In this document: in pieces, positions 1 to 58,725 of the stretch | Position numbering within the stretch: position 1 is the stretch's first letter | Layout of the letters: every line of letters starts with the position of its first letter | DNA from: Lachnospiraceae bacterium | GTDB taxonomy: Bacteria; Bacillota; Clostridia; Lachnospirales; Lachnospiraceae | Direction of reading: 5' to 3' | NCBI GenBank assembly: GCA_014804795.1 | Contig: JAAUZC010000027.1 | Span: 1 to 58,725, forward strand | DNA: 58,725 bases | The notes under the pieces: model-generated | Database searches by the model: none | What the model was told of the DNA's origin: nothing | Seen by the model: the letters and a program-made list of their open reading frames with translations, nothing else | Program-made: the position numbers and the translations under genes

Positions 1-395
1 AGGCACTCCGCCCAGATCCACCGGGATGATCACTTTTGTCTTTTCCGTGATGGCGGCCTCCAGTGCATCATAATCCATCTCAAAAGAATCTTTCCGGATA
101 TCCACCAGTTTCAGCCTGGTCCCCACATGGCAGACCACGGACGCCGTGGCAGTATAAGTATAGGCAGTGGTGATGCACTCGTCTCCTGCCCCGACCCCCA
201 GCAGGCGCAGCGTCATCTCCGCGCAGGCTGTCTGGGAGTTTAAACAGACACTCCTTGGTGTGCCGAGCCATGCTGCACACTTTTTTTCCAGTTCTTTTGT
301 CCGCGGTCCGGTGGTGATCCAGCCGGAACGCAGCGCCTGTATCACTTCATTTATTTCCGCCTCTGTTATATCCGGCGGTGAAAATGGGATCTGCA
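1..395 (-). CDS. DegT/DnrJ/EryC1/StrS-family sugar aminotransferase, N-terminal part (cut by window edge)
   Basis: Reads leftward from an ATG at 395 and stays open to the window edge, so only about 131 N-terminal residues are visible. The start (MQIPFSPPDITEAEI), the SGWITTGP stretch, the cofactor-phosphate loop around NSQTACAEM and the TAYTYTATA and KVIIPVDLGG segments are typical of PLP-dependent aminotransferases that aminate nucleotide-linked keto-sugars. The PLP lysine lies in the missing part. It is the first sugar gene downstream of the two LoaP-like genes and is separated from them by an intrinsic terminator at 476-506, so its transcription should depend on antitermination. The sugar substrate cannot be told from the visible part. 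Confidence 0.85.
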
Positions 396-475
396 TTTTT
401 TCTTCAATCCTTTCAATAAACGCTTTTTTCTATCTCCCTAATCTCATTACAATTCATTCTCCAAAATACACACAT

Positions 476-506
476 AAAAAATAAGCCATGGTCTCCCACA
501 GCTTAT
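476..506 (-). terminator. Intrinsic terminator between the antiterminator genes and the sugar operon
   Basis: On the minus strand an 11-bp stem (ATAAGCTGTGG paired with CCATGGCTTAT, two G-T wobbles, loop GAGA) is followed directly by six T residues. It lies downstream of the 548-1060 gene and upstream of the aminotransferase start at 395. A terminator placed inside an operon just after NusG-like genes is the kind of site a LoaP-type factor would be expected to override; that role is inferred. Confidence 0.65.
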
Positions 507-547
507 CTTCTCAATCTATATTCTCGTCTTATCCTATCTTTCTGTAT

Positions 548-1060
548 TTACCGTTTCTCCACAATCTCCAACCCGACCTCCACCAGCTTTGTTTCCCCAA
601 AAATCTGCATCTCAATAAACGCAACGCGTTTATGCCGGTCAACTTTCCGTATCACAGCCTCCATCCCCATCAGACCACCGGAAACAATCCTGACCTCATC
701 CCCATCTATCATTCCATAAGAAATCTCCGCCTCATCCCCATCCCCGGTAAGCTTTTTCAAAAACTCCTCTTCCTCATGCGAAATGGGATAAATCTCATTC
801 TCCACATAATTCCTTAATAATCTGGAAAACTTTGTTACCTTTTTAAGTGCCTCCCACGCCGGCCAGGGTGAATCCGCGATCAAAAACAAGTACCCCGGCA
901 AAAGCCTTTCTCTCTCTTCATGCCACCTGCCTTGATATCGTTTTTTTCTCACATAATATAAAACCCGGCATTCCTCATAACTATCTATTGGCAGATACTT
1001 CTCCACCATCTGCCTTACGATCTCTTCCTGCCCTGCCAGTGTCTGAATAACATACCACAT
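548..1060 (-). CDS. NusG-paralogue transcription antiterminator, LoaP/RfaH-like (second of a tandem pair)
   Basis: A 170-residue protein with the layout of specialised NusG paralogues: an N-terminal NGN domain starting MWYVIQTLAGQEE, containing a LLPGYLFL stretch near residues 53-60, and a C-terminal KOW domain (EVRIVSGGLMGMEAVIRKV, then KRVAFIEM). These proteins bind paused RNA polymerase at specific leaders and allow read-through of long biosynthetic operons; in Firmicutes the LoaP branch serves polysaccharide and secondary-metabolite clusters. The start at 1060 has AGGGGAAC as ribosome binding site, which directly follows the dyad at 1070-1116. It lies about 180 bp after a second, diverged NusG paralogue, with a terminator and a sugar gene downstream. 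That it is LoaP rather than another NusG paralogue is judged from length and context. Confidence 0.85.
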   Translation of the reverse strand: MWYVIQTLAGQEEIVRQMVEKYLPIDSYEECRVLYYVRKKRYQGRWHEERERLLPGYLFLIADSPWPAWEALKKVTKFSRLLRNYVENEIYPISHEEEEFLKKLTGDGDEAEISYGMIDGDEVRIVSGGLMGMEAVIRKVDRHKRVAFIEMQIFGETKLVEVGLEIVEKR

Positions 1061-1069
1061 AGTTCCCCT

Positions 1070-1116
1070 CTATTTTGCCGCTTCGCAGTTCGTTCCCACG
1101 AATACAGGCAAAATAG
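1070..1116 (-). promoter_or_regulatory. Dyad in the leader of the second LoaP-like gene
   Basis: Two perfect 10-bp arms (CTATTTTGCC at 1070-1079 and its complement at 1107-1116) enclose a loop that itself contains a smaller TTCGT/ACGAA hairpin. In the minus-strand RNA the structure ends a few bases before the AGGGGAAC ribosome binding site. It has no following T-run, so it is not a classic terminator. LoaP-family proteins are known to recognise RNA hairpins in leaders, so this is a candidate site for recruitment or translational control. Confidence 0.5.
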
Positions 1117-1239
1117 ACAGGCTTCGCCATCCATGCCAAAACAATATTTCGGCACAGTACGACTCCCTATGTGTTCAACCCGTTCCGAAACGCGGCAATG
1201 CGACGATTTCTTCCCTGATTTGCTTATTTTGTATTTTTC

Positions 1240-1749
1240 TTAATCAAATTCAATTCCCAGATACAGCATCTTTTTCTGTCCCATAAAATCTGTTTCTATT
1301 TCTGCAATTCTTTTATGGAAATCAATCTTTTTTATCAGATCTTCCACCTGCAGAAGCGGTCCCGACAGTATTTTTATCTGCCCGTTCTCTTCTACTGCAA
1401 TCTTTGAAAGACCAATCTCACCCGGATTTTCATTATATCCCGTGATTTTCTCTATCAGATCGGCTTCCCGCTCCTCCAATGTCGCAACATATTCGTCATT
1501 GCTCCACAAAATTTGCGGTTTTTTTGCTTTCTTCAGTTCTCTGTGAAGCTGCTCCGGCTTGTCCGTCGTGATAAAGATATAGCCCGGCAGAATATTTTCC
1601 TGCACTGTCCGCCATTCTCCACCATACTTTTTTCGCCTGTATCTGGTCAGATGAAAGCATTGCGCGTCAAAATCATTCGGAAGCAGGTTTGATACAAATG
1701 TTTCCATCTGTACTTCATTTCCACCTTTTACATGCATTGCACACCACAT
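1240..1749 (-). CDS. NusG-paralogue transcription antiterminator, LoaP/RfaH-like (first of a tandem pair, next to the invertible promoter)
   Basis: A 169-residue NusG paralogue starting MWCAMHVKGGNEV, with an ILPGYIFI segment in the NGN domain and a KOW domain near the C terminus (IKILSGPLLQVEDLIKKIDFHKRIAEI). An upstream in-frame start exists 18 codons earlier, but it lies inside the inverted repeat and lacks a ribosome binding site. The chosen ATG at 1749 has AAAGGGGT about 8 bases before it. The gene is the first one reached from the strong promoter at 1860-1888 inside the invertible segment; its ribosome binding site overlaps the outer edge of the left inverted repeat, so inversion would keep the gene intact and only remove its promoter. 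Clearly diverged from the neighbouring paralogue, so not a recent duplicate. Confidence 0.87.
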   Translation of the reverse strand: MWCAMHVKGGNEVQMETFVSNLLPNDFDAQCFHLTRYRRKKYGGEWRTVQENILPGYIFITTDKPEQLHRELKKAKKPQILWSNDEYVATLEEREADLIEKITGYNENPGEIGLSKIAVEENGQIKILSGPLLQVEDLIKKIDFHKRIAEIETDFMGQKKMLYLGIEFD

Positions 1750-1760
1750 GTTCAGACCCC

Positions 1761-1799
1761 TTTCTTTTCGCAGATTTTTATAATCTGCGAAAAAGAAAA
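1761..1799. repeat. Left 39-bp inverted repeat of the invertible segment (recombination site)
   Basis: This 39-bp stretch is found again, exactly and in reverse complement, at 3153-3191. Each copy is itself an imperfect palindrome: arms built on CGCAGATT and AATCTGCG flank an asymmetric 5-bp centre, TTTAT here and ATAAA in the other copy. Paired recombinase-binding arms around a short asymmetric spacer, in head-to-head orientation, are what a tyrosine-recombinase inversion site looks like. Confidence 0.9.
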
Positions 1800-1859
1800 C
1801 CATACTGACTAAAATAAAATCTTTACAAACAACAATGCTTTCCTATTGAAAACAAAGAT

Positions 1860-1888
1860 ATTATACAATTTTATGTGACTTTAGTCAA
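1860..1888 (-). promoter_or_regulatory. Strong sigma-A promoter inside the invertible segment, directed at the LoaP-like genes
   Basis: On the minus strand, -35 TTGACT (1883-1888) and -10 TATAAT (1860-1865) are separated by exactly 17 bp. Predicted transcription starts near 1853, giving a leader of roughly 100 nt that runs through the left inverted repeat before the start codon at 1749. Confidence 0.8.
1876..1887. promoter_or_regulatory. Palindrome overlapping the -35 box of the invertible promoter (possible operator)
   Basis: TGACT-TT-AGTCA is a perfect 12-bp palindrome lying over the -35 hexamer of the minus-strand promoter. A protein bound here would occlude the promoter. The regulator is unknown. 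Confidence 0.35.
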
Positions 1889-1978
1889 ACGCTTTTTCAG
1901 ATTTCACGCTATGTTAATAAGGCTTTAGCTTTTAATTACCGGAAATGAAGTTTGAAAAAAAGAAATTTTTATTTATTA

Positions 1979-1997
1979 GTGGTCACAAAAGTGGTCA
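1979..1997. promoter_or_regulatory. Direct repeat GTGGTCA x2 just upstream of the recombinase gene
   Basis: Two copies of GTGGTCA at 1979-1985 and 1991-1997, spaced 12 bp, end about 18 bp before the recombinase start. They could be recombinase arm sites or an operator for autoregulation; neither can be decided from sequence. Confidence 0.35.
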
Positions 1998-2015
1998 GAA
2001 AGGAAAGGAGAAAAT

Positions 2016-3137
2016 ATGCCACGACACGGAGAAAACATTCGGAAAAGAACAGATGGAAGATGGGAAGGAAGATATACTGTATATCTTCCCGGAAAAGGAA
2101 GGCAACAAATATCAATTTATGGAAAAACTTATAGTGAAGTAAAACGAAAGAGGCAAGATGCATTGGAGGCATCAAATGAAAAAAATCTGTATTCTAAAAA
2201 TGAAATTTTCTTTGAGGATGCGCTGCAGGGATGGCTTGTAAAAATAAAAAAAACAAAAAAACCTGCCACATATGTCAAATATTGTTCCATTTATGAGACT
2301 TATCTGGAAGATATTCTGACAAATTATCCTCTCAGTGAAATGACAACAGATTATTTTCAGGAGATGCTTACTGATAAAATAGCTGACTGTTCTGAAAGCA
2401 TCAGAAAAAGTATTTACAGCGTTCTTACCGGTGCCCTAAACTATAGTGCCGAAAACTATCATACATTGCCCGTTCGTTTAAAGAGAGCACCGTCTCCTCG
2501 TCCCACAAGAAAGTTGGATATTTACACGAAGGAAGAGCAGACTGTCTTTTTGCGTTACCTCTATACAGATATGAGTGTTACAAAAATGGGAATTGTATTA
2601 TGCCTTTCTACAGGGCTTCGTCTGGGAGAGGTATGTGCGTTGAAATGGGAAGACATTAATTTTCAAAAAAAGGTGCTGAACGTTAATCATACAGTACAAA
2701 GAATGCCTGTTAATAATTATAAAAAGAAAACTGCACTGTGTGAAGGAACTCCCAAAACAAACTGTTCCCAAAGGGAAGTTCCTCTATCGGATGAAATATT
2801 GCAGTTGTTATCCAAATTTAAACATCAAGGTAAATATGTCTTAAATAACAAAAAGCCGTTGGAACCCCGTACATATCAATATCAATTTCAGAAATTCCAG
2901 CAGGAAGCAGGCATTACATGCAGAAATTTCCATGTTCTCCGTCATACTTTTGCAACCAACTGTATCGGGAGCGGTATTGATGTAAAAAGTCTCAGTGAGA
3001 TTTTAGGACATTCTGATGTTCATATTACCTTAAATAAATATGTGCACCCGACGTTGGATACGAAACGTCAGCACATGAACACAATTTCTTCTATTTATGG
3101 TCAAATTGTGGGTCAGAGCATTCAAAATATCTTCTGA
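2016..3137 (+). CDS. Tyrosine recombinase (integrase family), predicted DNA invertase of the switch
   Basis: A 373-residue protein with an N-terminal AP2-like arm-binding region (about residues 8-50, RKRTDGRWEGRY), a SAM-like core-binding domain (about 65-150) and a catalytic domain carrying the full set of active-site residues: R202 in TGLRLGE, a likely Lys near 247, H306 and R309 in HVLRHT, H332 in LGHSD and the nucleophile Y342 in NKYVHPT. It should be active. The start at 2016 has an AAGGAG ribosome binding site. The gene lies wholly between the 39-bp inverted repeats and no other integrative-element gene (excisionase, relaxase, phage gene) is nearby, so a role in inverting its own segment fits better than integration. 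The family resemblance is to Tn916-type integrases rather than to small FimB/XerC-type invertases. Confidence 0.92.
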   Translation: MPRHGENIRKRTDGRWEGRYTVYLPGKGRQQISIYGKTYSEVKRKRQDALEASNEKNLYSKNEIFFEDALQGWLVKIKKTKKPATYVKYCSIYETYLEDILTNYPLSEMTTDYFQEMLTDKIADCSESIRKSIYSVLTGALNYSAENYHTLPVRLKRAPSPRPTRKLDIYTKEEQTVFLRYLYTDMSVTKMGIVLCLSTGLRLGEVCALKWEDINFQKKVLNVNHTVQRMPVNNYKKKTALCEGTPKTNCSQREVPLSDEILQLLSKFKHQGKYVLNNKKPLEPRTYQYQFQKFQQEAGITCRNFHVLRHTFATNCIGSGIDVKSLSEILGHSDVHITLNKYVHPTLDTKRQHMNTISSIYGQIVGQSIQNIF

Positions 3138-3152
3138 TTTCGAACAATTCCC

Positions 3153-3191
3153 TTTTCTTTTTCGCAGATTATAAAAATCTGCGAAAAGAAA
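3153..3191. repeat. Right 39-bp inverted repeat of the invertible segment (recombination site)
   Basis: Exact reverse complement of 1761-1799, beginning 16 bp after the recombinase stop codon. Identity stops abruptly on both sides of both copies, as expected for recombination sites and not for duplicated genes. Confidence 0.9.
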
Positions 3192-3201
3192 AGCGATAAC
3201 A

Positions 3202-3245
3202 AAAGCGTTGAAACCCCTCTTTCTGTTTCAACGCTTTAAACTTTT
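3202..3245 (+). terminator. Intrinsic terminator just outside the right inverted repeat
   Basis: A perfect 13-bp stem (AAAGCGTTGAAAC at 3202-3214, complement at 3225-3237) with a 10-nt loop is followed by AAACTTTTT. It would end the recombinase transcript as drawn. In the flipped orientation it would stop transcripts from the invertible promoter before the 3439 gene. Confidence 0.7.
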
Positions 3246-3325
3246 TCTTTCCTTTCAGAATCATACATAATATAAAGATAAAATGTATTCGCAAGACGAA
3301 CATGTTTTGTCTGATAAAATCCTTC

Positions 3326-3354
3326 TGGACAAAATTCCCATATAAGGATACAAT
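3326..3354 (+). promoter_or_regulatory. Sigma-A promoter for the 3439-4572 gene
   Basis: TGGACA (3326-3331) and TACAAT (3349-3354) lie 17 bp apart, each one mismatch from consensus, about 85 bp before the start codon. The promoter is outside the invertible segment, so the downstream gene should not depend on the switch. Confidence 0.65.
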
Positions 3355-3438
3355 TTTACTACATTTATTTCTCAGTGCATAAGCCGCTATTGCTTTTCAC
3401 ATCCTACTTAATAAGTTTTCAGAAAGGTTATATGTAAA

Positions 3439-4572
3439 ATGTCAAATAACGATCAGGAATTGAAGAACCGTAATAACCGTCCCAAAGAACTGGAATGGAT
3501 AGATTTGGAAGAAGATATGTCAGAGGAAGAAGAACGGGAAGAAAAACCGCCTGCAAAGCGTCCTCCAAAAAAACAACAGCAAAAAAGAAAACCCACGCCA
3601 AAAAAGAAAACATCCAAAATCAGTTTTCATGTGATCTTTCTCGCTCTGATCGCTGTCGTTTTTGTTGTCATTGTTTTTAAGCTGGCTTTCTGGGGTAAGA
3701 GAGAGCGGCCGAATAACGACATCGAAAATGACACAACACTTTCATTTGATACAGAAGCGTTAGACTCTATCGTGCCCCTTGATTCCTCTGACACGAGTCA
3801 AAAAGAAAAAGATGATGATCTGAGAATTTTATTTTTGGGCAACGGTTCACTTGCCGACAACAAAACATCCGATACTAATATTGCAAATATCGTACAAAAA
3901 AAGACCGGCGCTACAGTTTATAACTGTGCCATTCCCGGTTCTTATATGAGTGCTAAAAATACCACTTATATTAGCTCTTATCCGTACGATGCTTTTTCTT
4001 TTTACTACCTGTGCACTCTTTTGGCAATTGACAACACTAAAACTATCTCCTGGGCCGAGCGGGATATGGGCCGCCTGCCGGAAGAGATAAAAGAGCCGCT
4101 TGATCTTTTGCAGTCTATCGATCTCAATGAGCTTGATATCCTTTGCATTTATTATGATGGAGCGGATTATCTGGAGCAGAGAGGGGTATCAAATTTGGAT
4201 AATGAGACCGATGTCGCCACATTTTCCGGGGCTCTCGCCGCCGGGCTTGAACTGATTCAAACAGCCCTGCCCCATACCCGTATTATTGTTATGTCACCCA
4301 CTTATGTTTATGTTGTGGATGCAGATGGCAATTATTCTTCCTCTTACTTTACGGATATTCTGGAACAACCCCTCTCGGCCTATATTGGTTTTGAGGCAGA
4401 AACCTGCATGGAATACAATGTCTCTTTTGTCGACAATTTTTACGGCAGTGTCTACGAAGAAATTGCGGATGAATATCTGAAGGACAATATTTTATTGAAC
4501 GAAAAAGGACATACTCTCCTCGCTGATCGATTCCTGTATGCCCTGAACAGATTCCATGATTACGATTTTTAA
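3439..4572 (+). CDS. Membrane-anchored, divergent SGNH/GDSL-like protein
   Basis: A 377-residue protein in three parts: a highly charged cytoplasmic N terminus with an acidic stretch (about 20-36) and a Lys/Pro/Gln-rich stretch (about 37-56), one membrane helix (about 57-80), and an extracellular domain. That domain has an SGNH-like order: FLGNGSLAD where GDS is usual, a YDGADY segment where GTND is usual, and LNEKGHTLLAD where the catalytic His block is usual. The Asp of GDS and the Asn of GTND are not evident, so hydrolytic activity is uncertain; an acyl-transfer or binding role is possible. Start chosen at 3439 behind AGAAAGG. It stands alone on the plus strand behind its own promoter, convergent with the long minus-strand operon. 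Confidence 0.65.
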   Translation: MSNNDQELKNRNNRPKELEWIDLEEDMSEEEEREEKPPAKRPPKKQQQKRKPTPKKKTSKISFHVIFLALIAVVFVVIVFKLAFWGKRERPNNDIENDTTLSFDTEALDSIVPLDSSDTSQKEKDDDLRILFLGNGSLADNKTSDTNIANIVQKKTGATVYNCAIPGSYMSAKNTTYISSYPYDAFSFYYLCTLLAIDNTKTISWAERDMGRLPEEIKEPLDLLQSIDLNELDILCIYYDGADYLEQRGVSNLDNETDVATFSGALAAGLELIQTALPHTRIIVMSPTYVYVVDADGNYSSSYFTDILEQPLSAYIGFEAETCMEYNVSFVDNFYGSVYEEIADEYLKDNILLNEKGHTLLADRFLYALNRFHDYDF

Positions 4573-4578
4573 TTCAAT

Positions 4579-5364
4579 TCAGAAACCACCCATACTCGGG
4601 TCTAATCCCAGATAAGCTCCCTCTTTTAAATAAATACGGTAACCGGCTACTGTTTTCACACAATGGTAGTCGGTTTTTTCAAATCCCTCCTGTCCCGGTT
4701 TTGTCTCATTCATAATAATATAGTGACACTCCTGTTCTGCCGCCAGTAAAGCGATCTTTTCACAATCCGGCTCCTCCTCCTGCATTGCATCATACAACGG
4801 ATTTTCGTTCCACCATCGTTCCACCTGCATCTCTCTTCCATACGGCATGCAGACATAAGATGTATACTGCCTGACATATTGAAGCATCTCATTCGGAAAA
4901 ACTGCCCGCACTTCCCGGCCTTCCACAATGATGGCATCACAGACAAACGCTACTGTCCGCGGCACATGAAATCGATTCTCGGCAGGACTGAAAAAAGGAT
5001 TATCATAGACATAGTCCCCCGTGGCCACGATCACTATGCACACTGCAAACGCCGCCAATCTTTTCACCCATTTCCTAGAAACTCCCGCCACCACTTTGAT
5101 TCCCGCATAAGCGATCACTGCCGTCATCGGCACAAGCCATAAAATGCGATAGTAAGTTTCCTCATCCATATAATCGCAGACCTTACTTGCAAACAGCGGA
5201 AAAAAGAACAGTGCCATGATCAGGGCGGAAAGATATAGCAGGATAATTCTCTTCGTTCTGTCCTTTTCCGTAAACAACAGATAGAGAAACGCCGCTGCAA
5301 AAAGTCCTGCCGCCAATCCATTTCCTATATAATTTTTGAACATGAGAATAATTTCATTCCACAT
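4579..5364 (-). CDS. Membrane protein of unknown function, last gene of the long operon
   Basis: A 261-residue protein with about four N-terminal membrane helices (to about residue 115) and a soluble C-terminal domain of about 140 residues ending in a stretch that includes HYIIMNE and VAGYRIYLKEG. Such a C-terminal end resembles the extracytoplasmic tails of large GT-C-like membrane proteins. The preceding gene (5389-6537) ends in a membrane region, so the two may be the halves of one larger protein family (DUF6077-like) encoded as separate genes; a normal ribosome binding site (AAAGGAAAAAT) precedes this start, which argues against a sequencing frameshift. No enzymatic motif recognised. Confidence 0.6.
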   Translation of the reverse strand: MWNEIILMFKNYIGNGLAAGLFAAAFLYLLFTEKDRTKRIILLYLSALIMALFFFPLFASKVCDYMDEETYYRILWLVPMTAVIAYAGIKVVAGVSRKWVKRLAAFAVCIVIVATGDYVYDNPFFSPAENRFHVPRTVAFVCDAIIVEGREVRAVFPNEMLQYVRQYTSYVCMPYGREMQVERWWNENPLYDAMQEEEPDCEKIALLAAEQECHYIIMNETKPGQEGFEKTDYHCVKTVAGYRIYLKEGAYLGLDPSMGGF

Positions 5365-5388
5365 ATATTTTTCCTTTGTTGTTCATGC

Positions 5389-6537
5389 TTAATACTTTAA
5401 ATATAGCAGTGCATAAATAATTCCCGGCACACAGCCCAAAAATCCCTGCAGCAATATATATGGCTTTTTATACAAGACAAAAATCAGCCCTGCGGTTAAC
5501 ATAACTAACATACTGCACAAAAAACCGGCCATAGTACTGCAAAGACATCCGGCCGTCATGGCTGCCATCAGCCAAAATGCATTCTGCATGCCCGCTTTCC
5601 CCTGTTTTTTTACTTCCTCTGCCATTTTATAGAGCAACAGTATAAAAAACGGTAAAATCACATTTCCAAGCGCTGCCTTTCCCTGTCTGGTTCTTGTCAA
5701 CAGGAAAGTAGATGCCGGATAGATAGAATAGTTGCCGAATATCTGCAACAGCACTACGAATATCATAAATAACGGCAATAGCCTTTTCTGCCTCATCTGC
5801 TCCTTCGGTTCTTCACCTGATATTACATTCCGGCACAGCAGTTTCCCCAGTTCCAGATACAGTATATAAGTCACCGGTATCAGCACAAGCGGAATCAGGG
5901 ACTGGGCGGCTACGGCCGCATTGACGCCACACTTTGACGCAATAAAAGCGACCCATATCGGAAAAGGCGCAAGACCATACCTCGGATTAATGTTAATCGG
6001 ACTCCCTGTGTAGGAATCTTTGAGATACATGGTATTAGAATTGCCTGCTGCCACAGAAACGGGAATGTAAAAAGCATCGTCCCCATCTGCATATGCGAGC
6101 CGATAAGTCTGCATCAGCTGGAACAATAAGCCTGCCAGAAAAAGTAACCAGAGAAGCACCACGGCCAATTCCTCGCGGTCTTTTATTCTCTTCCAGAACT
6201 CACGCAGACATAACATCGGATTCTTCCACAGTTTATATTTCAGATGCAGCAAAAACAGAAGTCCGCCGGCGATGGCAAATGTCAGACTGAGTATCTCAAA
6301 GATCAATTCTACTTTGTGATATTTCCCTTTTTGTATCACAAAGGGAACTGCAACCAGTTGAAAAACGGCCCACATCACAATATAGCCAAGGCAAAATACA
6401 TAGCCGATTTCCAGCTTCTTTCTGCCTCCTGATCCGCTCTTTATCTCTTTTGTTTTTGCAGCGCCCAATGCGAAGTATCCCATTCCCAAAGGCACAAGCA
6501 CCATCCAGACACCAAGCAATAAAAATTTCAGAATCAT
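5389..6537 (-). CDS. Polytopic membrane protein, DUF6077-like, function unknown
   Basis: About 382 residues with roughly nine to ten hydrophobic helices. A longer frame begins seven codons upstream, but the start at 6537 (MILKFLLLGVW) has a TTGAGG ribosome binding site and avoids overlap with the previous gene. A loop at about 135-175 after the helix VVLLWLLFLAGLLFQL holds ADGDDAFYIPVS, an acidic loop of the kind found near the first transmembrane segments of GT-C glycosyltransferases. It lies 7 bp after the preceding membrane protein gene. A role in polyprenyl-linked sugar transfer is suggested by context only. Confidence 0.6.
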   Translation of the reverse strand: MILKFLLLGVWMVLVPLGMGYFALGAAKTKEIKSGSGGRKKLEIGYVFCLGYIVMWAVFQLVAVPFVIQKGKYHKVELIFEILSLTFAIAGGLLFLLHLKYKLWKNPMLCLREFWKRIKDREELAVVLLWLLFLAGLLFQLMQTYRLAYADGDDAFYIPVSVAAGNSNTMYLKDSYTGSPININPRYGLAPFPIWVAFIASKCGVNAAVAAQSLIPLVLIPVTYILYLELGKLLCRNVISGEEPKEQMRQKRLLPLFMIFVVLLQIFGNYSIYPASTFLLTRTRQGKAALGNVILPFFILLLYKMAEEVKKQGKAGMQNAFWLMAAMTAGCLCSTMAGFLCSMLVMLTAGLIFVLYKKPYILLQGFLGCVPGIIYALLYLKY

Positions 6538-6544
6538 AATAACC

Positions 6545-7861
6545 TCAATTTTTTTCAAACAGCCCCGCGACAGATGCCAGATACCAGATAAACAGTATCG
6601 GCAACGCCATTTTATAATCTATTGGAAGATTGCTCCGCACTGTATACCATACAGTATATAATATCCATATAAAAAGCAAAAACTTCCACGGCACAGAATA
6701 TTTTTTGCTGTCTTTCTGCCTGTTAAATCCACTTTCATTTTTTACGCCGTCAACTCTTCGCTTCAAAAATCGGCCCACATCATCATTTTTTCCGGCAAAC
6801 CACAATAGAAAACTCCCAAGCAAAAGAAATGGCAGTTCAAACGTCCCATACCTGTAATAATACTTCACAAGAATAGGTGTATGTTCCCGCATCCGTCCAT
6901 AATTCCAGGCTGTCAGCGAAGTACCTTCTCCTCTCAGATTTCTTTCTATCGTAAAGGGAAGCAAAAAGTAGTCTTCGAAATCTCTGGCAATTTCGGACAC
7001 AGTTTCTCTTGTTCTGACTTTTACACAGCTATATCCCATATCCACGCACAGCATGATGGCTTTCTTTTTTCCGTAAGCTTTCTCCAGATCCGGATAAAAT
7101 TTCTCTCCCACCAGATCAATCCGCCGGCTGAGCTCCACTGCATCATCCATTGACAGTAATTCTTTCACATCCTCACTCCAGAAATAGTAAGTATTTGCGA
7201 AATTAGGCCAAACAAAGCGCGATATCACTGCCGTCCCGACAGTGTTCTCCCTGTATATCTTACGCGCTTCAGGAAATGCACTATTCAGCCCCATATTTGA
7301 CACAAAAATGACACCGGCCGTAAAAAAAGCGGCAAGGCCGATACGAAGCCCTCTGCGCAAGTCTTTTTGCTTACTTTTCTCTTTTCTTTTATAGAAGAAA
7401 GCAGCCGCAAACAATAGGAATCCGCCCAGCCACAGTCCGTCAGGACAAAGTATCCCATACAAAAACCAGGCAATCAACAACAGTACTGTCCTCCGTCTGG
7501 AAAGCCCGCTCTCCAATATTTCCAGTATCAGTCCAAGCAGCCACAAAAAAGCTGATAACCCTGCCGACCATATCAACCTTGCCAAATGCATCTGCAGCAG
7601 AAACGGAACAGTCAGAAAAAATGCACACACATAGCCTCTTACATATTTATTTCTCCGAAGTCCGAATTTCCCCAGCACATACCAGACAGAAACCGCCGCC
7701 AGAATAAGCTGCATCAGGTACACTACTCCCGCCGGCAAAAAAGAAACCAGATTTTCCCGAAACTGCTGTTCCGCTCCGAAATTACTGATGAAATATGCGC
7801 ATCCAAGGGCAATCTGTACCCCCATCAGGATATATAATACCCAGATTATGACTCTTTTCAT
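6545..7861 (-). CDS. Polytopic membrane protein, possible GT-C glycosyltransferase
   Basis: A 438-residue protein with about ten hydrophobic segments and one larger extracytoplasmic stretch (about 200-320) containing FVWPNFANTYYFW. It overlaps the preceding GT2 gene by 4 nt (ATGA), a spacing that signals translational coupling. A GT2 enzyme of the dolichyl-phosphate-sugar synthase type followed directly by a large membrane protein is the standard arrangement for side-chain glycosylation, the first making a polyprenyl-phosphate sugar and the second transferring it outside. No family motif certain enough to name. Confidence 0.55.
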   Translation of the reverse strand: MKRVIIWVLYILMGVQIALGCAYFISNFGAEQQFRENLVSFLPAGVVYLMQLILAAVSVWYVLGKFGLRRNKYVRGYVCAFFLTVPFLLQMHLARLIWSAGLSAFLWLLGLILEILESGLSRRRTVLLLIAWFLYGILCPDGLWLGGFLLFAAAFFYKRKEKSKQKDLRRGLRIGLAAFFTAGVIFVSNMGLNSAFPEARKIYRENTVGTAVISRFVWPNFANTYYFWSEDVKELLSMDDAVELSRRIDLVGEKFYPDLEKAYGKKKAIMLCVDMGYSCVKVRTRETVSEIARDFEDYFLLPFTIERNLRGEGTSLTAWNYGRMREHTPILVKYYYRYGTFELPFLLLGSFLLWFAGKNDDVGRFLKRRVDGVKNESGFNRQKDSKKYSVPWKFLLFIWILYTVWYTVRSNLPIDYKMALPILFIWYLASVAGLFEKN

Positions 7862-8793
7862 GACTCTTTTCCTGTTGTTTCCCGTACCACATACTGCGGT
7901 GCATCATTCAGGCTGATGTAAATGCGCCCGATATATTCCCCGATCAGTCCAAGCATCAGCATCAACATGCCACCGATAAACATGAGTGCCGCCATCGTAG
8001 AGCTCCACCCCATCGGCGCAATAGGATAGACAAATTTTTTGATGATCGTGTAAATGCCATATAAAAATCCTGCCAGCGCACAAAATCCGCCGCACGCTGT
8101 AGCGACCCGCAGCGGTTTGATAGAAAACGCCGTAAATCCGTTAAACCACAGTCCGAACAACTTTCCAAGTGTATAGCCGGAAGTTCCGATTTCCCGTTCC
8201 CTATGGTTTACTTCCACATTAGCAATATTCTTTGTAGTCCGAAGTACCAGCCCTATCACATAAGGATAGCTGTTTCGATATTTTATTATCTCATTCACAA
8301 TAAACTTTTTCGCAGCAAAATAGCTGGAAATATACAGTTCTTTCGGTTTGCCGAGCATGAAGCGGGTCATCAGCTCATTTATCCTGCTGCCAAAATTCCG
8401 AAAAGCCGAATGCTGTTTGTGAGTATACTTCGCATAAGCCACATCATAGCCCTCTTCCAGTTTGTCAAGCAGCTTCCCTACTTCATCTGCCGGAGTCTGG
8501 CCGTCGTCGTCAAGACACACTGTGATATCGCCGTCGGCATAACGAAAGCCCGCCATCAACGCCGCATGCTGCCCGAAATTTCTGGCAAGATTGACTCCCC
8601 TAATGCGCTCGTCTTCTTTCGCCAGCTCCTTAATTACCTCAAACGTATCGTCCTGTGGAAAATCATTCACCAGAATGATTTCATAACTGTACCTGTCCGC
8701 CAAAGGAATCATACTTTCCTTAATTTCTCCCACCACTTTTCCGATGGTAAGTGCAGAGCGATAACATGGAATTACAAAACTAACCTTTTTCAT
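7858..8793 (-). CDS. GT2 glycosyltransferase of the polyprenyl-phosphate sugar synthase type (GtrB/ArnC-like)
   Basis: 311 residues. The GT-A domain starts SFVIPCYRSALTIGKVV and has the VNDFPQDDT and CLDDDGQTPAD segments that bind the nucleotide-sugar and metal, followed by two C-terminal membrane helices (about 230-250 and 265-290) ending in GEYIGRIY. This layout is that of GtrB, ArnC and dolichyl-phosphate mannose synthases, which load one sugar on undecaprenyl phosphate. It follows the WecE aminotransferase and GNAT genes, so the loaded sugar could be the 4-amino-4,6-dideoxy sugar they make. The next gene overlaps it by 4 nt. Confidence 0.85.
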   Translation of the reverse strand: MKKVSFVIPCYRSALTIGKVVGEIKESMIPLADRYSYEIILVNDFPQDDTFEVIKELAKEDERIRGVNLARNFGQHAALMAGFRYADGDITVCLDDDGQTPADEVGKLLDKLEEGYDVAYAKYTHKQHSAFRNFGSRINELMTRFMLGKPKELYISSYFAAKKFIVNEIIKYRNSYPYVIGLVLRTTKNIANVEVNHREREIGTSGYTLGKLFGLWFNGFTAFSIKPLRVATACGGFCALAGFLYGIYTIIKKFVYPIAPMGWSSTMAALMFIGGMLMLMLGLIGEYIGRIYISLNDAPQYVVRETTGKES

Positions 8794-8840
8794 TTGCTTC
8801 CTTCCTGATTGATAGATTATACTCGCGGTCTCAAGCTTAC

Positions 8841-9368
8841 CTACACCGTGTCCGGATTCAAAACTCCCATCAAGACTACATCCCGGTAAACACCGTCAAT
8901 ACATACTTCCTCTTTTAAATAAGCTTCCTGTTCAAATCCCGCTTTCTCATAGCTTCTGATTGCCGCCTTATTTTCGGGAAACGCCCGCAGAATGATCTTA
9001 TGCCACTTCGCCATCCTGAACCCATAATCGCATGCAAGCCGGCAAGTCTCCGATCCGATTCCTTTGCCGACAGCATCATCCTCTCCAATAAAAATGCCAT
9101 ACTCCGCCCTGTGATGCTCCTCACTGATATCCCGAAAATAAACACTTCCAACGGGTCTGTCCGACTCCCTCTCGCAGATAATAAACTGGATCACCTCGCC
9201 GGTATTTACCCTGTTTTTAATCCAGTCAAGATGCCCTTCCCTGGTAAAATTCTTCTGATAAATAAAGTTTTTCCGCACTCTGGGATTATTTCTCCAACTT
9301 ATGATATGATCTGTATCCGCCTCCGTCATCAGACGAAGATACACTTTTTCCCCTGTTAACTGTATCAT
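8841..9368 (-). CDS. GNAT-family N-acetyltransferase, probably acting on a 4-amino-4,6-dideoxy sugar
   Basis: 175 residues of RimJ/RimL-type GNAT fold: WRNNPRVRKNF near residue 27, the acetyl-CoA loop GKGIGSET near 107, and the C-terminal NKAAIRSYEKAGF. A GTG start nine codons upstream is open but the ATG at 9368 is preferred; GGAGG lies about 13 bases before it, a slightly long spacing. It directly follows a WecE-type aminotransferase, so acetylation of the new amino group is the most economical role. Pseudaminic acid synthesis also needs an N-acetyltransferase (PseH), and this protein shares the general PseH fold, so it could serve that pathway instead. Confidence 0.75.
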   Translation of the reverse strand: MIQLTGEKVYLRLMTEADTDHIISWRNNPRVRKNFIYQKNFTREGHLDWIKNRVNTGEVIQFIICERESDRPVGSVYFRDISEEHHRAEYGIFIGEDDAVGKGIGSETCRLACDYGFRMAKWHKIILRAFPENKAAIRSYEKAGFEQEAYLKEEVCIDGVYRDVVLMGVLNPDTV

Positions 9369-9460
9369 ATCTGTTCTTCGTCCTCCTTCTGTCACTCTGA
9401 CGCATTCTCTGTCCTGTTTACATCATCTTTCAAGAACCATTCCTCTGGAGCATCCCTATT

Positions 9461-10591
9461 CTAATCAGCGTAAAACTCTTTTACCCTCTCACAAATATAT
9501 TCCACCTTATCCGGCTCCAACCCATAGTACAACGGCAGTCTCGCAAGCCGCTCGCTCTCTTTTGTCGTATAAACATCCTCCCCTGCAAACCGTCCGAACT
9601 TCTGGCCTGCTGGGGCACTGTGCAGCGGAATATAGTGGAACACTGCCAGAATTTCCTTCTCTTTCAGGAACGACAATAACGCTGTCCTCTCCTCCAGATC
9701 TTTTGCTTTAATATAAAACATATGCGCATTATGTGTACAGCCCTCAGGAATCACCGGAAGCTCAATCTTTCCTTTTTCCGCAAGCGGTGCAAGCGCCTTT
9801 TTATAATGTTCCCAACTATTCATACGGTCTGCCAAAATTTCATCCGCCATCTCCAACTGTGCATACAGATAAGCCGCATTCATATCACTCGGCAGATAAG
9901 AAGAACCATAGTTCACCCAGGTGTACTTATCGATCTGTCCTCTGAAAAATTTGCTCCTGTTTGTCCCTTTTTCCCGGATGATCTCAGCTTCCTCAATGTC
10001 CTTCTCTTTCTGTATCAAAAGAGCGCCGCCTTCACCCATACTGTAATTTTTTGTCTCATGGAAGCTGAAACAGCCAAAATCACCGATCGCTCCAAGCGGT
10101 TTCCCCTTATATGTGGATAAGATTCCCTGCGCCGCATCTTCGATCACCGTCAGATTATGCCGCTTTGCAATATCCATAATCGTATCCATCTCACAGGAAA
10201 CGCCTGCATAATGCACCGGTACAATAGCCTTTGTCCTCTCCGTTATTGCCGCTTCGATCTTCGTCTCATCGATGTTCATTGTATCCGGTCTGATATCTAC
10301 AAAAACCGCCTTTGCCCCGCGTAACACAAAAGCATCCGCTGTGGACACAAACGTATAGGATGGCATAATCACCTCATCACCCTCTTTGATATCCGAAAGT
10401 AACGCCGCAAGCTCCGTGGCATGCGTGCAGGAAGTTGTCAACAGACATTTCCTCGTCCCCGTTCTGCTTTCGATCCACTCATTACATTTATGTGTAAATA
10501 TACCGTCTCCGCAGATTTTCTGTGCTTCCACCGCCTGTTTGATATATTCTATTTCTTTTCCCGTATATGGGGGTACATTAAAATTGATCAT
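9461..10591 (-). CDS. wecE: dTDP-4-keto-6-deoxyglucose aminotransferase, WecE/RffA type
   Basis: 376 residues of a PLP aminotransferase. The start at 10591 has AAAGGAGA before it and matches the family start (INFNVPPYTGKEIEY). SCTHATELAAL binds cofactor phosphate, EDAAQG holds the ring-contacting Asp, and K181 in HETKNYSMGEGGA is the PLP lysine. The HETKN context and the overall pattern are those of WecE, which makes dTDP-4-amino-4,6-dideoxygalactose. No dTDP-glucose synthesis genes are in the window, so these must lie elsewhere. Adjacent GNAT and GT2 genes suggest synthesis, acetylation and lipid loading of this sugar in series. Confidence 0.85.
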   Translation of the reverse strand: MINFNVPPYTGKEIEYIKQAVEAQKICGDGIFTHKCNEWIESRTGTRKCLLTTSCTHATELAALLSDIKEGDEVIMPSYTFVSTADAFVLRGAKAVFVDIRPDTMNIDETKIEAAITERTKAIVPVHYAGVSCEMDTIMDIAKRHNLTVIEDAAQGILSTYKGKPLGAIGDFGCFSFHETKNYSMGEGGALLIQKEKDIEEAEIIREKGTNRSKFFRGQIDKYTWVNYGSSYLPSDMNAAYLYAQLEMADEILADRMNSWEHYKKALAPLAEKGKIELPVIPEGCTHNAHMFYIKAKDLEERTALLSFLKEKEILAVFHYIPLHSAPAGQKFGRFAGEDVYTTKESERLARLPLYYGLEPDKVEYICERVKEFYAD

Positions 10592-10679
10592 CTTTCTGTC
10601 TCCTTTATTCCTCTGTTCTATATAACAGTTCAGCGGGCACATTCATAAAAGCGTCTGCTCGCACAGCTTGCGGATTATT

Positions 10680-12503
10680 TCATGGCCGAATGTTATATAC
10701 AAAAAACATCTCGTTCTCATAAACTCTCTCATATCCTTGCTCCGCCATATACTCATAAAGCATTTCCCACTTTTCATTCAACATATAGCGGGCACGCTCT
10801 TCCTCCGTCAACTCTTCTCCACGGATCCACCTCTCCGGACCATCTCCGAGAATAATAAGCGGTCTTACTTCCTCCGAAGCCCCACTCTTAAGCTTCCCCA
10901 TATCTTCCGCCATCACCTCATAATGATAAGATGGCAGATCGGGCCAGGAAGTTGATATTGCAGGCTGCATATCCAACATATAAGACAACGCCGGAACCTG
11001 CCCATACAGGATAATACGCCTATCCGAAAGCCCTTCTGTCTCCACATACTCTGTCAGACTTTCTATCGCTTCTGCCAAAGGTGCATTTGTTGTCATCTCC
11101 TTCAAAACAGTATTCTTTTCAATTTTTGTATCTCTCTTCTCACCGCTCATGCCGTCTCTGAATGTAAACACTGCCCCAAATAACAGGCACTGCAAAGACG
11201 TCACTCCCAAGAACACTGCAAGCGTCATCCTTATCGGAAAGAGAGAAACCCTGCGTTCCTTCTTCCCTATCAAAATTTCCCCATATTCCCACAGATTCCG
11301 CCAAAACTGCCAAAAACAGGATAACCCGAAGGGAAACACCAGAAACATATTGTTCATGTTCGGGTAGAGATGATTGTTGCTGCCAAGAGGCGTAATACCG
11401 ATCAAAATCAGTGTCATGGACGCCAACAGTTTTTCATTGCGTGTGCATTTCTTTGAAAACAGCACATAAAAACCGGCAATGATTGTAAGGATCAGAAACA
11501 CTGCTACCCACTGGAACATACTCTCATAAGTGTAGTATTTTATATTAAAAACGCCGATCGCATGCCACCAGCGGATCAACACTAAAATCCCGCAGGTAAA
11601 CATCACTTTTCCAAGCAGCCCCACGCCTTTCCCGGCATTTTTCTTCAAAATTCCGTAGGCAAGTGCAGAAATAAAACATCCCGCCGCCGCCAGTATAAGC
11701 ATGTGTACCAACCACTTTGCACTGAATTTATAATCTAAGAGCACTGCCAATACCATGGCCTTCGCGCTGTAATCCGACGCCTCGGAAGGCATCTGCATAA
11801 GCCGTACGATCCCTGTGATATATTCCTGAAATCCGTATTTTGCCGCAATAGATACAAGAACTGCTCCTGCTCCTGCCAGATAGCCGAGCAGACATATCCC
11901 TGTTTCCTGAACCACATCTTTTATCCGTTTCCGCTGCAAAAATCCATAATACCATACCGATAAAATGAGTGCCGCTTCCGTCAGATTCGGGAACCGCACA
12001 AGTACATTCATTCCAAGCAGTATACCCGCAAGAAAAAGCAACCCCCGTCTTTCCCGTACAAGTCCCATATATATGACCACAATACCCAGATCAAAGAAAA
12101 AATAAGTCATATAATTATAGAGAATCGTCGTCGGGCACCAGCACAGACTCACCGCCAGTAATTCCCCCAAAAATGCCAATAATCCGTTAAGCCTGATCAC
12201 TCTCGTAAAAAACAGGTACACGATCACCGCCAGTACACTGACAAACAATGCGGTATAAAATCTCAGCCCTATCAGCGTATGTCCCCCCGGCAATTCCGTG
12301 AAAAAGTGCCCTGCCACATTTGCCAGATAAGTCGCAAAACGCCACATCGGATTTATGTTTTCCAGAAAACGGTAATTTCCGGCACTGTAAGCACCATCTG
12401 TTACTTCCACGCCCAGACTGATATGGCGAAGCGGATAAAGCGCCAAAACCACCAAAAAAACAATATTTAATATTTTTTTCCCGTTCTGTTTTTCTGTTAT
12501 CAT
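10680..12503 (-). CDS. Large polytopic membrane protein, GT-C glycosyltransferase-like
   Basis: 607 residues with about eleven to twelve hydrophobic helices and a soluble C-terminal domain of about 150 residues (from about 455). The first extracytoplasmic loop has LGVEVTDGAYSAGNYRF, with an Asp placed as in the catalytic loop of GT-C enzymes that use polyprenyl-phosphate sugars. The C-terminal end (MFFVYNI) is like that of many GT-C-type proteins in Firmicute polysaccharide loci. The substrate is unknown. It lies between an acyltransferase-3 gene and wecE in the same operon; the ribosome binding site is weak (GGAAACAGG). Confidence 0.6.
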   Translation of the reverse strand: MITEKQNGKKILNIVFLVVLALYPLRHISLGVEVTDGAYSAGNYRFLENINPMWRFATYLANVAGHFFTELPGGHTLIGLRFYTALFVSVLAVIVYLFFTRVIRLNGLLAFLGELLAVSLCWCPTTILYNYMTYFFFDLGIVVIYMGLVRERRGLLFLAGILLGMNVLVRFPNLTEAALILSVWYYGFLQRKRIKDVVQETGICLLGYLAGAGAVLVSIAAKYGFQEYITGIVRLMQMPSEASDYSAKAMVLAVLLDYKFSAKWLVHMLILAAAGCFISALAYGILKKNAGKGVGLLGKVMFTCGILVLIRWWHAIGVFNIKYYTYESMFQWVAVFLILTIIAGFYVLFSKKCTRNEKLLASMTLILIGITPLGSNNHLYPNMNNMFLVFPFGLSCFWQFWRNLWEYGEILIGKKERRVSLFPIRMTLAVFLGVTSLQCLLFGAVFTFRDGMSGEKRDTKIEKNTVLKEMTTNAPLAEAIESLTEYVETEGLSDRRIILYGQVPALSYMLDMQPAISTSWPDLPSYHYEVMAEDMGKLKSGASEEVRPLIILGDGPERWIRGEELTEEERARYMLNEKWEMLYEYMAEQGYERVYENEMFFVYNIRP

Positions 12504-12516
12504 CCTGTTTCCGTTT

Positions 12517-13656
12517 CTATGCTGTTCCGTTTGCTTTATTATCCACTTTTTTCAGTGCCTGATCGATCTTTCCGCCCGCAAGTATGCTTCCTGCCCCCTG
12601 AAACAAAAGGTTTCTGATATAGTCTACCGTAAGTCCAACGACCATAACAATCACTATTGCTGTCAGCCAATACCCGAGCAGAGAAAGCGCAGAATAACAT
12701 TTATCCGCCCCCAGCCAAAACGGCCATTCGTAACGTATGTTGATATGTTCATGGAGCAAATATACGCCAAAACTGCAGGGAGACACTTTGCAGACAAACC
12801 TTGCAAAACGCGAATCTCCTCTCTTGATTTCCAGATTTTTAAAAGCATAAAACAATGTCACTGCTGCCCCAATCGTCAGCAAATGATTATAGCCGTAAGC
12901 TGACTTCATAAAATCTTCAAATTTTCCCGTCACAAGGAACGCTGCCCGAATCAACATTGTCCATCCATATATGGCAAAACTAAGCCCGATATAATAAAGC
13001 GCCGCTTTATTTCTCTCCCCTTCCTTTTTCTCCAGAAATGGAATTCCGTATAGCCTGATATAAGCGGCAATCAGATAGACCGCCATAAACCAGTACACAT
13101 CATACCCCTCATTGTCAAGCTCGAGTCGCACCGGGATTACAGTCTTACTGAGCGATTCCACTAACAACAGCATCACAATAACTATCTGTAACTGTTTCTT
13201 CTTCATCGCATGCACTGCCGCATTTAACACCGGCGTAAATAAAAACATCAGCACATACGCCGATACGAACCAGTAATGCAGCATATTCATCGGAAAAATG
13301 TACTGTAGCAGCTGATAAAAAGTAATCTCCCCGATAGGCACCTTAAACGCCGTTAACGCCACCGGTATCAGACATGCATAAAACACAACCTGAAGCACAA
13401 GAGAAATCACACGCCTGCTGCGAAACCCTGTCTCCACCAGAAAATAACCGCTGATCAGCACATACACATCCACCGCTGCAATAGAAAAGCTCTCCAAAAT
13501 CCAGGCCAGATGCCCTTTTGCGGAAAGCGGCCCGGTAAGTTCCTCAAGCAGCCCGCCTTTCGACAGATAGTGCAGGGAAACAACCATCATCATTGCCAAA
13601 AGACGCAGCAACTCTATATTTATCATCCGGTTTTTATGATGCCCCGTTCTCTCCAT
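12517..13656 (-). CDS. Acyltransferase-3 family membrane protein (OafA/WecH-like O-acyltransferase)
   Basis: About 379 residues with ten or so membrane helices. The family hallmark is the first helix, INIELLRLLAMMMVVSLHYLSKGG, whose His in SLHYL is the proposed catalytic residue. The C-terminal VYLLHEHINIRYEW segment is also typical. These enzymes transfer acetyl or similar groups from cytoplasmic acyl-CoA to sugars of envelope polysaccharides. The start at 13656 is preferred over the one five codons upstream because GAGGACAG lies properly before it. It overlaps the GtrB gene upstream by 23 nt. Confidence 0.85.
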   Translation of the reverse strand: MERTGHHKNRMINIELLRLLAMMMVVSLHYLSKGGLLEELTGPLSAKGHLAWILESFSIAAVDVYVLISGYFLVETGFRSRRVISLVLQVVFYACLIPVALTAFKVPIGEITFYQLLQYIFPMNMLHYWFVSAYVLMFLFTPVLNAAVHAMKKKQLQIVIVMLLLVESLSKTVIPVRLELDNEGYDVYWFMAVYLIAAYIRLYGIPFLEKKEGERNKAALYYIGLSFAIYGWTMLIRAAFLVTGKFEDFMKSAYGYNHLLTIGAAVTLFYAFKNLEIKRGDSRFARFVCKVSPCSFGVYLLHEHINIRYEWPFWLGADKCYSALSLLGYWLTAIVIVMVVGLTVDYIRNLLFQGAGSILAGGKIDQALKKVDNKANGTA

Positions 13657-14578
13657 ACTTTCTGTCCTCATCTGTCGTCCTGCGGATAATATAGCGGGGA
13701 CGCCCTTTCACTTCCTCATAGATACGCGCCAGATAATGCCCGATCATGCCGAGGCTTATCATAATAAAGCCGCCAATGATCAAAATCAACAAGATCACTG
13801 TTGTAAAACCTTCCACCGCTGTGCCCGTCAGATATTTCACTACCGTCTGTACTGCCAGAATAAAGCTGAAAAAGATCGAAATCATTCCCATCACTGTCAC
13901 CAACTGTAATGGCACCGTGCTGAACGAGGTCACATTAGAGATAGCATATCTGATCAGGCTCTTAAAAGTCCATTTGCTGCTGCCGGAAACGCGCTCCTGC
14001 ACTTCGTACTCAACTTTTGCGGACCGAAAACCGACCCAGAAAGACAGCGCACGGAAAAAGGTATTCCGCTCTCCAAGACCGAGCAGCACATTCACCACTT
14101 TTCTGTCAAGCAGCTTAAAATCCGAGGAGGAGCGCATGTCCATTTTCATCATTTTACTCATAATGCCATAGAACATCCCGGCAAACATGCCGTGAAAAAT
14201 ACTCTCTTTTCCCCGGCTTTTCTTAATGCCCTCCACAACTTCAAAGCCCTCTTTCCACAGCTTGTACATCTCCGGAATTGCCTGGGGCGGATGCTGTAAA
14301 TCACAGTCCATTACAACACAGGCATCCCCTTTCGCCAGCTCAAGTCCTGCAAAGATTGCCGCTTCTTTTCCGAAATTTCTGGAAAACTCCAGGCCGTGTA
14401 CTCTTATATCCTGCTCCCGCAAACGACAGATTTCTTCGTAAGTGCCATCTGTAGAGCCGTCGCTGACAAAGACTAACTCAAAGGGAATCTTTTCCCCTTC
14501 CAGTATTTCAGAAATCGTTTTTACCGCTCTCTCGATATTTGTTTTTTCGTTGTATGCAGGTATAATAATTGATAACAT
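13634..14578 (-). CDS. GtrB-like undecaprenyl-phosphate glucosyltransferase (GT2)
   Basis: 314 residues: a GT-A domain (MLSIIIPAYNEKTNI, VSDGSTDGT, MDCDLQHPP with the acidic metal-binding residues, and SGSSKWTF near 220) and two C-terminal membrane helices ending in GHYLARIYEEVKGRPRY. This is the pattern of GtrB, which makes undecaprenyl-phosphate glucose. The gene directly upstream (14590-16194) is a GtrII-type glucosyltransferase, so the pair forms a complete glucosylation module apart from a GtrA flippase, which is not visible here. Confidence 0.9.
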   Translation of the reverse strand: MLSIIIPAYNEKTNIERAVKTISEILEGEKIPFELVFVSDGSTDGTYEEICRLREQDIRVHGLEFSRNFGKEAAIFAGLELAKGDACVVMDCDLQHPPQAIPEMYKLWKEGFEVVEGIKKSRGKESIFHGMFAGMFYGIMSKMMKMDMRSSSDFKLLDRKVVNVLLGLGERNTFFRALSFWVGFRSAKVEYEVQERVSGSSKWTFKSLIRYAISNVTSFSTVPLQLVTVMGMISIFFSFILAVQTVVKYLTGTAVEGFTTVILLILIIGGFIMISLGMIGHYLARIYEEVKGRPRYIIRRTTDEDRKYGENGAS

Positions 14579-14589
14579 TTTATCTATAA

Positions 14590-16194
14590 TTACTCCGTTT
14601 TAATATAAAGAACCCCATCCACAACTTTCATGGAACCATCCTGCGGAAAACTGTTCAGTTCCTGATATTCCTCTGTCATATAAATCCGCCCCATCTCCTC
14701 ATCCGACACCAGATTGATCGTAACGCCCAGGAAATGTTTCATAAACGCCTGATAGTTTGTGTCTGTATAAATCAGATAATCTCCCGTCATGCCAATCATG
14801 TTCCCCGTAACAGCCCCGGTGATATCCGTTTCCGGCAGATTTTCCTTGTTTTGTACGCCGATCATTGCTACCGGCATGCCGGTATAATATCCTTCTGTCT
14901 GTTCCATCCTGTCCGCAAGACGCAGGCAGTAGGCATACGTTTTCTCATATTTTTTCTGCAAGTTGAAGTAGGCGATATTGTCTGTCACACCGTAATGCAG
15001 AATAAGCACAATCACACATAATAACACCACCCACTGCATCACAATATTACAAATTACGGCCGGCTTTTTCAATTGCTGCGGGTCTCTTCTGTGCAACGGT
15101 GAAAACTGCCCGGAAAGCTCTGTCTGCATAAAACCATAGCGCAGCACAAAGGCAAGCAGCAAAATCGGGAGCAGGCACCACTGATACCGCATCAGCAAAT
15201 GATATGTCACTTCCGGCGATATGATCAGTATCACATTAAAAGCAACCGGCGTCACCAGAAGTGCAAACAGGCAGATTGGATAAAAGTACCATTTTTTCCA
15301 ATATCCTTTTCTAACCACAAGCCGCACAAATAAGATAGCCGCCGCCACAAAAAGAAGCAAAAAAGCCGCAAACGATATCATATTATTATACAACACATAC
15401 CCGTTTCCTGTAAATGCCAGAAAGTCGTGGTATATATTTTGCAGTTTCGCAGCAAGGGACAGGCCTCCTCCCTCCGTCATACCGTTTATGCCCTGATAGG
15501 TGTCCAATTCCTTTCCCTGAATCTTTAAGAGAATCTGCAATATCCCATAATAGAGCCCCACTCCGATCAGCCCCATATAAAGATAATGCAGTATCTCTTT
15601 CACCTTCCGCCTGACAGAAGTCTCACTGAAAAGAATCATCAGACAACCGTACATGCTCAGCAAAATCGCAAAGGCCAAGTAAGACTGATAAATCCCCATG
15701 CTGAACGCAAGGCATATCCCGCCCAAGATAAACCCCCATGTCCCTTTTTTCGTGAACATCACCGCAAAAAACACAAGACCAAGCGCCAGCATATAGCCGT
15801 CCGCCGTAAAAATATACGCATAAGTCGATGCGAGTGCGGGAAAGCTGACGAGAATTCCGCAGATCAGCATAATGCCGGGATCGCTCTTTATTTCCAGAAA
15901 TTCCACAAGCATTGCCGCGCCGATTCCCAAAAAAAACAGCGAAACTAAACCGATCACCCAAGGCAGTGCAAAATACGAGGAAAAGCCGCATGCCACCATC
16001 AGAAACCATCTGCCGGATGTGATCATATTCTGGTCAAAATACATGCTGGCGAGTCCGTCATGATTAGGATAATCACCGGCTATCACCGGAAAATGTATCA
16101 AAAGCCCTAAAATAAATACGGTTCGGAATGCCGTTTTCCATTCTTTTTTTATATTTGCTCTCAGATAACTCCATACTTCCAGGGGTGTCCTCAT
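14590..16194 (-). CDS. GtrII-type membrane glucosyltransferase
   Basis: 534 residues with about eleven membrane helices. The N-terminal region (PNHDGLASMYFDQNMITSGR near residues 43-62, then CGFSSYFALPWVIG, and later YIFTADGYM) matches the Glucos_trans_II/GtrII family, which transfers glucose from undecaprenyl-phosphate glucose to O-antigen-like polymers on the outer face of the membrane. The soluble C-terminal domain (about 420-534) would lie outside. It shares a 4-nt ATGA overlap with the SGNH gene upstream and is followed by the matching GtrB gene. Confidence 0.85.
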   Translation of the reverse strand: MRTPLEVWSYLRANIKKEWKTAFRTVFILGLLIHFPVIAGDYPNHDGLASMYFDQNMITSGRWFLMVACGFSSYFALPWVIGLVSLFFLGIGAAMLVEFLEIKSDPGIMLICGILVSFPALASTYAYIFTADGYMLALGLVFFAVMFTKKGTWGFILGGICLAFSMGIYQSYLAFAILLSMYGCLMILFSETSVRRKVKEILHYLYMGLIGVGLYYGILQILLKIQGKELDTYQGINGMTEGGGLSLAAKLQNIYHDFLAFTGNGYVLYNNMISFAAFLLLFVAAAILFVRLVVRKGYWKKWYFYPICLFALLVTPVAFNVILIISPEVTYHLLMRYQWCLLPILLLAFVLRYGFMQTELSGQFSPLHRRDPQQLKKPAVICNIVMQWVVLLCVIVLILHYGVTDNIAYFNLQKKYEKTYAYCLRLADRMEQTEGYYTGMPVAMIGVQNKENLPETDITGAVTGNMIGMTGDYLIYTDTNYQAFMKHFLGVTINLVSDEEMGRIYMTEEYQELNSFPQDGSMKVVDGVLYIKTE

Positions 16195-17123
16195 TCGCTC
16201 TTCCTCTCTGTCAGTTCCTGTATTTCTTCTGCAAGAAAACGGGCATACATCTGTCTCCCCGCTTTATTTAAATGCAGGCTGTCTTCCGTATACTCCTCAA
16301 AATTTGTCTCATCAAAACCCAAATCATTGAGCGCATCGATCACATATACTCCATACTCCGCCGCGATCTCTTTTTCCAGTTCGGCATACTGATCTAACGT
16401 TCCGCCGCCAAAATCTTCCTCAAAACAGTTTTCCCGTCCATTAATATGAAAAAAAGGCGGCGTCACAAGAACAATCTCCAGGTCAGGATAGGTCTCTTTA
16501 AGCATCTCTACCGCATACCGCAGCACCCCGCCATATGTTGTCACATCCAATGGATCTTCCTGATTGTCCAGCTGCTTTCCCACCATATAATCATTTGTTC
16601 CAAACGCCAACAAAAGAATTTCTGTCTGCCGCAAATCTACTCCCGAAAGCTGTTCCATAACGCTGTCAAAATACTCTCTTTTCACCTGACTTGCCGCCAG
16701 ATCCGCCCGCTGCACACCAAAGTCGCGGTAACATAATGCTTCCGTCAGGCTCTTTAGGGATAAAGACTCCTCATTGTAGGAATATCTGTCCGCATGCTCT
16801 CCGACACTGGCACAATTTCCGCCAAAGGCTCCGTTTAACATTGTCATTCCGGAATATTCCTCAAAATATCCGTCCACCGTACCGTCTTCCCGTTCCTTGC
16901 CGATAATGCTGTCGCCGATCACCACAACATCCCACTGTCTGTCTTCCGTTTCCGCTTCAACACTCCGGTATCCAAGCAGGAGTAAAAAGCCCGACAAAAC
17001 AATCGCAAGAGCAACACTTATGAAACGGACAGCAGACCTTTCGCAAGCCTGTCCGCTCCCCTGCCGTCCACTATCGTTTTCATGATTTGACTGATTTCTT
17101 CTCGAAGCGTCTTTTCCCTGCAC
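16191..17123 (-). CDS. Membrane-anchored SGNH/GDSL hydrolase-like protein
   Basis: 310 residues from a GTG at 17123; a membrane anchor at about 34-54 is followed by an extracellular SGNH domain. All blocks are present: VVIGDS (nucleophile S72), GGNCAS, FGTNDYM (N177) and EDSLHLN near the C terminus with the Asp/His pair. It should be an active esterase, deacetylase or acyltransferase, likely trimming or moving acyl groups on the polymer. The reading frame overlaps the pseG gene by 106 nt, because no closer start has a ribosome binding site (GAGGTGG precedes the GTG). Its N terminus would thus be translated from pseG coding sequence, a rather long overlap. Confidence 0.8.
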   Translation of the reverse strand: MQGKDASRRNQSNHENDSGRQGSGQACERSAVRFISVALAIVLSGFLLLLGYRSVEAETEDRQWDVVVIGDSIIGKEREDGTVDGYFEEYSGMTMLNGAFGGNCASVGEHADRYSYNEESLSLKSLTEALCYRDFGVQRADLAASQVKREYFDSVMEQLSGVDLRQTEILLLAFGTNDYMVGKQLDNQEDPLDVTTYGGVLRYAVEMLKETYPDLEIVLVTPPFFHINGRENCFEEDFGGGTLDQYAELEKEIAAEYGVYVIDALNDLGFDETNFEEYTEDSLHLNKAGRQMYARFLAEEIQELTERKSE

Positions 17124-18058
17124 AGCACTTCCACCTCTTCTTCAACAAAATCAAGTACGCTTTCCGGCGCTGCCGAAAAATCTCCTGCATTTTTTATCGG
17201 CGTCAGCTTTGCAAAAGTTTCCATGTTCCTTCGCTGATTTTCCACAAAATAAAACCCTACTGTGGGTATTCCGATACTGCAAAGCTCATAAAACGTACTG
17301 CCCGCCGCAGAAACTGCAATGTCGCACTCCTGCATGAGTTCTGACATGCATGTCACATTTTTATGTATCTGTAATGTGACATGCCCTGCCGCAAGGCGCT
17401 CCAATTCCTCTGTATCAGGATGATACGGGCCGCACACAATATGCCAGACCGGATTTTGGATGCTTTCCTTTTCTTTCTGCAAAAGTCTCTTTACCATGCA
17501 ACGCGCTATATGAAGACTATCGCTCCCTCCTGTCGTAAACAGAACATGTTCCGCCTTTTCTCGCACAGCATAGTTACAATTTCTGAACTGCTCACGAAGG
17601 GGCATATAGGCACAGCCAAGAAAGAGTTTTGTCCATGCCGGATAATCTTTCTCATATTCTAAAGTTTTGCCATATATATTATAATTAACCAACCCGTCAC
17701 AAGGGTATACCGCCCTTTTTTCGTCATCCATCAGAATGACTTTTGCAGACATCCTTAACTGTTCCAGATAGTACGGTGTTATAAAGTAACTGTCCACCAG
17801 AATTTTCGGTTTTTCTGCCTCCCTGTTTTCTGCAAGAAGCTTTGCTGTCTGCGGCAGTTCCGCCTCCATATCATCATATCGGACATATAGAACCTTTACC
17901 GAAAAGCCTCTCTCTTTTATGAGCATTACAGGTTTTTCATCTGCTGTCAAAAACAGCACTTCTTCCCCAAGGCGCCCGAGCGCTTCTGCAATCGTCAGGC
18001 AGCGCATCACATGTCCCATGCCGATCTTCTCATTTCCGTCCGCTCTGATATAAAACAT
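17018..18058 (-). CDS. pseG: UDP-2,4-diacetamido-2,4,6-trideoxy-beta-L-altropyranose hydrolase
   Basis: 346 residues of a GT-B-like fold. The start FYIRADGNEKIGMGHVMRCL with the catalytic His16, then FLTADE, ILVDSYF, a glycine-rich FTTGGSDSLH and the C-terminal SAAGSTFYELCSIGIPTVGFY are the signature of PseG, which removes UDP from the diacetamido sugar in pseudaminic acid synthesis. It follows the MaoC/acyltransferase fusion by 2 nt and lies downstream of pseF and pseI. The related LegG hydrolysing epimerase is of a different family, so pseudaminic rather than legionaminic acid is indicated. Confidence 0.88.
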   Translation of the reverse strand: MFYIRADGNEKIGMGHVMRCLTIAEALGRLGEEVLFLTADEKPVMLIKERGFSVKVLYVRYDDMEAELPQTAKLLAENREAEKPKILVDSYFITPYYLEQLRMSAKVILMDDEKRAVYPCDGLVNYNIYGKTLEYEKDYPAWTKLFLGCAYMPLREQFRNCNYAVREKAEHVLFTTGGSDSLHIARCMVKRLLQKEKESIQNPVWHIVCGPYHPDTEELERLAAGHVTLQIHKNVTCMSELMQECDIAVSAAGSTFYELCSIGIPTVGFYFVENQRRNMETFAKLTPIKNAGDFSAAPESVLDFVEEEVEVLCREKTLREEISQIMKTIVDGRGADRLAKGLLSVS

Positions 18059-18060
18059 TT

Positions 18061-19086
18061 TTACTGCCCTTCGTTCAGATACTCCTCTTCCTCCCGCAGC
18101 TGCTTTTCAAGTTCCAACAATTTTTGACTGCGGTCTTTAATTCTCCTTGCCGGACTTCCGGCATATACCCCCCATGATTCCAGACTCTTTGAGCACATGG
18201 AAAGGGCTCCCACGGAACTCCCTTCACCGATCGTCACTCCCGGAAGTATCACGGATGTTGCCCCCACAATGACATGCTTCCCCAGATGAACTGCTCTGCT
18301 CTTATCTGTTCTCTTATATTTTTCCGGTACAGTAGGATTTGTCAGGGATTCCCCGGAATAATCGTTTGATGTGGCATAGATCACAACTCTTGAAGAAAGC
18401 CCTGAAAAATCGTCCATGATGATTCCCTCTGTTCCGCCATAAAGCCCGCAAAACTGGGCAATATGAATATAGTCACCCAGCACAACCCTACCGCTTATTG
18501 TAGTAAAATCATCAATCCTCACATTGCTTCCGATTTCCAAAAGCTCCGGATTATAAAGAACCGCATTTCTGCTGATCAAGACATCTGAGCCATATTTTTT
18601 TAATCCTAATTTCTTTAATTCGTCTACGGAATAGAATGTTCCGTTTTGCTTTTGAGGCTGCACTGCGCCGGCTTCGGATTTACACGTATCTGTATATTTA
18701 ATTACTGCCTCCCCGTCAATCACAGCGTCTCCATCCTGATTTATACACTTCGTTTCCAGTTTATATATTCCTTTATCGCTATTGAGAATTTCTATCACTT
18801 CACAAATTGCCGTAATCGTGTTCCCCTCCATTACAGGTTTTAAAAAATTCAGATTCTGGCTAAGATAAATCGCACCATCGCCCGGAAGTTTGGTTCCTAT
18901 TACCGCAGAAATAAGCCCTGCGGGCAACATACCGTGCGCAACTCTTTTTCCGAAAAAGCCTTTGGACGCTTCTTCGGCATTGATATGAACCGAGTTAAAA
19001 TCTCCTGTCAGACCCGCATACAAATTTATGTCCGACTCTGTAATTGTCTTGCTAAAAGATGCTCTGTCACCTTTTTTTAACTTCAT
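18061..19086 (-). CDS. Fusion of a MaoC/PhaJ-type (R)-hydratase with a left-handed beta-helix acyltransferase
   Basis: 341 residues in two domains. Residues 1 to about 130 are a hotdog-fold enoyl-CoA hydratase: ITESDINLYAGLTGDFNSVH with the catalytic pair D29 and H34, RVAHGMLPAGLISAVIGTKLPG and YLSQNLNFLKPV match PhaJ and MaoC proteins closely. After a linker (about 135-155), residues 160 to about 320 form a hexapeptide-repeat acyltransferase (VLGDYIHIAQF, HLGKHVIVGATSVILPGVTI, GVYAGSPARRIK), then a short coiled coil. The start overlaps pseI by 4 nt and pseG follows 2 nt later. Inference: the first domain makes (R)-3-hydroxybutyryl-CoA from crotonyl-CoA and the second transfers it to the amino sugar, replacing PseH. 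3-Hydroxybutanoyl groups are known on Pse derivatives of other bacteria. Confidence 0.8.
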   Translation of the reverse strand: MKLKKGDRASFSKTITESDINLYAGLTGDFNSVHINAEEASKGFFGKRVAHGMLPAGLISAVIGTKLPGDGAIYLSQNLNFLKPVMEGNTITAICEVIEILNSDKGIYKLETKCINQDGDAVIDGEAVIKYTDTCKSEAGAVQPQKQNGTFYSVDELKKLGLKKYGSDVLISRNAVLYNPELLEIGSNVRIDDFTTISGRVVLGDYIHIAQFCGLYGGTEGIIMDDFSGLSSRVVIYATSNDYSGESLTNPTVPEKYKRTDKSRAVHLGKHVIVGATSVILPGVTIGEGSSVGALSMCSKSLESWGVYAGSPARRIKDRSQKLLELEKQLREEEEYLNEGQ

Positions 19087-20129
19087 TTAGCTATATCCCT
19101 CCCCAAATCCTTTTCTGATATCGGTTCTCCGCACGATATGCTTCTCCCAGATTTTTTCCCGATCAATTCTTTTAAATATATCGGCGCAATCCCGTTTCCC
19201 GGTCTGATAATTCTAATATTATTCATGGTAAATACCTCTCCGGGTGCAATATCTTTTACGGCAAATATACTGCGCCGAAACGCCGTCTGTTTCTTCTCAC
19301 CCTCCGTCAATGTATAGTCCGGGCCCGATGCGGCTATTTTCGCATTCTTTACATCCTGTATCATAGAAGCATATTCTTCCATTGTCATGCTAAACGCACT
19401 GTCGGCACTTGCTGTTCCAGCTAACATCACATGTTTCTCCACCACACATGCCCCAAGCGCCACCCCAACAACAGCACCGAGGCTTCCGGCACTGTGATCG
19501 GACAATCCGACAGGCACCTTGAATCTTTCTTTCATATCCGGAATGTTTGCCAAATGCATGTCTTCCCAAGGTGCCGGATATTCACTGCAGCATTTTAACA
19601 GTACAATCTGCTCATTCCGAGCCCGTCTGCAGGCATCAATAGCATTCCAAATCTCTTCTATATTTCCCATCCCCGTAGAAATGATCATCGGCTTGCCTTT
19701 CGATGCCGCATATTCTATTAATGGAATATCTACCAATTCAAAACTTGCAATCTTATATGCCTCTGTACCAAGATCATCCAAAAAATCGACTGCCGTATTA
19801 TCAAACGGTGTCGACAGAAAGTCGAGCCCGTATTTTTCACATTCTCTCTTGATACTTTCGTGCCATTCATAAGGGGTTCCAGCCTCTTTATAGAGATCGT
19901 AAAGCTTATATCCATCCCAGAGGCCACCTTTAATTTTAAAGTATTCCTTATCACAGTCAATAGTAAGCGTATCCGCTGTATACGTCTGGATCTTTACGCA
20001 GTCTGCACCGGCCTCCGCCGACCGACGGACAATCTCCAAAGCATTCTCTATATCCCCCCCATGATTTGCGCTCATTTCTGCGATAAAATAAACTTCATTT
20101 CGATTAATCTTATCAAACAAACGGAACAT
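19083..20129 (-). CDS. pseI: Pseudaminic acid synthase (NeuB family)
   Basis: 348 residues. The TIM-barrel part begins FIAEMSANHGG and contains KIQTYTADT, LDFLSTPFDNTAVDFL and PVGLSDHS; the C-terminal SAF (antifreeze-like) domain begins near residue 285 (RRSIFAVKDIAPGE). The stretch FKIKGGLWDGYKLYDLYKEA is typical of PseI rather than NeuB or LegI. It condenses 2,4-diacetamido-2,4,6-trideoxyaltrose with phosphoenolpyruvate. The start at 20129 has GAGAGGAGA upstream and overlaps the pseF stop by one base (TAATG). Confidence 0.9.
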   Translation of the reverse strand: MFRLFDKINRNEVYFIAEMSANHGGDIENALEIVRRSAEAGADCVKIQTYTADTLTIDCDKEYFKIKGGLWDGYKLYDLYKEAGTPYEWHESIKRECEKYGLDFLSTPFDNTAVDFLDDLGTEAYKIASFELVDIPLIEYAASKGKPMIISTGMGNIEEIWNAIDACRRARNEQIVLLKCCSEYPAPWEDMHLANIPDMKERFKVPVGLSDHSAGSLGAVVGVALGACVVEKHVMLAGTASADSAFSMTMEEYASMIQDVKNAKIAASGPDYTLTEGEKKQTAFRRSIFAVKDIAPGEVFTMNNIRIIRPGNGIAPIYLKELIGKKSGRSISCGEPISEKDLGRDIAK

Positions 20130-20836
20130 TATAGATCTCCTCTCATTTCTGTTTGCCTCATCGCCTGATATTTAATCTCCGCAATCTGCCAGTCCGCTTC
20201 GTTATCAATATCCTGCACTTCTGTTTCACTCACCACATAAGGCAGAATTTTTCCTAACATCAGCTTTCCGTTTTTTTTAAACGCTTCTGTCCGGAAACAG
20301 TAAAATTGACCCACATCGTGATATTCCTTTTCCAGATCCTGTGAACGGCTGTCCATATAGCGTAGATCCCCAAACTGCAAAAGCCCGTCTCTTACGACCA
20401 TGGCACGCTTCGGCGGATAAGAAAACTCCACTACCGGAATCAATGTATCAGCAGTCCCTGCAATCAGTTTTTCCATCGCACTTTTCAGTTTTTCCGCTGT
20501 CACAAACGGCGCTGTCGGATAAATACAGCAGCCGGCCTCGAAATGCTCGCCCCGCTTTTCATACTCTTCCAGCACTTCTAACAGCACGTCATTTGTACTC
20601 GCGAAATCTCCTGCTGTCTTTTCGCTTCGAAAAAAAGGAATTTTTGCGCCATACTGCCTTGCCAGATCTGCAATCTCTTCATCCTCCGTCGATACCATTA
20701 CTTCATCAAATACAGCGCTCTGTAATGCTGCTTCTATAGAATACGCCATAATCGGCTTTCCAAGAAAATTACGGATATTTTTTCTCGGTATTCTTTTGCT
20801 GCCGCCCCTGGCAGTGATTATTGCGATTTTTTTCAT
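20129..20836 (-). CDS. pseF: CMP-pseudaminic acid cytidylyltransferase
   Basis: 235 residues. The N-terminal loop AIITARGGSKRIPRKNIR binds CTP; MAYSIEAAL, MVSTEDEEIA and YPTAPF are family motifs, and DIDNEADW near the C terminus is typical of PseF/NeuA enzymes of this length. It activates pseudaminic acid for transfer. First gene of the tight pseF-pseI-fusion-pseG run, with GAGGAGAAAG as ribosome binding site. Confidence 0.9.
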   Translation of the reverse strand: MKKIAIITARGGSKRIPRKNIRNFLGKPIMAYSIEAALQSAVFDEVMVSTEDEEIADLARQYGAKIPFFRSEKTAGDFASTNDVLLEVLEEYEKRGEHFEAGCCIYPTAPFVTAEKLKSAMEKLIAGTADTLIPVVEFSYPPKRAMVVRDGLLQFGDLRYMDSRSQDLEKEYHDVGQFYCFRTEAFKKNGKLMLGKILPYVVSETEVQDIDNEADWQIAEIKYQAMRQTEMRGDL

Positions 20837-20873
20837 AATGGTCTTTCTCCTCTTACAGGCATCATCATATCAC

Positions 20874-21902
20874 TTATTTCAGCAATTTTTTCTTCCATCT
20901 TCTGGCTGCGTTTAAAATTATATAATAGCAGTAAAATCCCACATTACTCTTTTGGTGAATCGCGGCAAGCTTCCTTTCCTCTTCCCCGATCATACTTCGG
21001 TAATAAGGGTTATCCTGAAAATCCGGGAAGTACTTTTTCATGCCGTCCCGCAGTTCCGCAAGGAAAGATAATTTTCTGTGCTTTACACCGGACATATAGG
21101 AAAACAACGTTGTGATATAATAAGTCTCGGCAAACCGAAATTCTATTTCAGGACGATACTTTGTCAGGAAACCTCTGCTGCTGCATTCCATAACCATCAA
21201 CTCCCCGGCCTTCATCCGGTCTGCGCACTTCCCCTCCGAAATATGATGCACCGTAGAAACGTCATGCTGATAGTAGTAATAAAGCGGCTCGTTTATCTTT
21301 TCAAACTGTTTGCAGTATAACATCCAGACTGTTCCCGCACAGTTGTCCTCATAAAAAATTCCTTCAGGAAAATTCAACCCATTCTCCCGAATCATACTTC
21401 CCCGGTATACTTTTATTACCATACTGCCCGGACGCATCACAAGCTTTTTATGCTTTTCCTCATTACAGATTCCTGTCTGCTCTTCCGTATTATTTTGAAT
21501 CACTTTGCCGACTTCCATTGTATGTTCGGATACCAGACTGTAATCACAGCCCACGACATCGGCGCCGGTTTGTTCCGCTTTCTCTATGAGTCTCTCATAA
21601 AAATCCGGCGTCACCCAGTCATCACTGTCCAGAAAACCGATCCACTCACCGACAGCAATTTTCAATCCCTCATTTTTTGCTCCGCCCTGCCTCCTGTTTT
21701 TTTCATAGTGGACTACTCGAAATTTTTCCGGGTAATCGAACTCATAACGCCTCAATATTTCCAACGAATTATCTGTGGAAGCATCATCCACAGCAATGAT
21801 CTCCATATCCCGCAGCGTCTGATGCACCAGACTGTTTAAGCAATATTCCAGTTTTCCGTCCGCCGCCATATTATAGACCGGCACAATTACGCTGCACTTC
21901 AT
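20874..21902 (-). CDS. GT2-family glycosyltransferase
   Basis: 342 residues with a GT-A N-terminal domain (KCSVIVPVYNM, AVDDASTDNSLEIL, KNRRQGGAKNEGL, FLDSDDWVTPDF with the DxD-type acidic residues). There are no membrane helices, so it works on cytoplasmic lipid-linked intermediates. The C-terminal part resembles EpsJ-type enzymes that build repeat units. Donor and acceptor cannot be told. Lies 37 bp before pseF and 48 bp after the ABC transporter gene. Confidence 0.85.
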   Translation of the reverse strand: MKCSVIVPVYNMAADGKLEYCLNSLVHQTLRDMEIIAVDDASTDNSLEILRRYEFDYPEKFRVVHYEKNRRQGGAKNEGLKIAVGEWIGFLDSDDWVTPDFYERLIEKAEQTGADVVGCDYSLVSEHTMEVGKVIQNNTEEQTGICNEEKHKKLVMRPGSMVIKVYRGSMIRENGLNFPEGIFYEDNCAGTVWMLYCKQFEKINEPLYYYYQHDVSTVHHISEGKCADRMKAGELMVMECSSRGFLTKYRPEIEFRFAETYYITTLFSYMSGVKHRKLSFLAELRDGMKKYFPDFQDNPYYRSMIGEEERKLAAIHQKSNVGFYCYYIILNAARRWKKKLLK

Positions 21903-21950
21903 CCTGCTCTCCTTTTTAATTTCGTACCTGTCCTTCCAGTTCCGCTATCT

Positions 21951-23699
21951 TTACTTGCTGTCCTTCTCCAACACTGCCTTTCCGTTTTCCACCCGATAGA
22001 TCATATCACACTTCTCAATCGTCTGCAGTCTGTGGGCAATGATGATCAACGTCTTTCTGCCATGCAGGCTGTTGATGGAATCCATGATTGCCGCTTCCGT
22101 GTCATTGTCAAGCGCCGACGTCGCCTCATCCAGAATCAATACTTCCGGGTCATAATAAAGCGCTCTTGCAATTCCGATGCGCTGTCTCTGCCCGCCGGAA
22201 ATACGAATGCCCCGCTCGCCAATGCTTGTATTCACACCCTCCGGAAGGCTTTTCACAAACTCATCCAGCTGCGCTTCCCTTAACACTTCCCAGAGCCTAT
22301 TCTCGTCAATCTCCTCCTCTGCGATACCGAAAGCCACGTTCTTGCGGATCGTATCATCTAACATAAAGATCATTTGGGGAATGTATCCCACATTTTTTAA
22401 CCAGCTTCTGTAATTTTCCTTTATACTCACGCCGTCCGCATAGACACCGCCTGTTTGAATCTCCAAAAGCCCCAACAGGATATCTACGACCGTCGTTTTC
22501 CCCGCACCGGATGTTCCTACAATGCCGACTGCCGCTCCCACCGGGATTTCCATATCGGCATGGTCAAAAATCAACGGCTCCGCATTCGGATAATGATACG
22601 TAATATCTTTCAATACAATGTTCTTTTTTACAGGCAGCTTCTCTTTCGCCACCTCTGCAAAACTCATATCTGTATTCTCCCCGGAGATCTCATCCTGCAG
22701 ATTATCGCTGACCCCCATAAAGAAAGGCTGATAAAACGCAATCGACGTGAGCTGGTTGTTGATCCTGTTCGCGCAGGGCATTATACGCATTGCCGCCACC
22801 ACAAAGGCGGAAAGCACTGCCGTAACTTCCCTGACGCTTTCCCCGCTGCTCACCAGTATCATCATATAGCCTACCAGACTGGCCACGCAGACCGTCTCGA
22901 TCAAAAGTCTCGGAATGCTGTTATAAAGCGTATATTTCTGCACCGCCCCCACATAGCCTTTTCCGCATTTGATATATTCCTCTGTGAAATATTGCTCTTT
23001 CCCGGCTATTTTTACCTCTTTAATCCCCTGAACAGTCTGGGATATCCATTTAAACAATCCGCTGTAAAAGTCCTGATTTTCCTTGCCCGCTTTATTCATG
23101 ATCGGCTTTACAACATTCTTGATGATGAGCAAAGTAACAAGCAGGGGTACGGCAATGATCATTGTCATCTTCCAATCCGAAGCAAGCATCACGCCGACTA
23201 ACACCACAAAAACGATCATCTCCGAGACAAGCTGCAAAAGTGACAAAATAAGAGCATACATATTATTCACATCAGAAGTGATGTTTCTCTGAATAACTGC
23301 CGTATCCGCATTTAAATAAAACTCATAGCCTTTCCGCAAATAATTTTTCATCATCCGCTCGGAAGTCCGAAACTGGTTTGTATAGACAAACCGATACATA
23401 AACTTCATCTGCCAGTAAAGATAAATATTCTTGACAATAAATATCAGTATCAATGCCGACATCATAAGCAGCGCAAATTGTGTCGTGCTCTGCATATGCA
23501 GCATCTCATATACTTTTCTCACGATCTCATATTTTGTGACCGAGTTTTCATCAATGACCACTCCCACCACAGGAATGACCATAGACACACTGCATGCCTC
23601 CAAAACAGCGCCGAAAATCATCATAAAAACTATGAGGATCATCGTACTTTTCTGCTTCTTATCAAGCAGCACATTTAGTTTTTTCAGAATATTTCGCAT
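21951..23699 (-). CDS. ABC transporter with fused permease and ATPase, candidate lipid-linked oligosaccharide flippase (PglK/MsbA-like)
   Basis: 582 residues: an N-terminal transmembrane domain of about six helices (to about 320) and a nucleotide-binding domain with Walker A GTSGAGKT (395-402), ISGGQRQ signature, Walker B LILDEATSALD and the switch His in IIAHR. The start at 23699 (AAGGAG before it) is preferred to one nine codons upstream. The half-transporter layout and position between glycosyltransferase and Pse genes point to flipping of lipid-linked oligosaccharide, as PglK does. The second operon has its own Wzx, so this transporter probably serves the Pse-containing glycan. A peptide or drug exporter cannot be excluded. 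Confidence 0.85.
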   Translation of the reverse strand: MRNILKKLNVLLDKKQKSTMILIVFMMIFGAVLEACSVSMVIPVVGVVIDENSVTKYEIVRKVYEMLHMQSTTQFALLMMSALILIFIVKNIYLYWQMKFMYRFVYTNQFRTSERMMKNYLRKGYEFYLNADTAVIQRNITSDVNNMYALILSLLQLVSEMIVFVVLVGVMLASDWKMTMIIAVPLLVTLLIIKNVVKPIMNKAGKENQDFYSGLFKWISQTVQGIKEVKIAGKEQYFTEEYIKCGKGYVGAVQKYTLYNSIPRLLIETVCVASLVGYMMILVSSGESVREVTAVLSAFVVAAMRIMPCANRINNQLTSIAFYQPFFMGVSDNLQDEISGENTDMSFAEVAKEKLPVKKNIVLKDITYHYPNAEPLIFDHADMEIPVGAAVGIVGTSGAGKTTVVDILLGLLEIQTGGVYADGVSIKENYRSWLKNVGYIPQMIFMLDDTIRKNVAFGIAEEEIDENRLWEVLREAQLDEFVKSLPEGVNTSIGERGIRISGGQRQRIGIARALYYDPEVLILDEATSALDNDTEAAIMDSINSLHGRKTLIIIAHRLQTIEKCDMIYRVENGKAVLEKDSK

Positions 23700-23762
23700 A
23701 GTAACTCCTTGCTTATGATCCGTCACCCGGGTTATTGTTCCATTTAAATCTGTTCATCTATA

Positions 23763-24890
23763 TTATAATGAATCACCGTCATCATTCTCTGTAATGCCGA
23801 TCATTTTGTTCTGACTGTGAATTTCATGGTCTTCATACTTGTCCATGAAGTCGCCGCCAAGGCGGATACATTGGTCAGCAAATCGGATTCCTTTCAAATC
23901 CGTAAAGACTGTAACTACCTGTTCAAAATGCAGATCCGGGAAAAAGTTTAACATCTCCATCGGCATAGTTGCATCAAACATTGGATAGTCAGGGAAAACT
24001 TTACGGTAGTCCAACACATCCCGTGGATGAGGCTTTATAAATATCTGCCCCTGTTTTTCATATTCCTCCACAATGTCCTTAAAAATCTGTTCTCTGACGT
24101 CCAGCGTACACAGAGGATCTGTGAGTACTAATATTTTATCCCTTTTTTGTTCCCCTGTCTTGTTGCACTCCTCTATTTTTTGAAGCAGCCCGTCCATGTC
24201 CCTCACAAAAGCATGCAGGATAATATCCTTGTCCTCTTTCGTCAGAGCATCCACAAGGGGCTGCCTCGGTACTTCTTTATAGTAAGGACAGGGCAGCGCA
24301 ATTGCAGAAATACTGTTAACTTCCATATCCAGGCAGTATTTTCCGTACCCATTCTGAACAAAGATCAGGTTTAGTTTTTTAGACAAAAATGCCTTCAACC
24401 CAAAGTGCCCTCTGTTGTCATATCTTGCCGCATCAAAATGGACAAGACAGTTCAAACCGTCCTCCATGGCGTGATAATATATCTTATTTTGATTCAGGTA
24501 ATACCCTATCGGATCAGAATCACAGAATACATAAATTTCCCGGTATTTCCTGAAATCTACCGGGATAAAAGGCGCCTCCAGCTTTGCATAACACCTTGTA
24601 AAACGGATGCGCTGCCACATATTAAAAACAATATTCCCCTTATCTTCCCTGAAAGATGCAAGTTCCGGAAAATAGTCTTCCCGCTTTTCATCAAAGGGAA
24701 TTACATCAGCAAACAATCCGGTAGATCTTACGCGCTCTCCGAACTGTTCAAAATCATTGGACATACTGCTCAGTACCAATGTTGCTTCACCTGCCGCAGA
24801 TTTTTCTTTCCCGCGCCGCAGATCAAGTTCTTTTAAAAACGCCACATACGCATGATAGTAAGTGTGGCAGACATAAATTCTGTCGTTCAT
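23763..24890 (-). CDS. Sialyltransferase-like glycosyltransferase, candidate pseudaminyltransferase
   Basis: 375 residues, no membrane helices. It carries the two short motifs shared by GT-B bacterial sialyltransferases (GT52 and relatives): an acidic motif AMEDG (E143, D144, G145) and IKPHP (286-289). The N-terminal ICVCHT-like opening (DRIYVCHTYYHAYVAF) also resembles that group. Because the operon encodes CMP-pseudaminic acid synthesis, the likely reaction is transfer of Pse from CMP-Pse to a glycan acceptor. It is the first gene of the long minus-strand operon, with AAAGGAAAAC before the ATG. Confidence 0.65.
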   Translation of the reverse strand: MNDRIYVCHTYYHAYVAFLKELDLRRGKEKSAAGEATLVLSSMSNDFEQFGERVRSTGLFADVIPFDEKREDYFPELASFREDKGNIVFNMWQRIRFTRCYAKLEAPFIPVDFRKYREIYVFCDSDPIGYYLNQNKIYYHAMEDGLNCLVHFDAARYDNRGHFGLKAFLSKKLNLIFVQNGYGKYCLDMEVNSISAIALPCPYYKEVPRQPLVDALTKEDKDIILHAFVRDMDGLLQKIEECNKTGEQKRDKILVLTDPLCTLDVREQIFKDIVEEYEKQGQIFIKPHPRDVLDYRKVFPDYPMFDATMPMEMLNFFPDLHFEQVVTVFTDLKGIRFADQCIRLGGDFMDKYEDHEIHSQNKMIGITENDDGDSL

Positions 24891-24919
24891 TTTGTTTTCC
24901 TTTGTTCCCTCATGTTAAG

Positions 24920-24948
24920 AGTGTACCATATTTTTCCTGATAATACAA
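24920..24948 (-). promoter_or_regulatory. Weak candidate promoter for the long minus-strand operon
   Basis: TTGTAT and TACACT, 17 bp apart on the minus strand, would start transcription about 20 nt before the 24890 start codon. Both boxes have mismatches, and no better candidate is visible in this gap. Confidence 0.3.
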
Positions 24949-24968
24949 AATAAAATCACTTTTATTTT
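24947..24968. repeat. AT-rich palindrome in the divergent intergenic region
   Basis: AAAATAAAA and TTTTATTTT form perfect 9-bp arms around TCAC. It lies between the divergent 24890 and 25141 genes, overlapping the candidate -35 region of the leftward promoter. Could be an operator or a weak hairpin. Confidence 0.4.
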
Positions 24969-25034
24969 GATGCAGGAATGGGCTGAAAAGTTTTCCCGCA
25001 TGCATACCGGCCCGTAAACTGCACAGACTATAGA

Positions 25035-25063
25035 TAGACTAAAAGGAAGGAATGATATATAAT
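25035..25063 (+). promoter_or_regulatory. Promoter for the 25141 lipoprotein gene
   Basis: TAGACT (25035-25040) and a perfect TATAAT (25058-25063) with 17-bp spacing, about 75 bp upstream of the start codon. Confidence 0.55.
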
Positions 25064-25140
25064 GATATCAACCACCTGACAGAATTGAATAATAACGTAT
25101 TCAAAAAGATTCACAAAACAACTATAAGAAAGGAATTATT

Positions 25141-25647
25141 ATGATGTTGAAAAAAAGACTTTTAGTATTATCCTGCACCGCAGTGTGCCTGTTTCTTGTT
25201 TCCTGCGGTAAAACAGGAGGAGATGAAACAGAACCCAAGCTCGTTGCCCCGCTCTCGGAAATCATGGATTCCGTCTATGAAAATGCGGATCTGTCGCAAG
25301 ACTTCAGAGAATCTATGGCCCACTTTGAGTCCGGAGAAATACCCGCAGAGTCATCGGAATATCTGATCGGTACCGCAGATATTGCATATGAGGAAAGTTT
25401 TTTCTCTATACCGATGATGAATGTCCAGCCCTATCAATGCATTCTGCTCAGACTTCCGAAAGACGCTGATATAGAGGCAGCGAAACAGCTCATTGTTGAC
25501 AATGCTGATACACGGAAATGGATCTGTGTGGAGGCTGAGAGTGTTGTTGTCGAAAACGTAGGAAATGTTGTCCTGTTTGTTATGGGCGACAGCCAGACCA
25601 CAAATGCACTGCAGACCGCTTTTGTGGAACTTGGGGAAAATAACTGA
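25141..25647 (+). CDS. DUF4358-like lipoprotein
   Basis: 168 residues with a lipoprotein signal peptide (Lys-rich start, hydrophobic stretch, lipobox LVSC with Cys at about 22). The mature part, with a regular pattern including GTADIAYEES, CILLRLPKDADIEAAKQ and NVVLFVMGDSQTT, fits DUF4358 proteins, common in Lachnospiraceae and of unknown function. The ribosome binding site is AAAGGAATT. It precedes pseC on the same strand but pseC has its own promoter. A direct role in glycan synthesis is not evident. Confidence 0.75.
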   Translation: MMLKKRLLVLSCTAVCLFLVSCGKTGGDETEPKLVAPLSEIMDSVYENADLSQDFRESMAHFESGEIPAESSEYLIGTADIAYEESFFSIPMMNVQPYQCILLRLPKDADIEAAKQLIVDNADTRKWICVEAESVVVENVGNVVLFVMGDSQTTNALQTAFVELGENN

Positions 25648-25674
25648 TAAAAGAAGTACGTACGCATCAGTTTC

Positions 25675-25703
25675 TTGTCAAATAAAAACTGATATGCTAT
25701 ACT
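25675..25703 (+). promoter_or_regulatory. Sigma-A promoter for pseC
   Basis: TTGTCA (25675-25680), 17-bp spacer, TATACT (25698-25703), each box one mismatch from consensus, about 45 bp before the pseC start. A short palindrome GTACGTAC lies just upstream at about 25657-25664. Confidence 0.7.
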
Positions 25704-25747
25704 GGCAGATAATGTAAAAATACACGCAATAGAACGGGAGACTTACC

Positions 25748-26941
25748 ATGGAAAAACCTGCAATCTGCGGCGGAACACCTGCCTGTCAGACACCTGTTCA
25801 ATACGGGAAACAATATATTGATGACGCCGATATTCAGGCTGTCACAGAAGTTTTAAAGAGCCCTTTTTTAACCTGTGGTCCCCGGCTTCCGGCTTTGGAG
25901 CAGAAGTTTTGTGAGATCACCGGTGCAAAATATGCCGTGGCTGTCAGTAATGGCACTGCCGCACTACATATTGCCTGCATTGCTGCAGGAATAGGACCGG
26001 GCGATGAAGTCATTACTACGCCTATTACTTTCGCCGCCTCCGCAAACTGTGTTTCTTACTGCGGCGGCAAGCCTGTCTTTGCAGATATTGATCCCGAAAC
26101 TTATAATATAGACCCTGCTTCCATAGAAGCATGCATTACGCCGCGCACAAAGGCTGTTATTCCTGTGCATTACACAGGGCAGTCCGTGGCTTATGATGAG
26201 ATTGCCGTTATCTGTAAAAAGCACGGGCTTATATTGATTCAGGATGCCGCTCATGCGGTCGGCACCCGCTATAAAGGAAAGCCCATCGGCTCCCTGGCCG
26301 ATATGACCTGCTTTTCCAGCCACCCCGTCAAAACGGTCACATCCGGCGAGGGCGGCATTGTGACAACCAATGATGAGGCACTTTACAGGAAGCTTCTTCT
26401 GGCAAGAAGCCATGGCATCACCAGAGACCGGGGGCAGATGACCGATCCATCTGATGATCCCTGGTACTACGAAATGGTGTCGCTCGGATATAACTATAGG
26501 CTTACCGATATGCAGGCGGCGCTGCTTTCCACCCAGCTTGATAAACTCCCTGCATTTTCAAAGCGCAGAAAAGAAATCGTGGCCCGTTATGATGAGGCTT
26601 TCCGAGAAACAGACGGCATCATTGTCCAGAAAGAAATACCGGAATCCGATACCACAAGACATCTCTATGTGATACAGCTTGATCCGGATGTTCTCACCTG
26701 CAGCAGACGTGAATTTTTCGATGCAATGGCAGCCGAAAATATCCACTGCCAGGTGCACTATATCCCTGTCTACAGACTTCCTTATTACCAAAGGCTTGGC
26801 TATCCGAAAGGACTCTGCCCGAATGCAGAACGCCTTTATGAGCGAATTCTGAGTATTCCGCTCTACTATTCCCTGACGGATGAGCAGGTGGATGAAGTTA
26901 TCTCTGCGGTGAGAAAGCTGTGTGCTTATTACCATAAGTAA
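25748..26941 (+). CDS. pseC: UDP-4-amino-4,6-dideoxy-N-acetyl-beta-L-altrosamine aminotransferase
   Basis: 397 residues of a DegT-family aminotransferase with the PseC pattern: QYIDDADIQAVTEVLKS, FLTCGP, NGTAALHIA (phosphate binding), TTPITFAASANCV, QDAAHAVG, PLP lysine K195 in SHPVKTVTSGEGG, ITRDRG, and the PWYYEMVSLGYNYRLTDMQ stretch. It converts the PseB product to the 4-amino sugar. The gene sits on the opposite strand to pseF/pseI/pseG and to pseB, with its own promoter, so the pathway is split over three units. A possible bidirectional terminator follows. Confidence 0.9.
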   Translation: MEKPAICGGTPACQTPVQYGKQYIDDADIQAVTEVLKSPFLTCGPRLPALEQKFCEITGAKYAVAVSNGTAALHIACIAAGIGPGDEVITTPITFAASANCVSYCGGKPVFADIDPETYNIDPASIEACITPRTKAVIPVHYTGQSVAYDEIAVICKKHGLILIQDAAHAVGTRYKGKPIGSLADMTCFSSHPVKTVTSGEGGIVTTNDEALYRKLLLARSHGITRDRGQMTDPSDDPWYYEMVSLGYNYRLTDMQAALLSTQLDKLPAFSKRRKEIVARYDEAFRETDGIIVQKEIPESDTTRHLYVIQLDPDVLTCSRREFFDAMAAENIHCQVHYIPVYRLPYYQRLGYPKGLCPNAERLYERILSIPLYYSLTDEQVDEVISAVRKLCAYYHK

Positions 26942-26992
26942 TCTTATTTGCATATGCAGCAAACAGCAATCTGTTATTGCAGGAAACAGAAA

Positions 26993-27039
26993 GAGCTGCT
27001 GTTTTGGACAGATGAATAGTCTATCCAAAACAACAGCTC
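26993..27039. terminator. Hairpin between convergent pseC and lipoprotein genes (possible bidirectional terminator)
   Basis: GAGCTGCTGTTTTGGA (26993-27008) can pair with TCCAAAACAACAGCTC (27024-27039), a 16-nt stem with one central C-A mismatch, loop of about 15 nt. The T-run on either side is weak. It lies between two converging genes. Confidence 0.6.
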
Positions 27040-27079
27040 CATTTGTACCAAATTTTTCATCCGTTTTCAAGACATACTT

Positions 27080-27670
27080 CTACTCATCTAACACTGTCGA
27101 CCTGTACTCTATCGATGCAATACTGTCATCCTGAAAAATAAAGCAGAGTTTCATATCATCTTTCCTGTAAACGGTCATACCCAGCTCCTCTGCTCCCTCA
27201 CCGCCGTACGCTTCCGTCAGCTTTTCGCGGGAATCGCCGATTCCGACTCCCTCCGGTGTTGTAATAGAATCATCCTTAAAGATCACCGCAGAAATAAAAT
27301 CCTTGTCTCCTGTGGGATAGGTATCCAGTTCAAAACTGCCATAAGTATACATCTTATCGATACCCTCAAAGGCGCAGCTCGGTGCCTCAAAGTAGGAATT
27401 GGCTTCTCCTAACTGTTCAAGAACAGGAGCCGCATCCGCATCCATTTCCATCACAATATCATTATAACGGAAAACATATCCCTTATAGTTTTCTTTCTCC
27501 GTTACAGTTTCCGCTTCCGCCGCACTTTCCTCACTCCCGGCTTCCGCCGCTTCTTCGGATTCCTCGCCGCCTATGTTCTTTACTTCTCCTTCAATGACTT
27601 TCGCATCATTCCCGCAGCCCGCAAGCAATAAGGCCGCGCTCAAAATCAGTACTGCTGCTTTTTTTCTCAT
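27080..27670 (-). CDS. Lipoprotein of unknown function at the end of the Dlt-like operon
   Basis: 196 residues. The start at 27670 has CAGGAGG before it and gives a clean lipoprotein signal (KKAAVLILSAALLLAGC). After an acidic Glu/Ala/Ser-rich linker (about 30-60), a globular domain carries VFRYNDIVMEMDADAAPVL, FELDTYPTGDKDFISAVIF and EGVGIGDSREKLTEAYG, a pattern of repeated beta strands seen in secreted proteins that bind polymers or peptides. No catalytic motif seen. Translationally close to the SGNH gene upstream (26 nt). Confidence 0.7.
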   Translation of the reverse strand: MRKKAAVLILSAALLLAGCGNDAKVIEGEVKNIGGEESEEAAEAGSEESAAEAETVTEKENYKGYVFRYNDIVMEMDADAAPVLEQLGEANSYFEAPSCAFEGIDKMYTYGSFELDTYPTGDKDFISAVIFKDDSITTPEGVGIGDSREKLTEAYGGEGAEELGMTVYRKDDMKLCFIFQDDSIASIEYRSTVLDE

Positions 27671-27696
27671 TTTTTCCTCCTGTTCCGTATGCTGAA

Positions 27697-28728
27697 TCAC
27701 CTCAGTTCCGCATACTGTCTTTTTTTCTCCTGTTCATACAGAGCAATCTTCTCCTGCCAGATTTTCGCCAGCTCCGTTTCTTCTCTTCTATCCTGTAATC
27801 CGACTTCCTCCCGTAAAACGTTTCCCAAATAAGCGGTAATCTTCTCCGCCCCTGACAAATTCAGATGCAATCCGCCGTCATAAGTATCCTGTGAAAAATC
27901 CAAACCTGTCTCTTCCGTCAGTTCCAGAAAATTGATATAGAGCAGCCCATTCTTCTCCGCATAGTCCTCCATCTGCTCTTCCCATTCATCATACCAGTAA
28001 GGATAAAGAGAGGGTGCCTTGACTAAAATGAGCTGTATATCATTTTCCTTACAAAGCTCTGTCATCTTGTCCAGATAAGCATATGCATTTTCCCCAAACC
28101 TGTAATCCGCCAGAATATTCCCCTCCGGTACATTCTCTGCGGGTTTTACATCCACCCTCATATAATAACCGTTGTGGGACACTTTCTCTTTCCGGAACAT
28201 ATACTGAAAATCTTCCTCTCCGACTTCGCTCCATCTGGAATGGTAGCGGAGAACCGGAAAAACATAGTCCAGAAAATTTTCATTCCCTGTCATGGAAGCC
28301 CGTATTGATCTCACTTTCGACGGTGACCATTTCATACCTTCCAATGTCATCCGGTTGTAGGCTTCTCTCTGGGGTTTGTCATACTGCATGGCAAGCACAT
28401 TAAATATCACAACATCAGGCTTTTCATAGCGCAGCGTATCCTCCAAAAGATAGTAAGACTGCCAGATCAACTGCTGTGCGCTTCCCCTGATATAGCTGTT
28501 GATGCCGTAATCCTCCCAGAGTACTTTCGGCGAAAAATTTTCGTAAACTTCACAGTCCCCGATAAAAACCACATCATGATCTTTTTCTTCTTCATAATAT
28601 TCGGCGATCAGCCCGCCCTCTACCACATCGCTGACATATTTCGGCATCAGCAGTCTTTGTAGCAAAAACAGGCTTCCCACAACAAATACCGCTGAAACGA
28701 TATATTTAACAGCCTTTTTCTTACTCAT
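27697..28728 (-). CDS. DltD-position SGNH-fold protein with Cys replacing the nucleophilic Ser
   Basis: 343 residues: a membrane anchor (about 9-27) and an extracellular SGNH-type domain. The nucleophile block reads VVFIGDCEVYENF (C59) instead of GDS; the C-terminal block DGGLHLN has D284 and H288. Between them, GSAQQLIWQSYYLLEDTL and NVLAMQYDKP are family features. It sits directly after an MBOAT gene and a carrier-protein gene, the position DltD holds in the dlt operon, so it is likely to move an acyl or aminoacyl group to an envelope polymer. A Cys nucleophile would be compatible with a thioester intermediate. Start at 28728, behind AAGGTGTGG. Confidence 0.75.
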   Translation of the reverse strand: MSKKKAVKYIVSAVFVVGSLFLLQRLLMPKYVSDVVEGGLIAEYYEEEKDHDVVFIGDCEVYENFSPKVLWEDYGINSYIRGSAQQLIWQSYYLLEDTLRYEKPDVVIFNVLAMQYDKPQREAYNRMTLEGMKWSPSKVRSIRASMTGNENFLDYVFPVLRYHSRWSEVGEEDFQYMFRKEKVSHNGYYMRVDVKPAENVPEGNILADYRFGENAYAYLDKMTELCKENDIQLILVKAPSLYPYWYDEWEEQMEDYAEKNGLLYINFLELTEETGLDFSQDTYDGGLHLNLSGAEKITAYLGNVLREEVGLQDRREETELAKIWQEKIALYEQEKKRQYAELR

Positions 28729-28737
28729 TTCCACACC

Positions 28738-30372
28738 TTAAAATTGATTATATATAAACTGGCTTGCATCGTACCCGATACCATAAGCCCCCATCAAAAG
28801 TACAATTAAAAACAATCCATACCATACTGCAAAACGCACCGGGTATGGCTTTGCAGCAATCTTTTCCCGCACACTGCCGCTTCTCTGGATAAGACTTACC
28901 GAAATAAGCAGCAAAAGTCCCACTGCCAGTATCGCATAATCCACCGCGCCAAGTCCCAGTCCAAGTAAAGAGCCATCCCATAAAACATGCCAGTTCCCGC
29001 CGGTAATCATTGAGCCGAACATCCGAAACGTCAGCGGCACATCGCGGTAGCAGTCAAAGGAGCGCAGACAGCTCATAAGCAATATTGTTCTGATGATCTG
29101 GAACAGCCGGTAAGCGCCGTTGTTTTCCAGCACAAACTGCTTATCCGCCCCTCTTTTCCGGTTTACCATGCCGTTCACTTTCGCATGGAATTTCTGATAT
29201 AACGGCGTCAATTCCTGGGATATCATGATCACTACCCAGTTTCCCAGTCCCCATACGACAAAATTCCAGCTCGCCCCATGCCAGATTCCCGTGGCAAGCC
29301 ACACTGCAAAGGACGACAGATACACCGGCATTCGCTTACCGACAGCTTCACCGAAATGTTCTCTCGAAAACTTGGAAAACTTTAACATCGGTTTGCAGAC
29401 CGAAATGGGATAAAAAATATAGTCGGTAAACCACGTTCCCATCGTGATATGCCATCTGCGCCAGTATTCTTTGATTGATTTTGAAAAATACGGACGATCA
29501 AAGTTTTCCGTGACTGTAATGCCCAGAACCTGTGCCACACCGATCGTAATATCTATTCCGCCGGTAAAATCCGCATATAACTCCAGCGCATAAAACATCA
29601 TACCGACAAACACATAGGCTCCGCCATAACTCTCCGGATTTTTGACGATCTCATTCACACCCACAAGAATCCGGTCCGCGATCACTAACTTCTTAAAAAA
29701 GCCCCATAAAATTCTCTGTAAACCGAAACTGACCGTTTTTGCATTAAATGCATGCTCCGCATACAGCGTTTTCGACAGATCTTCAAATCTGCTGATAGGC
29801 CCCTGCACAAGCTGAGGAAAAAACGAAACAAACAACGCAAACTTAAACGGATTCCTCTCCGCTTTCGAAGTCCCGCGGTACACATCTATGATATATCCCA
29901 GCGCCTGAAAGGTATAAAAGGAAATTCCCATGGGCAGCGCAATATCTAAAAAACCAAACTGTCTTTCACTTCCCAAAAGACCCAGCACCATATTCACATT
30001 GTAAATTGCAAAATTCGTATATTTTACAGCCGCCAGAATGCCCAGATTGATGAAAAGACCAATAAGCAGTGCCCGCCACTGCCGTTTTTTTATACCGCTC
30101 TTATAAGCCTTTTTCTCCTCTTTTCCAAGTTCTGCTTTATGTTCCTTTAGAAAACGGCTCTGTTCTTCCCGCAGATTTTCTATCTTACAACCAAGCAGAT
30201 ACACCGTCACCGTTGTGACAAGTATGTAAATCAGGCAGTAAGCCCCGGCCATAAAATAAAAGATATAACTTGCGGCCAAAAGAAGCATCCACTGATACTT
30301 TTTCGGGATCAGATAATAAAGCAAAAATAAAACCAGGAGAAAGCCCAGGAATCCATATGATGTAAACAGCAT
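28738..30372 (-). CDS. MBOAT-family membrane O-acyltransferase (DltB/AlgI-like)
   Basis: 544 residues with about eleven membrane helices. Family features are the N-terminal FTSYGFLGFLLVLFLLYYL, the PMGISFYTFQALGYIIDVYRG segment, FFPQLVQGPI, the WRRWHITMGTWFTDYIFYP loop, and the catalytic His in GIWHGASWNFVVWG. In Dlt and alginate systems this protein passes an acyl group across the membrane to an SGNH partner; here the partner is the next gene (10 bp away). It follows the carrier-protein gene by only 2 nt, so the cargo is probably the aminoacyl group carried by that protein. Confidence 0.9.
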   Translation of the reverse strand: MLFTSYGFLGFLLVLFLLYYLIPKKYQWMLLLAASYIFYFMAGAYCLIYILVTTVTVYLLGCKIENLREEQSRFLKEHKAELGKEEKKAYKSGIKKRQWRALLIGLFINLGILAAVKYTNFAIYNVNMVLGLLGSERQFGFLDIALPMGISFYTFQALGYIIDVYRGTSKAERNPFKFALFVSFFPQLVQGPISRFEDLSKTLYAEHAFNAKTVSFGLQRILWGFFKKLVIADRILVGVNEIVKNPESYGGAYVFVGMMFYALELYADFTGGIDITIGVAQVLGITVTENFDRPYFSKSIKEYWRRWHITMGTWFTDYIFYPISVCKPMLKFSKFSREHFGEAVGKRMPVYLSSFAVWLATGIWHGASWNFVVWGLGNWVVIMISQELTPLYQKFHAKVNGMVNRKRGADKQFVLENNGAYRLFQIIRTILLMSCLRSFDCYRDVPLTFRMFGSMITGGNWHVLWDGSLLGLGLGAVDYAILAVGLLLLISVSLIQRSGSVREKIAAKPYPVRFAVWYGLFLIVLLMGAYGIGYDASQFIYNQF

Positions 30373-30374
30373 AC

Positions 30375-30605
30375 TTAGTCCTCATCCTCCAGTTTTTGTA
30401 TCAGGGCATATAACGCTTTTGCAGAATTAAAGTTTTCCGGAACAATGTATTCTGCAGAAATCGTCACATCAAACGCCTCATTGACTTCCGCTATAATGGA
30501 TACGATATCAAAAGAATCCAATATTTTGTCGTCGATCAGCCTCTCACAAGTTTCAAAATCTACTTCGGGATGTAAACCATTTAAAATCTCTAACAGCTCG
30601 TTCAT
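30375..30605 (-). CDS. Small carrier protein (DltC-like acyl/aminoacyl carrier)
   Basis: 76 residues, acidic, with the phosphopantetheine attachment site DSFDIVSII (S31). Length and sequence pattern (a first helix, the DSF site, then FDVTISAEYIVPENFNSAKAL) match DltC-like carriers. It should receive the group activated by the adenylating enzyme upstream and present it to the MBOAT protein. Ribosome binding site GGAGG lies just before the start. Confidence 0.87.
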   Translation of the reverse strand: MNELLEILNGLHPEVDFETCERLIDDKILDSFDIVSIIAEVNEAFDVTISAEYIVPENFNSAKALYALIQKLEDED

Positions 30606-30673
30606 TCATTATCCTCCTATTCCAGTTCCGCATCCGCCCTGCCGGTACCTGCTGATTTTTCCAGTTCCGCAGA

Positions 30674-32188
30674 TTATCTGCTGTTTTCATACATCTCTTT
30701 CAGTGCAACTCTGTCAATCTTCCCATTTAACGTAAGCGGTATCTGCTCAAGCCGGATGATCCTGTTAGGAATCATATACCGCGGCAGCTTCTCCTTCAAC
30801 GCCGCCACAAGATTCTTCTCATCTGTCTCCCCGACATAATAAAGCACAATTTTATTTTTCACTCTGTCATAGATACAGCCGGTCATTTTGACCTCGTTAA
30901 GCAGATTCACATTCATCTCAATCTCGCCCAGTTCAATCCGGTGTCCCATATGCTTGATCTGGTAGTCCTTGCGGGAAATAAATTCCAGCTCGCCCCGCTC
31001 ATTCCATCGTCCCATATCCCCTGTCCTGTAGATCAGTTCCGGATAAAACGAATTAAGCGGATTCTGCACAAAAACTTCCTTTGTTTTTTCCGGTGCATTA
31101 TAATATCCCAGAGAAAGAGAAGTTCCCCTGATACAGATCTCACCGCCTTCGCCCTGTCCCGCAAGTTCATTTTTATCATTTAACAATATAATATCTGTAT
31201 TTTTAAATGGCCTGCCCGCCGGTATCACATCTCCCGGTGCAAATTCCCTGTCCACGATATAATAACAACAGACACCGGTTCCCTCTGTCGGCCCGTAGAG
31301 ATTTACGAACGTTGCATCGGGCGCCGCCTCACGCCATTTATTGAATTCCTTGATTGGAAATACCTCGCTGACAAAAGCAACCAACCGCAGATATTTCGGG
31401 GTCACTGTTTTAAAAGTTCCAAAAGCCGATATCATTGTCAATGCCGATACAACCCAGCAGATCGTATTAACTTTATGCTCATTGAGAAACTCTACCAGTT
31501 TGATCGGGAACATAAACAGTTCTTTCGGAATCAAATATGTTGTGCCGCAAAATTTCAGCGTCGGATAGAGTTCTTTTAAGCAGGCATCCACATAGAGCGG
31601 TGCCTGACTTCCAAACACTGTATTTTCATCAAATCCAAGTGCTTCCGACAGATGCTCTACATAATCGATCACCGATCTGTGACATGCCGTCACACCTTTC
31701 GGAATTCCTGTGGAACCGGAAGTAAACACGATATAGATCGGATCTGTGTCAATGGCTCTTTCGTAAATCTTATTTAATATATCTTCGTCGATATCCGTAT
31801 GGCATATCTCGTCATAGTTCACGATCTGTCCGTCAAACGAAAAGTCTTTTGCATGTTCTATTGTATCATCGTTGCAGATCATCACTTTGGACTTTACGTT
31901 TTCTAAAATAAGCCCGATCCTGTTCTGCGGCATTTCCACATCAATCGGAATATAATAATTACCGCCTGCAATCACACCGTAAAAAGCGGCGATCGTTTTC
32001 GGATGCTTCTCCATAAAAATGATTACCGGCTCTTTATAGATACCATTCCCGTGAAGAAATGTCCCGACAGAGCGGCTCTGGTCATAAACCTCCTTAAAAG
32101 TCAGCTGCTCTTTTCCATTGGAATAAGCCATCTTTTCAGGTGCTTTCGCCGCTGCCTGTATCAAATAATCTAAAACATGTGTCTGCAT
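30674..32188 (-). CDS. DltA-like amino-acid adenylating enzyme; substrate possibly not D-alanine
   Basis: 504 residues, the size of DltA. Core motifs: FTSGSTGIPKG (155-165), NLYGPTEGTG (297-306), YRTGDMGRW and the catalytic Lys in PLTLNGKIDR. D201 in LYVDACLKELYP aligns with the Asp that binds the amino group of the substrate in DltA, so an amino acid substrate is likely. The position that is Cys in the DltA FCGEV motif (Cys269 in B. cereus DltA, recalled as important for D-Ala selection) is Val here (AFVSEVF, V273, followed by Ser in place of Gly). With an Asp/Glu-type racemase gene directly upstream, activation of another D-amino acid is plausible. Confidence 0.8.
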   Translation of the reverse strand: MQTHVLDYLIQAAAKAPEKMAYSNGKEQLTFKEVYDQSRSVGTFLHGNGIYKEPVIIFMEKHPKTIAAFYGVIAGGNYYIPIDVEMPQNRIGLILENVKSKVMICNDDTIEHAKDFSFDGQIVNYDEICHTDIDEDILNKIYERAIDTDPIYIVFTSGSTGIPKGVTACHRSVIDYVEHLSEALGFDENTVFGSQAPLYVDACLKELYPTLKFCGTTYLIPKELFMFPIKLVEFLNEHKVNTICWVVSALTMISAFGTFKTVTPKYLRLVAFVSEVFPIKEFNKWREAAPDATFVNLYGPTEGTGVCCYYIVDREFAPGDVIPAGRPFKNTDIILLNDKNELAGQGEGGEICIRGTSLSLGYYNAPEKTKEVFVQNPLNSFYPELIYRTGDMGRWNERGELEFISRKDYQIKHMGHRIELGEIEMNVNLLNEVKMTGCIYDRVKNKIVLYYVGETDEKNLVAALKEKLPRYMIPNRIIRLEQIPLTLNGKIDRVALKEMYENSR

Positions 32189-32222
32189 ACTGTGTCTTCT
32201 CCTATTCCAGTTCCGTAACTGT

Positions 32223-32951
32223 TTAAGGTTCCGTGATCAACTCATCAAATTCTTTCCGGACATGGTGGCACCGCTCCACCGCAGCTCTCGCCATCACTTC
32301 CATCACATCCAGATACCCGGCAGGCAGTTTATGCTCTTTCTTGATCAACGATAATTCCGTGCACGCCAACAGGATTACCTGTGCTCCCTTTTCAAAAAGT
32401 TCTGCCGACACCTGTGTGAATTTCTCCATATCCACTCTTTTCCCGGCCTTTAGCTCTTCATAGACCATGGACATCACTTTTTTCTGTGATTCCTTTCCTG
32501 GCAAAACGCTCTGTATCCCGCAGTTATTCAAGGCATTTTGCAGAAGCTTACTCTGTAACGTTCCGTCTGTTGCCAAAATCCCGGCACAGGTTTTCTTTTC
32601 CTTTGCAAGATAAGATGCCGTTTCTGAAGGCCCGTTGATCACAGGAATTTCCAGCTTTTGCTCTATATCATTATGGAAGTAGTGCGCTGTAATACATGGA
32701 ATAGCCAACAGTTCCGCTCCGGCCTCTTTCAGTTTCCCGCCTGCATATATCATATCGGGCAATGGATTTTTATCACTCTCGCCCAGAATATACTTTGTCC
32801 GATCAGGTATAGACGGCTTACTGTAAATCAGAACTTCTATATGTTCCTGATCCGTTTCCGCATCGGTCATCTGCGTCAGCAATTCCATAAAATATGCAGT
32901 TGCCATCGGACCAAGGCCCCCGATCACGCCCAGTCTCTTTGTTCCTGTCAC
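32223..32951 (-). CDS. Aspartate/glutamate-type amino acid racemase
   Basis: 242 residues of the Asp/Glu racemase fold: GVIGGLGPMATAYFMELL at the N terminus, the first catalytic Cys in AIPCITAHYF, and the second in LLACTELSLI. Both catalytic Cys are present, which favours an active cofactor-independent racemase. It starts with GTG, with GGAGGTG placed inside the end of the upstream transglutaminase gene, so the two are translationally coupled. The next gene is the DltA-like adenylating enzyme (34 bp), so the racemase likely supplies its substrate. The exact amino acid (Asp, Glu or other) cannot be read from the sequence. Confidence 0.83.
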   Translation of the reverse strand: MTGTKRLGVIGGLGPMATAYFMELLTQMTDAETDQEHIEVLIYSKPSIPDRTKYILGESDKNPLPDMIYAGGKLKEAGAELLAIPCITAHYFHNDIEQKLEIPVINGPSETASYLAKEKKTCAGILATDGTLQSKLLQNALNNCGIQSVLPGKESQKKVMSMVYEELKAGKRVDMEKFTQVSAELFEKGAQVILLACTELSLIKKEHKLPAGYLDVMEVMARAAVERCHHVRKEFDELITEP

Positions 32952-32954
32952 TTA

Positions 32955-34595
32955 TCAGTTCACCTCCGGGTAAAGTGTATGGTCATAATTATGGGAATTA
33001 TGGTGCTGCGCCGAATATGCCATCAACTGTTCCTCTGTCCACATAAAAATCGTCGGATGGTCTGTCCGCGGCGTTGTATCGAAATGATACCACCCATCCC
33101 CCAGATTCACGAGATTCCAGTAATGATTCCTGCTGGTCGGAATCTTTGCAATATCCATATTGTGAATGCCTGCGCGGTCAAGAAGTACCTTCGCGGTACA
33201 GGCGTATACATAACAGTCACCTTTTTTCTGCACCAGCCCTTCATAAGCAGCCCGCACCCAGCTTTCTTTTTCCGAATGATTAATATAAGCAATATGCGTT
33301 ATATTATACTGATAAATCGCTCTCACTTTCTCAAGCTGAGACATTTCAGGCGTTATGATCTGCGCCAACACACTGTCCGCCAACGCATAGACCTCCCTCT
33401 CGTCATATACCAGCGGTTGAACGATCACCGTGGCGGTCTCAACCGTCTCGTTTCCGGACGCATCCCTTGCAATATAAACGACAGGATATTCTCCTTCCGC
33501 GCTCAGATTAACCGCACTATTATCCACCGTAAATTCCAGCCCTTCCGGGCAGTTATCTGTAACCGTAACATTTTTCTTATAGGAAACAGTGCTTCCCGCC
33601 AATACAGTCAGGTCTGCCACTCCGGTGATCACCGGCGCTTCCGTATCCACCGCCAGTGTCAGCCTCGCTTCTTTCACTGTCTCGTTGCCGCCTTTGTCCG
33701 TCGCCACCACTGTCACTGTCTGTTCGCCTTCCGCCGTGATATCAGGCTCTTCTCTGAAAGACAATGCTACTTCTGTCACATCCTCCACAGATACCACAAA
33801 ATCTTCCGGCGTTCTGGGAACTTTCGTAAAGCTTTGTATATCTTTCACATTCATCTTGGGCGGAACTGTATCCACAATATGCATCGTCACAGTATAATCC
33901 GTTCCGTCTACGCGTAATTTCACCTGTTTATCCGCCGGTACCGTATAATCAAAACCATCGATTTTTGTAATAAATGACGCATTTTCTCCTTCTATTACAA
34001 ATTCCTTTAATGCAGGGGGCGCGCTGCCTGCTTCCACCGTCAGTTCCTCCACAACCTGGGACACAAAAAGTTCTGATGTTATCTCTGTCTGATTGCCTCC
34101 CGCATCGGTCAGCATAACTTTCACTTCCTGTATGCCCGACTTTGAAAAGTCCGGCTCCTGCACATACGATACCGTCACTGCCGTAGCATCCGTAATCTGT
34201 TCCACAAATAAATCTGCTTCACATTCTTTCCCGATCTCCAGATTCACTTTCACCGCTTCTGCCGTCGGTGCAATAGAATCTATGATATATAGTATGCTTT
34301 TATGCGGAAAGAAACCGGTCTTTACTCTGACATGATATTCGCCCGGAACAGCGCAGTCAATCGTATCGCTGTCCCCTGTAAAAGAAGCCTGCTCATCCGG
34401 CTCACGCAAAAAATCCTGCACGGTTACTTCCACACCGGCCTCCACATAGCATTCGCCGTAAACTCTGTTATTTTCGTACAATAGGAAAACAGTGGCAGAT
34501 ATTGCCAGAATCAGAAGAATTGTCCCTGTGACAATCCACCGTATTTTACCGGATTTTTTTAATTCCGTCTCCTCGGATAAATCACTTTTGCTCAT
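32955..34595 (-). CDS. Membrane-anchored surface protein with Ig-like repeats and a transglutaminase-like domain
   Basis: About 546 residues: a cytoplasmic tail, one membrane helix (about 20-42), an extracellular region with Ig-like or HYR-like beta repeats (recurring TDxGGNET and DxSGNET motifs and several IxDxxxPT/DxxPP starts), and a C-terminal transglutaminase-like domain (about 420-546). The domain has the Cys in KKGDCYVYA, the His in NHYWNLV and the Asp in YHFDTTP, a full catalytic triad. Such proteins act on cell-wall peptides or proteins. As first gene of the operon, preceded by a perfect-consensus promoter, and coupled to the racemase, it may act on the same decorated polymer. Start at 34595 preferred over a GTG four codons upstream. 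Confidence 0.8.
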   Translation of the reverse strand: MSKSDLSEETELKKSGKIRWIVTGTILLILAISATVFLLYENNRVYGECYVEAGVEVTVQDFLREPDEQASFTGDSDTIDCAVPGEYHVRVKTGFFPHKSILYIIDSIAPTAEAVKVNLEIGKECEADLFVEQITDATAVTVSYVQEPDFSKSGIQEVKVMLTDAGGNQTEITSELFVSQVVEELTVEAGSAPPALKEFVIEGENASFITKIDGFDYTVPADKQVKLRVDGTDYTVTMHIVDTVPPKMNVKDIQSFTKVPRTPEDFVVSVEDVTEVALSFREEPDITAEGEQTVTVVATDKGGNETVKEARLTLAVDTEAPVITGVADLTVLAGSTVSYKKNVTVTDNCPEGLEFTVDNSAVNLSAEGEYPVVYIARDASGNETVETATVIVQPLVYDEREVYALADSVLAQIITPEMSQLEKVRAIYQYNITHIAYINHSEKESWVRAAYEGLVQKKGDCYVYACTAKVLLDRAGIHNMDIAKIPTSRNHYWNLVNLGDGWYHFDTTPRTDHPTIFMWTEEQLMAYSAQHHNSHNYDHTLYPEVN

Positions 34596-34639
34596 GATAT
34601 TTCTCACTGTCTTTCAGAATTTGAATATTGTTCTGCTAT

Positions 34640-34668
34640 ATTATAGCCAGTTTGAAATATATTGTCAA
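34640..34668 (-). promoter_or_regulatory. Perfect-consensus sigma-A promoter of the transglutaminase/racemase/Dlt-like operon
   Basis: On the minus strand TTGACA (34663-34668), 17-bp spacer and TATAAT (34640-34645). A second TTTGAC lies 10 bp further upstream, giving a tandem TTTGACCATATTTGACA. The predicted start is about 40 nt before the 34595 start codon. Confidence 0.85.
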
Positions 34669-34702
34669 ATATGGTCAAATGCCATGATAATACGATCTGT
34701 CT

Positions 34703-35932
34703 TTAATCCCACATCCAGTAGGAAACGCCCTTCAAAAGATTTATATAAAAATATATCCCACAGTATAAATGCCAGCAAAGTATCAGTCCGGAAACACCTA
34801 ATACACCCATATTCCAATAATACTTTTTGTCCTTTTTACCCTTTAATATCTTCTTTCCCTTTTCAAACCACTTTACCAGCGTAACCGCAAAGATCATCAA
34901 GATGGAAAAACTATATCCCCACATAAAATTTCCGTCGCCGGCTCTGCTGCCTGTCTCCGTAAACAGAAATACCTCTAAAAAACCAAACGCCGCCATCAGC
35001 CAGGCGCCGGAAAACCACCTGTCTTCCAGAAAATCTTTCCGGAAAAACGGCAGCAGGATACAGGGGAAAAAAACAGATAGTATCGCTGAAAAAAGCGGAT
35101 AACCGCTGTGGAGAGAAAGCATGTAACCCGGACGTATTTCCCATCCGTTTCCGGTTTCTGCGCCAAATAAAACCACATTTTGAACCAACACAACGAGTAA
35201 CGGCAAAAACACGGAAGCGCCAAAGACAAATATTTTCGAAAAAGGCGTTTTCCGAAAAAGATCAACCAGCAGAAACACAGCCATCACCGGTGCAAATACC
35301 ATAAGAAAACTGGGTTTTACTCCGGTACATACAGAAAGCAGCAAAGTAAAGCAAAGCCACTGCTTTCCGGATATTCCCCGACTGTATTTCCCTGCCAGTT
35401 TTCCATAATACAACACGCACAAAAGCCCTGTCATCTTCATCACAATATAAGTGGAATTATGCCAGATAGATGCCGATTCCATACCGATGTATCTGCCGTC
35501 CGCAATACCGCGTACATAACAGGGCATCACAAAATTCAAAACCAGCCCACCCAAAAGATGCAGCGCGGTAAGTTCCCCGGACCTGCCCTGAATCTCCCTT
35601 AACAGAAAGGCTGTCAGATAAACGGAAAGCAGGCCGCACAAAGCAAGAAAAACCGCAATGCCCAGATTCCCAAAAGGCGCCCCGTCAGACAGCGTAAACG
35701 GTATCCGATAAAATGCCTGATAAATGAGGGCAGTCAAACTGTAATACCAACCGTCCTCCACGATCATTTTGATATGCGCAGGCAAATCGGACTCATATAC
35801 TGCTCCGCCGCTCCATCCGGCCTGTTTATAAAACAAAAAGACCATACTCAGGCCATAAAGAGCAATGATGACGTGCAACACTGCTTTCCCGATCCTGTTA
35901 TTATTCTGTCTGTCTATTTGTGCCGTGGACAT
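34703..35932 (-). CDS. Polytopic membrane protein, function unknown (possible GT-C type)
   Basis: 409 residues with ten or so membrane helices. The first extracytoplasmic loop has GGAVYESDLPAHIKMIVEDGW, where an acidic pair sits as in GT-C catalytic loops, and a further loop has YVRGIADGRYIGMESASIWHN. The start at 35932 is chosen because GGAGG lies before it within the end of pseB; a longer frame would overlap pseB. It forms a two-gene unit with pseB. No catalytic family certain. Confidence 0.55.
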   Translation of the reverse strand: MSTAQIDRQNNNRIGKAVLHVIIALYGLSMVFLFYKQAGWSGGAVYESDLPAHIKMIVEDGWYYSLTALIYQAFYRIPFTLSDGAPFGNLGIAVFLALCGLLSVYLTAFLLREIQGRSGELTALHLLGGLVLNFVMPCYVRGIADGRYIGMESASIWHNSTYIVMKMTGLLCVLYYGKLAGKYSRGISGKQWLCFTLLLSVCTGVKPSFLMVFAPVMAVFLLVDLFRKTPFSKIFVFGASVFLPLLVVLVQNVVLFGAETGNGWEIRPGYMLSLHSGYPLFSAILSVFFPCILLPFFRKDFLEDRWFSGAWLMAAFGFLEVFLFTETGSRAGDGNFMWGYSFSILMIFAVTLVKWFEKGKKILKGKKDKKYYWNMGVLGVSGLILCWHLYCGIYFYINLLKGVSYWMWD

Positions 35933-35937
35933 TATCG

Positions 35938-36936
35938 TTAATGTTCCTCCAAATGTGTTAAACGCTCGCGAATCTCTTCCACTGACAGCCACTGCGTATT
36001 ATTACCGGAACTGTAGGAAAATCCGTCAGCCACTTTCTTTCCCAGGCCGTCGGGATTCGCCATCTGCTTCTTATTCCAGGTCATCTGCGGGAAAATAATA
36101 AAATGTTTGTCGTATTCATACGTGTACGGTGCATCTTCTTCCGTCACCATGATCTCATGCAGTTTTTCACCTTCCCGGATACCAACTTCCGGCATCTCAC
36201 ACCCCGGCAGCATAGCCTGCGCCAGATCTGTAATCTTAAACGAAGGAATCTTTGAAATGAATGTCTCGCCGCCGTTAGATTCTTCTAACGCCTTGATCAC
36301 TAACTCTACACCTTGGGTAATGCTGATCCAGAAGCGGGTCATCCTGTAGTCTGTGATTGGCAGTTCTTTTCCGCCTTTTTCCAGAATATCTTTAAAGAAC
36401 GGAATAACAGAGCCTCTGCTGCCCGCCACGTTTCCGTAACGAACGATGGAAAAACAGGTCTCTTTAGCTCCCGCGTAAGCATTTGCTGCAATAAACAATT
36501 TATCGGAAACCAGCTTTGTTCCGCCGTATAGATTGACCGGATTCACCGCCTTATCCGTAGATAATGCAACGACCTTTTTTACGCCCGCATCTAAAGCCGC
36601 CGCTGTCACATTCTGGGCACCATGGATATTTGTCTTGATCGCTTCATCGGGATTATACTCACAGGCAGGCACCTGTTTCATCGCTGCGGCATGGATCACA
36701 TAATCCACCCCCTCAAAGGCTCTGTTTAAGCGTTCTCTGTCCCGCACATCCCCGATGAAAAAGCGCAGCTTGTCCTTATACTGCCTGAATTCATTTTGCA
36801 TCACAAACTGCTTAAATTCATCTCTTGAATAAATGATCAGTTTTTTCGGATCATAGTGTTCCAATACATAGCTCACAAAAGCCTTTCCAAAAGTTCCGGT
36901 CCCTCCGGTGATCAAAACTGTTTTATTATTTAACAT
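35938..36936 (-). CDS. pseB: UDP-N-acetylglucosamine 4,6-dehydratase (inverting)
   Basis: 332 residues of an extended short-chain dehydrogenase fold: GGTGTFGKAF binds NADP, followed by YSRDEFKQ, GDVRDRERL, HAAAMKQVPACEYNP, STDKAVNPVN and the catalytic Tyr/Lys in LYGGTK. These are the hallmarks of PseB, which carries out the first step of pseudaminic acid synthesis from UDP-GlcNAc. The start at 36936 has AAGGAG before it. It lies about 12 kb from pseC and 16 kb from pseF, each in a different transcription unit. Confidence 0.92.
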   Translation of the reverse strand: MLNNKTVLITGGTGTFGKAFVSYVLEHYDPKKLIIYSRDEFKQFVMQNEFRQYKDKLRFFIGDVRDRERLNRAFEGVDYVIHAAAMKQVPACEYNPDEAIKTNIHGAQNVTAAALDAGVKKVVALSTDKAVNPVNLYGGTKLVSDKLFIAANAYAGAKETCFSIVRYGNVAGSRGSVIPFFKDILEKGGKELPITDYRMTRFWISITQGVELVIKALEESNGGETFISKIPSFKITDLAQAMLPGCEMPEVGIREGEKLHEIMVTEEDAPYTYEYDKHFIIFPQMTWNKKQMANPDGLGKKVADGFSYSSGNNTQWLSVEEIRERLTHLEEH

Positions 36937-37072
36937 AACTGTCTCCTTTTTCATCTTCTTTATTAGTTTTGATGATTAACAGGTATAAAAAGTTTCATTA
37001 TTTCTACCATCATTTTTCAATACTTTCACGCTCATTATTCTAACATAGGCCGGCCGGATGGGCAAGAGGCAG

Positions 37073-37101
37073 TTGACAGGCACTGTTTTTCTTATTATTA
37101 T
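37073..37101 (+). promoter_or_regulatory. Strong sigma-A promoter overlapping the 5' end of the DUF6044-like frame
   Basis: TTGACA (37073-37078), 17-bp spacer, TATTAT (37096-37101). Transcription would begin at about 37108, next to the ATG at 37109, so the mRNA may have almost no leader. The longer frame starting at 37058 would contain this promoter inside its coding sequence. Confidence 0.6.
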
Positions 37102-37108
37102 ATTTCTT

Positions 37109-38947
37109 ATGAAAACTTTGCTTTTTTTCTATAATACACATAAGAAAAACTTCTATCTTACAGTGGGACTTGTTCTTGCCTGCTTTCTTATGGTTCCATT
37201 TTTACTACTCGGAACGGGCAGTATTATTACCTATCACGATCAACTGGATGGAGAACTTTTTAATTATATACTGGCTGCTAAATATTTATTTACAAATATC
37301 CGTATTTATCCGGAGATTATGAACGGACTTCCGGCAGCAGGCGCTGTTCCTCCTGCTCCGTTATTCATAATGCTTTATGTTTTCTTTAAGCCCTTTACCG
37401 CTTTTATGCTTTCTCAGTGGATCATATATCTCATCGCCTTTACCGGAATGTATTTGCTTTTACTAAAACTCACAGACCGGGAGTTTATTTCCTTTGGAAT
37501 TTCTGTTATTTTTATGCTGCTGCCTTTTTATCCGGTGTATGGGCTCTGTATTCCGGGACAGCCGCTTCTTTTCTATGCGGTGCTTTCTCTGTTTCACGAG
37601 GAATCTTTATCTATGGCTGCCCGGACAGACCTGTCCCCCCATAATTCCAAATTTTCTTTTCAAAAATACCGTACTATTTTCTATTATTTTCTGGTTCTGT
37701 TTTATGGTATTTCCTCTTCATTGGTACTGGTGGGCTTTGCCTGCCTGCTTGTTTTGGGGCTTTTTGCAGTTATAAAAAGTATTACGGCACTGCGCCAAAA
37801 GAAAAGAATTCCTTTTTCACCCTGGTTTTCTCTCGGTGTTTTGCTTGCCTCCTATATCATCACTAATTTGGGGCTGATTCGACAGGTACTTTTTCCGGAA
37901 TCTACGTATGTCAGTCATAAAACAGAGCTGCTGCTTTCTTCTCAGGATCCTTTGCAATGCCTGAAAGAGGTCTTTGGAACCGGCGTCCCCTACGCTCAAA
38001 GCTACCATACCGTTCTGTTCTTTTTAATCGCCCTGTGTTTACTGCGTTTGCTTGCGGGATTTCTTTCACAAATCCGAAAACCTTTTCATTCTGAGAATCC
38101 GCTTATCAAAGCAGCATGGACTTTTCTGTTTATTTTTATGGTCTGCCTGTTCACGGCTTTCTATCACGGAAACTTTATGACTGATATCAGAAATACTTCT
38201 GATGGTATTCTAAAGACTTTTAATCTGGACAGAATCTGCTGGCTGCTGCCGACGGTATGGTGCATTCTGGCCGGATATCTGCTCAGTTATATCGCCGGTT
38301 CCGGGAAAAATATTTCTTCCTCTATGCCGTCTCTGAAATTCTGTCTAAGGCAGGGCATTATCTTTGCTGTGCTTGGTATCTGGGGTATAACAGCATTGCT
38401 CCATAGTCCTCTTCGCCTCAATCTTTCCAAGCTGGCCAAGGGCGGCGATTATTATGAACTTGACTGGAATCGCTTTTTTGCAGAAGATATTTTCTGCCAG
38501 ATTGAGGAAGTCATCGGAGAGCCAAAAGAAAGTTACCATGTTGTCAGTGTCGGTATTTATCCGGCCGCTGCTGCCTATAATGGATTTTATTGCCTGGATG
38601 GTTATTCTAATAATTATCCACTTAACTACAAGCATATCTTCCGTCAGATTATAGAGGGTGAGTTAAACAAGAATGACTATGTCCGTACTCTTTTTGACGA
38701 CTGGGGCAACCGCTGCTATATCACTACAGCGGAGTACTCTAATTATTATACTTTTGAAAAGAAATGGAATAATGTGATCTATGATCTTGATTTGGATACG
38801 AATGTACTGAAAGATTTGAACTGCCGGTATATCTTCTCAGCCGCTTATGTGATGAATGCAGAAGAAAAAGGGCTTTCACTCTTGCAGGAAGCCCCTTTTG
38901 AGACAGAAGATAGTTGGTATCATATTTATGTGTATGTGGTGGAATAG
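37109..38947 (+). CDS. DUF6044-like large membrane protein
   Basis: 612 residues from the ATG at 37109 (629 from an ATG at 37058 that has no ribosome binding site). About twelve membrane helices precede an extracytoplasmic C-terminal domain (about 450-612). The first loop TYHDQLDGELFNYIL and the following IMNGLP fit DUF6044 proteins, which have a GT-C-like layout and are found in envelope-glycan loci. Neither start has a clear ribosome binding site; the strong promoter just upstream of 37109 suggests a leaderless or nearly leaderless message. The gene is divergent from pseB and convergent with the acyltransferase at 38955 (8 bp between stops). Confidence 0.7.
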   Translation: MKTLLFFYNTHKKNFYLTVGLVLACFLMVPFLLLGTGSIITYHDQLDGELFNYILAAKYLFTNIRIYPEIMNGLPAAGAVPPAPLFIMLYVFFKPFTAFMLSQWIIYLIAFTGMYLLLLKLTDREFISFGISVIFMLLPFYPVYGLCIPGQPLLFYAVLSLFHEESLSMAARTDLSPHNSKFSFQKYRTIFYYFLVLFYGISSSLVLVGFACLLVLGLFAVIKSITALRQKKRIPFSPWFSLGVLLASYIITNLGLIRQVLFPESTYVSHKTELLLSSQDPLQCLKEVFGTGVPYAQSYHTVLFFLIALCLLRLLAGFLSQIRKPFHSENPLIKAAWTFLFIFMVCLFTAFYHGNFMTDIRNTSDGILKTFNLDRICWLLPTVWCILAGYLLSYIAGSGKNISSSMPSLKFCLRQGIIFAVLGIWGITALLHSPLRLNLSKLAKGGDYYELDWNRFFAEDIFCQIEEVIGEPKESYHVVSVGIYPAAAAYNGFYCLDGYSNNYPLNYKHIFRQIIEGELNKNDYVRTLFDDWGNRCYITTAEYSNYYTFEKKWNNVIYDLDLDTNVLKDLNCRYIFSAAYVMNAEEKGLSLLQEAPFETEDSWYHIYVYVVE

Positions 38948-38954
38948 GATAATA

Positions 38955-40013
38955 TCAGCAGATATATTTTCCTATAACCGGAATTCGCCGCATTACCGCA
39001 CTCAACACAAAACAGACCACAAAAGAGAGTACTGCCAGAAACGGTATTCCAAATATAAGCGGCATCATTCGGCTATGGACCCCATGCTCTTCTAAAATTT
39101 CTATTAATCCTACATGCATCACATAAATGCCCAGAGTTGCATCCGAAATTTCCCGAATAACTTTTTTTGTCTTTCCGTTCCATATCATTCCCGCAAAAGT
39201 TTCTTTCACCCAGATGACAAGTCCCATGGAAATCAACATTGTAAACAGACCAAAGCTGTCATAGATAGCCCCTGTAGGTTCTCCGGCTCTGACCGCCAGA
39301 TAATTCCCCAGAACAACATTTAAAACACAGCTGAGAACCGCGGCTATATAAAGAAATTTATGGCACTTCCCGGGAATACCGATGTGCACCAGATAATATC
39401 CCAACACAAAATATCCTATATAACTGCACACCATCTCCGGTTTTATAAGTGTTAACACATACCCCAATGTATCAGAAAAATGAAACGCACTAATCGTCTC
39501 ACTCAAAATCTGAAAAACAAAAAATAAACATAAAAAATACTCTATATTTTTTTTCGATGCATGGGTAATCCACACTTTTAAAACAGGCAGCAGCATATAG
39601 ATTCCAATGAGCATCGGAAGATACCACAAATGGTATCTCCCCATAATCATCTCTTTTACAATGTCTTTCCATCCAACCTGTGAAATTATGAACGTTCTGC
39701 AGTCCTTCAGTCCATATGCACAGGACCAGAGGATATAGATAACTGCCAGCCGCAAAATGTTGTGACCATACAATTTTTTTACATTCAGCTCTTTTTCCGG
39801 TGCCAAAAACAATGCCCCACTGATCATTACAAACACCGGAACGCCGAAGCGAAACAGGGCGTCATATGAATTGCAGATCTTAAAACTGACACTTTCCACC
39901 GGCAGATCATACCATGCCTGCGCGGAAGCGTGCAGCATGACAACACTGAAACATGCTATGACGCGTAATATGTCTATATAGAGTTGGTAATCGGATCTCT
40001 TATCGTTCTTCAC
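38955..40013 (-). CDS. Acyltransferase-3 family membrane O-acyltransferase
   Basis: 352 residues with ten or so membrane helices. The first helix YIDILRVIACFSVVMLHASAQAW carries the conserved Arg and the presumed catalytic His; RFGVPVFVMISGALFL is the second family motif. It would add acetyl or a related group to a surface polysaccharide. It lies 3 bp after the Wzz-like gene (40017-41450), with which it forms a short minus-strand unit. Confidence 0.87.
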   Translation of the reverse strand: MKNDKRSDYQLYIDILRVIACFSVVMLHASAQAWYDLPVESVSFKICNSYDALFRFGVPVFVMISGALFLAPEKELNVKKLYGHNILRLAVIYILWSCAYGLKDCRTFIISQVGWKDIVKEMIMGRYHLWYLPMLIGIYMLLPVLKVWITHASKKNIEYFLCLFFVFQILSETISAFHFSDTLGYVLTLIKPEMVCSYIGYFVLGYYLVHIGIPGKCHKFLYIAAVLSCVLNVVLGNYLAVRAGEPTGAIYDSFGLFTMLISMGLVIWVKETFAGMIWNGKTKKVIREISDATLGIYVMHVGLIEILEEHGVHSRMMPLIFGIPFLAVLSFVVCFVLSAVMRRIPVIGKYIC

Positions 40014-40016
40014 CTG

Positions 40017-41450
40017 CTATTCTACCAGAATTCCGCCAAGCACTTTTATTCCCTGTCTTCCCAGAAGTCCCAGTTCCTCCACTATTTCATTATATAATGT
40101 AGTACCGGCACCCCCTATCAATACTGCACCTTTGGCCTTTTCCAGCTCCTCCATCATCCGTGCGTCATACAATACATTATTTAATATCTTTACCTGAATA
40201 CCCTCTTTTTCCAACCATGCTTTCATTTTTTCACATGCATCAAGCGGCTGCCCCTTCAGGCCGCAGCCAATCAGACATATCTCATGCAGCTCTTCTTTCC
40301 CTGCTGCCATCTTTACTGCAACTCCGGCAAGCTCCAATGCCTCTTCCGGCATAAACTGTCTCTTATTACGATTCCGGAGAGATAAAATCCATTCATCCAC
40401 TATCCCCAAAACCTTTTTACGTTTTTTCTCTCCCAGAACCGTCCCGAGCTGCGGAATATCATACAGTTCCTGTAAATTATCCTCGGGACGTAGCTTTGTA
40501 TTAAAAATATATAGAAGCAAAAGTACAAATGCATAGAGGAATACCGCCATAACTGCGCCGAGGAAAACATACTTTTTGCTTACTCTCGGCGAAGATGCCT
40601 GTGCCGGCAGTAATGTCCCCTCTTCTTCCTCTGCAAGCTCTTCGCTTATTAAATAATCATAATATGGCCTTTCTGTCTCAGATAATTTTTCTCTCGCATC
40701 TGCAAGCGTTTTCCTCATAGCGGCCAGATCGGTCATGGATGTCAGCTTCTTATCCGCTATCTGCATATCGGTCACTACGGCAAATGACTCGTTTACCACC
40801 GTGAGTTCGTGCTCCCCAAGCATATTTTCCACACCCGGCTTCTTTTCTTTCAGAAATGCAATGACAGTATCCAACATCTTTTTACTTTCTGTCTCATCAC
40901 TGTGTATCGTCCATACTCTGAAAGTAACAATACTCTCCGTTTCTCCTAACATGGTGCTTGATCTTCCTTTAGCCAGAAAAAGCATCTCACTAATATCTGA
41001 AGTTTTCATTCCGGTCGCAGCTGCAACTTTTTCGGCCATCTCACCGCTCACTACAATATCTTCATATATTGTTTCAATATCATAACTTTTATGGCCTTCT
41101 CCGCCATCCACTGCAATGGTTGCTTCTGACTTGCCGATGTGCTCAGGATCCATCTGCAGCAGTGCCCGATTCTCCTCATAGGCTTTTTGGTATACATACG
41201 CATCCTCATAATCCAATATATAATTTACATTTTCCAGTTCTATCTCAGAAAGTTCTCCCTTTAAAAGATCTTCTTCCGATTCCAGTTCTGCTTCTGTTTT
41301 TGTACTCTGCTGTTTTACGGCATTGCGGGAACGGGCATAACTGAACGCCCCAAGTAATACTGCACCTATTACCATCCAGATAATAAACATCCGCCAATGC
41401 AATAAAATATCTACCATTAAATCAACGATGCTAATTTCTCTTTCTTTCAT
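40017..41450 (-). CDS. Wzz-family chain-length determinant with a degenerate kinase-like C-terminal domain
   Basis: About 477 residues. A first membrane helix (about 20-42), a large extracytoplasmic region with coiled-coil propensity, and a second helix (about 295-320) with a Pro-containing flank form a polysaccharide co-polymerase. After RPEDNLQELYDIPQLGTV comes a cytoplasmic domain of about 140 residues arranged like a BY-kinase, but the Walker A region reads CLIGCGLKGQPLDACEKM and lacks the GKT motif, and the end (LGRQGIKVLGGILVE) resembles the kinase C-terminal strand. It is thus probably a PCP with a non-catalytic P-loop-like domain. The start at 41450 has GGAG before it. Confidence 0.75.
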   Translation of the reverse strand: MKEREISIVDLMVDILLHWRMFIIWMVIGAVLLGAFSYARSRNAVKQQSTKTEAELESEEDLLKGELSEIELENVNYILDYEDAYVYQKAYEENRALLQMDPEHIGKSEATIAVDGGEGHKSYDIETIYEDIVVSGEMAEKVAAATGMKTSDISEMLFLAKGRSSTMLGETESIVTFRVWTIHSDETESKKMLDTVIAFLKEKKPGVENMLGEHELTVVNESFAVVTDMQIADKKLTSMTDLAAMRKTLADAREKLSETERPYYDYLISEELAEEEEGTLLPAQASSPRVSKKYVFLGAVMAVFLYAFVLLLLYIFNTKLRPEDNLQELYDIPQLGTVLGEKKRKKVLGIVDEWILSLRNRNKRQFMPEEALELAGVAVKMAAGKEELHEICLIGCGLKGQPLDACEKMKAWLEKEGIQVKILNNVLYDARMMEELEKAKGAVLIGGAGTTLYNEIVEELGLLGRQGIKVLGGILVE

Positions 41451-41599
41451 ATGCTTATACTCCATCTTTTTTCATTTGCAATTCTCATATGGAAATTCGA
41501 ATTACCTGTTTAGTTTATCATGATTTTGGGGTTTCAACAATACAATATTTTATTTTTTATGGCCTTTTCATCACCGGGCAACATATCATACATATTTTT

Positions 41600-41621
41600 T
41601 TAATTAATGTCTGCTCATTAA
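41600..41621. repeat. Left terminal inverted repeat of the IS
   Basis: 22 bp identical to the reverse complement of 43171-43192. Confidence 0.85.
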
Positions 41622-43054
41622 CCAACTAAAATTTCACAGTGGTTATTTTGCGTATGTATCAGCATAAATCCATGCTGTTTGTACCTTGAAAATAACGATA
41701 TCAAAAATCCAAATAATGAAAGCGAAGCAAGGCGGTCTACATTCATTGCCAGGATCGATAATGCTATCGAACCTCTGGTTGTGGTGTCGAGTTTTGTCAT
41801 GATCTTCCCAAGTCCATAACACCGCTTGGCCAGACTGAATGCCCGTTCAATCTCCACACGCTCTGCATTGTCAGTATATTCTGTTTTTTTGTCAGCCATG
41901 GCATCCTTTTTCGGTCTCCCCAGCGCCGGTCCGGATAACCGGATGCCATGCTGCCTGCAGAACGAAAGGTTCTCCCTGTTCCGGTAGATCTTATCCGCAA
42001 GCACTCTCTGCTGATAATGGCCGGTCCGTTCCTTATATCTTTCGATAGCGCTGGTCAATACATCGGATTCATTGTAGGCATCAAACGAAAGTCTTTCCAG
42101 ACGTGCCATTCCGTTCTCATCGATGCTCAGGTCAGGCTTTGCCCCAAACTCCATGGGCGCTGCAGCTTTCCCCCTGACGATCGGCCTGATGTACGGCTGG
42201 CCGATGCTCACGATCCGGCCAGGCACGGTATGTGTGTTGTTCCCATACATATACTGCTGCTGTTCATAGACCTGACACAGCACTGATAACCCGGTTGCCT
42301 GTTTCGGCGTTAATTCCATGCCGTCTGACACAAATGCTTCCACATATCCCATGTCCCTGCGGATGTATTGCAGCTGCTGTTTGACCGCTCTACGTATCTT
42401 TTTGCTGTACATTTTTTACACTTTGCAAGATTCAGGTAATCTCTTCTGGCATTCCTGCGGTACATGCGGGGTTTATAATAACCATAGTCATGACAGATCC
42501 TGTCTATCAGGTTTTCAAGGTTTTCTCCTGCCTCGTTCAGAAGATTTACATCCTGCGGATAACTGATGTTCTGGGGCGCGCAGGTGGCATCCAGAATGAT
42601 CGTCCCGCTGTTCCCGGATCCTTCCGATGATCCGCCGGACGTTCCCCCGCCGCTGCCGGAACCGGCAGACGTGTTGTATGCGATGATCATTTCATTGATC
42701 TGTGCCAATATCTCATCGTCAAGGTGCTTCCTGAACCCAACTAACAGCGAAGGGACATAGGGGCTTTATTGGAAAAACCTGGGAACCCGATAAAATACTG
42801 GTAATACGGATTTTCCGTGATCTGTTCCACCAGTTTCCTTGCTTCTGGATCAGAAGGGAACCAGGGGCTGTCCTGAGAGGTTTTGTAGGCATACCGATCT
42901 TACCTGGAAAAAGCTGCGCATATTTTTCCTCTATGGCGTCCCATGGGATAGTTTCCGCTTTTTTTACCCAGCGGTTTTCCGGGTTCATTTTTAAGCCTGC
43001 CGGCTGGTTGAGATCTGCAAGTCCAAGCTGACGGTATCGTTCGAATTTATACAT
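41618..43054 (-). pseudogene. Transposase pseudogene (DDE type, IS5/IS1182-like), frameshifted
   Basis: The frame opens at 43054 (YKFERYRQLGLADLNQPAGL, PENRWVKKAETIPWDAIEEKYAQLFPG, typical of this transposase group). It shifts near 42840 (after LLIQKQ the true continuation EARKLVEQITENPYYQYFIG is in another frame), again near 42765, and again near 42410 between NLAKCKK and YSKKIRRAVKQQLQYIRRD. The C-terminal part (41618-42412) holds RLSGPALGRPKKD and NAERVEIERAFSLAKRCYGLG, including the DDE Glu region. With three breaks it cannot make a working transposase. Confidence 0.85.
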
Positions 43055-43170
43055 GAGCTTTCTCCTGAGTGCAAGGTTTTTGTAAGGATCTGACTATTTT
43101 TCCTGCACTCTATTATACTATATCTGGTAAGAAAACTTCGTATTTTCAACAAATTTAAGCCTATTTTTTA

Positions 43171-43192
43171 TTAATGAGCAGACATTAATTAA
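43171..43192. repeat. Right terminal inverted repeat of the IS
   Basis: 22 bp identical to the reverse complement of 41600-41621. Confidence 0.85.
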
Positions 43193-43350
43193 GGATAATC
43201 CTGAACTTTCCCTATCAATGATTCAAACATTGGACTTTTTTCCGACAGCAGTATTCTGACCTCTTCAACCACCACCTGCGCTGTCCAAGCTGCAATTCTA
43301 ACCGGAAATAGTTTACTTCCCGTCAGCTTCTCATCAATCATCGCTTTCAT
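43189..43350 (-). pseudogene. Short unassigned reading frame ending in the IS target site (probable gene remnant)
   Basis: A 53-codon frame from 43350 (MKAMIDEKLTGSKLFPVRIA) runs into the IS, and its stop codon is formed by the IS flank. It may be the start of a gene cut by the IS insertion. The sequence is not recognised, and no matching continuation was noticed on the other side of the element. Confidence 0.3.
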
Positions 43351-43482
43351 CTTATCATTTTTTATGCATATTTAACCCAAAATTCCGGCATCTATCAACA
43401 AAATCCCGGGACAAGCAGTAAACGCATCTACAATAACTTATCCCGGGATTTCCGTCATCTCTATTCCGTTTTTCCTGTCCCT

Positions 43483-43985
43483 TAATTCAATGGCAATCCC
43501 TGCAAAATATTTGCAATACGGACTGATGCATAACCATCCCCATACAGGTTCGGCACATGAGCCATTTTTTATACTCTTCCTCTTCTCCAGAAGTTCCGTA
43601 AATGTCCTGTAAATTATCTCTTCATCTGTTCCTACCAACTTTAGTGTACCTGCCTCAATGCCCTCTGGCCTCTCCGTTGTATCACGCATAACAAGCACTC
43701 CTACCTTATTCTTCCTGGAACCATCCAAAATCCGTAATAATGAGGTAGAAGTGCTTCATAAAGTTGTGGAAATCCAGAACATCTAATGCCCCAATCAGAT
43801 GCGGCCGCTCTTCCTTTCCTCTCGGGAATGATCCCCCAAAATACATCTTCCACTGCTTGGCAGACAACCACATTTAAATGGATTGGACAAATTGCTTTCA
43901 CATCATCATACTCATCCAATACACACCTGATTGCACGGAACATGTGGTACATTGGGTCTCCAAAGTTCTCAAAGTCCATCTTTGT
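43483..43985 (-). pseudogene. wecB: Remnant of UDP-N-acetylglucosamine 2-epimerase (wecB), truncated and frameshifted
   Basis: Pieces of the C-terminal half of a non-hydrolysing UDP-GlcNAc 2-epimerase lie in different frames: MDFENFGDPMYHMFRAIR with VLDEYDD and CPIHLNVVV (43979 leftward), then LDVLDFHNFMKHFYLIITD in another frame with the normal SGGIQEE changed and ending in a stop, then VLVMRDTTERPEGIEAGT (near 43690), and finally PNLYGDGYASVRIANIL in yet another frame up to a stop at 43483. About 220 N-terminal residues are absent. This was a ManNAc-forming enzyme that has been lost. Two short open frames here (43438-43728 and 43701-43979) are parts of it. Confidence 0.8.
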
Positions 43986-44017
43986 AGGTGCAAAATTATA
44001 ATTTGAAATGATCGATA

Positions 44018-44206
44018 CTACCTGTTAGTTTGTATTAATGGAGCATTATACTTTGATTCAATATAGTTCCACATAAAACCAATTACGAAATTCATACCTT
44101 CATCTATTTTAAGAATCAGAATATCTTTTTCCAAAAGCTCAGAATACCGTTTGTCTACACTGTAATCTGCAATAAATTTCAAGTTATACCCAACAAATCT
44201 ATTCAT
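44018..44206 (-). other. Small unassigned reading frame of 62 codons, uncertain as a gene
   Basis: Reads MNRFVGYNLKFIADYSVDKR and ends in SKYNAPLIQTNR. No ribosome binding site or family recognised; it lies in decayed sequence between the wecB remnant and the sulfation operon, so it may be another fragment. The rest of 43986-44290 shows nothing I can interpret. Confidence 0.2.
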
Positions 44207-44290
44207 CTATCAGCAGCGTCTTTTGGGGACAACTGTGCCGCCGTCCTGTATAAAGCCTGTGAAGATAGTGACTATAAATATGCTATCCGG

Positions 44291-46399
44291 CTAATTCCGA
44301 TAAAAAATGACATATCCGTTTTTTTCGTTTTTTATCTGACCAAAATTCTCATTTTCATGGATGTAATCCCAGAACGGAAGCAGAGAATAGTCATGATAAT
44401 CCACCCCATTCCCTGGCAGTAGTATTGCGCCAACATCCAATTTTTCAAGGGCTGCCTCAATCTCTGTATCCGTCTTAGCCTGAATCAGATCCTCCGTATA
44501 TATATGGTCCAAAAGCTTAGGAGTTCCATGCAGATAATAGAGTATTACCTGATTACGCGTAAAAACGTTCCCATCAGTTACAGAAGCAGCAGTATCTGCC
44601 AGTTCCTTGTAGCTTTCAATATCTGTAATGCACCTTGTTAAATAGCCCTTGTTATAATCTGATACCCTATTATTCTCCGCTGAAAGCCACAGTCCGAATA
44701 CGATTACCGCCGTGAAACCGCATAGATACCGTAAGAGTTTTGCTGTCCATTGTCTTGTCAGCATCCATCCTCCCATTATCGCAAGCAGCATCAGGAAGTA
44801 CATCCTGTATCTTGGCTGTTCGGCAAACCATCTCGAACACTCATACCCTATCCAGTCCATAGTCCCCGTCATAGGCAGAAGCATTCCTGCAATGAGAATC
44901 CCATATATAAGCAGATTTTTATCCTTTTTGACCGCTGAAACAGCAATCATGACAATTAACGCAGTAATCCCAAGTACCATCATGAAAAGGACAGGCCGTG
45001 AATATGTTTCCCAGATTGTCTCCCAGTCTGCCCGTTTTTTATTGATTTCCGCTATTTGTTGAATGACAGGCGTATCATGAAATGGCAGAGTTGTCAAACT
45101 CTTGATACGTCCCGTCTCCAAATAAATTGAGATTGTTTTTGAAACTCCCAGCAGCGTACCACAAAAAAATGCACTGCCGAACAAAAGAAGCTCTTTTAAC
45201 CTTGTCCTGTTTGCAAGCAACAAAACTGCCACTACTATGAACATCCCCAGCATAACATACACGTTGCCTTCATGTCCATTTATAGAAAGATAGCAGAACA
45301 GAGCCATAAATGCATAATGATGCCATCGTGCCTTTCTTCCTATGATTTCAGTAAGAATATTACTCACATACAAATACAAGAGCAGCAGTCCAACAAAACG
45401 AAAGGCATCTCTCGAGCCCATTATCATCAACACTTCATATTGGTACAGATTAAACAACAGCAGCGACACTATCCCTGTTGAATATTTGCCTGAAATAAAT
45501 GATGCAGTCAAAAATAAAATAATATAGAAACAGCAATACGTCCAAAAAATCGCAAAATTGACGACTCTTACCGGATCATCCAGTCCAGCCGCATCCGCAA
45601 GCATCTGTGCATCCGCCAGGTTCATAATCCATAAAGGACCATGATCATCTCGAATCGAAGAACCGTATCTCTCATCCGTATAATTATCTATCTCCCATGA
45701 ATTCTTATCTTCACAGAAATATCTTGCATCAAGCTGATAATGTGACCTGTCAGAGTCATAATCCGGCCGTGAATTAAAGGACATTCCAAAGAATATACCA
45801 CATCCCGTCAGAATCATGAAAACTGAAAGAAATACATTTATTCTTAAGCTTCCATCCTTCTGCATCCGCATGATGACATAAACAAATGAAGCGGCAATGA
45901 CAGTCAAAAACACAATACCCGCTACTATACCAAGCATGTTAAACGATTGGAGTACAGGCTTGACATAAGCAGACAGAAATCTTCTGAAAGAACAGGAATT
46001 GTTATACAACAGGCTCTCTAAAAAAACAAACCCTGATGCTATTACCAGATCTAAAAGAATCCAGTTCCCGGCCCTCTTAATGACTTTTACAGCATACTGT
46101 CCAATTTCCGAAAATGCAGACAAAGCCACTTTATAGTTGTGGTGAAACAGCATCCATACTCCAGAAATCACAACAGGTACAAGATAATAAAACCAGCTTG
46201 ACCAGCCTATAAACACGAAACCGAGCAGATAATCCGCAAGACTTACAATCATCGGCGTCGAAACAATTCCAAGTACCATTAACTGTCCATTTCGCATCTT
46301 ACAAAAAAGAGCTGTCCGTATAAAAAGCACACCGATGGCTGTTCCGACGAGTCCGATTCTGACCATATACAAAATCATAGCTAAGAGTATTGTTGTCAT
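44291..46399 (-). CDS. Very large polytopic membrane protein, last gene of the sulfation operon
   Basis: 702 residues with about fourteen membrane helices and a soluble C-terminal end. A loop around residues 215-265 is rich in acidic and aromatic residues (RPDYDSDRSHYQLDARYF, DERYGSSIRDDHGPLWI). The start at 46399 follows GAAGGAGAAAA; a longer frame nine codons upstream is less likely. The size and loop layout suggest a GT-C glycosyltransferase or polymerase-like role; the operon has no other obvious Wzy, so this protein is a candidate polymerase. Function is unproven. Confidence 0.55.
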   Translation of the reverse strand: MTTILLAMILYMVRIGLVGTAIGVLFIRTALFCKMRNGQLMVLGIVSTPMIVSLADYLLGFVFIGWSSWFYYLVPVVISGVWMLFHHNYKVALSAFSEIGQYAVKVIKRAGNWILLDLVIASGFVFLESLLYNNSCSFRRFLSAYVKPVLQSFNMLGIVAGIVFLTVIAASFVYVIMRMQKDGSLRINVFLSVFMILTGCGIFFGMSFNSRPDYDSDRSHYQLDARYFCEDKNSWEIDNYTDERYGSSIRDDHGPLWIMNLADAQMLADAAGLDDPVRVVNFAIFWTYCCFYIILFLTASFISGKYSTGIVSLLLFNLYQYEVLMIMGSRDAFRFVGLLLLYLYVSNILTEIIGRKARWHHYAFMALFCYLSINGHEGNVYVMLGMFIVVAVLLLANRTRLKELLLFGSAFFCGTLLGVSKTISIYLETGRIKSLTTLPFHDTPVIQQIAEINKKRADWETIWETYSRPVLFMMVLGITALIVMIAVSAVKKDKNLLIYGILIAGMLLPMTGTMDWIGYECSRWFAEQPRYRMYFLMLLAIMGGWMLTRQWTAKLLRYLCGFTAVIVFGLWLSAENNRVSDYNKGYLTRCITDIESYKELADTAASVTDGNVFTRNQVILYYLHGTPKLLDHIYTEDLIQAKTDTEIEAALEKLDVGAILLPGNGVDYHDYSLLPFWDYIHENENFGQIKNEKNGYVIFYRN

Positions 46400-46435
46400 A
46401 AAATTTTCTCCTTCAGCATTGATCAAGAATCTATT

Positions 46436-47218
46436 TCAATAAAGCCTGTTCTTAATCCTGTTGATGGCATAGAAACCCTTTCCATTCAGAGAATTTTCCC
46501 TGTTGTATGTCATCTCACTGTCATCCATCTGACGGAATATTCCGCCTGCTTCCTCCACAATACACTGCATGGCAGCAGTATCCCACTCCATAGTGGGATT
46601 ATGACGGAAATAGATATCCACATCGCCCTTTGCCACAAGGCACCCTTTCAACGAACTGCCTATCCGCAGAAGATCCTTAATCTGGTACTCTTCTATCATC
46701 CGCTCCATTTCTTCGCAGGAATGAGAGCTGCTTACCACCGCCCTCAATCTACGCCGATCTATATTGTCGGATACATGTAGTTTCTCCTTCTCCCCGCTTG
46801 GCTTTGCAAGATACGCCCCCTCATTTTGAGAGGCGTAAAACAAATCTCCTGTTGCCGGAACATAGATGACGCCCATGACTGGCCTATTCTTATATGCTAA
46901 GGCAATATTTACTGTAAACTGCCCGTTTCTCTTAATGAATTCCTTCGTTCCATCCAGAGGATCCACGATGAAACAAAAGGGGTTGTTCAGCCTCTCCTTA
47001 TCATCCTTCTCTTCTTCTGAGAGTATTGCATAAGTGGGAAATGCACCTCTTAGAACGGAAACAATAACATCATTCGACGCTTTATCCGCTCTTGTAAGGG
47101 GAGAATTATCCGTCTTGTATTCCACGGTATTCGAAAAATCGGATTCATAAACCTTCATGATTTCCCTTCCGGCTTCCACCGCAGCTTTCATTGCTATTTC
47201 AAGCTCCTTACTCCACAT
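46436..47218 (-). CDS. cysQ: 3'(2'),5'-bisphosphate nucleotidase (CysQ)
   Basis: 260 residues of the inositol-phosphatase fold: EEEKDD near residue 68, the metal-binding DPLDGTKEF near 87-95, and EWDTAAMQCIVEEAGG near 215. CysQ removes the 3'-phosphate from PAP, the inhibitory by-product of sulfotransferases. Its frame overlaps the CysN-CysC gene by 11 nt. Placement with PAPS synthesis and a sulfotransferase fits clearing PAP during sulfation. Confidence 0.9.
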   Translation of the reverse strand: MWSKELEIAMKAAVEAGREIMKVYESDFSNTVEYKTDNSPLTRADKASNDVIVSVLRGAFPTYAILSEEEKDDKERLNNPFCFIVDPLDGTKEFIKRNGQFTVNIALAYKNRPVMGVIYVPATGDLFYASQNEGAYLAKPSGEKEKLHVSDNIDRRRLRAVVSSSHSCEEMERMIEEYQIKDLLRIGSSLKGCLVAKGDVDIYFRHNPTMEWDTAAMQCIVEEAGGIFRQMDDSEMTYNRENSLNGKGFYAINRIKNRLY

Positions 47219-49040
47219 GCAAATACCTCTCCAGTTCTTTCATCACATATTCGACCGCCTCATCCAGCTCGCATTTGCTTGTATCAATCACAATATCAGG
47301 ATTCTCCGGCATTTCATATGGGCTGTTAATTCCTGTAAAATTCGGAATCTCTCCTTCCCTTGCTCTCCTATATAGCCCCTTTACATCCCGCTTCTCACAC
47401 TCTTCCAAGGGAGTGCTGACATAAATCTCCACAAAACTTTCTTTTCCTATGATTTCCGCAGCATTTCTGCGGTCACTGCGGAACGGGGAAATAAAGGATG
47501 TCAGGACAATCAACCCGGCATCATTCATGAGTTTGGAGACTTCCGCTACCCTGCGTATATTTTCAATGCGGTCGTACTCCTCAAACCCCAGATCCTTATT
47601 GAGCCCCATTCGAATGTTATCTCCGTCCAGAAGCATTGTATAATTGCCCTGCACTGACAACATCTTTTCTATCGCATTTGCAAGCGAGGATTTACCTGCT
47701 CCGGACAAACCGGTAAACCACAGGGTAACCGGCTTCTGGTTCATCTTCGCCATTCGCGTATTGCGGTTAATATCCATCTGCTGCCATTTGAGATTGTCCG
47801 ACCTTCGAAGCGGATGTTCAATCACGCCGCAGGCAGATGTCATATTTGTTATCCTGTCAATCATGATGAACTCTCCCATTGTCCGGTGGGATGAAAATGC
47901 ATCAAAGACAGCTTTCTTTGACAGCGCTATGTCACAGACTGCAATCTCATTTTTATATAGATTTCGCGCAGGAATGTGCTCTCCCGTATTAACATCAACC
48001 TTATATTTTACCCGCATCACAGTAGCCGGCACTTTCTGCGTAGCAAGTTTCAGCAGAAAGCTTTTTCCTTCCACCAGCTTATCATCATCCATCCAGAGAA
48101 TAGACGCAGTAAACATTGATGAAACGTAAAGTCTCGTATCCTTTACGAACACGCATCCCCTCGAAACATCTATCTCTCTGTCAAGCTGGATCGTGGCGGG
48201 CATTCCTGCAGAAACACAACTGGCATCATTATCCGTATGCAGGATAAATTTAACGTTCGCCTTCTCCCCGCTTGGAAGTACCGTAAGCTCATCTCCCACT
48301 GATACAGACCCGTTTTCTACCTGTCCCTCAAATCCTCTATATGTATGATCCGGCCGGCAGACCCTCTGTACCGGCATGACAAAGCCTGTCTCATGATTAT
48401 CGGAAATCTCCACGCTTTCCAGATATTCAAGAAGCGTCCCTCCTTTATACCAATACATGTTGGCAGAACTTTGCGTCACATTATCCCCTTCCGTTGCAGA
48501 AACCGGAATCACTTTTACATTTGCAAGCTCAAGCTCCACAGCCAGCTTTTTGACTTCCTTTTCAAGCCTGTCATACTTCTGCTTATCGTAATTGATGAGA
48601 TCCATTTTGTTGAGTGCGAAAACAAAGTGGCGAATTCCCATCAGCGCGCAGATCCTTGCATGACGCTTTGTCTGGATCAATATCCCCTGAGATGCATCGG
48701 TAAGTATGACAGCAAGGTCGGCAAAAGATGCACCCACCGCCATATTACGCGTATATTCCTCGTGTCCCGGCGTATCCGCAACAATGAAGGAACGATACTC
48801 CGTGGTGAAGTAGCGGTACGCAACATCTATTGTAATTCCCTGCTCACGTTCTGCCATAAGTCCATCCAGCAGAAGGGAGTAATCTATCTTTCCTCCTCTG
48901 CTCCCGACCTTGCTGTCAAGCCTTAATGCCTGTTCCTGATCGGCAAACAGAAGTTTCGCATCATAGAGCATGTGACCAATTAACGTGGATTTTCCATCAT
49001 CAACGCTTCCACAGGTTATAAATTTAAGCAAGCTCTTCAT
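47208..49040 (-). CDS. cysNC: Fused sulfate adenylyltransferase large subunit / APS kinase (CysN-CysC, NodQ-like)
   Basis: 610 residues. Residues 1 to about 420 are the CysN GTPase: GSVDDGKST (11-19), DTPGHEEYTRNM, NKMD. From about 430, an APS kinase domain follows: LWFTGLSGAGKSSLA, DGDNIRMGLNKDLGF and a C-terminal RAREGEIPNFTGI. With CysD it forms APS from sulfate and ATP; the kinase part then makes PAPS, the sulfate donor. Start at 49040, right after the cysD stop, with GGGAGGG before it. The fused form is like NodQ. No sulfite-reducing genes are near, so it supplies sulfation rather than sulfur assimilation. Confidence 0.92.
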   Translation of the reverse strand: MKSLLKFITCGSVDDGKSTLIGHMLYDAKLLFADQEQALRLDSKVGSRGGKIDYSLLLDGLMAEREQGITIDVAYRYFTTEYRSFIVADTPGHEEYTRNMAVGASFADLAVILTDASQGILIQTKRHARICALMGIRHFVFALNKMDLINYDKQKYDRLEKEVKKLAVELELANVKVIPVSATEGDNVTQSSANMYWYKGGTLLEYLESVEISDNHETGFVMPVQRVCRPDHTYRGFEGQVENGSVSVGDELTVLPSGEKANVKFILHTDNDASCVSAGMPATIQLDREIDVSRGCVFVKDTRLYVSSMFTASILWMDDDKLVEGKSFLLKLATQKVPATVMRVKYKVDVNTGEHIPARNLYKNEIAVCDIALSKKAVFDAFSSHRTMGEFIMIDRITNMTSACGVIEHPLRRSDNLKWQQMDINRNTRMAKMNQKPVTLWFTGLSGAGKSSLANAIEKMLSVQGNYTMLLDGDNIRMGLNKDLGFEEYDRIENIRRVAEVSKLMNDAGLIVLTSFISPFRSDRRNAAEIIGKESFVEIYVSTPLEECEKRDVKGLYRRAREGEIPNFTGINSPYEMPENPDIVIDTSKCELDEAVEYVMKELERYLHVE

Positions 49041-49041
49041 C

Positions 49042-49947
49042 TTAAAAATATCCCTCCCGCTTTCTCTTCTCCATACTGGCAGTCCCTCCATCCTTGTCTA
49101 TCACGCGGCTTGTGCGCTCTGACTCCGAAGCAGAAAGCGTCTCTTCTATGACCTCATCAATAGTTGAAGCATTTGACTCCACTCCGCCGGACAGTGGATA
49201 GCAACCCAATGTGCGAAACCTTACCCTCTTTATTTGTGGCTTTTCTCCCAGATTCAGCCTCATCCTTTCATCATCTACCATGATAAGGTTGCCGTCACGC
49301 TCCACAACAGGACGCTCTGCCGCAAAATATAGTGGAACTATAGGAATCTCCTCACGCTTTATATACTGCCAGATATCGCTTTCTGTCCAGTTAGATATAG
49401 GGAACACACGAATGCTCTCACCTTTCTTAATTTCGGTATTAAAGCATTTCCACATCTCCGGCCGCTGATTCTTTGGTTCCCATGCATGCGATGCGTTTCG
49501 GAAGGAAAAAATACGTTCCTTTGCCCGGCTTTTCTCCTCATCACGCCTGCCACCGCCAAATGCAGCCGTAAAACCATACTTATCCAAGGCCTGTTTCAGT
49601 GCCTGCGTCTTCATAATGTCAGTATATGCCGCTCCATGATCAAATGGATTAATGCCCTGTACTACTCCATCTTCATTGATATACTCCAGCATTTCTATGC
49701 CAAGTTCCTTTGTCCGCCTGTCTCGAAACTCTATCATCTCCTTAAACTTCCATGTTGTGTTTACATGAAGAAAAGGGAACGGCGGTTTATCAGGATAGAA
49801 AGCCTTCATCGCAAGATGAAGCATCACGGAGGAGTCTTTGCCAATAGAATACAGCATCACCGGTTTCTCGCATTCCGAAGCCACTTCACGCATAATATAA
49901 ATCGCTTCCGCCTCTAACACATCTAAATGATTCAAATCATTTTTCAA
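49042..49947 (-). CDS. cysD: Sulfate adenylyltransferase small subunit (CysD)
   Basis: 301 residues of the PP-loop ATP pyrophosphatase family: [22 protein letters not shown] near residue 31, [26 protein letters not shown], and the C-terminal [14 protein letters not shown]. It activates sulfate with ATP in complex with CysN. The best start is a TTG at 49947 with AAGGGGGG 6 bases before it; an ATG is not available nearby. It overlaps the Wzx gene by 11 nt. Confidence 0.92.
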
Positions 49948-51418
49948 AACAAGCCCCCCTTATATATGATTTCACAAATTCTTTTTCATTTTTCTCGCAC
50001 ACCAACAAATACGCCATAATGCCAAATATAAAGCAAAACATCAGACCGCATATCATAATTGCAGATACATTCCCCTGACGCCATATGCTGTGAACAGCAA
50101 GTGTAGGGACAAAAGCAGTTACAAACGCAATTATGATTCCTATATAACTAAATGTATAAGGCTGTATTCTTAAATGTCCAAACATCAAAGCAAATAAAAG
50201 CAGATTGCTGATTATCATCGATGCTGAAGAGGCTATGGCCGCCCCTGCTATGCCATATGTCGGAATCATCTGCACATTTAAAAAAACATTAACAACTACC
50301 GCAATTAAATTAGCAATCAAAACGTATCCTGCCTTACCGGTCATTGAATTAAGATACCCGACAGATCCCACCATAGCATTGACCGTTTCACCAATCAATA
50401 TGATAACAAGAACCTCGGCACCCGCAACATACTCTTCACCTACAAGAAATAAAACATCTTTGGCACATATGGATACAACCCCCATAACTACCGCATTAAA
50501 ACATGTTACCCATTTTGTTGTTCTGCTATATAATAGCTTTATCTTTTCCATCATGCCGGAATAATAATATTCTGAAATCAGAGGCGCAAATATACTATTT
50601 ATTGCGACTAAAGCAAAGCTTGAAACTTTTCCAATATTTAATGCCATAGAATAGATAGCAAGCCGGGCATCATTAAGATAATACCCAATCATGTATTGAT
50701 CTATCTGGGAATTTACAACCGTTATGGCGCCAGACAGCATCAAAGGAACGGAAAGTGAGAATAAAAAAGGCAATGACTCCCTCTTTTTAATCCCCTTGAA
50801 TAGATGCATGTCATTTAAAAAAAACATTGCCATAAATATCATAAAAAGGCAGCTTATATAATAGCTTATAATCAATGCGTAAATGGTTTTAATGTTCAAT
50901 AAATACCATATGGTAGCAAAAGAAGCTAACCTGATGCCATATTGCATATGCATATAAACAATATAATATTTAAATGTTTCTTTTCTTCCTCGTAAAACGG
51001 CGGAAAAAAGTATTCCCGCCGTTTCAAGGATGATAATTGGTGACATCTGTCTCAAGATATTGTAATTGCCACTTCCCGATCCCATTAGCATAAGCAATGC
51101 CGGCTTAAAAACATTTAGAGCAAAAACCATTATAATTGATAAGATTAATGATACCTTTAAGCAGAACACAACAATCCATCTTTTCTTCTCAATAACGATA
51201 TCATTTCTGGCCATCAATGATACAATACTGCTTTCAAACCCAAATTTAGTAGCAATCATGCAAATAGAGAGGATGGTATAAGCGTACAGAACCGTTCCAT
51301 AATCATTGGCGCCCAATAAGCGCCCGGCTAATATCATAATGAAAAACTCATATAACAGCCCTATGCCTTGACACAAAAAGGCCACGCCTGTTTTCTTTAT
51401 AAAAGAATAATTTTTCAT
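49937..51418 (-). CDS. Wzx-type polysaccharide flippase (MOP/MATE superfamily)
   Basis: 493 residues with about fourteen membrane helices. The N-terminal [34 protein letters not shown] is the usual start of oligosaccharide flippases. It would turn the lipid-linked repeat unit of this operon to the outer face. It overlaps the sulfotransferase by 4 nt (ATGA) and cysD by 11 nt, so sulfation genes and flippase are translationally coupled. Confidence 0.9.
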
Positions 51419-52233
51419 TTTTCCTTCATATCTTTCCTTATATAAGACAATAATGCTTCTAATTCTTCATTATATCCCAGAAGCTCAAAATCATTTTTAT
51501 ACCGCTCATACACCTTATAAGCAGTCTCTTCATCGTAATAGTCCTGCCAATTTTTTTTATGCTTATCGGTTGAATTTGCATGTCTTATTTCATCCAATTT
51601 GCTCTTTTCACGAATTATCGCAAAATCCTCATTTATATTTTCAATTTTTCCAATAAAATCAACAAGTGGCCTGCCGTTTTTGTACAAAATATACGTTTGG
51701 GATATAAATGTTTGATCTGAACGGCTATCAGGCGTTTTACACACTTTATGTGCGAACTCCCTGAAGCCTTTATCCCTTTTGAAGCTCCCCCATAAATATG
51801 AATCATACTCACGTACACATCTTCCATTAACATATTTTTTCTTGTGATATCTGTATTCATAGCAACTCACAAGCCGCGGAAAGGGGTTTCTAACAACAGA
51901 AAACTTATAATAATCTGCTGTATCTGCGGATGGACTTCCATAGTAAACCAATCCTCTCTTTTCCATTTCTATATCAATATCATCCTCCTTTTCCATCTTT
52001 TGTGATATAAAACTTTCCTCTATTGAAGATGATGCCACTTTACCATTAATCATATATATAACTTTTCTTTTATCATCCTTTATATAATGCCTTCGCCGCA
52101 TAACACCAAATAGGCATAAATTAATTGTGTCATATAAATTTACAGCTATAAAACGTAGTATTTTCGAACGGCTTAGTATATTATGCAGCGTTACAACCAG
52201 CCTTATTTTTATGTTTTTAAGAATTTTTCCCAT
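51415..52233 (-). CDS. PAPS-dependent carbohydrate sulfotransferase (Sulfotransfer_2-like)
   Basis: 272 residues. The 5'-phosphosulfate-binding loop INGKVASSSIEESF (62-75) and the 3'-phosphate-binding stretch FSVVRNPFPRLVSCYEYRYH (111-130) are the two hallmarks of Golgi-type carbohydrate sulfotransferases and their bacterial relatives. Later, FIGKIENINEDFAII and a His-containing HANSTDKHKKNW also match. It has no signal peptide, so it should act on nucleotide- or lipid-linked sugars in the cytoplasm before flipping. PAPS synthesis and PAP removal are encoded in the same operon. Confidence 0.85.
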   Translation of the reverse strand: MGKILKNIKIRLVVTLHNILSRSKILRFIAVNLYDTINLCLFGVMRRRHYIKDDKRKVIYMINGKVASSSIEESFISQKMEKEDDIDIEMEKRGLVYYGSPSADTADYYKFSVVRNPFPRLVSCYEYRYHKKKYVNGRCVREYDSYLWGSFKRDKGFREFAHKVCKTPDSRSDQTFISQTYILYKNGRPLVDFIGKIENINEDFAIIREKSKLDEIRHANSTDKHKKNWQDYYDEETAYKVYERYKNDFELLGYNEELEALLSYIRKDMKEK

Positions 52234-52351
52234 TATCTATAACCTTCAATATCAACATACGACAAAGTCACTTACATTTTCCAGTTCATCCTATATTTTC
52301 ATCCACAAGAATTTCCTTCCTTCTATTCTACATATGGTAACTTCCTGACTT

Positions 52352-53221
52352 CTAAACCGCATAAAGCACTGTTTCAGAGATACTGTTACAATGATGGTGA
52401 ATAAAAAGCTTATAATCCGGATTTAACCTTTTTATATAAATTGGTATTTCAAAAAAATCCTGTGGCTTATGATAAAGGCAAATTGCCAGTTTTGGTTTCC
52501 GCTCTTTTATAATTTTTTCCGCACCTTTTAAGGCCTCCAGTTCAGCTCCTTCAATATCCATTTTTATGTATGTGGCTAATTGACATTCTAATAGATAATC
52601 TAAGGCTTTGGCCTCTATTTTAGAAACTCCTGAATCAGATATTGCTCCAGTTGATGTACCACCGATGTCCTCCAAAAAGTACAGAGACGTATCTTCACTC
52701 CACGCACCCGCTTGAATAATTTCCAATCCCTCTAATTTGAGTTTCTGTAATGCTTCAATATTTTTTTCATCCGGTTCAAGTGCGATTACTCTACAGCCGG
52801 GAATATTCTTAATAAAAAACTTAGCCGTATCTCCGACATATGCACCACAATCTACAATAATTTCGTGATCGCAAAATTGAAGTTCTGATACAAAATATTG
52901 ATTTTTTTGATTATCCCCAGATTTGCTCTGTTTTAAATACACCCAATCACGCGTAACCCGATATTTCAATATATTTTCAAATACAAATCTTGATCTATCA
53001 TCTTCTAAAAAATCGTATACCGCTTTTAATTCTTGGCTATGCTCCGAGAAAAATCTCTTTTCTTTTTCCATTTCCTGTGTTGGATTTCTATAAAACCACC
53101 AACTAAAAAAATATTGCTTCAAATGAATCAATCCTGATATAATGCAATCAAGTAATTGCATAAGCTTATTTTTGTCCCTATTTGCAGAAATTTTTCTTAA
53201 AATCGCGATTAATGTTTTCAT
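52352..53221 (-). CDS. FkbM-family SAM-dependent methyltransferase
   Basis: 289 residues. SAM-binding motif I is VDCGAYVGDTAKFF near residue 128, followed by VIALEPDEKNIEAL and the FkbM-type MDIEGAELEALKGAEKII near 230. FkbM proteins methylate hydroxyls of sugars or polyketides. In this operon O-methylation of a sugar is the likely role. Start at 53221 has GAGGAATT before it. The upstream neighbour is the deacetylase-like gene, 57 bp away. Confidence 0.85.
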   Translation of the reverse strand: MKTLIAILRKISANRDKNKLMQLLDCIISGLIHLKQYFFSWWFYRNPTQEMEKEKRFFSEHSQELKAVYDFLEDDRSRFVFENILKYRVTRDWVYLKQSKSGDNQKNQYFVSELQFCDHEIIVDCGAYVGDTAKFFIKNIPGCRVIALEPDEKNIEALQKLKLEGLEIIQAGAWSEDTSLYFLEDIGGTSTGAISDSGVSKIEAKALDYLLECQLATYIKMDIEGAELEALKGAEKIIKERKPKLAICLYHKPQDFFEIPIYIKRLNPDYKLFIHHHCNSISETVLYAV

Positions 53222-53278
53222 TTTAATTCCTCAATTTTATATAGTTTAGGGCGGCATTCTGACCTATGCACCCTTTCC

Positions 53279-54085
53279 TTATATTCGCTCATCAAGCCAT
53301 TCCCCCAATTCCCTGACATTTGTAATCCATGCGCCGTTTTCTTGTGCCATACTCAAAAAACGCTTATACATTTCAATATTATTTGGGTACTCTATCTCAT
53401 TAAAATGACACTGATGGAAATTAATCATGATAATTTCCCCACCATCAGCAACATTGCAGCATTCTTCATACACCGACTCTGTCAATGCTACAGTATCCAT
53501 TAACGTTATCGGAATTTCTATAATCCCACATTCTGTCCTCACTGCCTGTTCACTTCCAACTCGGTCTGTATATCCCATTGTCGAATCATACTTTATACCG
53601 ATTTTCTTATGAATTTGCCAGGTCTTGCTCTTATCAAAGTTCAGATGGTGTTGCCGAGTGCTTATGACTTCATGCCCTAATATCCTTTCAAGTTCATCTT
53701 TTTCACCTTTTAGCAACCCCTCATCATTATATGAGTAAAAAGACCCATGAAGCCCTATTTCAAACCCTCTGGAGTCAAGCTCTTTGATAACGTGCATAAC
53801 CTTTGGAGATTTTATATTATATCTTCCCATAAAGTTTGCTGACAGTTCTTTATGACTCTCATTAAGGAAAAAGAAAGTGGATCTCACGCCATAACTTTCT
53901 TCCAGTTCCATTAGTTCCTTAAAATTCCAGTATGGCTCTCTCCCCTTTAATTTGGATACCAAACTCCTGATTTGTATGATCGGGTGCTTCAATCCATAAA
54001 AACAATAATGATACCATTGCTTTTTAATACGATCCACATCGTGTGAGAGGCATAATACATATGGAGCGTCATTTTTCCACTTCAT
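53279..54085 (-). CDS. Polysaccharide deacetylase-like protein (NodB homology fold)
   Basis: 268 residues. LSHDVDRI near residue 13-20 supplies the Asp pair of the NodB fold (D16, D18), and FEIGLHGSFYSYND near 108-121 supplies one metal-ligand His (H113). The second His of the usual HxxxH motif is replaced (position 117 is Tyr), so the metal site may be altered. The later MINFHQCHF stretch holds the C-terminal His. It has no signal peptide and would act in the cytoplasm, perhaps on a lipid-linked N-acetyl sugar. Overlaps the DUF354-type gene by 17 nt. Confidence 0.78.
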   Translation of the reverse strand: MKWKNDAPYVLCLSHDVDRIKKQWYHYCFYGLKHPIIQIRSLVSKLKGREPYWNFKELMELEESYGVRSTFFFLNESHKELSANFMGRYNIKSPKVMHVIKELDSRGFEIGLHGSFYSYNDEGLLKGEKDELERILGHEVISTRQHHLNFDKSKTWQIHKKIGIKYDSTMGYTDRVGSEQAVRTECGIIEIPITLMDTVALTESVYEECCNVADGGEIIMINFHQCHFNEIEYPNNIEMYKRFLSMAQENGAWITNVRELGEWLDERI

Positions 54086-55121
54086 TCCGGGAACACACCT
54101 CCATCATTTTCTCCCAAAAAATCATATTAGGATCCGGCATCTCTCTCAACATCTGTTCTCTTATTTCTTTTCCTTCTTTCCAAAGGTTTTCATTTTTCAA
54201 CATATTTTTTGTTTCTATCAAGGTCTGCCTATATCTCGTAACAGGATCATGTAAAACTTTCAATATATGAAATCTTTTCTCCTGCTCCTCTGTCGTTCCG
54301 GATGCTATTTCATTAAGGTAAAACGCATGTGTTCCCAATACTGCCGCTTCGGAAGCCATACTTGCCCCTTCGCTGATAACCAACGCTGCATAATACAAAA
54401 CGTGATGTATTTTATCAAAAGGCACTTTTAACTGATATTTTTTAAGTTCTTCCGGCAACTCATCCTCGGAAGAAATATACACTTGAATCTGCTCTTGTAG
54501 CTGAGTGATAAAATCTATCTTTGCTTCCTCATTCAGCCCTGTCTTACCCACGTCATGGCTTGCATTCCATGCAACGAAACGAACCACAGCATATCTTTGT
54601 TCCAGATTGATTCCGCTTTCTTTCAATACATTTAAATCAGGTTGAAATTGTCTGTTTAAATAAAACAATTCTTTATATACCGGCATCCTCAACTGTTTCC
54701 TTCCCAAATCTGAAAGGAAAGTTTGGGGCGTAATAATGCAAATGGAAAATCTTTTGCAAATTCCCAGCGAAAATCTTGAAACCTCTGTGTCTTCAAAAAT
54801 AACATGCGGCTTTCCTGTCAGAAGGGCAGCAACCGCCATCATAGGTGATGCCCTGCCAATCAGTATGTCCGGATCAAATTCCTTTATTTCTCTGGTATAA
54901 TCAATGCAAAGTTTTACAAAAAGTAAGCCCTTTTCAATTATATTTCTTCCCGTCGAATCCGCCAGTTTCTTATGCCGGATATTGAAAGAATCAAGCAGTT
55001 CTATATCACCGTCCTTATCAACACTCAGAACCAGCGTTTCTCCTTCTGCATTGATTTTTTTTATTATATTTTTAAATTGATGCGCCCATGCCGGATGTTC
55101 GATACTTATGGCTGCCTTCAT
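54069..55121 (-). CDS. DUF354-family GT-B-like protein
   Basis: 350 residues starting KAAISIEHPAWAHQFKNII, the recognisable DUF354 opening, then DILIGRASPMMAVAALLTGKPHVIFEDTE, and ISEGASMASEAAVLGTHAFYLNE near 280. The fold is that of GT-B enzymes and UDP-GlcNAc 2-epimerases; the reaction is not established. The start at 55121 is chosen over an upstream frame of 65 more codons that lies entirely inside the GT2 gene. It overlaps that gene by 4 nt. Confidence 0.8.
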   Translation of the reverse strand: MKAAISIEHPAWAHQFKNIIKKINAEGETLVLSVDKDGDIELLDSFNIRHKKLADSTGRNIIEKGLLFVKLCIDYTREIKEFDPDILIGRASPMMAVAALLTGKPHVIFEDTEVSRFSLGICKRFSICIITPQTFLSDLGRKQLRMPVYKELFYLNRQFQPDLNVLKESGINLEQRYAVVRFVAWNASHDVGKTGLNEEAKIDFITQLQEQIQVYISSEDELPEELKKYQLKVPFDKIHHVLYYAALVISEGASMASEAAVLGTHAFYLNEIASGTTEEQEKRFHILKVLHDPVTRYRQTLIETKNMLKNENLWKEGKEIREQMLREMPDPNMIFWEKMMEVCSRNEVEK

Positions 55122-56224
55122 TTTTGTGTTTTCTCCAATTTTGCATTGTCCTGCATATCCATCCACATGGCAAAACCTATGCTCTGGAAAGAGAACAGTG
55201 TCAACAGCAGGAATGTAATATACCATCCGGTGGGAACGCTGCCGCCGAGCACAAGCACGTCTATGATCAGCTTGATAACAACCGGCACGTTTATAAGTCC
55301 CATGACCATCCCACATATATACATCAAAAACAGCGGATGAAAGCTGTCTACCAGATACTTATTCCACAGCCGTTTGAAAAAGCATTTAATCAATAGCCCT
55401 GAAAGCCTCGGCACCACTTTCATAATCTTCATCTTCGACTTCTCGCCAACGTTATATACCGGCTTTATGGGAACCTCTAACAACGTACATCCGGCTATAT
55501 TCATCTTTACCAGAATGTCATTGGGATAGCCGTAAGTATGATATACGTCATAAAGTTCTATCTTGTTGAGTGCCTCCAGTGATATGGCATTATACCCCGT
55601 CTGTGTGTCTGAGATTGACCAGTAACCGGATGCTATCTTTGTCATGAGACTGAGTACATTATTGCCAAAATATCTTATCTGTGGCATGATGACCTTCGCC
55701 GCAGGATGGGAGAGCCGGTTGCCCTTCACATAATCAATGCCTCTTTCTATCACGGGTCTCACTATGCTCTCCAGCTCACCTGGATCCATCTGCCCGTCTC
55801 CATCCATAACAGCCGCACAATCTATCTGATGGTCTCGGCACCATTTATATCCCATTGCAACCGCTGACCCCACACCGGAATTTTTCTGCGTGATCAGCAC
55901 AATCCTGTCATGATCGTTGTCGTTGTATATCTCATGGGAGGGATATTTTGTCTCTTCCTGCTTTCTTAATTCACGAAGGATTATATCTGCCCGATTATAT
56001 ATATTGGGTTCCGGTTCTGTCTCATTCTTTTGGATTCGTACCCCCCCGGCTTTCTTATCAGCAACAATATATTTTTTTACAACTTCTGCGGTATTGTCCT
56101 TCGAACCATCATTTACAATAACTATCCTGTCCACAAAATCAGGCATGGTTTCAATCACCATCCCTATCTGGTTCTCCTCATTGTACGCAGGCACAGTTAC
56201 CGCAATTGTTTTTCCGCACAGCAT
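55118..56224 (-). CDS. GT2 glycosyltransferase with C-terminal membrane helices
   Basis: 368 residues. GT-A domain: VTVPAYNEENQIG, VNDGSKDNTAEVV, KNSGVGSAVAMGYKW and AVMDGDGQMDPGEL with the metal-binding Asp residues. Two helices follow near the C terminus (about 300-325 and 330-352). It resembles polyprenyl-phosphate sugar synthases, although a region near 80-100 holds an extra linker. It likely begins the repeat unit or makes a lipid-linked donor for the large membrane protein at 44291. Ribosome binding site GGGAGGAA; 3 bp after the amidotransferase gene. Confidence 0.87.
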   Translation of the reverse strand: MLCGKTIAVTVPAYNEENQIGMVIETMPDFVDRIVIVNDGSKDNTAEVVKKYIVADKKAGGVRIQKNETEPEPNIYNRADIILRELRKQEETKYPSHEIYNDNDHDRIVLITQKNSGVGSAVAMGYKWCRDHQIDCAAVMDGDGQMDPGELESIVRPVIERGIDYVKGNRLSHPAAKVIMPQIRYFGNNVLSLMTKIASGYWSISDTQTGYNAISLEALNKIELYDVYHTYGYPNDILVKMNIAGCTLLEVPIKPVYNVGEKSKMKIMKVVPRLSGLLIKCFFKRLWNKYLVDSFHPLFLMYICGMVMGLINVPVVIKLIIDVLVLGGSVPTGWYITFLLLTLFSFQSIGFAMWMDMQDNAKLEKTQK

Positions 56225-56227
56225 TTG

Positions 56228-58174
56228 CTAATTCCTCCCATATAGTTTTGGTATCCGATTGATAACTGAAAGTGCGTCAGCCATATCCATGGATATTGCG
56301 TCAAAGTACCATTTCATGGAATCAAAACGGGGCTGGTTATCCCGATATACCAGCCCCAAGGCTTCTTCCCTTGTCAGCATTCCTTCCCGCACTTGGTTGC
56401 TGCGAAGTGTGTCATTCTCTGTCAATCCAGCCACCATACAGTAAATGTAATTATAAAACGGGGCCGTTCCGTCCCCTATCCGCCAGGTACTCTTTGAATC
56501 TTCCGCACACTCCCAACCATATTCGTCCATCAGCACTTCATCTACTGTTTTTTCATTCCATGGAATATAGTCAAAAAGGCGGAAGTAGTTATGCGGTATC
56601 ACGTAAAAGCTTATGGCCGCCGTAAAGGTATCTATTACCGACGAGTTCACATAAGAAGGGTTCTTGACAAACTGTCCCGCATAATATCCTGACATTCTCA
56701 ACACATCCCCTATCGGCAAGCGTTCCAAATCCATCTTCTTATACTCTCGTTTCAGAATGTCCGGCATCACTCCGCAAAAGCCCGACTTAAAGTATGTCTT
56801 TTCAAACGGATTGGTTGCGAGCAATATTGTGTCAAGGTTATAATCCGTCCTCACCTTGTTTGCATAATAAAAATAATGCTTGTCCCCAGCCATAAAGAGT
56901 GGAACCATACCAAGGGACGGCTTCTTCAGCCATGCGGACACATTCTTTCTTATGTTCTTCCTCTTCTTTTTTATGTCAGCTGAAACAAGAATAAATTCAA
57001 TGCCCAGTTGTTCGCACATGCGCGACTGATTTCTTCTTGCAATATCTGTGACCATTCCCCAGTCATAACAGTATGCTATCGGCTTTATTCCCATTTCTTT
57101 TACAAAATAGTGGAGGCCGTAACTGCTGTCCCGCCCTCCACTGAAAGAAACCATTGCTTTGCCACCTTTTTTCGTGTACTCTTTATTCCATTCTCTTAAT
57201 CGACCTATCCCTTTGTACTCTGCTTTATGGTATCCATGGCAATAGTTGCAAACTCCCTTATTATCAAATTCGATAAACGGCATAGTCTCAGGAAGGACAC
57301 ATTTTGTGCATCTGCGAATTTTTTGTATCTTATCAAAATCAATTTCATATTTGCTAAAGTTAAAGTCATTCAAATTCGGCAATACAAAATCCTTTTTCTC
57401 GTCCTGAATAATCTCTATATCCTTAATCTCACTATTATATCTATCACTTATTATTATACTTTCCCCAGACTTCAATTGCCTGATTGGGTTTGTCGAAATC
57501 ATATCCCTTAATACTTGAATCTCTGAAATCAGTTTTTCTAACATTAAGCTTTCTGATGCAAATATGACCAGTTTTTCGTCTTTACTTCTCACATAATAAA
57601 GGGAACCATTATTCGATGTGGCAATCATGTAATGCCCTTTTTGTACAAGCATAATAGTGGATGACATACCTTTAAGATCATGATACGTCTCCCGAATTGC
57701 CATCTCAACATTCCCACACCGACTAAGCTTATGGTTAAAAGTCTCTAATATCGCTTCCGAATCCACTTCATAGTCCTTAGATGCATCTGGCATATTCTCC
57801 CAGAGTTTATTCTCATTTACTATAATTCCATTATGGACTAAGGCTATATGCTTTTTCGCTATCGGCTGATTATTGTTTGGATTATATTGTGTTCCATTAG
57901 TCACAAGTCTTGAATGACCGGTAACCCAGATATTTTTGGATCCTGTATTGAGGATATTTTTTTCTGCATATTTTACAAAATGTAACTCATTTAGAAGCTC
58001 ATGAGACGACATAGCTTTCCTCAAGACATTAAGCTCCCCGTCATGCATTACAGCAATTCCCGAAGCATCTTTTCCTCTGGTTTCAGAAAGAATCATTAAT
58101 TCTTTAATTATCTTTAGAAGTAATCTTCTGTCTAAACTTGCTCCTGTATCGGATACACCCCAAATTCCACACAT
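56228..58174 (-). CDS. Fused class II glutaminase and N-acetyl-sugar amidotransferase (WbpG/PseA-like)
   Basis: 648 residues. The mature N terminus is Cys2 (MCGIWGVSD), the nucleophile of class II glutamine amidotransferases, with TRGKDASGIAV, GHSRLVTNGT and VHNGIIVN completing the domain (to about 250). From about 305 a WbpG-like part follows: RCTKCVLPETMPFIEFD and CNYC (zinc Cys), the PP-loop SFSGGRDSSYGLHYF, and PEKTYFKSG-like NPFEKTYF. WbpG and PseA convert an acetamido to an acetamidino group on sugars, usually using a separate HisH-like glutaminase. Here a different type of glutaminase is fused on. The start at 58174 (AGGTGG before it) is required for Cys2. Confidence 0.85.
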   Translation of the reverse strand: MCGIWGVSDTGASLDRRLLLKIIKELMILSETRGKDASGIAVMHDGELNVLRKAMSSHELLNELHFVKYAEKNILNTGSKNIWVTGHSRLVTNGTQYNPNNNQPIAKKHIALVHNGIIVNENKLWENMPDASKDYEVDSEAILETFNHKLSRCGNVEMAIRETYHDLKGMSSTIMLVQKGHYMIATSNNGSLYYVRSKDEKLVIFASESLMLEKLISEIQVLRDMISTNPIRQLKSGESIIISDRYNSEIKDIEIIQDEKKDFVLPNLNDFNFSKYEIDFDKIQKIRRCTKCVLPETMPFIEFDNKGVCNYCHGYHKAEYKGIGRLREWNKEYTKKGGKAMVSFSGGRDSSYGLHYFVKEMGIKPIAYCYDWGMVTDIARRNQSRMCEQLGIEFILVSADIKKKRKNIRKNVSAWLKKPSLGMVPLFMAGDKHYFYYANKVRTDYNLDTILLATNPFEKTYFKSGFCGVMPDILKREYKKMDLERLPIGDVLRMSGYYAGQFVKNPSYVNSSVIDTFTAAISFYVIPHNYFRLFDYIPWNEKTVDEVLMDEYGWECAEDSKSTWRIGDGTAPFYNYIYCMVAGLTENDTLRSNQVREGMLTREEALGLVYRDNQPRFDSMKWYFDAISMDMADALSVINRIPKLYGRN

Positions 58175-58324
58175 ATATGCCACCTGCCCTGTATTTTTCT
58201 TTTTACTCAAACCCCGCATACAGATTTTAACTATGCACCTGGTAAGCAGGCGCTTATTCAAGTGCAATATTGAATTTAAAATATTTATTAGACAACAAAA
58301 ATACAATTAACATGGTCACTGCAA

Positions 58325-58459
58325 TTAAAATATTACAGAAAAGCCGATAGAAAAGAAAAATCCCACTACTCCCAAGAACGTGACTGCCACAATGGCATTT
58401 AAAATTATAGTGATATCTTTTTCATGAAATTTAAATCCCATCGCTCGCTCTTTTAACAT
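58325..58459 (-). CDS. Small hydrophobic protein, 44 residues, uncertain
   Basis: A 44-codon frame (MLKERAMGFKFHEKDITIIL, then a hydrophobic stretch AIVAVTFLGVVGFFFSIGF) encodes a possible single-helix membrane peptide. No strong ribosome binding site. It lies in the operon gap before the amidotransferase. It may be real or a remnant. Confidence 0.3.
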   Translation of the reverse strand: MLKERAMGFKFHEKDITIILNAIVAVTFLGVVGFFFSIGFSVIF

Positions 58460-58627
58460 ACTTTTTATTTAAATGGCTATATCTAATTGAAATTCTTAGA
58501 TATTTACATTTCCGACCGTGTGTTTTTCAATAACAGCATCCGCATCAGATTTTAGCAAAGTACACAGGTTGTAAAAGAAATCATTGGTAAGTTGCCTAAA
58601 CTCAGGAAGTTACGGCTTAAATACTTT

Positions 58628-58725
58628 TTACAATCGAAAACCATTCAAGTCTCCAAATAATTTTTTTATTTCTTTTCTTTCCATCCAATACATTAAAAGA
58701 ACAAAGAATATATAAGTCACCATTA
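58628..58725 (-). CDS. C-terminal end of a membrane protein gene running in from the right (partial)
   Basis: The frame is open from the window edge to a stop at 58628 and reads VTYIFFVLLMYWMERKEIKK followed by a short polar tail. This looks like a final membrane helix with a positively charged cytoplasmic end, so the sulfation operon probably continues to the right. The gap 58460-58627 shows no feature I can support. Confidence 0.4.
   Translation of the reverse strand, partial: MVTYIFFVLLMYWMERKEIKKLFGDLNGFRL

Follow-up and report, generated by a model that had tools for sequence, protein, structure and literature searches.

In Bacteroides, one recombinase is known to govern phase variation of surface polysaccharides globally. 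The Salmonella Hin/hix switch has an outward promoter and a Fis enhancer. The gene for the Hin recombinase is described as lying within the invertible segment (PMC5903667), and Hin as a serine invertase (PMC11868660). In Bacteroides fragilis one serine recombinase, Mpi, is reported to serve at least 13 invertible regions (PMC5903667), and Bacteroides UpxY antiterminator genes are positioned so as to be driven by invertible promoters (PMC11892184). The tyrosine recombinase RecV of Clostridioides difficile acts on several switches, and an invertible fimbrial segment of 844 bp in Providencia stuartii encloses a recombinase ORF (both PMC5903667). Inverton group 139 (invertase group 35) comprises 33 invertons, 32 of them in Clostridia and nearly all beside a tyrosine-type recombinase or integrase; they were called from reads in both orientations (PMC11892184). 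A search of the mostly open-access literature that combined LoaP with inversion or with phase variation gave nothing beyond a preprint which, in the text available, deals with megabase inversions in Eggerthella lenta (PMC13174815).

The DNA analyzed here, hereafter the window, is a stretch of 58,725 nucleotides (contig C27) from a Lachnospiraceae genome. Its features of interest are collected in Table 1. Taken jointly, the observations are best explained, with a probability of roughly 0.8, by segment 1761-3191 being a phase-variation switch for LoaP and polysaccharide, whose recombinase would also flip a second segment on contig C10 of the same genome, the 5-bp centres of the recombination sites serving as addresses.

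Table 1. Features of the putative switch and its surroundings, in positions of the window
Feature	Position	Strand	Remarks
DegT/DnrJ/EryC1 sugar aminotransferase, first gene of presumed polysaccharide operon	1-396	-	cut by contig end
Terminator-like hairpin with T-run, between loap1 and downstream operon	476-511	-	found by folding; presumed LoaP read-through point
loap1, LoaP antiterminator	548-1060	-	NF033641, 151.4 bits, above cut-off 125
loap2, LoaP-like antiterminator, promoter-proximal	1240-1749	-	NF033641, 121 bits, cut-off 125
Left inverted repeat	1761-1799		recombination core 1767-1791, centre TTTAT
Promoter TTGACT-N17-TATAAT, outward	1888-1860	-	toward loaP, across left repeat (ON as assembled)
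Direct repeat GGTCA-N7-GGTCA, period 12	1981-1997	+	upstream of recombinase; proposed arm-type site
Tyrosine recombinase, 373 aa	2016-3137	+	inside repeat-bounded segment
Second GGTCA-N7-GGTCA	3099-3115	+	in 3' end of recombinase ORF; starts 87 bp from outer edge of right core
Right inverted repeat	3153-3191		core 3161-3185, centre ATAAA (left centre, inverted)
Terminator-like hairpin adjoining right repeat, outer side	3202-3237		fold -16.1 kcal/mol, 13-bp stem, 10-nt loop

The two 39-bp repeats are 100% complementary and stand 1353 nt apart, an exact match far above chance expectation. Each contains a 25-bp palindromic core, TTCGCAGATT-N5-AATCTGCGAA, and the asymmetric 5-bp centre (TTTAT/ATAAA) is inverted between the copies. 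Inverted repeats around an outward promoter, as required of an inverton, are present in the window. The idea that the repeats are RNA hairpins (terminators or leader elements) which chance to flank an integrase relic is hardly credible: the left repeat does fold as an RNA stem-loop (-17.7 kcal/mol), but no T-run follows it, and the asymmetric centre is inverted between the copies, as in 30 of the 31 site pairs described below (4 of 5 bases in the last); this reading was rejected. The hairpin beyond the right repeat has a loop too long for the limits of the pattern scan, and the one downstream of loap1 was also absent from that scan; both were found by folding.

The recombinase ORF is intact and belongs to the Phage_integrase family (PF00589; 101 bits, cut-off 27.1). 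The catalytic residues R202, H306, R309, H332 and Y342 are all in place, and this R-H-R-H-Y set is identical in 45 of 45 aligned recombinases (alignment A4: 43 of the 69 relatives without internal stop, the window and L055). The closest solved structures by sequence are the Int proteins 6en0, 6emy and 6emz, which we take to be the Tn1549 integrase. Pfam found no arm-binding N-terminal domain in the protein. At E<=1e-70 the window recombinase is the only one counted in its genome; 8 further matched stretches are more distant tyrosine recombinases.

A simple promoter scan of 400-4700 gave 14 promoter-like sites versus 10.4 in shuffled sequence and is not telling alone. The window promoter, of the sigma-70 type, is credible because its layout is conserved in relatives, not because of the scan. 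The N-terminal part of the recombinase probably uses the GGTCA direct repeats as arm-type sites. The sequence-only reading had described exact 39-bp inverted repeats with an asymmetric 5-bp centre, a complete recombinase with the five catalytic residues inside them, and a TTGACT-N17-TATAAT promoter pointing out at two LoaP-like genes; all three were borne out. The switch on C10 described below, the GGTCA direct repeats, both terminator-like hairpins and the start of the window within a polysaccharide gene go beyond that reading.

The LoaP profile score of loap2 lies just below the cut-off, and the next best model, UpxY, reaches 29 bits. The hairpin downstream of loap1 has a similar counterpart in the corresponding position of the relative L055. 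The window begins at a contig end within the DegT polysaccharide gene, of which 132 codons are all that is visible of the polysaccharide operon. Contigs C27, C10 and C36, all of them LoaP-bearing, each break within a DegT gene; the close similarity of these genes would explain the breaks. An element resembling RAGATH-28 RNA, which includes ATGGCGAAGC, stands beside LoaP in the window (1121-1203, minus strand) and in two relatives (L035 2072-2145, L036 2032-2104). It was rejected as a firm LoaP leader, with 24-27 bits against a cut-off of 45.3 and an above-cut-off match in none of 14 other LoaP loci; it could be a LoaP-responsive element. The window also holds pseudaminic-acid-type sugar genes, namely PseC (25748-26941, plus strand; 477.6 bits, above its cut-off) and a PseH-like acetyltransferase (8841-9395, minus strand; 85.8 bits, below the cut-off of 93.1).

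A search of the whole genome for the core, allowing up to 3 mismatches, returned exactly four sites, the window pair and a pair on C10 (232904 and 233303); the control gave 0. Both inverted pairs stand in front of LoaP genes, and both switches are assembled ON, in one assembly. The C10 segment is about 0.4 kb long, carries no recombinase, and has a TTGACT-N17-TATAAT promoter toward three tandem LoaP genes. Its sites differ from those of the window at 1 and 2 positions in the arms and have AGGAT as their centre where the window has TTTAT. At the third LoaP locus of the genome, on C36, such repeats were not found. The segment in the window had been called a self-contained switch; this it probably is not, as the same genome has the C10 satellite with near-identical arms before LoaP genes and without a recombinase. 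Of 62 LoaP regions, 6 have inverted repeats upstream: those of the window, L053, L063 and L205, and two in which the arms are of another sequence, L206 and L233. In these last two (L206 4475-4925, L233 4729-4985) the repeats upstream of LoaP are palindromic. Judged from these arms, phase-variable LoaP may have more than one origin.

The best reading of the locus is an invertible promoter with its own recombinase, working via LoaP. The recombinase would bind the 10-bp arms of each site and exchange strands across the 5-bp centre, so that the 1.4-kb segment flips. In the ON state, as assembled, the promoter would transcribe loap2 and loap1, and LoaP would carry RNA polymerase past the hairpin downstream of loap1 into the DegT-led polysaccharide operon. 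In the flipped, OFF state the promoter would run into the hairpin beyond the right repeat and stop there. The recombinase would move together with its own upstream region and, as it keeps that region on flipping, is proposed to be active in both states. As the only close copy in the genome, it would probably also flip the C10 satellite promoter in trans, before the three LoaP genes, and the differing 5-bp centres would act as addresses that bar recombination between the two switches. Among four of these proposed roles, confidence is highest for the action in trans on C10, second for the address role of the centre, third for the GGTCA repeat as an arm site and lowest for LoaP read-through at the putative terminator.

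That the promoter is invertible, has its own recombinase and acts through LoaP had been predicted from the window. In favor of this, relatives share the anatomy and have their targets on either side. Against it stands the nearest relative found, G001 (= L073; recombinase 68% and LoaP 76% identical), in which repeats around recombinase and LoaP were not found and the promoter is fixed toward LoaP. On a different contig of G001 a repeat pair of the window type precedes two LoaP genes. In G356 the recombinase on C69 lies between sites 3.9 kb apart, and a further site pair stands before LoaP on C101. A former switch frozen ON, in which inversion has ceased in the species or the recombinase is retained only for the C10 satellite, is improbable: it would suit both the ON state of the two assembled switches and the sister G001 with its recombinase beside LoaP, but here the repeats are perfect over 39 bp, the ORF is intact, and neither the catalytic residues nor the promoter nor either GGTCA repeat has been lost. 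Decay would be expected of a dead switch, and these intact parts count against one. The switch in the window is itself well supported.

The family was surveyed in a scan of named genomes which gave 550 relatives; the set analyzed is the best 80 and not a random draw. Their titles are mostly Lachnospiraceae or its genera, the rest being bacterium, Clostridia, Clostridiales and Clostridiaceae. Among these best 80 of 550 the recombinase is enclosed by inverted repeats in 60, and the right arm follows the gene match at a distance of 22 to 138 bp. Where the sequence extends at least 600 bp ahead of the match and at least 200 bp beyond it, 58 of 76 loci are enclosed and 18 are not. A recombinase inside its segment had been taken for a peculiarity of this locus; it is common to 60 of 80 relatives, and Hin is a classical precedent. 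The arms resemble those of the window in most relatives and differ in L133 and L139. More distant integrases on viral contigs are enclosed in 8 of 57 cases; L256, L257, L258, L259, L275 and L291 are such viral-contig integrases bounded by palindromic inverted repeats. Similar cassettes may be carried by phages or prophages. In L056 (6535-9165) and L057 (4337-8084) extra ORFs within the repeats, putatively for Rpn/PD-(D/E)XK transposase-type proteins, bring the cassettes to 2.6 and 3.7 kb.

The outward promoter with a spacer of 17 occurs in 51 of 60 cassettes (window included), on the other strand in none and in the flanks in 1; when spacers of 15-19 were allowed, the spacer was 17 in 47 of 47 promoter matches. 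The recombinase strand carries GGTCA-N7-GGTCA in 58 of 60 cassettes, whereas the other strand and the flanks each gave 0 of 60; the pattern was defined after inspection of the same cassettes, with the other strand and the flanks as controls. The distance between its start and the outer edge of the far core is 82 to 87 bp in 47 of 59 cassettes; in 4 it lies elsewhere within 200 bp, and in 8 it is lacking there. The promoter and GGTCA tallies omit L125, for which the wrong repeat had been picked; the position count further omits L091, whose right arm is cut. Among 19 segments without recombinase, 18 have the promoter and 15 the GGTCA repeat, and 9 of the 15 have a copy at 85 to 87 bp; none of the 18 with promoter has it on the opposite strand.

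LoaP was rejected as the usual target of the family: the LoaP profile matches 2 of 80 loci, G001 and, weakly, L139. The latter has a weak LoaP-like gene (3719-4531; 56.7 bits, cut-off 125) on the right-hand side of an enclosed cassette whose arms differ, and is possibly a second switch with master recombinase and LoaP, in the OFF state. Among the first genes tested beyond long segments are those for CpsB/CapC, glycosyltransferases, sortases, an FHA/FtsK protein, a TnpB-like protein, an HA helicase, DUF4379 and two further integrases; four have no Pfam match, one of them the protein beside L139. Beyond short segments nine first genes were tested: in G408 four of glycosyltransferase type (one DUF1972) and an epimerase, and outside G408 two HA-domain helicases and two DUF4379 proteins. 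The commonest first gene met beside the cassettes encodes a TnpB/Cas12f-like protein (L145 6992-8323, L146 6991-8304 and 17 other loci). The PF07282 TNB domain was tested in L146, to whose protein the others are 51-91% identical. Phase variation of a TnpB-like protein would be odd. Second among the common first genes is one for a DEAD-type helicase with repeated HA domains (L143 7203-9284, L093 3267-5549 and 8 further loci), domains which were tested in L143, L248 and L251; in L117 a bacterial sugar transferase comes next.

Targets lie on both sides of the cassettes. Of 61 loci, 26 have an outward ORF at up to 420 bp on the right only and 15 on the left only; 16, the window among them, have one on each side, and 4 have none. 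Flanks match on opposite sides between L093 and L097 of one genome (91.7% over 2497 bp), between L078 and L086 (86.4% over 1762 bp) and between L103 and L118, again of one genome (93.4% over 1127 bp); in many other locus pairs the matching flanks are on one and the same side. A tree of 30 recombinases with recognizable targets, whose sides were set by hand from flank matches and alignments, requires at least 11 changes of side, compared with 9.6-9.7 for shuffled labels. A tree of 31 rows, which includes L119 (grouped as TnpB-like at only 20% identity and left out of the smaller tree), gave 11 versus 9.7-9.8. Since side changes are as frequent as chance on the recombinase tree, orientation is not inherited and the family of cassettes inverts in nature, as read from assemblies of single species, which do not reach to switching within a strain. 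Both orientations are known from relatives, and the window locus from one ON assembly.

A site search blind to the centre found sites in 21 of 23 genomes; the control pattern had one match, in one genome. Pairs were analyzed in 12 genomes (window's included), with 75 of the 119 sites, which form 31 neighboring pairs and leave 13 unpaired. All 31 pairs are inverted and none is direct; the centre is identical in 30 and agrees in 4 of 5 bases in one. This centre-blind count replaces the centre match of 59 of 61 among cassettes, which is partly built in (repeats chosen as inverted repeats). That the cassette is a small integrative element, with the terminal repeats as ends and not flip sites, is very unlikely. 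Such an element would suit two observations: among solved structures, Int proteins (6en0 and kin) are closest to the recombinase, and cassettes of this kind precede genes that differ widely. Against it, targets lie on either side of otherwise matching loci. Excision by tyrosine recombinases requires direct sites, and on the count of 31 inverted and 0 direct pairs this reading was rejected.

The pair spacings are of two kinds: 18 pairs of 271-472 bp (about 0.4 kb, too short for a recombinase) and 13 of 1373-1491 bp (about 1.4 kb). A recombinase lies inside each of the 13 long pairs; in L332 (G413) it is a more distant one (36%), and in L333 the match is in two pieces. We read the two sizes as master recombinase cassettes and putatively 'addressed' satellite promoters. 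A single recombinase at E<=1e-70 was found in 9 of 10 genomes searched; G000, G356, G408, G413, G418, G420 and G421 each have this one recombinase and 2 to 7 site pairs, the status of G413 depending on the E limit, with a second one just outside 1e-70. In G408 the one recombinase (L080) is not enclosed, and there are seven short pairs. Inversion of the C10 promoter segment is unlikely to be the work of a recombinase of the genome other than that of the window. The 8 stretches of distant tyrosine recombinases in the genome provide candidates, and G413 offers a case of a second, more distant recombinase (36%) inside such a site pair; but the two switches have near-identical arms, for which the genome has no further site at up to 3 mismatches, the genomes with one recombinase at this limit include seven with several site pairs, and satellites have the promoter and GGTCA layout of the cassettes.

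Tyrosine recombinases are known to require identical centres in partner sites. Sites that are not neighbors have the same centre in 21 of 300 comparisons, so that cross-talk is possible in places. In G412 (C17/C8) and G418 (C3/C4) different switches of one genome have the same 5-bp centre; recombination between them could rearrange the chromosome.

These observations suggest, with somewhat less confidence than for the window and C10, a system found across the Lachnospiraceae: one tyrosine recombinase, usually self-enclosed, would flip its own switch and satellites, the centre would be the address, and a GGTCA arm site, partly in the 3' end of the recombinase gene, would serve both; at least two LoaP-led polysaccharide loci would be varied independently in the genome studied here. 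If true, a single enzyme sets a combinatorial cell surface. Another major gut group would have reached a convergent answer, combining an enzyme of the integrase type with an address code and a processive antiterminator. The switches of a Lachnospiraceae genome, their present state and the permitted cross-recombination would become predictable from sequence, with a bearing on phage resistance and on immune recognition of gut Firmicutes. Phase-variable LoaP is predicted in at least three genomes, the window's, G001 and G356.

Clostridial invertons as such are already known; new are the combination and the LoaP target. Group 139 may be the same family as the window cassettes, compared by description and not by repeat motif; its description in the text available of PMC11892184 makes no mention of satellites, 5-bp addresses or LoaP. 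RecV has other targets and, in the account given in PMC5903667, is not described as lying inside its own switch, unlike the window recombinase. The Providencia stuartii segment differs from the window in serving fimbriae, in its 14-bp imperfect repeats and in its host, a gammaproteobacterium, and satellites are not described in that account (PMC5903667). With Hin/hix the window shares the recombinase gene inside the segment and the outward promoter; it differs in that its enzyme is a tyrosine (Phage_integrase) and not a serine recombinase, and in the GGTCA repeats, the satellites and the LoaP target. Like Mpi, one recombinase would serve several switches with shared arms (2 in the window's genome, 7 in G408), the action in trans being proposed; unlike in Mpi and UpxY, the enzyme is a tyrosine recombinase inside its own switch in most relatives, the antiterminator is LoaP and not UpxY, and the hosts are Lachnospiraceae. 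By this comparison, we read the window system as a likely Firmicute counterpart of Mpi with a self-enclosure like that of Hin.
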